Positions 1 to 35,896 of a DNA stretch of 35,896 nucleotides are shown here, one piece after another. Every line of letters begins with the position of its first letter. The stretch's first letter is position 1. Source of the DNA: Marmoricola sp. (GTDB lineage Bacteria; Actinomycetota; Actinomycetes; Propionibacteriales; Nocardioidaceae). Location: the NCBI GenBank assembly GCA_025965195.1, contig JAOPXK010000093.1:1-35896 (forward strand), written 5' to 3'. The position numbers were made by a program, and so were the translations under genes. The notes under the pieces were generated by a model. The model saw nothing but the letters and a program-made list of their open reading frames with translations, was not told the origin of the DNA and ran no database searches.

Positions 1-1
1 C

Positions 2-127
2 GGCCGCAACAGCGACAACACCCAGATCCTCGAGACCTACGGCTGGGAGCCATCGATCAGCCTCGCCGACGGCCTCGCCCAGACCTACTCCTGGGTCTAT
101 GACCAGGTAAAGCGCTCGATCGGCTGA
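2..127 (+). CDS. NAD-dependent epimerase/dehydratase, C-terminal fragment (GDP-mannose 3,5-epimerase-like)
   Basis: Only the last 41 codons are in the window; the start lies upstream. The visible residues begin GRNSDNT and continue with a YGWEP segment and a DGLAQTYSW segment. This is the usual C-terminal end of extended short-chain dehydrogenase epimerases and most resembles GDP-mannose 3,5-epimerase, where a GRNSDN motif precedes the last helix. The nucleotide-binding and catalytic parts are not visible, so the substrate is an inference. The stop is 4 bases before the first possible start of the downstream glycosyltransferase, so the two are probably co-transcribed as the end of a polysaccharide cluster. 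Confidence 0.75.
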   Translation, partial: GRNSDNTQILETYGWEPSISLADGLAQTYSWVYDQVKRSIG

Positions 128-131
128 TTTG

Positions 132-1403
132 ATGCGCATCCTCGTCCACGACTACAGCGGGCACCCCTTCCAGGTGCAGCTCAGCCGCGAGCTCTCGAAG
201 CGCGGACACGATGTCACGCACTCCTACTGCGAGGCGTACATCTCCGGCAAGGGCGACCTGGCTGGTGGCGAGGACGGGTCCCTGACCTTCCGTTCGATCG
301 GTCAGGGCGAGCACATCGAGAAGATGCGCTTCGTGTCCAGGCTGGTCCAGGAGGCTCGTTTCGGCTTCCAGCTGGCCCGCCAGGTGCGCGAGGTGCGTCC
401 GCAGGTGGTGATGGCCTCCAACGTGCCGATCCCGACGCTGATGGTGCTCGCGGCCTACCTGATGGTGGTGCGCATCCCTTGGGTGCTCTGGCACCAGGAC
501 GTGCAGGCGATCGCCCTCCGGTCCTTCGCCGGCAACCAGCTCTCCAAGGCGTTCCGCCTCGTCGCCGCCGCGATCGAGGTCGGCGAGCGCTGGTGTTCAC
601 GCCGCGCCAGGGGGATCGTCGTGATCGCGCACTCGTTCCTGGACGTGCACCGCACCTGGGGCACCGCAACCAAGGCCACCGTGATCCCGAACTGGGCGCC
701 GCTGGACGAGATCTACCCGGCCGAGCGCAAGAACGACTGGGCCGTCGAGCACGGTCTGGACGACACCAAGACGATCCTCTACTCCGGCACGCTCGGGCTC
801 AAGCACAACCCGGCCCTGCTCGTCGGCCTGGCGCGCAAGGTCATCGATGGCGGTACGCCGGTCCGGCTGGTCGTGGTCAACGAGGGCCCAGCCGTCGAGA
901 TCGTCGAGCAGGAAGCTGCCCGTCTCGACGTACCGATCACGCTGCTGCCGTTCCAGCCCTATGAGCGCCTGCCCGAGGTGCTCGGCACGGGCGACATCCT
1001 CGTCGTGCTCCTCGAGCAGGACGCCGGCGCCTTCTCGGTGCCGTCCAAGACACTGTCCTACCTGTGTGCCGGTCGCCCGGTCCTCGGTCTGATGCCCTCG
1101 GAGAACCTGGCCGCCCAGCTCGTCCACGAGGTCGACGGGTGTGTGCTCCCGCCGCACGAGGACTCGCTCGACCAGGCGTCCGAATGGGTCCGCAACCTTC
1201 TCGCTGACGACCTGCGCCGCGACGACCTCGGCCGGATGGCTCGTGAGTTCGCCGAGGAGGAGTTCGCGCTGCACACCAGCGCCGACCGCTTCGAAGCGAT
1301 CCTGAGTGCCTGTGCCGGCGAGGACCACGTCGTCGTACGCCTGAACGCGCTCCACGGCTCCGACCTTCGGGTCGCCGAGACCGAGACCGCACGCGCCGGC
1401 TGA
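132..1403 (+). CDS. Glycosyltransferase family 4 protein
   Basis: A protein of about 423 residues with the GT-B fold layout. The N-terminal Rossmann half starts MRILVHDYSGHP, and the C-terminal half holds the nucleotide-sugar site, with YSGTLGLKHNP near residue 216 and FSVPSKTLSYLCAGRPVLG near residue 297. The second stretch corresponds to the E-x7-E region, with Ser-Lys replacing the first Glu. The family resembles the WcaI/WbuB-type GT4 enzymes that extend lipid-linked sugars at the cytoplasmic face of the membrane. A TTG at 129 lies directly before the ATG at 132; I prefer the ATG. It follows the epimerase tail almost without a gap. Donor and acceptor sugars cannot be read from the sequence. 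Confidence 0.9.
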   Translation: MRILVHDYSGHPFQVQLSRELSKRGHDVTHSYCEAYISGKGDLAGGEDGSLTFRSIGQGEHIEKMRFVSRLVQEARFGFQLARQVREVRPQVVMASNVPIPTLMVLAAYLMVVRIPWVLWHQDVQAIALRSFAGNQLSKAFRLVAAAIEVGERWCSRRARGIVVIAHSFLDVHRTWGTATKATVIPNWAPLDEIYPAERKNDWAVEHGLDDTKTILYSGTLGLKHNPALLVGLARKVIDGGTPVRLVVVNEGPAVEIVEQEAARLDVPITLLPFQPYERLPEVLGTGDILVVLLEQDAGAFSVPSKTLSYLCAGRPVLGLMPSENLAAQLVHEVDGCVLPPHEDSLDQASEWVRNLLADDLRRDDLGRMAREFAEEEFALHTSADRFEAILSACAGEDHVVVRLNALHGSDLRVAETETARAG

Positions 1404-1438
1404 TCTCGCATACTGGATAGAGAGTCCAATATGCGAGA
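1404..1438. promoter_or_regulatory. Interrupted inverted repeat, candidate operator upstream of the sulfur operon
   Basis: The arms TCTCGCATA (1404-1412) and TATGCGAGA (1430-1438) are perfectly complementary. Inside them TGGA (1414-1417) and TCCA (1425-1428) pair as well, with a C/A mismatch between the two stems. It starts immediately after the GT4 stop codon and lies about 45 bases before the leader-peptide start. No T-run follows, so it is not a typical intrinsic terminator. I interpret it as an operator for a sulfur-responsive regulator, but a terminator for the upstream gene is possible. Confidence 0.45.
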
Positions 1439-1469
1439 CGCGCGTTTCCCGGCTGCCACACCGGCTGCA

Positions 1470-1475
1470 TATGCT
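1470..1475 (+). promoter_or_regulatory. Possible -10 box (TATGCT) for a leaderless leader-peptide transcript
   Basis: TATGCT matches the TANNNT -10 pattern of actinobacterial housekeeping promoters and ends 6 bases before the ATG at 1482. That spacing is expected when transcription starts at the A of the start codon. No good -35 box is visible at 1447-1452, which would suit an activated promoter. Confidence 0.3.
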
Positions 1476-1481
1476 TTTGGC

Positions 1482-1559
1482 ATGTTCTCGACCATGCTGA
1501 CCAGGCGCCGCGCAGTGGACAACTGCCGGATGCGCTCGTCGCTGTGTCGAATGTCCTGA
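1482..1559 (+). CDS. Putative cysteine-containing leader peptide of the sulfur operon
   Basis: A 25-codon open frame, with an internal ATG at 1494 as an alternative start. It encodes a peptide containing TRRRAVDNCR and, near its end, SSLCR. This matches what I recall of short actinobacterial leader peptides with an RRxVDLxRxxSxLCR pattern found before sulfur-assimilation genes. The peptide is very basic, has two cysteines in 25 residues and lies about 150 bases before the DUF4395 gene. There is no clear ribosome binding site, which fits leaderless translation from the TATGCT box at 1470. A second overlapping mini-frame at 1471-1500 also has two cysteines. The likely role is cysteine-dependent attenuation of the operon; this is inference from context and resemblance. 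Confidence 0.6.
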   Translation: MFSTMLTRRRAVDNCRMRSSLCRMS

Positions 1560-1702
1560 CGGGACGTCGCCAGCCCTTACCGGTCCAGCCAGCACTGGCC
1601 TGACCGCGGGGCTCCCCCCAGATCCAACGCCGGGCCACCATGCCCGCACGACGTCTCGCGCCCATCCGGGCGCCGCAGGCAGGCACATTCACAGGACATC
1701 TC
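1560..1702 (+). other. Untranslated leader between leader peptide and DUF4395 gene
   Basis: This GC-rich stretch holds no convincing gene. GGGACGTC near 1561 and GACGTCTC near 1650 could pair almost completely across the region, and short local hairpins exist. That would allow alternative structures as in attenuation, but I cannot fold it here. No known riboswitch consensus was recognised. Confidence 0.3.
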
Positions 1703-1711
1703 AGGAGAGCC

Positions 1712-2233
1712 ATGAGCAAGCAGATCCCCGGATCGAGCCCGGTCGGGATCGATCCGCGTGGGCCGCAGTTCAATGCTGCGCTCACCAGCGTCGTCCTTGC
1801 GGTGACCCTGCTGACCGCCCCTGGACCGCTCGGCACCACGCTGATCGCGGTGCAGACCGCGTTGTTCGGCATCGGGGTCGCCCTTGGAGTGCAGCACACT
1901 CCCGCGGCGTACCTCTTCAAGAAGCTTGTCCGGCCCCGCCTCGCGGCTCCTTCGCACCTCGAGGACCCGCAACCTCCGCGTTTCGCCCAGGCCGTCGGGC
2001 TGGCCTTCGCGGTGGTGGCACTGGTCGGCTATCTGTCCGGCGCGACGCTCGTGGGAGCTATCGCGACCGGGTTTGCACTCGCTGCCGCCCTGTTGAACGC
2101 GGTCTTCGGGTTCTGCCTGGGGTGTGAGCTCTACCTGCTCATACGCCGATTTGCTCCCACAGTCAGCACCGCAGCACCTACCAACGCAGCACCCACCAAA
2201 ACCGAGAATGCCCCGGCTCAGCCGGCGGCTTGA
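1712..2233 (+). CDS. DUF4395 family integral membrane protein
   Basis: A 173-residue protein with several hydrophobic segments (about residues 22-50, 85-105 and 110-145) and a polar Ala/Pro/Thr-rich tail. The family hallmark is a cysteine pair near the last membrane segment, seen here as FCLGCE with C135 and C138. DUF4395 proteins commonly sit beside a thiosulfate sulfurtransferase and an SseC-like protein in actinobacteria, as here, and are thought to act in sulfur or thiol traffic at the membrane; the exact role is not established. The start at 1712 is chosen for the AGGAGAG ribosome binding site at 1703-1709. The next gene begins 12 bases after the stop. Confidence 0.85.
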   Translation: MSKQIPGSSPVGIDPRGPQFNAALTSVVLAVTLLTAPGPLGTTLIAVQTALFGIGVALGVQHTPAAYLFKKLVRPRLAAPSHLEDPQPPRFAQAVGLAFAVVALVGYLSGATLVGAIATGFALAAALLNAVFGFCLGCELYLLIRRFAPTVSTAAPTNAAPTKTENAPAQPAA

Positions 2234-2245
2234 GAAAGGTCAGAC

Positions 2246-3094
2246 ATGAGCCGTGAAACCGCACTCGTCAACGCCGAATGGGTCGAGGAGCACCTCCACG
2301 ACCCGAAGATCGTGCTGGTCGAGGTCGACGAGGACACCACGTCCTACGACAAGGGCCACATCAGTGGCGCGATCAAGCTCGACTGGACCACGGAGCTGCA
2401 GGACCAGGTCCGTCGTGACTTCGTGAACAAGGCCCAGTTCGAGGCGCTGCTCTCGGACAAGGGCGTCGGCAACGACCACACCGTGGTGCTGTACGGCGGC
2501 AACAACAACTGGTTCGCTGCCTACGCCTACTGGTACTTCAAGCTCTACGGCCACCAGGACGTCAAGCTGCTCGACGGTGGCCGCAAGAAGTGGGAGCTCG
2601 ACAGCCGCGAGCTCACCGACGTGCTCCCCACCCGCGAGAAGACCAGCTACACCGCGCAGGAGCAGGACCTCAGCATTCGCGCGTTCCGCGACGAGACCGT
2701 CGAGGCGATCGGCGTCAAGAACCTGGTCGACGTCCGCAGCCCTGACGAGTACGCCGGTCGTCTGCTCGCCCCGGCCCACCTCCCGCAGGAGCAGGCCCAG
2801 CGCGCCGGTCACATCCCGACCGCTGCCAACGTCCCGTGGAGCAAGGCGGCCAACGACGACGGCACCTTCCGCTCCGACGACGAGCTCAAGGTGATCTACA
2901 CCGAGGCCGGCGTCGACTGGAGCAAGGACACCATCGCCTACTGCCGCATCGGCGAGCGTTCCTCGCACACGTGGTTCGTGCTCAAGGAGCTCCTCGGCGA
3001 GCAGAACGTGAAGAACTACGACGGCTCGTGGACCGAGTACGGCTCGCTGGTCGGCGTCCCGGTCGCTCTCGGTGACGAGGCGGGCGAAGCCTGA
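2246..3094 (+). CDS. cysA2: Thiosulfate sulfurtransferase (rhodanese), CysA2-like
   Basis: This 282-residue two-domain rhodanese should transfer sulfane sulfur from thiosulfate or a similar donor through a cysteine persulfide. The catalytic loop is CRIGERSS with Cys233 as nucleophile in the C-terminal domain; the N-terminal domain is the usual inactive copy. Conserved stretches such as VILYGGNNNWFAAYAYWYFK-type residues near 80-98 and ENVKNYDGSWTEYGSLVG-type residues near 251-268 are very close to Mycobacterium tuberculosis CysA2/CysA3, from memory. It is preceded by an AGAAAGG ribosome binding site. Its TGA overlaps the ATG of the SseC-like gene, which indicates translational coupling. The cytoplasm is the expected location. 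Confidence 0.93.
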   Translation: MSRETALVNAEWVEEHLHDPKIVLVEVDEDTTSYDKGHISGAIKLDWTTELQDQVRRDFVNKAQFEALLSDKGVGNDHTVVLYGGNNNWFAAYAYWYFKLYGHQDVKLLDGGRKKWELDSRELTDVLPTREKTSYTAQEQDLSIRAFRDETVEAIGVKNLVDVRSPDEYAGRLLAPAHLPQEQAQRAGHIPTAANVPWSKAANDDGTFRSDDELKVIYTEAGVDWSKDTIAYCRIGERSSHTWFVLKELLGEQNVKNYDGSWTEYGSLVGVPVALGDEAGEA

Positions 3095-3390
3095 TGTGCG
3101 GAGCAACTGCCGGTGGACTGTCCCTGGACGGCGTGAACGTCGCCAAGGAGGCCATCATCCAGGGCCAGGTGACGAAAGGTGGCGAGCCGGTCGGTACGGC
3201 GTACGTCCGGCTGCTCGACAGGACCGGTGAGTTCACCGCCGAGGTCCCGACCTCGGCGACTGGACACTTCCGGTTCTTCGCCGGCCCCGGCGAGTGGACC
3301 CTTCGGACGCTGGCTCCTTCGGCGGAGCCGGTCGACAACGTGGTGACTGCCGCCACCGGTGTCGTCGCCGAGGTTGCCGTCGCCATCTGA
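3094..3390 (+). CDS. sseC: DUF1416 family protein, SseC-like
   Basis: A 98-residue protein starting MCGAT, with FRFFAGPGEWTLR near residues 67-79 and EFTAEV in the middle. It resembles mycobacterial SseC, which is always paired with the CysA2-type sulfurtransferase. The predicted fold is a carboxypeptidase-regulatory-like or transthyretin-like beta sandwich. Cys2 is conserved in the family as I recall it, and could be a persulfide acceptor; that is inference. The start codon overlaps the rhodanese stop (TGATG), so the two are co-translated, probably at matched amounts. The operon ends at the hairpin 30 bases downstream. Confidence 0.9.
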   Translation: MCGATAGGLSLDGVNVAKEAIIQGQVTKGGEPVGTAYVRLLDRTGEFTAEVPTSATGHFRFFAGPGEWTLRTLAPSAEPVDNVVTAATGVVAEVAVAI

Positions 3391-3400
3391 CCCGCTCGCT

Positions 3401-3419
3401 GGTCGAGCTTGTCGAGACC
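3401..3419. repeat. Dispersed short repeat, copy 1
   Basis: GGTCGAGCTTGTCGAGACC lies just after sseC. The same element appears inverted at 12614-12632 and in a diverged form at 18152-18174. It behaves like an intergenic REP-type sequence. Confidence 0.7.
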
Positions 3420-3453
3420 GCTGCCCCACGCCATCCCCTGGGCGTGGGGCAGC
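3420..3453 (+). terminator. Intrinsic terminator-like hairpin of the sulfur operon
   Basis: A 13-bp perfect stem (3420-3432 with 3441-3453, arms reading GCTGCCCCACGCC and its complement) encloses an 8-base loop and is followed by GCTGTTT. It sits 30 bases after the sseC stop. The U-tract is short, as is common in high-GC actinobacteria. Confidence 0.75.
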
Positions 3454-3469
3454 GCTGTTTCCGGTCTGT

Positions 3470-3512
3470 GCGGTTGATCGAAGTCACCTGGTGGCACCGA
3501 TCAACCGCGTAG
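3470..3512. repeat. 43-bp palindromic repeat, left copy flanking the DUF559 gene
   Basis: Arms GCGGTTGATCG (3470-3480) and CGATCAACCGC (3498-3508) form an 11-bp perfect inverted repeat around a 17-base centre, followed by GTAG. An identical 43-base copy lies at 4519-4561 in the same orientation. The last three codons and the stop of the minus-strand DUF559 gene are inside this copy. Confidence 0.9.
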
Positions 3513-4484
3513 TGCGCAATCGCGTCCGCAGGGCAGCGCCCGTCCGGCCCAACCGCGCTGCTTGAGGAGTAGGGCGATCCGGGCTGCCGTCCAGCAGGGC
3601 CGATCAAAGACCTGGCCCCAGGACAACCGCCGGGTGTCCCGTCCGGAGACCGCGGCGTCGAGGTCGCGATCGAAGTCACGGTCGCGCTGACGAGCCGTGT
3701 CGTGGAAGAGCCGGCCATCCAGCTCGATGACCAGACCGCAGGAGTACTCGACGTCTCGGTAGAGCGCTCCCGACGAACCGTTTGACCGCACCTGGCGGCG
3801 TGCCGGAGCCAGACCGTGGGCCCTCTCGACCTTGGTGAGATAGCCGTGTTCGAGCACCGAACAGGAGCCCGCGGCGACGTCGCGCAGGACCGACGTCATC
3901 CATTCCCTCCGGCTGAGCCGGTCACGAGTGTGGATCATCTCGACGATCCGTCGCGCGGTCGTCCGTCTCGACTGGCAGGCTTCGGCAAGGATCCCGATCG
4001 CGGCGAAGTCCGACTCCGCAGCGGCGGCGACATCGATTGCGGCATGCTCATAGTTCACCCGCGGTGGGCCCATGTTCCACAGCACCCGGTCGGTCAGCCC
4101 GACCACCCGGTGGAGGGTGACACCTGGTGGTCGCACGAGATGGCGATGCCGGTCGATCGAAACGTGCATCGTCGACTCCCCTCGGCCCTTGCCGGGCCCC
4201 TCCGCCGAACGGAGCGCCGACTCGTGACTCAGGGCCGCCGGCCAGGAGAACAAGACTGCGGCCCACGCCCGCTGGAGCCAGCTGAGCGACCCGGTGTGGT
4301 TGACGTACACGCCGGGCAAGGCGATCGCCCACTCCCTGCGTCGCAGGACTCGCCTGATGTCGTGAGCGACGACACCGCGGGCGATCGCTTGCCTGCGAGC
4401 GATCACCCCGGCCTGGTCGGCGATCAGCGCATCGATGTCCTGGGTCATCATCCGATGGTCGGTCGTGGGCGGGCCATGTTCCAT
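3501..4484 (-). CDS. AbiEi-type winged-helix / DUF559 (Vsr-like endonuclease fold) protein
   Basis: A 327-residue protein. Residues 14-62 resemble the AbiEi antitoxin-type winged helix (IDALIADQAGVIARRQA, then a WAIALPGVYV end). Residues 205-310 match DUF559, a PD-(D/E)XK, Vsr-related nuclease fold. Candidate site residues are E212 (CSVLEHGYL), D244 (LYRDVEY), E254 in VIELDGRLFH, H261 and the later SWGQVF. The family is frequent and multi-copy in Nocardioides-type genomes, from memory; a DNA-cleaving function is not shown. ATGs at 4451 and 4448 are alternative starts closer to the conserved domain; none has a good ribosome binding site. The gene is isolated, bracketed by two identical palindromes, and encoded opposite to its neighbours. 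Confidence 0.75.
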   Translation of the reverse strand: MEHGPPTTDHRMMTQDIDALIADQAGVIARRQAIARGVVAHDIRRVLRRREWAIALPGVYVNHTGSLSWLQRAWAAVLFSWPAALSHESALRSAEGPGKGRGESTMHVSIDRHRHLVRPPGVTLHRVVGLTDRVLWNMGPPRVNYEHAAIDVAAAAESDFAAIGILAEACQSRRTTARRIVEMIHTRDRLSRREWMTSVLRDVAAGSCSVLEHGYLTKVERAHGLAPARRQVRSNGSSGALYRDVEYSCGLVIELDGRLFHDTARQRDRDFDRDLDAAVSGRDTRRLSWGQVFDRPCWTAARIALLLKQRGWAGRALPCGRDCALRG

Positions 4485-4518
4485 CCGTCAGGTCGAAACT
4501 GTGGATTCAAAGGGCAGC

Positions 4519-4561
4519 GCGGTTGATCGAAGTCACCTGGTGGCACCGATCAACCGCGTAG
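4519..4561. repeat. 43-bp palindromic repeat, right copy flanking the DUF559 gene
   Basis: This is a perfect copy of 3470-3512, with arms at 4519-4529 and 4547-4557. It lies 34 bases upstream of the first possible start of the DUF559 gene and about 60 bases before the divergent membrane-protein gene, so it could affect both promoters. Confidence 0.9.
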
Positions 4562-4606
4562 GTGGGCCGATGCTCGGACTCCGACGTGCGGGGCGGTCGT
4601 TCTGGG

Positions 4607-4612
4607 TAGGCT
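4607..4612 (+). promoter_or_regulatory. Possible -10 box (TAGGCT) for the discoidin-like membrane protein
   Basis: TAGGCT fits the TANNNT pattern and ends 9 bases before the ATG at 4622, so the transcript would be leaderless or nearly so. No ribosome binding site precedes the gene. No clear -35 box is seen. Confidence 0.3.
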
Positions 4613-4621
4613 CATCGCTCC

Positions 4622-5638
4622 ATGTCCGGTACCAACTTTTTCGACACTCCGCCACCCGAGGTGCCGGAGGAGTTCGGCGACGCCTATCGGGAGGCCTATC
4701 TCAAGGCGTACGCCGAAGCGCAGGCCGAGTTTCCCGGGGAGATCCCGCCGCTCGGGGAGCTGCACGACTCCGCTGAGCTGTCCGCGATGGGGCTGGAGCC
4801 GGCCGACGAACCGGCCGACCAACCGGCCGACGAGCCGCCGAGCCACGAACCGGCCGCCGAAGGTCCGGACGACGAACCTACCCAAGGGATGCCGCTTGGC
4901 ACCCACCGGGCGCCGTCGGTCGAGCGGGCTGCGCCGTCGTTCGAGACGTTCCGGGCATCCGCGTGGTTCATCCCCGCCCTGATCGCGGTAGCCGCGCTCG
5001 TGCTGATCCTGGTCGCGTACGTCCTGGGTCGGGTGCTCGGAGGGGACGACGCTGCCACGAAGACGCCGACTGTGTCCGCGACGACGCCCGCGCCCACAAA
5101 GGGTGCGGCGAAACCCAAGCCGCTGAAGACCCAGACCGCCAAGCCGATTGCCAATGCCTACGCGGGCGATGTCACGCCGACGACCATCGCGAGTGCCACC
5201 GCAACCTGCACTGCGCCCCCCGGCGTCGACTCGAGCGGCAAGAAGGTCACCTACGGCGTCGGGCACGCGATCGACGACCAGACCGACACGGCCTGGCGCT
5301 GCGACGGCTCGGCGGTCGGCCAGAAGATCGTGCTCGACCTCGGCCGCTCGCAGCCCATCGGCGAGGTCGGCCTGGTCCCGGGCTACGCGAAGACCGACTC
5401 GGAGAGCCACGTCGACCGGTATGCCCAGAACAACCGGATCACCAAGGTGCGCTGGACGTTCGACGACGGCAGCTCCGTCGTACAGAACCTGTCCGGGAAC
5501 CCGCAGGACCGCAGTCTTCAGGCAGTCCGGGTGCCCAAGACCGACAGCGCCACCGTGACCCTGCAGATCCTCGCTGTGACGAACGGCCCGCGGAACACCA
5601 CCGCCATCAGCGACGTCCAGTTCTCAGTCGCCAACTGA
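4622..5638 (+). CDS. Single-pass membrane protein with extracellular discoidin-like (NADase-type glycan-binding) domain
   Basis: A 338-residue protein. Residues 1-110 are acidic and Pro-rich, presumably cytoplasmic, with a tandem PADEPADQPADEP stretch encoded by a 12-base repeat near 4799-4834. One membrane segment follows at about residues 118-140 (WFIPALIAVAALVLILVAYV). A Thr/Ala/Pro/Lys-rich linker leads to a C-terminal beta-sandwich domain from about residue 200, with DDQTDTAWRCDG, LDLGRSQPIGEVGLVPGYAK and TAISDVQFS. This resembles the F5/8C-like domain that actinobacterial proteins annotate as NADase-type glycan-binding. It may bind envelope glycan; that is inference. It converges with the GT61 gene, only 8 bases apart. 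Confidence 0.8.
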   Translation: MSGTNFFDTPPPEVPEEFGDAYREAYLKAYAEAQAEFPGEIPPLGELHDSAELSAMGLEPADEPADQPADEPPSHEPAAEGPDDEPTQGMPLGTHRAPSVERAAPSFETFRASAWFIPALIAVAALVLILVAYVLGRVLGGDDAATKTPTVSATTPAPTKGAAKPKPLKTQTAKPIANAYAGDVTPTTIASATATCTAPPGVDSSGKKVTYGVGHAIDDQTDTAWRCDGSAVGQKIVLDLGRSQPIGEVGLVPGYAKTDSESHVDRYAQNNRITKVRWTFDDGSSVVQNLSGNPQDRSLQAVRVPKTDSATVTLQILAVTNGPRNTTAISDVQFSVAN

Positions 5639-5646
5639 GGTCCTGA

Positions 5647-6855
5647 CTACGCGAGCAGGTCGTCCAGGGCAGCGTCGAACGCCGCCGGAGCAATCGTCAC
5701 GTCTGCCTGGATCCGGTTCATCCGCCCGCCGGCCCGCGGCCCCTGACCCTCGGCGATCAGGTAGCGGTAGCGCGAGTCCGCGATGTTGTCGGTGATGGCC
5801 CAGAAGGTGCGGTTGACGTAGGTAGGCGTGAACATCTCCAGCACGCGTACGCCGGGCCGGGAGAAGACCAGGTTGGTCAGCGCGGCCCCGTGCACGGCCA
5901 CGATGACCTCGGCAGCGGCGAAGTGGTCGATCTGGTCCTGGACCGACATCGTTCCCGGGTCGACCCGGACGAATCCGCGGCGCTCGAGCAGCGGCCAGAG
6001 CTCGGCCTCGTTGACCAGCCGGCGTGAGTTCGGGCGGTCGCCACGGGTGATGTAGAGCCTGCGTGGCCGGGAGGCGACGTCCTGGGCGGGGAACCGCTCC
6101 TGCAGCCAGCGGGTCGTCCAGGGCGGAGCACTCTCACCCAGGTTCGGCATGCTCGGCACCATCAGCCGGTCGGCGCGGACGGCACTGTGCTTGAGGCTCT
6201 CGATGATTCGGACCTTGTCGAGGCCGGCCATGTCGAGCATCTGCCGCTGCCGCTCGGTGCCGGCCGGGACGTAGACCGCGTCGGGTGCCTGCTCGGGGAA
6301 GGTCTCCGAGTAGATGCCCCATCGCGGCAGCACGTCGAGGAGGAAGTGGTAGTAGTTCGAGGCGCCGCCGCGAACGGCCAGCGAGACGACGGTCCCGTCC
6401 ACGTGCTCGACGGGGGGCAGCCTGGTGCGCAGGAAGATCGGGTGCTCACGCCAGTCCGTGATGCCGAAGTACTCACTGGTCTCGTAGTCGAGCAGCCCGC
6501 CCGGGGTCAGGTTCGCTCCGTAGTCGCCGACGACGATGCCGTCGTTGATCTCGAGCACGAACCTGTCGGGTACGTCGTACTCGCGGCCGGCTTCGAAGAC
6601 CCAGTGCCGCGCCGGCGTACCGACTGCAGAGGCGCGGCGCAGCTGTTCGCCGGCACCGCCCGGGTGCAGCCGCACGTACGCAGGCTCGGCTGCCGCGGTC
6701 TCGGCGGACGTCAGCCCGGCACCGTGCGGCAGGCCGCGGCTGCCGATCAGGGGCGCAACCCCACGGCTGAGCACGCCGAGCAGGAACGAGGCCAGCCGGT
6801 GCAGGCGCTTCACGAGCGGCCAGATCGGCTGCAGCTGGTTGGGAAGCCTGCTCAC
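5647..6855 (-). CDS. Glycosyltransferase family 61 (DUF563) protein
   Basis: About 402 residues when started at the GTG at 6855. The GT61/DUF563 signature is clear: YYHFLLDVLPRWG near residues 168-180, RRLYITRGD near 265-273 and VAVHGAALTNLVF near 320-332. GT61 enzymes transfer sugars such as xylose or GlcNAc in eukaryotes; bacterial members sit in polysaccharide loci and their donors are mostly unknown. The frame stays open back to 6993, but that would overlap the FkbM gene by over 100 bases, and the extra residues look like out-of-frame translation. It is the last gene of the minus-strand operon and starts 28 bases after the FkbM stop. Confidence 0.88.
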   Translation of the reverse strand: MSRLPNQLQPIWPLVKRLHRLASFLLGVLSRGVAPLIGSRGLPHGAGLTSAETAAAEPAYVRLHPGGAGEQLRRASAVGTPARHWVFEAGREYDVPDRFVLEINDGIVVGDYGANLTPGGLLDYETSEYFGITDWREHPIFLRTRLPPVEHVDGTVVSLAVRGGASNYYHFLLDVLPRWGIYSETFPEQAPDAVYVPAGTERQRQMLDMAGLDKVRIIESLKHSAVRADRLMVPSMPNLGESAPPWTTRWLQERFPAQDVASRPRRLYITRGDRPNSRRLVNEAELWPLLERRGFVRVDPGTMSVQDQIDHFAAAEVIVAVHGAALTNLVFSRPGVRVLEMFTPTYVNRTFWAITDNIADSRYRYLIAEGQGPRAGGRMNRIQADVTIAPAAFDAALDDLLA

Positions 6856-6883
6856 GCCAGAAGGTCTCGAGAAGGCAACCGCG

Positions 6884-7699
6884 TCACGCGGGTGCGCTGA
6901 TCTCGTCGCGCGACAGCCATGCCATGCCCAGGCCGTCGCTGAACTTGAGCCGGTGCACCAGGTTGAGCCCGGCCTCGGCGAAGAACGCGGCAAGCTCGTC
7001 CCACGAGTGACCGGGCAGGGCGTGGTACTCCATCACCACACGCTGCACGGTCGCCCAGTCCGCAGGCTTGGAGCCGAGGACCATGGCGTACTCGGCGCCC
7101 TCGGTGTCCATCTTGACGATGTCGACCTTGCCGCCGGCCCGCGCGAACGCGTCGGACATCGGGATGCTCGGCACCTTGACCGTTGTCGAGCCGGCCTTGC
7201 CGAGGTGGAGTACGCCGTTGAGGCCGCTGGCCGCGCCGTTGTCCGCGAACTCGAAGACGCCCGCCTCGGCCGCGAGAGCGACCTGGTTGCTGGTGACCCG
7301 GTCGCTCAGGCCGTTGGTCACGATGTTGCGCTCGAGGTACGACGCGGTCGACGGCGATGCTTCGAACGCCTCGACCCGGCCCTTGGGGTACAGCTTCGCG
7401 AAGGCAAGGGTGAAGCAGCCGACGTGGGCGCCGATGTCGACCGCGACCGGGGAGTCGCCGAGGCCCTGGGTGATCCAGGCCAGCTTGTAGTCGTCCTCGG
7501 AGAACAGCTCGTAGACGGGCACGCGAGCACCGGGGCGGTTCGGGATCGTGATGGTGGTGCCGTCGACCCGGTAGACGAGCTCCTCAGGCTTGCCGGTGAG
7601 GCGGTGGCGAGCCATCCCGGCGAGGACCTGGGGTCCGTTGTCGAACGTCGTTAGCGTCTGTCGCACCCTGCGAGCATTCCAGCGGAGCCGTCCGATCAT
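6884..7699 (-). CDS. FkbM family SAM-dependent methyltransferase
   Basis: A 271-residue protein. VAVDIGAHVGCFTLAFA (residues 85-101) is the SAM-binding motif I, FEAS at 112-115 is the acidic end of strand 2, and KMDTEGAEYAMV (196-207) is the FkbM signature with the Asp/Glu pair. The family O-methylates sugars or other small acceptors, and members in polysaccharide operons are expected to methylate glycan hydroxyls. Its ATG overlaps the stop of the upstream polymerase gene (ATGA at 7696-7699). Together with the GT61 it probably decorates the polymer made by this operon. Confidence 0.9.
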   Translation of the reverse strand: MIGRLRWNARRVRQTLTTFDNGPQVLAGMARHRLTGKPEELVYRVDGTTITIPNRPGARVPVYELFSEDDYKLAWITQGLGDSPVAVDIGAHVGCFTLAFAKLYPKGRVEAFEASPSTASYLERNIVTNGLSDRVTSNQVALAAEAGVFEFADNGAASGLNGVLHLGKAGSTTVKVPSIPMSDAFARAGGKVDIVKMDTEGAEYAMVLGSKPADWATVQRVVMEYHALPGHSWDELAAFFAEAGLNLVHRLKFSDGLGMAWLSRDEISAPA

Positions 7700-9060
7700 G
7701 AGTTGACTCTTTCCTTAGTCGGTTCAACGTAGGTCGATTCGATCTCGGCTCGCTCAGCTGGGGTCATCGTGGTTGCGACGAGATAGCTGAGTCCGATGGC
7801 AGACCAGATGTAGCGATCCCAGAGCAGCGGGGTGAGGCAGCCGACCAGCGCGTACGCGAGAGCGGGGTAGGCAAGCCGGTGGAGTGGTCGCGGTGCGGTG
7901 AACAACGGCAGCACACCGGATCCCAGCAGGAACAGGAAACCGACGAGGCCGAAGATGCCGACGCAGACGGCGACCTCCAGATAGATCACGTGATAGATCA
8001 GCGCCGTCTCAAAGCCGCTTCCGAAGAGCGGATGGGCCTGGAAGAGCGTGAGGCCTTCATGGATCAGGCCGGAGCGCTGCTCGTCGGAGGCCGAGGCACT
8101 GCCTGCGCCGAGGAGCCGGCCCAGGGCGCCACTCTTGTCGGCCAGGAGCTTGCTCGACAGCGCGAGGCCGATGGTGATGCCGGCGAACAACCAGGCGGTG
8201 GCCTTGGCGGATTTCTCGATGATGGGATAGATGAACGCCATCATCACCAGCACCAGGAGCGCAGCCCTGCTGCCGCTGATCCAGATCGCGCCAACGTTGA
8301 TGGCCCCGGCTCCCCACCAGAACCAGCGGTGGGTGGGAGGCATCACCTTGACGATGTACGGAACCAGCGCGGCCCCGAGGAGACCGGTGAGGCCGAGCTC
8401 GTTGGGTTGTTCGGTCAGGCCGATGTAACGGGTCTCCAGGCCCGAGCTGTGCGTGCCCGTGACCACGCCGTACCCGGCGCTGATGATGACGCCGAGCACG
8501 TAGCCACCCGCGAGGTAGCCGGTCAGCTTCCAGCCCGGCCGCCAGAACATGAAGGCAAGGGGGAGGCCGAGGGCGGTGACGACCAGACGGCTCATCAGGT
8601 TCAGGCTGATCCCCGGATGGGTGGCCCCGATCGAGGTGACCGAGCCGACCGCGACCAGGATGATCGCGCCGAGGATGTAGAGCAGCGGGGGCGCTGGAGA
8701 GCGCCGCAGCAGCATCGTGGGCAGCAAGCAGCTGAAACCGAGGAAGAAGAACAGGTCGGCGAAGGTCACGAAGGAGACCGCTGCGCTCGGACCGACCGAG
8801 TTCATCGGTGCGAACACCATCGCCAGGAAGATCAGACCCGTCCCGGTCTTCTCCAGACCGAAACAGGTCAGCACGGTGATGCCGCCCGCGAGGGCGAGCG
8901 CGACGATGCTGGCGAGCATGGAGATGCTCGCCAGTGCGACCAGTCCGAACAGGAGCACCGTGCAGCCGAAGAGCAGCACGGAGTCCACGCGTTGCGGCCT
9001 CCAGCCCAGGCGCGGCCGGAGTCTGAGGGCCGCGATGGACCGGTCAGCCACCGCCGGCAC
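7696..9060 (-). CDS. O-antigen ligase/polymerase-type (Wzy-like) membrane protein
   Basis: A 454-residue integral membrane protein with about ten to twelve hydrophobic segments. It has the Wzy/WaaL layout, including a large loop with ISGSRAALLVL near residue 260, GLTEQPNELGLTG near 215 and HPLFGSGFETALIYHVIYLE near 340, where the conserved H-x-x-x-G pattern of the family is found. It would polymerise lipid-linked repeat units outside the membrane. The start is a GTG 18 bases after the stop of the kinase gene. Its position after a Wzz-type chain-length protein supports polymerase over ligase. Confidence 0.85.
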   Translation of the reverse strand: MPAVADRSIAALRLRPRLGWRPQRVDSVLLFGCTVLLFGLVALASISMLASIVALALAGGITVLTCFGLEKTGTGLIFLAMVFAPMNSVGPSAAVSFVTFADLFFFLGFSCLLPTMLLRRSPAPPLLYILGAIILVAVGSVTSIGATHPGISLNLMSRLVVTALGLPLAFMFWRPGWKLTGYLAGGYVLGVIISAGYGVVTGTHSSGLETRYIGLTEQPNELGLTGLLGAALVPYIVKVMPPTHRWFWWGAGAINVGAIWISGSRAALLVLVMMAFIYPIIEKSAKATAWLFAGITIGLALSSKLLADKSGALGRLLGAGSASASDEQRSGLIHEGLTLFQAHPLFGSGFETALIYHVIYLEVAVCVGIFGLVGFLFLLGSGVLPLFTAPRPLHRLAYPALAYALVGCLTPLLWDRYIWSAIGLSYLVATTMTPAERAEIESTYVEPTKERVNS

Positions 9061-9078
9061 CGCTGCTCGTCCGATTGC

Positions 9079-10464
9079 TCACTTGGCGGGCTTCAGCTTC
9101 CTTGAGAGCTCTGTCGTGACGTAGTTGTAGTTGCCGGTCGAGTAGGAGTAGGTGTTGCCGCGCTTGGGCGTCATGTTGACGACGACGCCGAAGAGCCGTG
9201 CCCCGACCGCGTCGAGACGGCTGGATGCCTGGTGGACCTGGTCGATCTTGGTCTTGCCGTGGCGGACCACCAGCATCGCTCCGTCGGCGACGGCGGACAG
9301 GATCGCCGCGTCGGCAACGGGAAGGAGCGGAGGAGTGTCGAGGATGACGACCTCGTACTCGTTGCGGAACTGGGCGAGCAGGTCGGCCATGGCGTGCGAC
9401 TGCAGGATCTCGGCAGGGTTCGGCGGCTGCGGGCCGGTGGCGAGGAAGTGCACGCCGCTCTTGTGGACCTGGACGCTCTCCTCGAGGCTGATCCGGCCGA
9501 CCAGGACGGTGGTGAGGCCGACCCGGTTCTCCAGGCCGAGGATCTCGGCGACCCGGGGACGACGCAGGTCGCAGTCCACGAGCAGCACGCGCCGGCCGGC
9601 CTGGGCGAGCGCGATGGCGATGTTCGTCGCCGTCATGGTCTTGCCCTCGCCCGGAAGCGCACTCGTCACGACGAACGCGGTCGGCTCGGTGTCGAGGTCG
9701 ATGAACTGAAGGTTCGTGCGGAGCACCCGGAAGGCTTCGGATCGATCCGAACCGGCCGGCTCGTCGCTGATCAGCGGAGTCCGCGGGATGGCGGAGTTGA
9801 AGCCCACGCTGGCGAGCACCGGGGCGTTCGCAGCGTGCTGGGCCTCGTCCTGTCCCTTGATCGTGGTGTCGAGGATGTCGCGCAGGAACGCGCCGCTGAT
9901 GCCGATCAGCAGCCCGAGCAGGATGGCCACGCCGAGCGTGAGCGGCACCTTGGGTGAGACCGCGCCGGCCTCGAAGGATGCCGGATCGGCAACGGCCAGG
10001 CTGATGGCGGACGTCGTCGCGCCGTTGTGCGTCTCGAGCGCGGTGACGAAGGTGCGGAGCTCATCGGCCTCGGTCTGCGCGAGCTGCTGGGCGCGCTTCG
10101 GGCTCGTGTCGGTGGCCGAGATCGAGAGGATGACGGTGTTGGCGATCGGCTCGGCGGTGATCCGCGAGGCGAGCTCGGAGGGGGTGAGCGTGAGCCCGAG
10201 CTTCTGGATCACCTTTTCCATCACGGCCGGACCCGTCGCCAGGTCGGCGTACGACGTCACCCGGGTCTGGGAGAACAGGCTGTTGGTGTAGTTGCTGGTC
10301 GGGTCGGCCTCGGAGGGCGTTGACACGAAGAGGCGCGCGGTCGACTTGTACATGGGTGTCGCCGTGAACGTGATCGCCAGGGCCGCGATGATCGCGACCG
10401 ACAGGCACGCAACGATGAACATCCAGCGCCGACGCAAGATTCGGAGGAATTCCCGGAGATCCAC
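9079..10464 (-). CDS. Wzz-domain / bacterial tyrosine kinase fusion (chain-length regulator)
   Basis: A 461-residue protein. The Wzz domain spans residues 1-200 with membrane segments at about 15-36 and 174-196. A cytoplasmic P-loop BY-kinase domain follows. Walker A is ALPGEGKT (269-276), Walker A' is VLLVDCDLRRPR (293-304) and Walker B is VVILDTPP (372-379). The C-terminal tyrosine cluster, with Tyr439, 441, 446 and 448, is the expected autophosphorylation site. The modulator and kinase are in one chain, as in Gram-negative Wzc, although the internal arrangement is shorter. It is the first gene of the minus-strand operon and controls polymer length or export. The GTG start follows GTGAGGAC, a reasonable ribosome binding site. 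Confidence 0.92.
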   Translation of the reverse strand: MDLREFLRILRRRWMFIVACLSVAIIAALAITFTATPMYKSTARLFVSTPSEADPTSNYTNSLFSQTRVTSYADLATGPAVMEKVIQKLGLTLTPSELASRITAEPIANTVILSISATDTSPKRAQQLAQTEADELRTFVTALETHNGATTSAISLAVADPASFEAGAVSPKVPLTLGVAILLGLLIGISGAFLRDILDTTIKGQDEAQHAANAPVLASVGFNSAIPRTPLISDEPAGSDRSEAFRVLRTNLQFIDLDTEPTAFVVTSALPGEGKTMTATNIAIALAQAGRRVLLVDCDLRRPRVAEILGLENRVGLTTVLVGRISLEESVQVHKSGVHFLATGPQPPNPAEILQSHAMADLLAQFRNEYEVVILDTPPLLPVADAAILSAVADGAMLVVRHGKTKIDQVHQASSRLDAVGARLFGVVVNMTPKRGNTYSYSTGNYNYVTTELSRKLKPAK

Positions 10465-10518
10465 GCAGTGTCCTCACCTAGTTTGGCGGTCAGCGGGCCG
10501 CCCGCCGAACTCTGGGAG

Positions 10519-10524
10519 AGTGTA
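10519..10524 (-). promoter_or_regulatory. Possible -10 box (TACACT) for the minus-strand polysaccharide operon
   Basis: Read on the minus strand this is TACACT, a good TANNNT match, about 55 bases before the GTG of the kinase gene. No clear -35 box is found 17 bases upstream; an A-rich stretch lies there instead. Confidence 0.3.
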
Positions 10525-10670
10525 GACGTTCAGGGCAGGTGTTTTTGGGCTGTCCCGACAACGGGCCAAGTTTGCGAACGAGCGTGACCTGAGCGTCGTT
10601 CATGCGTTGATCGAGGTCGCCAATTCGGTCCAATCCGGCCTCAACCCTGCGTGGTGGCAGCATGAGGGCC

Positions 10671-11507
10671 ATGACGCTTGACCGCTCCAGTCTGTTGATC
10701 ACCGTTGCCCCCACAGGGGCCGAGACCAGCAAGGCCGACTGCCCCGCCCTCCCCACCACCCTGGAGGAGCTCGTCGAGACTGCCCAGCGCTGTGAAGCCG
10801 CCGGCGCGGGCATGGTCCACCTGCACATCCGCGACGCCGCCCATCGGCCGACGCTCGACCAGGGCCGGCTCCGGGAGTCCGTGGTCGCGCTGAAGGAGGC
10901 CACCGATCTCGTCGTACAGCTTTCGACGGGCGGGTCGGTCCACGATCCGCTCGAGGACCGGCTCAAGGTCCTCGACGCCCAGCCGGACTCGTGCTCGTTG
11001 ACGATGGGCACCACGAACTTCGGCGACGACGTGTTCCTCAATCCCTGGCCGTTCGTCTGCGACCTCTACCAGCTCAGCCAGGAGCGCCGGGTGGTCCCGG
11101 AGTTCGAGCTGTTCGACCTCGGGCACGTGACCGCGCTGCACCGGTTGCTCGACACATTCGGGCTGCCGTACGGCGGGAAGGTGCATGTCGACCTGGTGAT
11201 GGGCGTCCCGGGTGGCATGCCTGGCACCGCCGATGCACTCGTCGCGGCCGTCGCCGCGCTGCCTGCGGAGGTGACGAGCTGGTCGGCCACCGGGATCGGC
11301 CGCTCGACGCTGCCGGTCGCGCTGGCGAGCCTGAGCAAGGGTGGTCATCTGCGCGTCGGCATGGAGGATGTGCTCACCCTGGCCAAGGGCGTGCCCGTCG
11401 TACACAACGAGCAGCTGGTCACCCGCGCCGTCGAGCTCGGCCGGATGGCGCAACGCACCCCCATGACCGGTGCCCAGACCCGCGAACTCCTCGGCCTGAC
11501 CGGATAG
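10671..11507 (+). CDS. Beta-keto acid cleavage enzyme (BKACE, DUF849) family protein
   Basis: A 278-residue TIM-barrel enzyme. The family condenses a beta-keto acid with acetyl-CoA to give acetoacetate and a new acyl-CoA; the founding member is the lysine-fermentation enzyme Kce. VHLHIRDAA near residues 43-51 supplies the two metal-binding histidines, and GMED near residue 228 has a conserved Glu. ITVAPTGAE at the N-terminus, VQLSTGG and HVDLVMGVPGG are also typical. The specific keto acid cannot be read. ATG 10671, preceded by TGAGGG, is preferred; ATG 10662 would add three residues. It is transcribed divergently from the polysaccharide operon and looks like a separate metabolic gene. Confidence 0.88.
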   Translation: MTLDRSSLLITVAPTGAETSKADCPALPTTLEELVETAQRCEAAGAGMVHLHIRDAAHRPTLDQGRLRESVVALKEATDLVVQLSTGGSVHDPLEDRLKVLDAQPDSCSLTMGTTNFGDDVFLNPWPFVCDLYQLSQERRVVPEFELFDLGHVTALHRLLDTFGLPYGGKVHVDLVMGVPGGMPGTADALVAAVAALPAEVTSWSATGIGRSTLPVALASLSKGGHLRVGMEDVLTLAKGVPVVHNEQLVTRAVELGRMAQRTPMTGAQTRELLGLTG

Positions 11508-11548
11508 AACTCACTTGACCGGACGCGGATAGAACTCACTTGACCGGA
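11501..11548. repeat. 23-bp direct repeat, two copies with a 25-base period
   Basis: The copies at 11501-11523 and 11526-11548 are identical, starting CGGATAGAACTC and ending TTGACCGGA. The first copy contains the BKACE stop codon. The second runs into the long inverted repeat beginning at 11547. This looks like a local duplication of the gene end. Confidence 0.85.
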
Positions 11549-11610
11549 TAGTCCGAGACGAAATGGCCCCTGGAACACGGAATTTTGGGGCCAGAACGTC
11601 TCGGACTATC
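11547..11610. terminator. Long two-part inverted repeat, likely bidirectional terminator
   Basis: The outer stem is 14 bp (11547-11560, GATAGTCCGAGACG, with 11597-11610). A symmetric 3/3 internal loop (AAA against GAA) separates it from a 7-bp inner stem (11564-11570, TGGCCCC, with 11587-11593) around a 16-base loop. It lies between two convergent genes and ends 2 bases before the DsrE stop codon, so it probably ends transcription from both sides. The unusual regularity may also mark a repeated element. Confidence 0.7.
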
Positions 11611-11612
11611 GG

Positions 11613-11972
11613 TTAGTAGACGAGGGCCTGGGCGTTGTCGGTGAGGACTTCCTCGGTGAAAACGGCCGCGCCGGCGATCCGGATGCCCTCGAGGAGGTCG
11701 GCGGCGACGAGACCGCGTCGTTGCGCGCACTGGGTGCACACCGTCAGCCCTCCGCCGGCGAGCACGATGTCGCGGAGCTCGGACAGGGGAGTGGCGAGAT
11801 CGAGCTCGAACTCCTCCGCTCGGCCCGGTACGCCGAACCAGGCAGCGTCGCCGGTCAGCCAGAGGCTCACGTCGGCCCCGACGGCCACTCCGGCCGCGGC
11901 CACGGTGAACGCCTGGTTGGCCCGCTCCGAATCCTCGGCCCCGGCGGTGCACTTGATCACGAGTTTCCGCAT
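11613..11972 (-). CDS. DsrE family protein
   Basis: A 119-residue protein beginning MRKLVIKCTAG, with a DsrE/DsrF-like Rossmann fold. AGVAVGADVSLWLTGD near 27-42 and VCTQCAQRRG at 78-87 are visible. The cysteine pair C79/C82 occupies the region where sulfur-relay members carry a reactive cysteine. Family members act as sulfur carriers or have unknown roles; here I cannot choose. It is divergent from the small membrane protein and nitrobindin-like genes and seems to have its own leaderless promoter (TAGGCT six bases before the ATG). Confidence 0.85.
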   Translation of the reverse strand: MRKLVIKCTAGAEDSERANQAFTVAAAGVAVGADVSLWLTGDAAWFGVPGRAEEFELDLATPLSELRDIVLAGGGLTVCTQCAQRRGLVAADLLEGIRIAGAAVFTEEVLTDNAQALVY

Positions 11973-11978
11973 GCCCGG

Positions 11979-11988
11979 AGCCTAGACT
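11979..11988. promoter_or_regulatory. Overlapping divergent -10 boxes of two leaderless genes
   Basis: AGCCTAGACT holds TAGACT on the plus strand (11983-11988), 7 bases before the ATG at 11996, and TAGGCT on the minus strand (11984-11979), 6 bases before the ATG at 11972. Both spacings put the transcription start at or next to the start codon. The boxes share two base pairs, so the two genes would compete for polymerase. Confidence 0.55.
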
Positions 11989-11995
11989 CCACGTC

Positions 11996-12112
11996 ATGGA
12001 AGCCTTCTTCGTCGCCGTGATGGCTGCGGTCATCCTCGGGCTCGGTGGCCTCGCCCTCTTGGGCGTACGCCGCCTCGTGGCTGCCGACGCGAACGCCCGA
12101 GGAGACGCCTGA
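11996..12112 (+). CDS. Small membrane protein, 38 residues
   Basis: A 38-codon gene starting MEAFFVAVMAA, with a single hydrophobic segment covering about residues 4-23, then VRRLVAADANARGDA as a basic and polar tail. A TAGACT -10 box lies 7 bases before the ATG. The stop is 2 bases before the GTG of the nitrobindin-like gene, so they form one transcript. I do not recognise a family; single-span micro-proteins of this type are known as partners or anchors. The close spacing on both sides, with the promoter box, supports a real gene. Confidence 0.6.
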   Translation: MEAFFVAVMAAVILGLGGLALLGVRRLVAADANARGDA

Positions 12113-12114
12113 TC

Positions 12115-12612
12115 GTGTTCGAGATCCCCGAGAACATCCATCCCAACACTGCGCGTCTCGCCTGGCTGATCGGCACCTGGGCCGGCAACGGCCACGGGGA
12201 GTACCCCAACATCGAGAAGTTCCAGTTCGGCCAGGAGCTGATCTTCCAGCAGGACGGCAGGCCGTTCATCCACTACATGTCACGGGCGTGGATCACCGAT
12301 GCCGACGGGAACACCATCCGTCCGTCCGCCCAGGAGACCGGGTTCATCCGGCCGCAGCCGGACGGCACCATCGAGTTCCTGCTGACGCACAGCACCGGTT
12401 TCGTGGAGATCTGGCACGGCGAGCTCGATCCCGACGCCCCGCGCTTCGAGATCGTCACCGACACGGTCGCCCGCACTGCGACCGCCAAGGAGTACACCGG
12501 CGGCAAGCGGCTCTATGGCTACGTCGAGGGCGACCTGCTCTATGCGTTCGACATGGCGGCGATGGGGCAGCCGCTCCAGTCGCACACGCACGCCCGGCTC
12601 GTCAGGCAGTAG
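12115..12612 (+). CDS. Nitrobindin-like heme-binding beta-barrel (FABP family) protein
   Basis: A 165-residue protein. GTWAGNG at residues 20-26 is the family's GxWxGxG motif. FIRPQPDGTIEFLLTHSTGFVEIW-type residues near 80-103 form barrel strands, and the C-terminal QSHTHARLVR contains the histidines (157 and 159), one of which is expected to bind heme iron. Nitrobindins are ferric-heme barrels proposed to isomerise peroxynitrite. The GTG start at 12115 follows the micro-protein stop by 2 bases. Its own stop overlaps the GTG of the Fur-type regulator (TAGTG), so the three genes form an operon. Confidence 0.88.
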   Translation: MFEIPENIHPNTARLAWLIGTWAGNGHGEYPNIEKFQFGQELIFQQDGRPFIHYMSRAWITDADGNTIRPSAQETGFIRPQPDGTIEFLLTHSTGFVEIWHGELDPDAPRFEIVTDTVARTATAKEYTGGKRLYGYVEGDLLYAFDMAAMGQPLQSHTHARLVRQ

Positions 12613-13097
12613 TGGTCTCGACAAGCTCGACCACCGGCGACAGCTCGACCACCGGCGACAGCTCGACCACCGGCGGCAGCTTCGCGAGCTGGCAGGAACG
12701 GCTGCGCGCCAGTGGCCACCGGCTGACGCCGCAGCGCGAGCTCGTGCTGGCGGCGGTCGAGCACCTCGGACATGCCACGCCTGATGCCGTGTACGCCGAG
12801 GTGCGGGTGCACTCGAGCGCGATCAACCTGTCCACCGTCTACCGGACGCTGGAGCTGCTCGACGAGCTCGGCCTGATCCATCACGCCCACATCGAGGATC
12901 GGGCTCCGACGTACCACTCGGCCTTGGGGCATGAGCATGCTCACCTGGTGTGTCGGCGCTGCCGCAATGTGATCAGCGTCGGCCGGGAGGAGATGGAGGC
13001 AGCGATCGGGGACCTCGCCGGCTCTCACTCCTTCACTCCCGACTACGGACACCTGACCGTGTTCGGGCTGTGTCAGGACTGCGTCTCCGCGGAGTGA
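12612..13097 (+). CDS. Fur family metalloregulator, Nur-like
   Basis: A 161-residue Fur protein. The winged helix (about residues 33-105) includes GHRLTPQRELVLAAVEHL and NLSTVYRTLELLDELGL. The dimerisation domain has two structural zinc pairs, C114-x2-C117 and C154-x2-C157, plus H107, H109 and H111 as candidate regulatory-metal ligands. From memory the sequence is closest to Streptomyces Nur, which represses nickel uptake genes; Zur or another Fur type is possible. The N-terminus is odd: residues 3-22 are a Ser/Thr/Gly/Asp repeat encoded by an expanded copy of the dispersed element. The GTG overlaps the nitrobindin stop. No other usable start occurs before the DNA-binding domain. Confidence 0.88.
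   Translation: MVSTSSTTGDSSTTGDSSTTGGSFASWQERLRASGHRLTPQRELVLAAVEHLGHATPDAVYAEVRVHSSAINLSTVYRTLELLDELGLIHHAHIEDRAPTYHSALGHEHAHLVCRRCRNVISVGREEMEAAIGDLAGSHSFTPDYGHLTVFGLCQDCVSAE
12614..12673. repeat. Dispersed repeat copy 2 with 18-bp tandem expansion inside a gene
   Basis: GGTCTCGACAAGCTCGACC (12614-12632) is the reverse complement of the element at 3401-3419. It is followed by tandem units CGACAGCTCGACCACCGG at 12638-12655 and 12656-12673; the first unit, at 12619-12637, has one extra A. All of it is translated as the start of the Nur-like protein. Confidence 0.85.
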
Positions 13098-13157
13098 GCG
13101 CGTGATCCGGAATGTCGGCGTGCGCGACACTGTTGGGATGGACATGAGGTGCAGCCG

Positions 13158-14105
13158 ATGACGTATGTGAGCCCGTTGCTCGGATTTCCCGGAGCAGTGG
13201 CGGGTGACGGCATCGACGCCCCGGTCGCCGCGCATTACGGATCGCTCACTGGCGAGCAGCGCACGCTCGAGTCGGGCGACGGCTTCGTCGACCTCTCGCA
13301 CCGCGGGGTGCTGCGCGTCAGTGGCCCGGACCGGTTGACCTGGCTGCACGCGCTGACCACCCAGCACCTCGAGGCGTTGCAGCCCGGGATCGCGACGGCC
13401 GCCCTGCTCCTCTCGCCCCAGGGCCACGTCGAGCATGCGATGTACGGCGTCGACGACGGTGAGGCCTTCACCGCTCATGTCGAGCCCGACGAGGCCGCGA
13501 GCCTGGTCGACTGGCTGGACCGGATGCGGTTCATGATGCGTGTCGAGGTCGCTGACGTGACTGACGAGATCGCGGTTGCCTGGCGTCCCACCAGTGGGCT
13601 GGGCAAATACGACTTCGTCCCGCGCGCCGAGCTGTCGACGTACGCCGCAGCGGTCGGTCCGGCCGCAGGCATGTGGGCCTTCGAGGCGCTCCGGATCGCG
13701 CGCGGTGAACCCCGGCTCGGCCTCGACACCGACCATCGGACGATTCCCAACGAGATGGGCTGGATCCCTTCCGCCGTACATCTCGACAAGGGGTGCTACC
13801 GGGGCCAGGAGACGGTCGCGCGGGTGCACACGCTCGGCCGTCCGCCGCGCCGACTGACGCTGCTGCACCTCGACGGCTCCGACAACCGGCTGCCCAAACG
13901 CGGCACCCCGCTGATCCACAACGAGCGCGAGGTCGGCTTCGTCGGCAGCTCCGCACACCACCACGAGCTCGGCCCGATCGCGCTCGGCCTGATCAAGCGA
14001 GCGGTGCCACTCGATGCCGTACTCAAGGCCGATGGCATCGCCGCCGGCCAGGAAGTCCTCGTCGATCCGGAAATCGGGCTACACGTGCGGCCTATGCTTC
14101 GGTGA
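13158..14105 (+). CDS. ygfZ: YgfZ/GcvT-domain folate-binding protein
   Basis: A 315-residue protein of the YgfZ family, which uses a folate-binding GcvT-like fold to help assemble or repair iron-sulfur clusters. The signature KGCYRGQE near residues 213-220 is intact with its conserved Cys. SHRGVLRVSGPDRLTWLHALT near 46-66 and EMGWIP are typical. It lacks the full glycine-cleavage T-protein features. ATG 13158 is chosen because GAGG at 13146-13149 is well placed; GTG 13149 lies inside that site. It is 60 bases downstream of the regulator, so it may belong to the same operon, but a separate promoter is possible. Confidence 0.9.
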   Translation: MTYVSPLLGFPGAVAGDGIDAPVAAHYGSLTGEQRTLESGDGFVDLSHRGVLRVSGPDRLTWLHALTTQHLEALQPGIATAALLLSPQGHVEHAMYGVDDGEAFTAHVEPDEAASLVDWLDRMRFMMRVEVADVTDEIAVAWRPTSGLGKYDFVPRAELSTYAAAVGPAAGMWAFEALRIARGEPRLGLDTDHRTIPNEMGWIPSAVHLDKGCYRGQETVARVHTLGRPPRRLTLLHLDGSDNRLPKRGTPLIHNEREVGFVGSSAHHHELGPIALGLIKRAVPLDAVLKADGIAAGQEVLVDPEIGLHVRPMLR

Positions 14106-14135
14106 CGACAAAGTCACTCGGGACGGGGGTCGCCG

Positions 14136-15839
14136 ATGCAAGGAAAGCGCGCAGGGCGGTTGCAGAAGATCGCGTACGACGCGACGCCGATCAATGCCGA
14201 ACGGCCTGATCTGGAAGCGCGCATCGGCTGGTTGCTCGCGATGTCGCGACTTCATCATCGAGACGACTCACTGCGCGACGGGCGTTCCTTCACGGGCGCG
14301 ATGGCGCGGGCCGGCGCACCGGTCAGCAGGAGCCTGGTCAGTCGCTGGGAGTCCGGCGAGATCCCCATCTCCTACGACGCGCTGCTTGCCTATGAGCAGA
14401 TCCTCGACACCGATCCCGGCCAGCTGACCTCGGTCGTGGCCTATCTGCGGGCCACGATTCCCGGTGTCCGTGACAAGCTGATCCGACCGCGTTTCGACCC
14501 CGCGAGTGCGGAGTTCTCCGCGAGGCTGGACTTCCTGATCGAGTCGGCCGAGGAGGGCAAGGCCTCGCCTGCCGAGTGGCAGGACCTCGGCTGGCACCTC
14601 TCGCTGGTGCCGCTCGCTCACCTGCGCGCGGCGACATGGGAGCGCCTCGCGCACACCCTGGTCGGGATGATTCCGCGCGGCGTCGGCGTCGGCTTCCGTG
14701 AGCTGAGTACGTCGATGATGAACCTCTCGCGCGTGCCGCGGGCGCAGGCCCACCTGCTCGCCGCGATCGACGAGTATCTTCACACCCCGTTCGTACAGAT
14801 CGTGAACAACCCGATCGGGGAGCTTGACCTCTTCGACAGCCGGGAGGCCACCCGGCTGATCTTCGAGATGCTCGAGGACCCGCTCGATGCCGATGCGTTC
14901 CGGGTCGCGGTGTGGACGGCCACCCAGAAGCTCCGCCGTGGTCAGTTCACACCTGCCGAACAGGCCCGGCTCGAGGTCTTCGTGCTCGCCCGCTGGCGCG
15001 CCGACCCGCAGTCTGCTGTCGATACGCTCGCCGAGCTCATCGCGGCGCTACCGGCCGGGGTGCAAGGCATGCTGGCCGCCGCCGCCGCGCAGATCGGCCG
15101 CAAGCGGCTCGGCTACGTGCTCGAGCATGGCGAGACCGTCGCCGCCGGCCGTGCCGGTGAGCTCGCGCGGTCCCTCGCGGACGGCACTCGGCGAACTGTC
15201 GGCCGGGTGTCGGGCGCCAACTCGACGTACGCCGAGGACAACATGCTGCCTCGACTGATCCGGGAGGCACTGTTCCACCGCAGCTCCGAGTGCCGCTACC
15301 ACGCGGCCTGGCTGCTGGGCGCCTCACCGTTCCGCGAGGCGCTCGACAACCAGCTCCTCGACCTGTTGCAGGTGCAGCTGCCGGTTACCTTCCGGGAGAG
15401 CCTGGCCCGGCTGGCCCGCTACCTGCACACGGAGCGACAACGGCTCCAGCTCCACCAGCTCATCGACGATCCGCACGACGTCATCGCGATCTCAGCCGCG
15501 CGTGCGCTCGGCCACCTCCCGAGGACGACCGCGACCGACGCGGTGCTGCGCAATGCCCTTGCCGCGCAGGCCGGAGCTCGCCGTACGCCCGTCGCCGGGG
15601 CGCTGCTCTACGGGCTCGGCATGACCGGCTCGCCGGCGTTGGCCCAGCTCGCCCATGCCACTGGTCGCAGCTGGCAACGGGACGCCGCCGGATGGTGGCT
15701 GCACGCCGGTAGTGGCGTGTTCGCTGACCCCGGATCTCGGAAAAACGATGCAGCTTATAGGCGCAATCTGCAACGATCGCAGCTACACTCGCTCTCGCGA
15801 CACGTCACAACCAACTCTTTCGGGGAGTCTCCGTCATGA
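14136..15839 (+). CDS. HTH-domain protein with long helical-repeat C-terminus, function unknown
   Basis: A 567-residue protein. Residues 27-98 look like an XRE-type helix-turn-helix (LEARIGWLLAMSRL, then SRSLVSRWESGEIPISYDAL, the classical helix 3 region). The remaining 450 residues are almost wholly alpha-helical with Leu/Ala-rich repeats, and a HEAT-like part near 380-520 (ECRYHAAWLLGASPF, VIAISAARALGHLPR). A regulator whose helical repeats sense a partner is plausible. GGACGGGGG six bases before the ATG is a good ribosome binding site. Its TGA overlaps the ATG of the small secreted protein gene, so the two are coupled. No membrane segment or enzyme motif is visible, and I do not recognise a named family. 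Confidence 0.7.
   Translation: MQGKRAGRLQKIAYDATPINAERPDLEARIGWLLAMSRLHHRDDSLRDGRSFTGAMARAGAPVSRSLVSRWESGEIPISYDALLAYEQILDTDPGQLTSVVAYLRATIPGVRDKLIRPRFDPASAEFSARLDFLIESAEEGKASPAEWQDLGWHLSLVPLAHLRAATWERLAHTLVGMIPRGVGVGFRELSTSMMNLSRVPRAQAHLLAAIDEYLHTPFVQIVNNPIGELDLFDSREATRLIFEMLEDPLDADAFRVAVWTATQKLRRGQFTPAEQARLEVFVLARWRADPQSAVDTLAELIAALPAGVQGMLAAAAAQIGRKRLGYVLEHGETVAAGRAGELARSLADGTRRTVGRVSGANSTYAEDNMLPRLIREALFHRSSECRYHAAWLLGASPFREALDNQLLDLLQVQLPVTFRESLARLARYLHTERQRLQLHQLIDDPHDVIAISAARALGHLPRTTATDAVLRNALAAQAGARRTPVAGALLYGLGMTGSPALAQLAHATGRSWQRDAAGWWLHAGSGVFADPGSRKNDAAYRRNLQRSQLHSLSRHVTTNSFGESPS
15784..15789 (+). promoter_or_regulatory. Possible internal -10 box (TACACT) for the secreted protein
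   Basis: TACACT lies 46 bases before the ATG at 15836, inside the 3' end of the HTH gene, in a locally less GC-rich stretch. It would allow the secreted protein to be expressed separately. No clear -35 box is seen. Confidence 0.25.
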
Positions 15840-16234
15840 AGATCTTCACTTCGTTCGCTGTCACGCTGTTGATGGCCGTCTCGGGCGTTGCGCTCTTTGC
15901 GGGATCCGCGCAGGCCGCCTACCCGGGCTCCATCCATGTTGTCTGCCACTTTGGTGTGACCGGCGCCCAGGCTCCTGCGCCGAACAGGTTCCAGGCAGGC
16001 ATCCAGGTTGATGTGCCGGGCAACGCGGTAGCCCGCGGCACGTTCATCGTGATCGCCCACAAGCTGGACGGCTCGATCAACCGAACCTCGACGCACGCCT
16101 ACACGAGTGGCAAGCAAAAGTTCGCGAACAGCGCGCTGCCCAAGGGGAACTACAGGGTCAACGTCAAGTTCGTCCCGAACAGTGCGAGCTACAAGAGCTG
16201 CCTGCTTCAGGTCCGCTCGCTGAAGATCAGCTGA
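15836..16234 (+). CDS. Small secreted protein, function unknown
   Basis: A 132-residue precursor. MKIFTSFAVTLLMAVSGVAL is a standard Sec signal peptide, with a predicted cut after AQA at residue 27. The mature part of about 105 residues has two cysteines, C37 and C122, near its ends, which could form one disulfide, and alternating hydrophobic stretches suggesting a beta sandwich (GTFIVIAHKLDGS, NYRVNVKFVP). I recognise no family. The start overlaps the stop of the HTH gene (ATGA), and GGGGAGTC lies just upstream as a ribosome binding site. A strong terminator follows. The pairing suggests the intracellular regulator and the secreted protein belong to one function. Confidence 0.75.
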   Translation: MKIFTSFAVTLLMAVSGVALFAGSAQAAYPGSIHVVCHFGVTGAQAPAPNRFQAGIQVDVPGNAVARGTFIVIAHKLDGSINRTSTHAYTSGKQKFANSALPKGNYRVNVKFVPNSASYKSCLLQVRSLKIS

Positions 16235-16255
16235 CCTTTACAACGCCTGATCATC

Positions 16256-16290
16256 GAAGGCCCCGGTCCCCTCGTGGGACCGGGGCCTTC
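16256..16290 (+). terminator. Strong intrinsic terminator hairpin
   Basis: A 15-bp perfect stem (16256-16270, GAAGGCCCCGGTCCC, with 16276-16290) with a 5-base loop CTCGT lies 21 bases after the secreted-protein stop. No long U-tract follows, as is usual in high-GC genomes. Confidence 0.85.
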
Positions 16291-16347
16291 GTCAAGGCAG
16301 ATCGGCGGGATCGCTACTGTGTCGCGACCCAGGATCAGAGGTGACCG

Positions 16348-18123
16348 GTGAGCAGCGTGGCTCAGCCCGAGCGGCCAAGACGCCGAAAGCGGCTGTGGCT
16401 GCTGGCCGCACTCGTCGTCCTTGTTGCCGTGGGCGGCTACTTCACCTGGACGGTCCGTACGGTCCGTAGCGACCTGCTGAGCGCCGAGTTCGACGCGACC
16501 CAGCTGCGGACGGCGGTGCTGGGCCATGACCAGTCGGCCGCGAAGATCGCGCTGACGTCGATGACGACGAACCTCGACTCGGCTCAGGGCCACACCAAGT
16601 CCCCTCTTTGGCGGGTGGCCGAGGTGCTGCCGTACGTCGGCGATGACCTGCATGCCGTGCGCGTCGTCTCGACCGTGGGGGCCGGGCTGGCGCATGGGGC
16701 CCTTGCTGACCTGGTGGCTGAGGTCGACACCAACATCGCGGAACAGCTCTCGCCCAAGCACGGTCGGATGAACGTCTCCGCGATCGAGGGACTCCGACCG
16801 CTGGTCAGCCGGGTTCACAACTCCTTGACCGCAGAAGCGGACAAGCTTGCCGACATCGATGCCGACAAGCTCTCCGGTTGGGTGCGGCCGTCATACGACA
16901 AGTTCGCAGACCAGGTGAACAGCGTCGACCAGGCCTTCGACGCCGCCAACCGCGCCGTTGCTGTGCTACCGGGGATGCTCGGCAAGGACAGCCCGCGCAC
17001 CTATCTGCTGGCCTTCAACAACAACGCCGAGATCCGAGCGACCGGCGGGCTGCCCGGCGCGCTGGCGATCCTCAAGGCCGACCACGGCAAGCTCTCGCTG
17101 GGCACGCAGAGCAACGCCGCCGAGATCGGTCAGTTCCCGCAACCGGTCCTGCCGCAGTCGACAGCGGAGCGGGAGATCTACGACACGCAAGTCGCAGAAT
17201 TCATGGGAGACACCAACTTCACGCCCGAGTTCCCGCGGACTGCCGACTTGATGCGAGCCATGTGGGCGAAGAAGTACCACCAGCATCTGGACGGCGTGAT
17301 CAGCGTCGACTCCGTGTCGCTCGCCTACCTGCTGGCGGCGACAGGTCCGCTCACGATGCCGGGAGGCGTGACGCTGACCTCGGCCAACGCGGCGAGCCAG
17401 TTGCTCAACGCGGTCTATCTCCGGCTGCCCACCGATGCGCAGCAGAACGACTTCTTCGAGGCCGTTGCCTCGGGCGTCTTCGCCAAGCTGACTGGAGGCG
17501 TCAGGTCGCCGACAGCGCTGATGCAGAACATTTCGCGGAGCGTGGATGAGGGTCGGATCCACGTCCACTCGTTCGAACCGTCGGAACAGAAGGAGATCGA
17601 CGGCACCCAGCTCGCGGGTGAGCTGTCCTTCAAGAACAGCGCTACCCCTGAGGTCGGGCTGTATCTCAATGACGCAACGGGTTCGAAGATGTCCTACTAC
17701 CTTCGGTCGACGGCGAACCTGACGTCCGCAAGCTGCGTCAGCGGCGTTCAACAGCTGGCCGGGAGTGCGACGTTCACCTCCCTCGCGCCGGCGGACGCGA
17801 AGGACCTCCCGGTGTTCATCACCGGTGGTGGGATCTACGGAACCCCGCCCGGTCAGCAGCTGGTGTTCGGCCGGGTCTACGGGCCGGTCGGCGGGAAGCT
17901 GACGAACTTCCAGTTCGACGGCAAGCACTCGGTCGTGCCGTCGGTCGACGACCGCGGACGGCCGGTCGCCACGTTCGCCGTACTGCTCAAGCCCGGTCGA
18001 ACCGTCAAGATGACCTGGCAGACCCGGACTGGTCCCGGCCAGACGAAGGGTGCTCGTCTCACCATGACACCAGGCATGGCGACCGGCGCCGCAACGCGTA
18101 CGGTGGGCTCAGCCTGTGGCTGA
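16348..18123 (+). CDS. DUF4012 domain-containing membrane-anchored protein
   Basis: A 591-residue protein. A basic start (PRRRKRLW) precedes one membrane segment at about residues 16-35, then a long extracytoplasmic region. The DUF4012 core lies at roughly residues 215-390: RTYLLAFNNNAEIRATGGLPGAL, then TNFTPEFPRTADLMRAMW and DGVISVDSVSLAYLLAATGPL. DUF4012 proteins are common in actinobacterial exopolysaccharide loci, and a role in attaching or processing glycans outside the cell is suspected but not established. The GTG start follows AGAGGTG. A TACTGT at 16315-16320 could be its -10 box. It lies just upstream of the sugar-nucleotide genes, which fits an envelope role. Confidence 0.85.
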   Translation: MSSVAQPERPRRRKRLWLLAALVVLVAVGGYFTWTVRTVRSDLLSAEFDATQLRTAVLGHDQSAAKIALTSMTTNLDSAQGHTKSPLWRVAEVLPYVGDDLHAVRVVSTVGAGLAHGALADLVAEVDTNIAEQLSPKHGRMNVSAIEGLRPLVSRVHNSLTAEADKLADIDADKLSGWVRPSYDKFADQVNSVDQAFDAANRAVAVLPGMLGKDSPRTYLLAFNNNAEIRATGGLPGALAILKADHGKLSLGTQSNAAEIGQFPQPVLPQSTAEREIYDTQVAEFMGDTNFTPEFPRTADLMRAMWAKKYHQHLDGVISVDSVSLAYLLAATGPLTMPGGVTLTSANAASQLLNAVYLRLPTDAQQNDFFEAVASGVFAKLTGGVRSPTALMQNISRSVDEGRIHVHSFEPSEQKEIDGTQLAGELSFKNSATPEVGLYLNDATGSKMSYYLRSTANLTSASCVSGVQQLAGSATFTSLAPADAKDLPVFITGGGIYGTPPGQQLVFGRVYGPVGGKLTNFQFDGKHSVVPSVDDRGRPVATFAVLLKPGRTVKMTWQTRTGPGQTKGARLTMTPGMATGAATRTVGSACG

Positions 18124-18150
18124 CGCGCGCCGGTGGCCGAGTTGAACACC

Positions 18151-18174
18151 GGTGGTTGAGCTTGTCGAAACCAC
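18151..18174. repeat. Dispersed repeat, copy 3 (diverged)
   Basis: GTGGTT (18152-18157) and AACCAC (18169-18174) flank GAGCTTGTCGA. This matches the element at 3401-3419 and 12612-12634 with compensating changes in both arms, which suggests the hairpin form is what is conserved. Confidence 0.75.
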
Positions 18175-18211
18175 ATCTCGGAACCACATCACTCGAACAG
18201 AAGGAACGGTT

Positions 18212-18568
18212 GTGAGTCTGGACTCAGAAGAGCGTCCATGGGGGTCTTGGCATGTCATCGATGTCAACGAGGGCTACAAGATCAAGCGGATCCACGTGAA
18301 GCCGGACTCACGGTTGTCCTTGCAGACCCACGAACACCGCTCCGAGCACTGGGTGGTGATCCAGGGCGAGGCCACCTGCACGGTCGGGGACACCACCTCC
18401 GTGGTCGCCAAGGGTGAGTCGATCGACGTCGCCCAGGGCGCCGCTCACCGGATCGCGAACCTCGGCAAGCAGGAGCTCGTCATCGTGGAGGTTCAACTCG
18501 GTGCCTACACCGGTGAGGACGACATCGTCCGCCTCGAGGATGACTACGGCCGGACCCGGTCGAACTGA
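18212..18568 (+). CDS. Stand-alone mannose-6-phosphate isomerase type II-like cupin
   Basis: A 118-residue protein equal to the C-terminal cupin of bifunctional mannose-1-phosphate guanylyltransferase/phosphomannose isomerase. ERPWGSWHVIDVNEGYKIKR starts the domain. The metal site is formed by LQTHEHRSEHW (three His near residues 38-45), Glu in VIQGEA, and H at GAAHRIAN. It could interconvert mannose-6-P and fructose-6-P, or act as another sugar isomerase; the guanylyltransferase half is absent. The GTG at 18212 follows AAGGAA at 18201-18206. The frame is open back to 18152, but that extension reads through the dispersed repeat and is unlikely to be coding. The dehydratase gene of the large operon starts 117 bases downstream. 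Confidence 0.88.
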   Translation: MSLDSEERPWGSWHVIDVNEGYKIKRIHVKPDSRLSLQTHEHRSEHWVVIQGEATCTVGDTTSVVAKGESIDVAQGAAHRIANLGKQELVIVEVQLGAYTGEDDIVRLEDDYGRTRSN

Positions 18569-18622
18569 GTTCGATACTCACCGGTAGTAGAAGACATCAA
18601 TATTTCCCTGTCTCTCTTGGCT

Positions 18623-18658
18623 GATTCGGGCGAATCCGAGAGGCGGATCCCCTAGGCT
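18623..18658 (+). promoter_or_regulatory. Candidate promoter with operator-like palindrome for the large polysaccharide operon
   Basis: TAGGCT (18653-18658) fits a -10 box about 28 bases before the dehydratase start. The palindrome GATTCG-GG-CGAATC (18623-18636) covers the place where a -35 box would be (18630-18635), and no consensus -35 is present. This arrangement suggests a regulated promoter. Confidence 0.35.
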
Positions 18659-18685
18659 GTCCACCGTCTCATCTGATCTCGGGAG

Positions 18686-20542
18686 ATGGATTTGGACCAC
18701 GCCTGGCTGTGCCGACTCATCAACAGGGTTCGACCGTTCCGGATGAGCCTCCTCGCAACCTATGACGGACTGTGCTGGGTTGCCGGGTTCGTCGTCCTCT
18801 CGGCGGTCCAGCGCGTGATCGGTGATGTCGACCGCACCTCCATCGTGCACTCGGCATGCGCCGGCCTTCTCTGTGCGGCGGCACTTCTTGTGATCGGCTG
18901 GACCTTGAAGGTGCACCAGGGCCGCGCGAAGCTCGGCAGCTTCGATGAGGTGGTGCTGCTGGTCGCAGTGGTCGCATTGGTGGGGCTCGGGGAGAATGTC
19001 GTCAACATCGTGCTCGGAGTCCGGATCAATGGTGCCGTTGCGGCAATGGCGCCGTTCGCTGCGCTCACCTTGATGATCTGGGCACGCGGTGCCTATCGGG
19101 TCTGGTCTGATCAGGCGCCCAGCTCGTCGAGATCGACCAACAAGATCCCGGTTGTCGTCATCGGCGCAGGCGAGGCCGGACACCAGCTCGTGGTGTCGAT
19201 GTTGCGCGAGCCGAGCAGTCGCTGGTCCCCGGTCGCGATCGTCGATGATGACCCGCTGAAGCGGCACCGTCGGATCCGCGGCATCCAGGTGATGGGGACC
19301 ACCGACAAGCTTGTGGAAATAGCCGCGAGGACCCACGCGTCAACGGTCGTGATCGCGATCCCGAGCGCGCCGTCCGGCCTGATCCGTCGGCTCACCAGCC
19401 TGGCGAAGGCAGCAGACATTGACGTCAAGGTGCTCCCCAGCCCCGTTGAGCTCCTCGTCCCCACCCAGGTGGAGATTTCCGACATCCGCGACATCGATGT
19501 CACTGACCTGCTCGGTCGACGGGTGGTCGACACCGACATCGCCGCGATCGCGGGCTATCTCAGCGACAAGCGCGTGCTGGTCACCGGCGCCGGCGGCTCG
19601 ATTGGCTCGGAGCTCTGCCGACAGCTGGCAAAGCTGGGTCCAGCTGAGCTGATCATGCTGGATCGGGACGAGTCCGCGCTGCACGCCGTTGAGCTGTCGA
19701 TCCACGGCACGGCACTGCTCGACACGGATGCGACCGTCCTCTGCGACATCCGGGACACCCAGTTCGTCGTGGAGCTCTTCGAAAGACGTCGGCCGCACGT
19801 GGTCTTCCACGCGGCAGCGCTCAAGCACCTTCCGTTGCTGGAGCGGGCTCCCGGCGAGGCGATCAAGACCAACGTCTGGGGCACGCTGACCATGCTCGAG
19901 GCCTCGGCCGCATGTGGCGTCGAGCGGTTCGTGAACATCTCCACCGACAAGGCAGCGAACCCGTGCAGCGTGCTGGGCTACTCCAAGCGTCTTGCGGAGG
20001 GGCTGACTGCCTCGGTGGCGAAAGCGGCCGCCGGGACGTATCTGAGTGTCCGCTTCGGCAACGTCCTCGGAAGTCGGGGCTCAGTCCTGACCACCTTTGC
20101 AGCGCAGGTCGCGACCGGCGGACCAGTGACCGTGACCGATCCCCATGTGACGCGGTACTTCATGACCATCCCCGAAGCCGTCCAGCTGGTGATCCAGGCG
20201 GCCGTCATCGGCCGCGATGGGGAAGCGCTGGTGCTGGACATGGGCCAGCCCGTGTCGATCGACTCGGTGGCTCGCCAGGTGATCGAGCTGTCGGGCAAGG
20301 ATGTCGACGTCATCTACACCGGTCTCCGGCCCGGCGAGAAGATGGATGAGGACCTTTTCGGTGAGGGTGAGCAGGACGAGCGTCCGGCGCATCCCTTGAT
20401 CTCGCACACACCTGTGCCGGCGTACGGCGCCCACGAGGCCATCGAGCTCGATCCATGGTCGGGCACCGAAGAGACGACCAAGCTGCTGGAGCGGGCCTGT
20501 GCGGACATGAGGTCGCGGATGAGCAAGCCGGTCGACGCATGA
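18686..20542 (+). CDS. Membrane-bound nucleotide-sugar 4,6-dehydratase (FlaA1/CapD/PglF type)
   Basis: A 618-residue protein. Four N-terminal membrane segments (about residues 20-140) are followed by a CoA-binding-like Rossmann domain (VVVIGAGEAGHQL near 152) and a C-terminal dehydrogenase domain. GAGGSIG at 301-307 binds NAD. STDK (419-422) and K434 are catalytic, and the Tyr of the usual YxxxK is replaced by Leu430 (Met in PglF), typical of the 4,6-dehydratases. RPGEKMDED near 552 is also conserved. It probably makes UDP-4-keto-6-deoxy-GlcNAc. The ATG at 18686 is immediately preceded by GGGAG, so the TTG at 18692, better spaced from it, may be the real start. It is the first gene of the 11-gene operon. 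Confidence 0.9.
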   Translation: MDLDHAWLCRLINRVRPFRMSLLATYDGLCWVAGFVVLSAVQRVIGDVDRTSIVHSACAGLLCAAALLVIGWTLKVHQGRAKLGSFDEVVLLVAVVALVGLGENVVNIVLGVRINGAVAAMAPFAALTLMIWARGAYRVWSDQAPSSSRSTNKIPVVVIGAGEAGHQLVVSMLREPSSRWSPVAIVDDDPLKRHRRIRGIQVMGTTDKLVEIAARTHASTVVIAIPSAPSGLIRRLTSLAKAADIDVKVLPSPVELLVPTQVEISDIRDIDVTDLLGRRVVDTDIAAIAGYLSDKRVLVTGAGGSIGSELCRQLAKLGPAELIMLDRDESALHAVELSIHGTALLDTDATVLCDIRDTQFVVELFERRRPHVVFHAAALKHLPLLERAPGEAIKTNVWGTLTMLEASAACGVERFVNISTDKAANPCSVLGYSKRLAEGLTASVAKAAAGTYLSVRFGNVLGSRGSVLTTFAAQVATGGPVTVTDPHVTRYFMTIPEAVQLVIQAAVIGRDGEALVLDMGQPVSIDSVARQVIELSGKDVDVIYTGLRPGEKMDEDLFGEGEQDERPAHPLISHTPVPAYGAHEAIELDPWSGTEETTKLLERACADMRSRMSKPVDA

Positions 20543-21672
20543 GCCTTGAGGTGCTGATGTCGACCCCGGATGTCGGGGCGCTCGAGCAGGAATATGTCGC
20601 AAGAGCAATCCAGTCTGGCTGGGCCGCACCTGCCGGCCCCGATCTGAATGCCTTCGAGAGTGAAGTCGCCGAGAGGTGCGGAGTTCCGTATGCCGTCGCA
20701 CTGTCGTCGGGTACGGCGGCGTTGCATCTCGCGTTGGTCTCGTGGGGAGTCAAGCCCGGTGACATCGTCCTTGCGTCGACTCTGACATTTGCGGCGACCG
20801 CAAATGCGATCCGCTATGTCGGAGCGCAGCCATGGTTCGTCGACTCCGATCCCGTGTCCGGAAACATTGACCCGGAGCTTCTTGAACAGGCGATCGTGGA
20901 GGCGCGGGCACAGGGCCGCAACATCGCCGCGATCATCCCGGTCGATCTCCTCGGAAAATGCGTCGACTACACCTCGATCGAGCGGATCGCAGAGAGCCAC
21001 GGCATTCGCGTTCTGTGTGACTCGGCCGAAGCATTCGGCGCCACGCACGCAGGCCGCCCCGCAGGTGGGTTCGGGCACGCTTCCGTGCTGTCCTTCAACG
21101 GCAACAAGGTCATGACCACCTCCGGTGGAGGGATGTTGCTCACCGCCGACGAGGATCTGGCCGCGCATGTCCGCTATCTGTCGACCCAGGCGCGCCAGCC
21201 TGCTCCGCACTACGAGCACACCGAGATCGGTTACAACTATCGACTGTCGAACCTTCTGGCCGCACTCGGGCGGGCACAGCTGATTCGGCTGGATGGAATG
21301 ATGAGCCGGCGTCGAGGGTGGCGTGTGCACTACCGCCAGTTCTTCGCAGACTGCCCAGGCGTCCGCATCTTCGGTGGAGAGAACGATTCCGAGGACAACT
21401 GCTGGCTGACTGCGATCAGTGTGGACAGCGAGGTCGCTGGTTGGTCGGTCGCTGAGCTCGGCGAGAAGTTGCGTGGCAGCGGGATCGAGACGCGGCCAAT
21501 GTGGAAGCCGATGCATCTACAACCCGTGAATGCTGACTGTCCAGCGACCTTGAACGGGACCGCAGACCAGATCTTCCTACGAGGTCTGACGCTGCCATCG
21601 GGCTCGGCGATGACTAACGCGCAGTTCGCGTCGGTGCTGACCGCGATCGCCGGGTCCGGGCTTCTGCAGTGA
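20539..21672 (+). CDS. DegT/DnrJ/EryC1/StrS sugar aminotransferase (PglE-like)
   Basis: A 377-residue PLP enzyme. SSGTAALHLAL near residues 55-65 binds the cofactor phosphate, DSAEAFGAT contains the Asp that contacts the pyridine nitrogen, and Lys190 in SFNGNKVMTTSGGG forms the Schiff base. GYNYRLSNLLAALGRAQL is the usual C-terminal signature. It would aminate C4 of the 4-keto sugar made by the preceding dehydratase, as PglE does in Campylobacter. Its ATG overlaps the dehydratase stop (ATGA at 20539-20542). An ATG at 20557 is an alternative that would lose six residues. Confidence 0.93.
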   Translation: MSLEVLMSTPDVGALEQEYVARAIQSGWAAPAGPDLNAFESEVAERCGVPYAVALSSGTAALHLALVSWGVKPGDIVLASTLTFAATANAIRYVGAQPWFVDSDPVSGNIDPELLEQAIVEARAQGRNIAAIIPVDLLGKCVDYTSIERIAESHGIRVLCDSAEAFGATHAGRPAGGFGHASVLSFNGNKVMTTSGGGMLLTADEDLAAHVRYLSTQARQPAPHYEHTEIGYNYRLSNLLAALGRAQLIRLDGMMSRRRGWRVHYRQFFADCPGVRIFGGENDSEDNCWLTAISVDSEVAGWSVAELGEKLRGSGIETRPMWKPMHLQPVNADCPATLNGTADQIFLRGLTLPSGSAMTNAQFASVLTAIAGSGLLQ

Positions 21673-22292
21673 GTGCGCGCACCTATGACCCGGTGAAACG
21701 GGTGATCGACGTGGTGGGCGCCCTCGTGGGCTTGCTGCTGACTGCACCCTTGCAGGTGGTGCTCGCTGTGCTGGTGCGGAAAAACCTGGGGTCGCCCGTC
21801 CTGTTCCGTCAGCTGAGACCCGGCAAGGACGAAGAGGTCTTCGAACTGGTCAAGTTCCGGACGATGCTCGAGACTGATCCGGTGAGCGGGCTCGTCACCG
21901 ATGCCGATCGACTGACCGGGTTCGGCAAGCTCCTCCGCGCCACCAGCCTGGACGAACTACCGTCGCTGTGGAATGTGCTCAAAGGGGAGATGAGTCTGGT
22001 GGGTCCACGGCCGCTGCTGGTGCAGTATCTCGACCGCTACACCGACCAGCAGCGACGTCGACACGAGGTCACACCCGGGATCACCGGTCTGGCCCAGGTG
22101 AGCGGCCGCAACGCACTGACGTGGGACGAGAAGTTCGGCCTTGACCTCGAGTACGTCGAGAAGCGGTCGCTGTCTCTCGACCTGCGGATCATCGTCCTGA
22201 CCGTGGCGCGTGTCCTCAGTCGCAGCGGCATCTCGGACGCTAGCTCGCCGACGATGGCGGAGTTCCGTGGCAGCGAGAGCATTCGTGACTGA
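21669..22292 (+). CDS. Phosphoglycosyl transferase (PglC-like initiating sugar transferase)
   Basis: A 207-residue protein, the size of the minimal monotopic enzymes, without the N-terminal membrane domain of WbaP types. It has one re-entrant hydrophobic segment (residues 10-34), VKFRTM near 58-63, [11 protein letters not shown] near 97-107 with the catalytic Asp-Glu pair, and SLVGPRPLL. It moves a sugar phosphate from the UDP-sugar to undecaprenyl phosphate and so starts the repeat unit. The GTG start overlaps the aminotransferase stop. The position between PglE-like and PglD-like genes indicates a diamino-trideoxy sugar as substrate (inference). Confidence 0.93.
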
Positions 22293-22914
22293 GCCGCTGG
22301 TGGTCGTCGGGGCCGGCGGCTTCGGGCGAGAGGCGCTCGACGTCGCCGAGGCCAGAAATGCCGTCGAACCAACCTGGAACATCCTCGGGGTGGTCGACGA
22401 TGCACCCAGCAGTCTCAACCTCGAGCGCCTGCACGCGCGGGGGGTGAGGTTCCTCGGCAGCGTGGGCGAGATCCCCGCTGGGGCGACGGTCGTGATCGGC
22501 GTCGGTGGCCCCGGTCCGCGCAGCGAGATCGCCAGTCGGCTCGCGGCGGCCGACTACGCATTTGCCGTCCTCCGGCACCCGTCCGCGGTCGTCGGGACGC
22601 AGGTAGAGATTGGTGCTGGAACCGTGATCTGCGCCGGTGTCAGCGTCGGAACCAATGTCACGCTCGGCTGGCACGTCCACCTGAACCCGCACTCCGTCAT
22701 CGGGCACGACACCAGGATCGAGGACGCGGTCAGCGTCAACCCGAACGCCACGGTGTCCGGAGACTGCGTGGTCGGCGAGGGCACGTTGGTCGGCGCTGGC
22801 GCCGTCGTGCTGCAGGGCCTCCACATCGGCGCGAGAGCCGTCGTGGCCGCATCCGCCTGCGTGGTGCGCGACGTGCAGGACGGCTCGACCGTCATGGGGG
22901 TGCCTGCACGATGA
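22285..22914 (+). CDS. Sugar O/N-acyltransferase of the PglD/NeuD family
   Basis: About 209 residues. An N-terminal Rossmann-like domain (VVVGAGGFGREALDVAE) is followed by left-handed beta-helix hexapeptide repeats from about residue 95 (ATVSGDCVVGEGTLVGAGAV). The histidine of SVIGHDTRI near residue 141 matches the catalytic His of the family. PglD acetylates the C4 amine of the UDP-amino sugar with acetyl-CoA. GTG 22285 is chosen because it overlaps the previous stop by only eight bases; an upstream in-frame start at 22210 would intrude 80 bases into the transferase gene. It lies directly after the initiating transferase, like the Campylobacter pglC-pglD pair. Confidence 0.9.
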   Translation: MTEPLVVVGAGGFGREALDVAEARNAVEPTWNILGVVDDAPSSLNLERLHARGVRFLGSVGEIPAGATVVIGVGGPGPRSEIASRLAAADYAFAVLRHPSAVVGTQVEIGAGTVICAGVSVGTNVTLGWHVHLNPHSVIGHDTRIEDAVSVNPNATVSGDCVVGEGTLVGAGAVVLQGLHIGARAVVAASACVVRDVQDGSTVMGVPAR

Positions 22915-24104
22915 GGGCATCCCGCTCCCACCATCGCCAGCCTCGCATCCTCTTCGGGGTCACTGCCGCCGTCACCGCGAGGATGTTTCTCGTCGGCCAG
23001 CTCGGGCACTTCGCGGCGCAGGGGTGGCAGGTCCATCTGGTATGCGGCGAGCCCGGCCTCGAGGCGTTCGCCCAACGCGAAGGTGTCGCCGCGGTCCACC
23101 ACGTCCCCATGGCTCGTGAGCCGTCGGCGACTGACCCGGCCGCGCTGATCCGCACCTGGCGGCTGCTGCACCGCATCCGCCCGGACGTCGTCGTGCTCGG
23201 GACACCGAAGATGGGCCTGCTGGGGATGGTCGCGGCATTCCTGACCCGCGTCCCGGAGCGGATCTACCTTGTCCACGGCTTCCGCGCCCAAGGTCTTGCG
23301 GGCCGTCGACGCCGTCTGCTGGTGGCGCTGGAACGGCTCGCCTGTGGCTGCGCCACTCGGGTCGTTGCTGTCAGCCCCAGTCTGCGCGACGCATTGTTGG
23401 CCGCCCGCGTCGTCAGACCCGCCAAGGTGGTGGTGCTCGGGCACGGCTCGGCCAACGGGGTTGACGTCAAGCGCTTCGTGCCGGCTGGACCGGACGGCGT
23501 GCTCGACGCGCGGGCCACGTTCGGCCTTCCGCCAGAAGCCCGAGTCGTCGCCTTCGTCGGCCGCCTCACCAAGGACAAGGGCATCGGAGCGCTGGTCGAC
23601 GTCTGGGACCGGGTCGCCGCAGCGGTCCCCGACGCGTGGCTCCTGGTCGCCGGGACGGAGGAGCCCGCCGGTCCCGCGGACGAGAGGGCGCTCGCGGGGC
23701 TGCGTGCGCTGCCGCGGGTCATGCAGGTGGGCCACGTGGACGCGATCGAGGCGGTTTATCGTGCATCGGACCTACTGCTGATGCTCTCGAGCCGGGAAGG
23801 GCTCCCCACGGTGGTGCTCGAAGCGGCCGCCTGCGAGGTCCCGGCTGTGGCCTTCGGTGTCACTGGTGTGGTGGACGCGATCGAGGACAAGACGACAGGA
23901 CTCTGCTCCGCGAAGGGGGATGTGCGACACGTGCAGGAACTGGTCCTCGAGCTGCTGGGGGTCGACGAGAGGCGTACGACGATGGGCCAGGCGGCGCGAC
24001 GTCGCGTCGTCGACGGGTTCGCCCAGGAGACGGTCTGGCAGGCGTGGAGCGAACTGGTGACAGGAGCCCACGCGCAGCAATCTAGGTCAAGGATCAGTTC
24101 ATGA
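22911..24104 (+). CDS. Glycosyltransferase family 4 (PglA/CapM-like)
   Basis: A 397-residue GT-B enzyme. The N-terminal half has ILFGVTAAVTARMFLVGQL and YLVHGFRAQGL near residue 123. The C-terminal half has VAFVGRLTKDKGIGALVD near 213-230, and SSREGLPTVVLEAAACEVPAVAF near 295-317 with the E-x7-E pattern. The order of motifs resembles PglA and CapM, which add the second sugar to a lipid-linked bacillosamine or FucNAc; the donor here is unknown. Its ATG overlaps the previous stop (ATGA). Confidence 0.92.
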   Translation: MRASRSHHRQPRILFGVTAAVTARMFLVGQLGHFAAQGWQVHLVCGEPGLEAFAQREGVAAVHHVPMAREPSATDPAALIRTWRLLHRIRPDVVVLGTPKMGLLGMVAAFLTRVPERIYLVHGFRAQGLAGRRRRLLVALERLACGCATRVVAVSPSLRDALLAARVVRPAKVVVLGHGSANGVDVKRFVPAGPDGVLDARATFGLPPEARVVAFVGRLTKDKGIGALVDVWDRVAAAVPDAWLLVAGTEEPAGPADERALAGLRALPRVMQVGHVDAIEAVYRASDLLLMLSSREGLPTVVLEAAACEVPAVAFGVTGVVDAIEDKTTGLCSAKGDVRHVQELVLELLGVDERRTTMGQAARRRVVDGFAQETVWQAWSELVTGAHAQQSRSRISS

Positions 24105-25024
24105 GAGTCGCGATCACCGGAGGCGCGGGGTTCATCGGCGCCAACCTTGCACGACACCTGCTCGACCGGGGAGCCGAAATCACGGTCCTCGACGATCTCT
24201 CGACCGGCTATGAGCGCAACATCGCCGGGCTGGACCTGGAGTTCGTCGAGGGATCCATCCTCGACGACCACGACCTCGAGGCACTCAACGACGCCGACGC
24301 CATCGTCCATCTCGCAGCTCTGCCGTCGGTGCCGCGCTCGATCGAGAACCCGCTGCTCAGCCACGAGGTCAACGCCACCGGGAGTCTGCGGGTGCTTGAG
24401 AAAGCCCGGGCCCGAGGCGCGCACGTCATACTCGCCTCGTCGTCCTCGGTCTACGGTGCGAACCCGATCCTGCCGAAGGTGGAGTCGATGCGGCCGATGC
24501 CACTGAGCCCATACGCGGTGAGCAAGCTGGCCGCGGAGTCCTACGCCCTGGCACACCAGCAGGTCTTCGGCCTGCCCACGCTCGCCTTCCGGTTCTTCAA
24601 CGTCTACGGCCCGCTGCAGGCCCCTGGCCACGCGTACGCCGCGGTCGTACCTGCCTTCACCCACGCGGCGGTGACCGGGACGACGCTGGTGGTGCACGGC
24701 GACGGCAAGCAGACGCGCGACTTCACCTTCGTCGGCACGGTGGTCGCTGCGATCGGGGATGCTCTCGAGCGCCGCGTTACCTCGACCGACCCGGTCAACC
24801 TGGCCTTCGGCACGCGCCACTCCCTGCTCGACGTGGTGGCCCTGCTCGAGGACATGCTGGATCGTGCCGTCCCGCTCGAGCACGTCGGCACGCGGGCGGG
24901 CGACGTCCGCGACTCCCAGGCCGACAGCACACTCATCACCTCTCTCTTCGGCTCTGTGGAGCCGACCGAGCTGCGCGACGGCCTCGCTCAGACCGTTGCC
25001 TGGATGCAGGAGTACATCGCGTGA
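24101..25024 (+). CDS. NAD-dependent UDP-sugar 4-epimerase (WbpP/GalE-like)
   Basis: A 307-residue extended short-chain dehydrogenase. GGAGFIG at residues 7-13, the SSSSVYG motif near 113-119 and catalytic Y138-x3-K142 are all intact. The stretch HLAALPSVPRSIENPL resembles WbpP-type UDP-GlcNAc 4-epimerases more than classical GalE. It could make UDP-GalNAc or UDP-Gal for a glycosyltransferase or for the dehydrogenase encoded next. The start overlaps the GT4 stop (ATGA), and its own stop overlaps the dehydrogenase start (GTGA). Confidence 0.9.
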   Translation: MRVAITGGAGFIGANLARHLLDRGAEITVLDDLSTGYERNIAGLDLEFVEGSILDDHDLEALNDADAIVHLAALPSVPRSIENPLLSHEVNATGSLRVLEKARARGAHVILASSSSVYGANPILPKVESMRPMPLSPYAVSKLAAESYALAHQQVFGLPTLAFRFFNVYGPLQAPGHAYAAVVPAFTHAAVTGTTLVVHGDGKQTRDFTFVGTVVAAIGDALERRVTSTDPVNLAFGTRHSLLDVVALLEDMLDRAVPLEHVGTRAGDVRDSQADSTLITSLFGSVEPTELRDGLAQTVAWMQEYIA

Positions 25025-26289
25025 ACCCGCCTTCACCACGACTGGTCGTCGTCGGCCAGGGCTACGTCGGACTGCCGATCGCGATGCGCGCCGTCGAGGT
25101 CGGTTATGACGTGGTCGGGCTCGATATCGACACCGAACGGGTCGACCAGCTGCGCAGCGGCAGGTCGTACGTCGAGGATGTCTCGGGCGACATCGTCCGG
25201 GCCGCCGTGGAATCGGGTCGGTTCCGGCCCACCGTCAGCATCGACGACGCTGCCGGTTTCGACTACGCGATCATCACGGTACCCACGCCACTGCGCGACA
25301 CCCTTCCTGACCTGAGCTTCATCGAGGATGCCTCGCGCGGGCTTGCGCTGCACCTGAAGGTCGGCGCCACCGTTGTCCTGGAGTCGACGACCTACCCGGG
25401 CACCACCGAGGAACTCATGGTCCCGCTGCTCGAGGCCGGCAGTGGTCTGTCCGCCGGTACCGACTTCTTCGTCGGCTACTCACCCGAGCGGATCGACCCC
25501 GGCAACCCGGTCTACAACTTCGTCAATACGCCGAAGGTCGTCTCCGGATTGGGCGCCGAGGGGATGAAGCGGGTCATCGACCTCTATGCCAGCCTGGTCG
25601 AGACGGTGGTGCCGGTCTCCACGCCCAAGGAGGCCGAGTTGACCAAGCTCTTGGAGAACACCTTCCGTCACGTCAACATCGCCCTGGTCAATGAGCTGGC
25701 CGTCTTCGCCAAGGACCTCGGCATCGACGTCTGGGAGGCAATCGACGCCGCGTCAACGAAGCCGTTCGGCTACATGCGGTTCACGCCCGGCCCGGGCGTC
25801 GGTGGGCACTGTCTTCCGGTCGATCCTTCGTACCTGTCCTGGCAGGTGCGCAAGACGCTCGGCCACAGCTTCCGTTTCGTGGAGCTGGCCAATGACGTCA
25901 ACGACCACATGCCCGACTACGTCGTGCGTCGGCTGATCCTGGCCCTGAACGCAACCCAGCGCAGCGTGTCGGGGAGCAACATCCTGGTGCTCGGCCTGGC
26001 TTACAAGAAGAACACCGGCGATGCGCGGGAGTCACCGTCGCTCCGCATCCTGGAGCTTCTGCATGCCCTCGGTGCCCACCTGACCGTGTGCGACACCCAT
26101 GTCGCGGACCGACAGGTGCCGGGGTTCGTCGAGCGACGGGCACTGAGCCGGGAGGTTCTTGACGCCTGCGACGTCGCGGTTCTGGTCACCGACCACGACG
26201 ACTTCGACTACGACCTGCTGGAGAACAGCACGACCTACGTGCTGGACACGCGGCGCCGGGTGCGTGGCAAGCACGTGGAGCATCTGTGA
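25021..26289 (+). CDS. UDP-N-acetylhexosamine 6-dehydrogenase (WbpA/WbpO/TviB-like)
   Basis: A 422-residue nucleotide-sugar dehydrogenase. GQGYVGLPIA near 13-22 binds NAD, TVPTPLRDTLPDLSFIEDA is the central signature, and Cys264 in GVGGHCLPVDPSYL is the catalytic thiol for the two-step oxidation to a uronic acid. The GHCxPVDPxYL form is typical of the UDP-HexNAc dehydrogenases, whereas UDP-glucose enzymes usually read GxCxPKD. With the epimerase just upstream, UDP-GalNAcA or UDP-GlcNAcA is the likely product. The polymer is therefore probably acidic (inference). Confidence 0.92.
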   Translation: MNPPSPRLVVVGQGYVGLPIAMRAVEVGYDVVGLDIDTERVDQLRSGRSYVEDVSGDIVRAAVESGRFRPTVSIDDAAGFDYAIITVPTPLRDTLPDLSFIEDASRGLALHLKVGATVVLESTTYPGTTEELMVPLLEAGSGLSAGTDFFVGYSPERIDPGNPVYNFVNTPKVVSGLGAEGMKRVIDLYASLVETVVPVSTPKEAELTKLLENTFRHVNIALVNELAVFAKDLGIDVWEAIDAASTKPFGYMRFTPGPGVGGHCLPVDPSYLSWQVRKTLGHSFRFVELANDVNDHMPDYVVRRLILALNATQRSVSGSNILVLGLAYKKNTGDARESPSLRILELLHALGAHLTVCDTHVADRQVPGFVERRALSREVLDACDVAVLVTDHDDFDYDLLENSTTYVLDTRRRVRGKHVEHL

Positions 26290-27122
26290 GTGCACCGGGC
26301 GGCGCCGTCGCGCCACGGGTGTCGGTGATCATGGCGGCGTTCAACTGCGTCGACACGGTCGCCGAGGCCGTCGAGTCGATCGTGGCTCAGACGTTCGAGG
26401 ACTGGGAGCTGGTCGTCTGCGACGACTGCTCGACCGACGGAACCCATGAGCTGCTGCGGGGGCTTGCGGCCGAGCATGGTGACCGGTTCGTGCTGCTGCG
26501 CAACGAGGAGAACTCCCACCTCTCCTTTTCGTTGAACCGCTGCCTGGCGGTGGCTCGCGGGGAGCTGGTGGCACGGATGGACGCGGACGACGTGTCCCTG
26601 CCCAAGCGACTCGAGACCCAGGTCGCCTTCCTGGATGAGCACTCCGACGCGGATCTGGTCGGCACCGCGGTTCGGCGGTTCGACGCCTCGGGGCCGGCGG
26701 ACATCGTGCGCGTGCCAGACGCACCGGACCGGTTCGCACTGCGTGACGGGGTGCCGTTCTGTCACGCGACGATCCTGACCTACCGGAGCGTGTATGAGGC
26801 GCTTGGCGGCTACACAGTCTCGCCGCGCACGACCCGCGGGCAGGACTACGACCTGTGGTTCCGGTTCTACCATCAGGGATTCAAGGGGCGGAACCTTGCC
26901 GAGCCGCTCTATCTCGTCCGGGAGGATCGCGACGCCATCCGACGCCGGACGTTCCTGTCCAGGGTGCGGCTGTTCAGGACGACCCTGATCGGCTACGCGC
27001 TGTTGGGTTATCCCGCCCGTTGGTACGCTCGCCCAGCGCTGGCGCTCCTGAAGGCGTTCTTGCCAGGCAGGCTGATGCTCGAGTACCGGCGATACCAACG
27101 GTGGCGGGCGCCGTCGCGATGA
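26286..27122 (+). CDS. Glycosyltransferase family 2 protein
   Basis: A 278-residue GT-A enzyme starting with VSVIMAAFNCVDTVAEAVESI. VCDDCSTDGT near residues 45-54 and the metal-binding D99-A-D-D102 (ARMDADD) are present, and GQDYDLWFRF near 180 carries the catalytic-base region (ED/QD-x-D). It probably uses a UDP-sugar. A basic C-terminal tail with a hydrophobic stretch (RTTLIGYALLGYPARWY) could attach to the membrane. Its GTG overlaps the dehydrogenase stop. The next gene starts 13 bases on. Confidence 0.92.
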   Translation: MSAPGGAVAPRVSVIMAAFNCVDTVAEAVESIVAQTFEDWELVVCDDCSTDGTHELLRGLAAEHGDRFVLLRNEENSHLSFSLNRCLAVARGELVARMDADDVSLPKRLETQVAFLDEHSDADLVGTAVRRFDASGPADIVRVPDAPDRFALRDGVPFCHATILTYRSVYEALGGYTVSPRTTRGQDYDLWFRFYHQGFKGRNLAEPLYLVREDRDAIRRRTFLSRVRLFRTTLIGYALLGYPARWYARPALALLKAFLPGRLMLEYRRYQRWRAPSR

Positions 27123-27135
27123 AGGCCGGTCTCTG

Positions 27136-28236
27136 ATGCACGTCTACTACATCGTGATCGTGCTCGCCGTCGGCGCCGCGCTCCTCTCCCAGCGGAGCGC
27201 GGCTTCGCGCGACCGCGGGCTCGGATACCTGGGCGGCGACACCGTCGACGACCTCGGCGGGAAGAGCTTGTCGCGCTGGATCTTCGCGGTTCTTGCAGGC
27301 CTGGTGCTGACCTTCGTCGCAGCGTTCCGCTGGCGGGTGGGCACCGACTACGACACCTACGCCCTGGTCTACGACCGCTACAAGAGCGTCCCGTGGAGCG
27401 ACCTGCGACCGCTCCGCGAGCCGGGCATCAACGTCATCGCGAAGATCGGGCAGTTCATCAACGATGACTACGCCAGCATGTTCGCCGTGGCAGCGGTGAT
27501 CACTGTGGGCCTCACGGTCCGGACGATCTACCGGAACAGCACTGCCTTCGCGCTGAGCATTGCCCTCTACATCCTCACCTCGACCTGGCAAGGCTCGTTC
27601 AACGGGATCCGCCAGTACGTTGCCTGCGCGATCCTCTTCGCGGGCCATCGGTACATCCTGGAGCGGAAGTTCCGGAAGTATCTGCTGGTGGTGCTCGTTG
27701 CAAGTCTCTTCCACATCAGCGCGATCGTGATGGTGTTGCTCTACTGGGTGCCCCGCGCTCGTCTCGGTATCGGCCGCGTGGTGATCCTGTTGGGCCTCAC
27801 GGTGGCGGCGGGCGCGGCGTACCGCTATGCCGGCGACATCATCGACGCCATCAAGCAAGGCGACCAGTCGACCGGCTCATACTTCGCGCGTCACGTCAGC
27901 AGGCTGCGGATCGTGGCCGCCTTCGGGCCGTCAGTGTTCTATGCGCTCTTCACCCGAAAGGACCGCCTGGACGAGGCCGGTTTCTTCTACGCGAATGTGC
28001 TCTTCGTCAACGCCGCGATCCTGCTGGCGTCCTCGGGCAGTGCTTACCTGGCCCGGTTTGCGATCTACACCGGCGTCTACAGCGCGCTGGCGATCCCGCG
28101 CCTGTTCAACATGGAGGACCGGCGCTTCGTCGCTCTTGCCACGGTGGTGACGGTCGCCATCTTCGGTGTGTTCTGGTACTTCGACACCACGAGCACGCCA
28201 TCGCTGGAGAACTTCCACTGGATCAACCAGCGATGA
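27136..28236 (+). CDS. EpsG family polysaccharide polymerase-like membrane protein
   Basis: A 366-residue integral membrane protein. The family-typical FRWRVGTDYDTYALVY near residues 65-80, then GINVIAKIGQFI, and WQGSFNGIRQYVACAILF near 154-171 are all visible, with roughly nine membrane segments. EpsG proteins act as Wzy-type polymerases for Bacillus EPS and similar polymers. It has its own start 13 bases after the GT2 gene. It is the second polymerase-like gene in this window, the first being at 7696-9060, and the two belong to unrelated-looking families. Confidence 0.9.
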   Translation: MHVYYIVIVLAVGAALLSQRSAASRDRGLGYLGGDTVDDLGGKSLSRWIFAVLAGLVLTFVAAFRWRVGTDYDTYALVYDRYKSVPWSDLRPLREPGINVIAKIGQFINDDYASMFAVAAVITVGLTVRTIYRNSTAFALSIALYILTSTWQGSFNGIRQYVACAILFAGHRYILERKFRKYLLVVLVASLFHISAIVMVLLYWVPRARLGIGRVVILLGLTVAAGAAYRYAGDIIDAIKQGDQSTGSYFARHVSRLRIVAAFGPSVFYALFTRKDRLDEAGFFYANVLFVNAAILLASSGSAYLARFAIYTGVYSALAIPRLFNMEDRRFVALATVVTVAIFGVFWYFDTTSTPSLENFHWINQR

Positions 28237-29360
28237 CCGAGCAGCCTCCCCGGGTCCTGCACGTCGTCGGAGCGATGAATCTCGGCGGTGCCGAGACGAT
28301 GGTGATGAACCTCTACCGCAGCATCGACCGAACCCGCCTTCAGTTCGACTTCCTGGCCTTCACCGGGTCCGAGTCGGCCTATGACGCCGAGATCGGCGGT
28401 CTGGGTGGCCGGATCCTGACGGTGCCGCCGCCGGGTGATGCGGGATACCGCCAGAGCCTGGCCGCCATGACGCGCATGATGGGTGCAGACGGACCGTTCC
28501 ACGTCGTCCACGCGCACGTCGCGCACGCCTCGTCGGTGGCGATGCGTGCGGCGTGCAAGGCCGAGGTCCCCGTCCGAGTCACGCACGCGCACAGCACCGG
28601 CAGCGTCGGCGGTTCCCTGTTGCGACGACGTGCGTACTTCGCCGTCGCGCGTCGAGTGATCACCCGCAACGCCACCGTCCTGGCCGGGTGCGGCGAGGAC
28701 GCCGGCCGCTACCTTTTCGGCAAGCAGTGGTCCGAGCGCGGCGTGCTGATCCGCAACAGCATCGACGTCGCGGCATTCCTTCCCGGTCCCGACCGCAGCT
28801 CCGATGCGCTGCGGGCTCAGCTCGGGGTTGGCGCGGAGACGCTGCTGCTGGGATCCGTCGCACGCATGGAGCCGGTGAAGAACCATGAGTTCCTGATCCA
28901 GGTCGTCCGTGCCGCTCGAGCTGCGGGGTTGGACGTGGTGCTGGCTCTAGTGGGGGATGGGAGTGAGCGCGGTGCGGTCGAGGCTGCCGTCGCAGGCTCA
29001 TGCCTGGAAGACAGGGTGCGCTTCCTCGGTCTGAGGCACGACGTCCCGGACCTGATGCGCGCCTTCGACGTGCACCTGTTGCCGTCGCGGCGTGAAGGGC
29101 TACCGGTGGTGGTGGTGGAGGCTCAGGCGGCGGGGACGCCCAGCCTGGTCTCCAGCCGGGTCACAGCCGAGGTCGATCTCGGCCTCGGGCTCGTCCGTTA
29201 CCTGGATATCGGCGACGTGGCGCCCTGGGTCGAGGCGATCGGACAGGTGGGGCGGGCGCGGCCATCGGCCGAGGAGATCGAGCCCGCTCTCGCGAGTGCA
29301 GGCTACGACGTGTCGACCTCTGTCGACCGGCTCTACCACCTTTACGGGCTCACGCCGTGA
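28233..29360 (+). CDS. Glycosyltransferase family 4 (EpsF-like)
   Basis: A 375-residue GT-B enzyme. VLHVVGAMNLGGAETMVMNLYR near the N-terminus is the EpsF-type glycine-rich start. VTHAHSTGS near 113, GSVARMEPVKNHEFLI near 207-222 and SRREGLPVVVVEAQAAGTPSLVS near 284-306 with E-x7-E complete the family pattern. It lies directly after the EpsG-like gene, the same neighbourhood as epsF-epsG in Bacillus (order reversed). Its start overlaps the EpsG stop (ATGA). The donor sugar is unknown. Confidence 0.92.
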   Translation: MTEQPPRVLHVVGAMNLGGAETMVMNLYRSIDRTRLQFDFLAFTGSESAYDAEIGGLGGRILTVPPPGDAGYRQSLAAMTRMMGADGPFHVVHAHVAHASSVAMRAACKAEVPVRVTHAHSTGSVGGSLLRRRAYFAVARRVITRNATVLAGCGEDAGRYLFGKQWSERGVLIRNSIDVAAFLPGPDRSSDALRAQLGVGAETLLLGSVARMEPVKNHEFLIQVVRAARAAGLDVVLALVGDGSERGAVEAAVAGSCLEDRVRFLGLRHDVPDLMRAFDVHLLPSRREGLPVVVVEAQAAGTPSLVSSRVTAEVDLGLGLVRYLDIGDVAPWVEAIGQVGRARPSAEEIEPALASAGYDVSTSVDRLYHLYGLTP

Positions 29361-30388
29361 CGGGCGTGGCCGTGTCGGTGGTGGTCGCCGTCCACAACGT
29401 TGATCGCTACCTCAGTCGTTGCCTCGACTCGGTCTGCGAGCAGACGCACGCGGACCTTGAGATCCTGCTCGTCGATGACGGCTCGACCGACAACACCGGA
29501 CTGCTCTGCGATGAGTACGCGAGCCTGGATCCGAGGATCACGGTGATTCACGAACCGCATGCTGGCGTGTCGGCAGCGCGTAACGCCGGGCTTCGACGCG
29601 CGCGTGCCCCCTACGTCGCGTTCCTCGACGGGGACGACTGGGCTGACCCCGGCTGGATCGCTGGTCTCCTCCAACGCGCCGAGCTGGCCGGTGCGGATGT
29701 GGTCCTGACCGGCTACCACGTGGACTTCGTGGATGCGGCCGGGAAGCTACGCCGCACGGAGACCCGGCGACCGGAACCGCAATCGGTCGAGCCAGCTGTG
29801 GCAACGCCCGACTTCGGCCCGCAACTTGTGAACTTCGTTGGCTATGCCTGGAACAAGCTGTATCGGCGGAGCGTGCTGGTCGAAGGAAACCATGAGTTCC
29901 CCGAAGGGCTGGACTCGGTCGAAGACATGGTGTTCAACGCCGACGTGCTCGCAGCGTGCGAGCACGTCGTCGTGACCGATGATGCATACGTGCACTACGT
30001 GCAGCGACCGATCCCGACGTTGGGCAACGTCTTCCGCCCCGATCAGCTCCGGCTGCGGCTGATGGCTCTCGACGGGCTGACCAGCCTGGCGCGGAGCTGG
30101 GGCCTTGCCGAGGTGGACGTCTGCGATCTCCGAGCATCGCGCGGCGCGACCGCCCTTCGGGTTACCTTGCGGTCCACTGCCACCACCCGGTCGCTCTCGT
30201 TCTCTGCCAAGGCGAGTCAGCTGAGCGAGACGCTTCGCGATGGTGAGGTGCAGGCATTTCTCGACGAGCTGTGGTCGCATGGACAGCTCGGCAGAACCAA
30301 CCGGCTCATCGTTCGGCTGCTGCGCGGAGGACACGTGCGCACGGTGCTTGCCGCACTGCGACTTGGTTCGAGCGGAGGCCTGCGCTGA
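29357..30388 (+). CDS. Glycosyltransferase family 2 protein
   Basis: A 343-residue GT-A enzyme. VSVVVAVHNVDRYLSRCLDSV, LLVDDGSTDNTG near residues 36-47 and FLDGDDWADPGW near 90-101, with the DxD-type metal site, are clear. VEDMVFNADVL near 192 is the acceptor-side ED motif. It resembles EpsJ/EpsE-type transferases of exopolysaccharide clusters. The GTG overlaps the stop of the GT4 gene. The last 60 residues are Leu/Arg-rich and may contact the membrane. Confidence 0.92.
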   Translation: MTGVAVSVVVAVHNVDRYLSRCLDSVCEQTHADLEILLVDDGSTDNTGLLCDEYASLDPRITVIHEPHAGVSAARNAGLRRARAPYVAFLDGDDWADPGWIAGLLQRAELAGADVVLTGYHVDFVDAAGKLRRTETRRPEPQSVEPAVATPDFGPQLVNFVGYAWNKLYRRSVLVEGNHEFPEGLDSVEDMVFNADVLAACEHVVVTDDAYVHYVQRPIPTLGNVFRPDQLRLRLMALDGLTSLARSWGLAEVDVCDLRASRGATALRVTLRSTATTRSLSFSAKASQLSETLRDGEVQAFLDELWSHGQLGRTNRLIVRLLRGGHVRTVLAALRLGSSGGLR

Positions 30389-30410
30389 TGTCGGGTGAGG
30401 ATCCAGGACG

Positions 30411-31952
30411 GTGAGCTCGTCACGGACCGCCAATTCGGCTCGCAACGTTTCGGTCGGGCTGGTCACCCAGCTCGCGCTGGCGATCCTGAGCTTCGTCTCG
30501 CGCACGGTCTTCGTCTCGACCCTCGGAGCGCAGCTGCTCGGTGTCAATGCTCTGCTGGTCAGCCTTCTCGCGGTCCTCTCCCTCGCCGACCTCGGGCTCA
30601 ACACCGCGGTGATGTACGCGCTCTACCGCCCGCTCGAGGAGGGCGACACGCGCGCGGTCAACGGTCTGCTCGGCTTCTGCGCGTTGCTCTACCGATACGT
30701 TGCCCTCGCGGTGACCTGCATCGGTCTGGCGCTGCTGCCCTTCGTGGGCGATCTCGTGCACGGTGGAGCCAAGGTCGAGCACCTCGAGGTCTACTACCTG
30801 GCGTTCGTGGCCAATACCGTCATCGGCTACCTGATGGCGTTCCGCTCGGTCCTCTTGATCGCCGACCAGCGGCTGTATCTGACCAAGGTGTACGCCGGGG
30901 TGTTCACCGGCCTCGGGACCCTGGCTCAGATTCTGGTCCTGCTGACCCTGCACAGCTACCTGGCCTATGTGCTGATCATGGTCCTGAGCACCGCGCTCAG
31001 CAACGCATTCATCTTCCGTCATGCCGGCCGCCTGTACCCCTACATCCGAGGGCCACGGACGCGCCTTGACACCGAGGAGCGACGCGGGGTCCTGCACGCG
31101 GTGCGGGCGATGGTCATCTATCGCGTCGGCGGCGTGATCTTGAACAACACCGACCCGATCCTGATCTCGGTGATCGTGGGTACTGCCGCCCTGGGCTACT
31201 ACTCCAACTACATGCTCGTGGTCGGCGCGGCGATGACTTTCACCGATCTCGTCTTCACCTCGCTCGGCGCGAGCGTCGGCAACCTGATTGCCCGCAGCGA
31301 CGGGGCCAACCGGATCCGGGTCTTCGAGGAGATCCATCTGCTCGCGTTCTGGATCTACGGCCTGATCTCGGTGGGGTTCGTCGTGCTGCTCGGCGACGTG
31401 ATCGGCTACTGGCTGGGTGAGCAGTACATGCTCAGCGACGCGGTTCTGGTCGGGGTCGTCCTGAACTTCTACATGTACGGCGTGACCTCGTCGGTGCTGG
31501 TCTTCCGTACGGCCACCGGGCTCTTCCGTGACACCCAGTACGTGTTCCTGGTGACGGCTGCCCTCAACATCGTGCTGTCCGTGGTCCTGGGCCGGGAGTT
31601 CGGCGTACCTGGGGTGCTGTACGCGACAGCCCTTTCGCGGCTGTTGACGAACCTGTGGTTCGAGCCGTTGGTTCTCTTCCGCCGTTACCTGTTCGAGCGG
31701 GTCAGCCCATACTTCCTGCGGCAGGTCGGCTTCGCCGCGCTCCTGGTCGCCGCCTGTGTGATCACCCGGGCGGCGACGTCCTTCCTCGCGGCGGACACGC
31801 TTCTCGGACTGGTGGCGAAGGCGCTGCTCACCGTCTTGATCCCGAACGCGCTGTTCGTCGTGGTGTTCCACCGGTCCGCCACGTTCGTCGCGCTCCGGGA
31901 CCGGCTGTGGTCATTGCTTGCGGGGCGCGGCGCGGCCCGCCCGACGGACTGA
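30411..31952 (+). CDS. Wzx-type flippase (MOP superfamily polysaccharide exporter)
   Basis: A 513-residue integral membrane protein with about 12 to 14 segments. It begins NVSVGLVTQLALAILSFVSRTVFV, the usual first helix of polysaccharide exporters. LADLGLNTAVMYALYRPL near 64-81, and ILNNTDPILISVIVGTAALGYYSNYM near 243-268 are characteristic of the family. It would flip the undecaprenyl-linked repeat unit for polymerisation by the EpsG-like protein. The GTG start is preceded by GTGAGGA. It is the last gene of the large operon and converges with the acyltransferase gene, 44 bases apart; no strong terminator is visible between them. Confidence 0.92.
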   Translation: MSSSRTANSARNVSVGLVTQLALAILSFVSRTVFVSTLGAQLLGVNALLVSLLAVLSLADLGLNTAVMYALYRPLEEGDTRAVNGLLGFCALLYRYVALAVTCIGLALLPFVGDLVHGGAKVEHLEVYYLAFVANTVIGYLMAFRSVLLIADQRLYLTKVYAGVFTGLGTLAQILVLLTLHSYLAYVLIMVLSTALSNAFIFRHAGRLYPYIRGPRTRLDTEERRGVLHAVRAMVIYRVGGVILNNTDPILISVIVGTAALGYYSNYMLVVGAAMTFTDLVFTSLGASVGNLIARSDGANRIRVFEEIHLLAFWIYGLISVGFVVLLGDVIGYWLGEQYMLSDAVLVGVVLNFYMYGVTSSVLVFRTATGLFRDTQYVFLVTAALNIVLSVVLGREFGVPGVLYATALSRLLTNLWFEPLVLFRRYLFERVSPYFLRQVGFAALLVAACVITRAATSFLAADTLLGLVAKALLTVLIPNALFVVVFHRSATFVALRDRLWSLLAGRGAARPTD

Positions 31953-31996
31953 CCGGCCGCTTCCCGGCGCATCGGGGATGGGGACGATTCCTGGGC

Positions 31997-34177
31997 TCAG
32001 CCGTCGGGAGACCCGGCGGCACCTGCTGGACGTCGGCCCCCACGTTGTCCGAGCAGGGCGTCACGCAGCACTGCAGCCAACGACCGGGAGAACTGCACGG
32101 TGAGGTGAGAACCGTCCGCGGTGACCGGAGTCGAACCCATGAAGGCTGGGCAGCTCCCGTCGCAGAACCAAGCTCGTGTCGCGATGTACTGCACCCCGTA
32201 ATCGGTCGCTGCGCCCTGCTCGCCGGCAGAGCCTGTCTCCCAGTCCGCGGACGGCAGACTCCGGCAGTCGCTCGGGCTGGAGAAGCGGGTGATGCAGTCC
32301 TGAAGACTGCGGTGTGGCGGAGGAGACTCCAGCACAACCAACCGCTTCGCCAGTGGCTTCACCACCGCGAGCGTGCGGCTGAGTGCCGAGTGTGCCAGTG
32401 CGGCACCTTGGAGGCGGTAGCGAAGACTACGAGCGCCAGCGATGTAGAAATCTGTGGCGCTGGCAAGAATCACCAGGTCCGGTCGTTCCGATCGGAGTAA
32501 CGCGACGGCCTCCGATTGATGGTCGGCACAGCCGGGCAACGAGTCCTCCAAGGATGCCGAGTTGGTGAAAGTCCACGCGGGGCATCCGGAGAGGGTGAAC
32601 TGCTGGACGGACCAGCCCTCCGGCTCGAGCGCCTCGCGAATGCCAGCCATATAACTCATCGCGATTGAGTCCCCGATGACCACGGCGTGCTTGGCGGCAC
32701 CGTCGCTGCCGAACCGACAGCCGGCGAATGACTCGAGCGTGACGTTGGTGCAGCCAGCCGCGGCCATCTGTTGGAATACCTTCGCGGTCGACAGATCCCT
32801 CAGTGGCGGAGAAAACGACGGGAATCGCGTCTGCGCGAGCGCGGTGTCGATCCGGTCCAGCTGTCTCTGCTCCGGACTCCTGTCGGACTTCGTCCCCGCC
32901 GAGCCACCATGCCCGGCGATCAGGCTCGGGGCAGAAACCTCATGACCGTGCTCGAGCGCAGAATCCCTGAGGTCGGGTCTGAGGGTGAGGACCAGGGCGG
33001 CGCTCGTGACAATGGCCACCACAGCCAGCCAGCCGAGCTTCACTGGCCTGAGGTCGATGTCCGGCTTCCGGCGGACCTTCCGTCGCTCGCGGCGTGTCAT
33101 CAGCCAGGGCGCCCGTCGCAGGGGGCGTTCGAGCAGGTGAAACGACAGCATCGAAAGGAGTAGCCCGACAGTCAGCGCGACGACCTTGTAGAGCGTCGTG
33201 TCGTCGATGAAGTATGAGCGTAGGAAGAAATTCACCGGAAGATGCCAGAGATAGAGCGAGTACGAGATCGTGCCGAGGTAGACCATGGGCACGTTCGTCA
33301 CCAGGAAAGGCGCCGTCGCCCGCCCCGACACGCCGGCCGCGATCAGCCCGGCACAGGCAAGAACGGGCAACAACCCCCACGGCGCAGGGAAAGCGTCCCC
33401 ATAGTGAAGGACGCCGAGAGACGCTGCCAGAGCGACGGTTGTCGTCCAGCCGAGCGCGGTGCCCACCCGCGGGGGAATTCTCATCAGCCACGGGCGCCCT
33501 ACTGCCAGGAGCCCTCCGACGCCGAACTCCCAGACCCGATCAAAGGTCGAGTAGTACGCCGCGATCGGCGATGCCGTCGAGTGCCACATTGAATAGCCAA
33601 AGAATGCAACCGTCACCGATCCGAAGACGGTGAACATCACTCGGCTCGCGGACCAGCCGCGGCGGCGTGCAAAGCGAAGAGCGACCCAGATGAGCAGTGG
33701 CCAGGCGAGATAAAACTGTTCCTCGACCGAGAGTGACCAGTAGTGAACAAGCGGGGAATCCGAGATATGGGCGAAGTAACTGGTACCCGTCTTGATGAAA
33801 TACCAGTTCGAGCCGAAGACCGCAGCCCAGAAGCCTTGCCGGGCGACCTCGTCGCCCTTCTCCGGTGTGTACAGGTAATAGGTGAGCACGATGCTCACCG
33901 CGATGACGGTCAGGGCTGTCGGTGCCAGGCGCCGGGCCCGAGCGAGATAGAACTCCCGGAATCTGAGGGTTCGCGAGCGTCTGAACTGATCGATCAGGAC
34001 TGCGCTGATGAAGTAGCCGGAGAGCACAAAGAAGATGTCGAGTGCCGCGAAGCCGCCCGGCGGCCACAGCCACAGGTGCCCCACGATGACCAGCAGGACG
34101 CCGAACCCGCGCAGACCCTGAAGGTCAACGCGCAGGTTCTTACCGTCATCACCCGTCTTCGTGACCGTGAAACGCAT
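31997..34177 (-). CDS. OafA/YrhL-type acyltransferase with C-terminal SGNH domain
   Basis: A 726-residue two-domain protein. Residues 13-385 are an acyltransferase-3 membrane domain with LQGLRGFGVLLVIVGHLWLW (catalytic-type His), DIFFVLSGYFISAVLI and YWSLSVEEQFYLAWPLL. A linker leads to an extracytoplasmic SGNH domain: IGDSIAMSY near residue 500 gives the nucleophile Ser, and DGSHLT near 688 gives the Asp/His pair. Such fusions O-acetylate surface glycans or peptidoglycan outside the cell. Located next to the polysaccharide operon on the opposite strand, it probably decorates that polymer. GGAGCGAC directly before the ATG is the ribosome binding site. Confidence 0.93.
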   Translation of the reverse strand: MRFTVTKTGDDGKNLRVDLQGLRGFGVLLVIVGHLWLWPPGGFAALDIFFVLSGYFISAVLIDQFRRSRTLRFREFYLARARRLAPTALTVIAVSIVLTYYLYTPEKGDEVARQGFWAAVFGSNWYFIKTGTSYFAHISDSPLVHYWSLSVEEQFYLAWPLLIWVALRFARRRGWSASRVMFTVFGSVTVAFFGYSMWHSTASPIAAYYSTFDRVWEFGVGGLLAVGRPWLMRIPPRVGTALGWTTTVALAASLGVLHYGDAFPAPWGLLPVLACAGLIAAGVSGRATAPFLVTNVPMVYLGTISYSLYLWHLPVNFFLRSYFIDDTTLYKVVALTVGLLLSMLSFHLLERPLRRAPWLMTRRERRKVRRKPDIDLRPVKLGWLAVVAIVTSAALVLTLRPDLRDSALEHGHEVSAPSLIAGHGGSAGTKSDRSPEQRQLDRIDTALAQTRFPSFSPPLRDLSTAKVFQQMAAAGCTNVTLESFAGCRFGSDGAAKHAVVIGDSIAMSYMAGIREALEPEGWSVQQFTLSGCPAWTFTNSASLEDSLPGCADHQSEAVALLRSERPDLVILASATDFYIAGARSLRYRLQGAALAHSALSRTLAVVKPLAKRLVVLESPPPHRSLQDCITRFSSPSDCRSLPSADWETGSAGEQGAATDYGVQYIATRAWFCDGSCPAFMGSTPVTADGSHLTVQFSRSLAAVLRDALLGQRGGRRPAGAAGSPDG

Positions 34178-34335
34178 GTCGCTCCTCCGGTCACCAAACG
34201 CCGCGGAGGGTTTCCACGCACGGAAGGAATCACGCGGTGGCCGTCGGAACGCTCCGGTAACCTAACATCGGCAACGCCGGGATTGTCCTGAATGCGAAAC
34301 CCTGCCTTTGCCCGCCGAGTCACCAACCTCTCGGG

Positions 34336-34830
34336 TCAGCACACCTGGGGCTCGCGGGGATCGAGCACCCTCGCCGGGATCCCGACCGCCGTTGCGCCGG
34401 CCGGCACGTCACGGGTCACAACTGCATTCGCGCCGATCCTCGCCCCGTCGCCGATGTTCACCGGGCCGAGGATCTTCGCGCCGACACCGATGAGCACACC
34501 GTTTCCGATCACCGGAATGCCCGGCTTGTTCGTCGCAGACCCGATCGTGACCTGGTGGTAAATCCGCACGTCGTCACCGATGACGACGCGTGGATGGATC
34601 ACCAGGCCCTGCGCGTCGTGTAGGAACGCCACCCGTTCACCAATCGTCACCTGAGCCGGGACTCGCGCACCAGCCCACGACCGAACCACCACAAGATCGA
34701 GGACCCCGTACAGCACCCGTATTGCAACGTTACGGCGGGCGTGCAGGTGGCCGAACCGCCACACCAGATAGACCCACATGCCGATCGGGCCACAGTCGAG
34801 ACGGATCCTTCGCAACTCTCCACGTGTCAT
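34336..34830 (-). CDS. Hexapeptide-repeat acetyltransferase (serine O-acetyltransferase/EpsC-like)
   Basis: A 164-residue left-handed beta-helix protein. Hexapeptide repeats run from about residue 60 to 150 ([20 protein letters not shown], then [20 protein letters not shown] and [18 protein letters not shown]). The [10 protein letters not shown] and YHQVTIG histidines match the active-site region of serine acetyltransferases, but the N-terminal helical domain of true CysE is very short. Such small versions in polysaccharide loci usually acetylate sugars. It lies 158 bases upstream of the acyltransferase on the same strand and 60 bases after the pyruvyl transferase, so the three may form one operon. 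Confidence 0.85.
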
Positions 34831-34890
34831 GGCTCGCAGTGTAAGACGGACACTTGGTCGACCCCGGCGCTGGACGGGGGCATCGTCAGC

Positions 34891-35896
34891 TCAGCGTTTG
34901 GAGCGTGCAGAGTCGAAGCCACGCGATCCGCGTGGATGGTCCGGGCGGGGCGCGACGCCCGCGGCGTCCAGGAGCGACACTTTCAACGCCGCGTAGTGAG
35001 GCGAGAGGTCAAGATCCGGGATGCTGTTCAGGTCCAGATCGGACAAGGTGTCCATCACGGCGAGCATTTCCTCAGTGTTCAACTGGGCGAGATACTCGAT
35101 ATATGGAAGGTCCTTCAGCCACGCGCTGTAGGTGCCCTCGATCTTGTGGTTGCTGTTGGCAAGGACGACGCAGGGCGTCTTCGTGATGGCGCAGAAGATC
35201 ATGCAATGAAGGCGATCGGTCACGACCACCTTTCGCGTCCGCAGAAGGTTCCAGAAGTCTTCCAATGTCGCCTCGAAGGTTTGTGGGGTGCAATCCTCGA
35301 TGGCCACCTCGACCGTGTCCTTGTAGAGCACGTCCGTGTATTTGCTGTGGATGGCCGCGCTGATGGCATCGCGCTCGGACTGTGTCAGTTTCGCTTCAAC
35401 GTCGTTCCTGATGCAGACCAAGACCCCACTGCGTTCGGTCGGAGGATTCTCCAGGCGAAGTGACAGCACAATGTCTGGGGAGTACTGGACTTCAGTGGTC
35501 GGAAACGCCGACCTCATCAGGGCAAGGGATCGGGGCTCCCGCCCGAAGATCGTCAGGCTCTTGTGGCGCGAGTAGGTCCTGGCGCTGCGCCGAAGGCTCT
35601 TGCGTCCGTTGGCAGTTTCCGAGAAGGCGAAGGTTTGGGGAAAGGAGATGACCGGGTTCTTCGGGAAGCTGCGTACGACGAATCGGCGCGCGTTCTCGAG
35701 AGATGGATAGACGTCGTCCATGTTCCCGCCCGCGATCGTCGTGATGACGTCGCCTGGGCCGCAAACATCCTTGAGTGCCTTCATCCGCTGATAGGAGTCC
35801 CGGCTGGGGAAGAGCACCACCTCGTGGTCCGGAAGCGCGGACTCGATGAATCGCTTCTGTGAGTACGTGAGCGCCATGTCGCCCAGGTTCTGATAG
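34891..35896 (-). CDS. Polysaccharide pyruvyl transferase family protein, N-terminus outside the window
   Basis: The visible part has about 335 residues. The frame stays open to the window end, where it reads YQNLGDMALTYSQKRFIE. This matches the N-x-GD-x-A(I/L)T start region of the CsaB/EpsI family, so the ATG at 35877 is internal and the real start lies beyond 35896. Other family features are TIAGGNMDDVYP (the glycine-rich motif), VISFPQTFAF, and VVTDRLHCMIFCAITKTPCVVL near the C-terminal site with the conserved Arg-Leu-His. Members transfer pyruvate from PEP onto sugar hydroxyls as a ketal, adding negative charge. The polar tail after residue 310 is not conserved as far as I can tell. Confidence 0.9.
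   Translation of the reverse strand, partial: YQNLGDMALTYSQKRFIESALPDHEVVLFPSRDSYQRMKALKDVCGPGDVITTIAGGNMDDVYPSLENARRFVVRSFPKNPVISFPQTFAFSETANGRKSLRRSARTYSRHKSLTIFGREPRSLALMRSAFPTTEVQYSPDIVLSLRLENPPTERSGVLVCIRNDVEAKLTQSERDAISAAIHSKYTDVLYKDTVEVAIEDCTPQTFEATLEDFWNLLRTRKVVVTDRLHCMIFCAITKTPCVVLANSNHKIEGTYSAWLKDLPYIEYLAQLNTEEMLAVMDTLSDLDLNSIPDLDLSPHYAALKVSLLDAAGVAPRPDHPRGSRGFDSARSKR

Follow-up and report, generated by a model that had tools for sequence, protein, structure and literature searches.

The window (the whole 35,896-nucleotide stretch that was analysed) comes from Marmoricola sp. and lies on contig C73 of a draft genome (3.97 Mb, 200 contigs), referred to below as the own genome (G000). 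It contains an AbiEi/DUF559-type gene with a copy of the palindrome GCGGTTGATCGAAGTCACCTGGTGGCACCGATCAACCGCGTAG on either side (Table 1). As the initial annotation had claimed, the two copies bracket this one gene in the same orientation and are perfect (43 of 43 bases identical; start-to-start spacing, 1049 bp), and the left copy encodes the last three residues and the stop codon of the gene (L-R-G-stop). The 11-bp inverted repeat around a 17-base centre that it had described was likewise found, as the 39-bp part of each 43-bp copy, an arrangement expected 0 times on the basis of 100 shuffled windows. When folded as plus-strand single-stranded DNA, the two palindromes gave -15.5 and -17.8 kcal/mol (z = -6.0 and -7.0), and none of 200 shuffles was equally stable; because the 17-bp centre partly pairs with itself, the whole palindrome is predicted to form a near-complete hairpin. 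The gap occupied by the unit is not convergent, and its left side is formed by a gene that we take to be DUF1416. Between this neighbour and the unit, positions 3399 to 3419 carry CTGGTCGAGCTTGTCGAGACC, presumably a common dispersed sequence of actinobacteria.

Table 1. Coordinates of the candidate mobile unit, its parts and its neighbours in the window
Feature	Position	Strand	Remarks
Whole candidate mobile unit (palindrome-gene-palindrome)	3470..4561	n/a	1092 bp; neighbours adjoin without the unit in 8 of 19 relatives
Left end	3470..3512		39-bp imperfect palindrome (3470-3508) plus GTAG; includes the last 3 codons of the gene and its stop
Right end	4519..4561		Identical 43-bp copy, same orientation as left end
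AbiEi/DUF559-type gene	3501..4484	minus	327 aa from the first ATG; alternative starts at 4451 or 4448
N-terminal AbiEi-antitoxin-like part (predicted)	3873..4451	minus	Model residues 1-193
C-terminal Vsr/EDxHD nuclease-fold domain (predicted)	3546..3866	minus	Model residues 196-302
Left neighbour gene	3094..3390	plus	3' end towards unit
Right neighbour gene	4622..5638	plus	338 aa; 5' end towards unit

In Pfam searches, the window protein gave sub-threshold matches to AbiEi_4 and MTES_1575 and nothing at an E value of 0.01, and a scan of 46 family members yielded AbiEi_4 (34 members), MTES_1575 (3 members) and two single matches, with neither Y1_Tnp nor any other transposase family among the 46. 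PADLOC gave AbiEi matches for 42 of the 46, and a predicted structure of the unit protein aligned in VIA-align with AbiEi and with Vsr and I-Bth0305I. The initial annotation had called the product an AbiEi/DUF559 protein with a PD-(D/E)XK nuclease fold; the AbiEi assignment was borne out by PADLOC and the AbiEi/Vsr fold by the model, on which two sources the assignment is based, whereas Pfam stayed below its threshold. We concluded that the protein is, as modelled, a combination of an AbiEi-like part (PADLOC and model) and a nuclease resembling Vsr and the EDxHD homing endonucleases, with the Vsr-type fold assigned by model comparison. Five residues of the nuclease domain (E201, D233, E243, D245 and H250) are invariant across the 46 sequences, and dN/dS values of 0.08 to 0.19 in 13 pairs of relatives indicate purifying selection on the gene. 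No DDE or HUH transposase was recognised in 50 VIA-align rows, where a missing match is not evidential, and a search by sequence for solved structures of the unit protein returned none. The nearest named homologue of the window protein is from Marmoricola sp. URHB0036 (63%), so that the name Nocardioides used in the initial annotation is, within this comparison, correct at the level of the family. Carriage of the unit by a plasmid was rejected, as no plasmid match was found, and so was carriage by a phage, for which a single unannotated phage record at 31% identity was the sole match.

We then compared homologous loci chosen through their protein (the top 80 of 146 relatives, 46 to 63% identical), a choice that removed selection on the palindromes themselves. 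The hosts were Nocardioides, Marmoricola, Mumia, Mycolicibacterium/Mycobacterium, Gordonia and MAGs. Two matching ends were found at 66 of the 80 loci, in direct orientation at 53 and inverted at 13, and 10 of the 14 loci below the matching-ends threshold had a palindrome on one side only. At the same threshold, displaced control segment pairs from homologous loci matched in 0 of 458 cases, in a test that used 84 loci, four of them picked partly via palindromes and 70 of them with matching ends. Random pairing of loci gave matching ends in 66 of 1500 draws, a result of close relatives having ends in common. Clear palindromes (score of at least 11) were seen at 98 of 138 ends versus 0 of 224 control stretches. 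The units are 1035 to 1268 bp long (median, 1115 bp; 69 loci), and the upstream palindrome mostly lies 70 to 110 bp before the matched gene start. L022 and L101 are one and the same locus.

A search across the family by palindrome matched 14 of 245 genomes, the own genome included. In three of the 14, a homologue of the window protein lies between two similar palindromes ~1.05 kb apart, with a palindrome variant that differs in each of the three genomes, and in G126 two identical palindromes are 1066 bp apart. All 14 genomes have the clade gene, a count made among palindrome-bearing genomes alone and hence of little weight. In the ranking of gene-less palindromes described below, 19 of 30 gene rows have matching ends; 8 rows are partial genes, and three full-length rows failed (L278 at 33, L287 and L297). 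L278 is a second unit-type gene of the own genome (G000:C117:38039-38959), with differing and more diverged ends whose SW score of 33 falls just below the threshold. In G126 (L035, 2410-3350), the gene matches as two pieces in different frames and the palindromes are identical over 41 bp, and split gene copies also occur in G097 (C3), G171 (C1) and G050 (C1). An exact-match scan of genome contigs with the long palindrome pattern found nothing, since the palindromes are too variable for exact patterns. Among other DUF559 clades of the window's genus (Pfam DUF559; L158 to L187), matching flanks were present at 15 of 30 sampled loci, a rough figure because gene starts were estimated from weak alignments, with L162, L165 and L180 at contig edges. 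Ends of the GACGTCATACGA type occur at L166, L168 and L182 of this set, and a TGTGTCCGCGCGTCTGCG-type end is common to L161 and L172, which belong to different genomes, with a similar one at L169.

The ends resembled each other within a locus (median SW score, 68) and hardly between loci (median, 16). For pairs of loci at different sites, the proportion with common ends (SW score of at least 40) was 0.3% of 923 pairs below 50% protein identity and 40% of 35 pairs at 80 to 90% identity, and none of 100 same-site pairs below 65% protein identity had common ends. Thus, the ends go with protein identity and not with the site, which implies that the palindrome belongs to the gene and not to the place; a role of the palindromes as terminators was rejected on this ground. 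The Mantel correlation between ends and protein (rho = 0.30; the highest of 300 permutations was 0.15) is descriptive only because the loci are related to each other.

The borders of the similarity were examined in 325 pairs of loci at different sites whose genes are spanned by a single long DNA alignment. Pairs whose flanks were similar over more than 150 bp were classed as same-site and excluded, and overhang was read in the first member of a pair. None of the 325 alignments extends more than 30 bp beyond the palindromes. Seventy-one begin and 55 end at palindromes, and most stop inside the unit because similarity runs out, while the alignments of the ten most similar pairs (81 to 82%) cover the unit from one outer palindrome border to the other, to within 11 bp. 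Among units at different sites the highest DNA identity was 82%, and a very recent jump was not seen. In Mycolicibacterium, comparison of L087 and L098 with L076 showed flanks of 2.4 to 4 kb swapped around a unit of constant orientation, with the alignments meeting at the palindromes, and L118/L119 and L062/L063 behave alike.

Empty orthologous sites, for which the initial annotation had proposed a comparison, are present. Among 19 congeners having the left neighbour of the window unit, the right neighbour follows it directly in 8, congeners that are too diverged for the exact junction to be read, and none of the 19 carries the unit gene at this locus within the stretch examined. One empty relative, L140, has a different repeated motif in the same gap, GATGAAAGTGTCATCTGCGACGCC and a second partial copy.

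A site directly 3' of a gene that we take to be miaB proved to be a hot site for such units and was matched in 154 of 157 genomes of the genus of G102 (Nocardioides). We sampled 90 loci in 89 genomes from the 154 in rank order; G108 was skipped, and G293 gave two loci, one of which (L206) is cut by a contig end and was counted as empty though uninformative. The gene is present at 29 of the 90 loci, in one orientation at 13 and in the other at 16, and 25 of the 29 have matching ends (L211, L236, L237 and L246 fail the threshold). This set and the 80-locus set overlap, since the protein at 7 of these 29 loci is identical to that of an 80-locus member. The 61 loci without the gene comprise 48 with neither gene nor palindrome (at a cut-off score of 12 or more within about 330 bp, and including one contig-end locus) and 13 with some palindrome. 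In the pair L203 (filled) and L197 (empty), with a neighbour gene that is 93.9% identical, the unit starts 2 bp past the stop codon, and the empty allele has nothing comparable to it.

At least 4 of the 13 gene-free palindrome loci hold a unit-type palindrome, lone or as a doublet. The lone palindrome of L245 matches the ends of L062 and that of L208 matches the ends of L096 and L099, all of them units at the miaB site of other species; no matching unit was found in the genomes of L245 and L208 themselves, and both cases therefore read as gene loss. The palindrome of L201 is similar to the ends of two further miaB-site units, L044 and L107. The tandem doublet of L258 matches a distant-clade unit at another place in the same genome and thus reads as dispersal. 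The palindromes of L213, L215, L216, L240 and L264 resemble ordinary terminators; four others (L190, L232, L239 and L241) were counted neither as unit-type nor as terminator-like. On a quick protein tree of 99 rows, the label "miaB site" changes 9 times and orientation changes 3 times, and starred branches join sister genes that occupy two sites in one genome (L079/L121, L056/L065, L114/L124 and L069/L074). Composite ends, consisting of a short palindrome (the GAGTCACCGG....CCGGTGACTC type) followed by a longer imperfect palindrome, were noted in the miaB-plus clade at L090, L096, L099, L110, L203 and L205 and also at L208.

Taken together, these sequence comparisons showed that the unit has sharp borders at its palindromes, that its sites vary among relatives and that empty sites exist. 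They likewise showed that the unit flips in place, that a lone palindrome can be all that is left of it and that the palindromes change with the protein. That the nuclease moves the palindromes is what we infer from these patterns.

We also looked at copies of the palindromes away from the gene. As for the genome-wide spread that the initial annotation had weighed against its own reading, the search, which allowed up to 3 mismatches, gave few copies: the window palindrome occurs at 4 places in the own genome, 2 at the unit and 2 with no such gene within 1.5 kb, and in none of the 23 other genomes from this genus. One gene-less copy (L003, contig C194) lies 18 bp past a stop codon, and the other (L007, contig C58) provides the stop codon of the upstream open reading frame. 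Contig C58 also carries (L157, G000:C58:22988-23815) a second sulfurtransferase-like copy with one in-frame TGA. The palindrome of the G102 unit has 8 copies in G102, 2 beside the gene and 6 gene-less, with one weak match in 146 other genomes (congeners); the own-genome and G102 counts were made at up to 3 mismatches, so that more diverged copies escape them. Four of the 6 gene-less G102 copies lie 33 to 57 bp from a second palindrome, and we liken these pairs to REPIN doublets. When 17 gene-less palindromes from 13 genomes were ranked against the units, a unit of the same genome was the best match in 5 cases, the second best in 3 and further down in 9 (G043, G211, two of G102, G232, G238, G067, G042 and G126). 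This sample is biased because its strings came from window-like pattern searches, an origin that puts the two of G000 at an advantage, and the G126 unit is absent from the ranking because its gene is split into two rows.

The positions of the units were surveyed with a crude gene caller that recovered the unit's own gene at 42 of 68 loci. With one unit counted per site, 22 of 36 unit sites are convergent gaps versus 18 of 170 other neighbour pairs. On sides facing a 3' end, the outer edge of the palindrome lies a median of 14.5 bp from the stop codon of the neighbour, and 45 of 58 such edges fall within -15 to 40 bp of it. REPs, too, are described as lying mainly in convergent or unidirectional gaps and, in two diagrammed species, less than 20 bp from the 3' ends of open reading frames (PMC3733652), and ribosome stalling has been reported for REPs up to 15 nt from a stop codon (PMC12306157). 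Convergent gaps and nearness to gene 3' ends are thus the two respects in which we liken unit positions to those of REPs.

The known system closest in design is the REPtron, a RAYT gene with flanking REPs. There, too, one enzyme gene lies between two cognate palindromes that change together with the enzyme, and gene-less palindromes and doublets (REPINs) occur elsewhere in the genome; convergent gaps and positions within about 20 bp of gene 3' ends are preferred as well (PMC2817692, PMC3733652 and PMC3116915). The differences lie in the enzyme, which is a Y1 (HUH) transposase in the REPtron and an AbiEi plus Vsr-type nuclease here, in the REPs of RAYT genes, which are inverted, and in the GTAG head typical of REPs, which unit ends in general lack. 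GTAG stands 3' of 5 of 138 ends and CTAC 5' of 3 of 138, with ~3 expected for each; neither was found in two other settings that were counted, and the window copies are among the few with GTAG. We therefore rejected GTAG-type REPs as an identification. REPs usually number more than 100 copies per genome (PMC2817692), in contrast to the counts of 4 and 8 places given above, and the units occur in Actinomycetota, a phylum not named among GTAG-repeat hosts in PMC3733652. The initial annotation had suggested for the locus a RAYT-like unit in which a nuclease spreads palindromes. Its likeness was upheld by recurrence, by ends that track the protein, by the borders, by the empty, flipped and lone-palindrome states and by the dispersed G102 copies; it did not extend to the orientation of the ends, mostly direct (53 of 66), to the number of gene-less copies, which are few and not hundreds (2 in the own genome and 6 in G102), or to 9 of 17 gene-less palindromes, for which the own unit was not a top-two match. 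We concluded that the unit works like a REPtron but is not a member of that class, as it has no Y1 enzyme, no GTAG head and no high copy number.

Other systems share single parts of the design. By fold, as modelled, the nuclease comes closest to the EDxHD homing endonucleases (PMC3943268), and PMC9403480 links DUF559 to EDxHD. Unlike I-Bth0305I and Vsr, the unit lies between genes with palindromes on both sides, its protein adds an AbiEi-like N-terminal part, and some of its empty sites are without any palindrome. In contrast to the AbiEi antitoxin of type IV toxin-antitoxin systems, the version in the unit is fused to a nuclease domain and has no partner gene inside the unit. TnsA of Tn7 works with TnsB/C and with transposon ends of another design, whereas the unit has one gene only. 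A DDE-type insertion sequence would differ in its transposase, a family not found in the Pfam scan of the 46 members, and in its ends, which here are direct at 53 of 66 loci. A search of listings and abstracts in the open-licence literature found no prior description of such a unit.

On balance, we consider it probable that these 1.1 kb form a self-contained mobile unit in which a single nuclease gene lies between two private palindromes that the nuclease recognises and cuts. The AbiEi-like N-terminal part and the Vsr/EDxHD-type domain would together recognise the cognate palindrome as a duplex, a cruciform or a single-strand hairpin, and cleavage by the nuclease would start mobility. Our first choice for the following step, to which we would give slightly less than an even chance, is that break repair copies the unit into cut cognate palindromes in a homing-like manner, the palindromes serving as homology arms and either orientation being possible. 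Such homing would explain the duplicated full palindrome, the two orientations, the matched ends and the lone palindromes, but on its own it would leave the arrival of units at sites without a palindrome unexplained, for which dispersal of the palindromes would be needed. As a second choice, and an appreciably less likely one, hairpin-ended DNA may be excised and inserted in a RAYT-like manner. Recombination between the two ends could invert the unit or delete the gene and leave a single palindrome behind, and gene-less palindromes and doublets may be non-autonomous offspring that are tolerated mainly just 3' of genes.

The strongest alternative, though an improbable one, is that the protein is an AbiEi-like autoregulator and the palindromes are its operators, matched to it by selection, with inversion, loss and relocation following passively from host recombination. 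Binding of operators by such a regulator would equally make protein and palindromes change together, so that the covariation fits operator coevolution, and both the AbiEi similarity and the purifying selection, expected of a useful regulator, agree with it. The placement of the palindromes speaks against it: the upstream copy mostly lies 70 to 110 bp before the start, the downstream copy sits at the gene end near the stop codon of the neighbour, and 9 of 13 gene-less palindromes examined (with crude gene calls) are closer to the 3' end of a called gene than to any 5' end. It also has to contend with units that relocate with sharp borders, and it leaves the invariant nuclease site unexplained. 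We think it distinctly unlikely that the gene is cargo of the defence or toxin-antitoxin type, a nuclease or AbiE-like gene for which the palindromes are cassette ends; the PADLOC matches in 42 of 46 members favour this, but a one-gene unit of median length 1115 bp has no room within it for an AbiEii partner, and the neighbours at the two sites read gene by gene (the window and L090) look unrelated and are ordinary chromosomal genes. Even less credible is a passenger gene riding on palindromes that are moved by another transposase, of the Y1/RAYT type or from another insertion sequence. The architecture does mirror that of REPtrons, and the window copies happen to end in GTAG, but GTAG and CTAC are near chance level beside the ends, each palindrome variant is paired with its own DUF559 protein, and a Pfam search of the own genome for Y1_Tnp, the only transposase type searched there, found no match, for which reason a Y1 transposase of the own genome was rejected as the mover. 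Chance or an assembly artefact, which a draft genome in 200 contigs might invite, was refuted by recurrence: the design reappears in dozens of genomes that were assembled independently, some of them as one contig.

The self-contained mobile unit thus looks like a very small type of mobile DNA, hitherto undescribed, that occurs in many actinobacteria. Whether it represents a new, self-spreading class of DNA in Actinomycetota we regard as evenly balanced: a Vsr/EDxHD-fold nuclease with an AbiEi-like DNA-binding part would mobilise its own REP-like palindromes, giving rise to autonomous units, invertible units, lone palindromes, doublets and ever new enzyme-palindrome pairs, and many other actinobacterial DUF559 genes would be included. 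If this is true, palindrome-bracketed mobile units arose at least twice, with Y1 transposases (RAYT) and with a restriction/homing-type nuclease, and there would be a candidate mover for REP-like palindromes in a genome without a detected Y1 enzyme. It would also provide dozens of natural enzyme-palindrome pairs for direct tests of recognition and propose a function for the DUF559/AbiEi proteins of actinobacteria.
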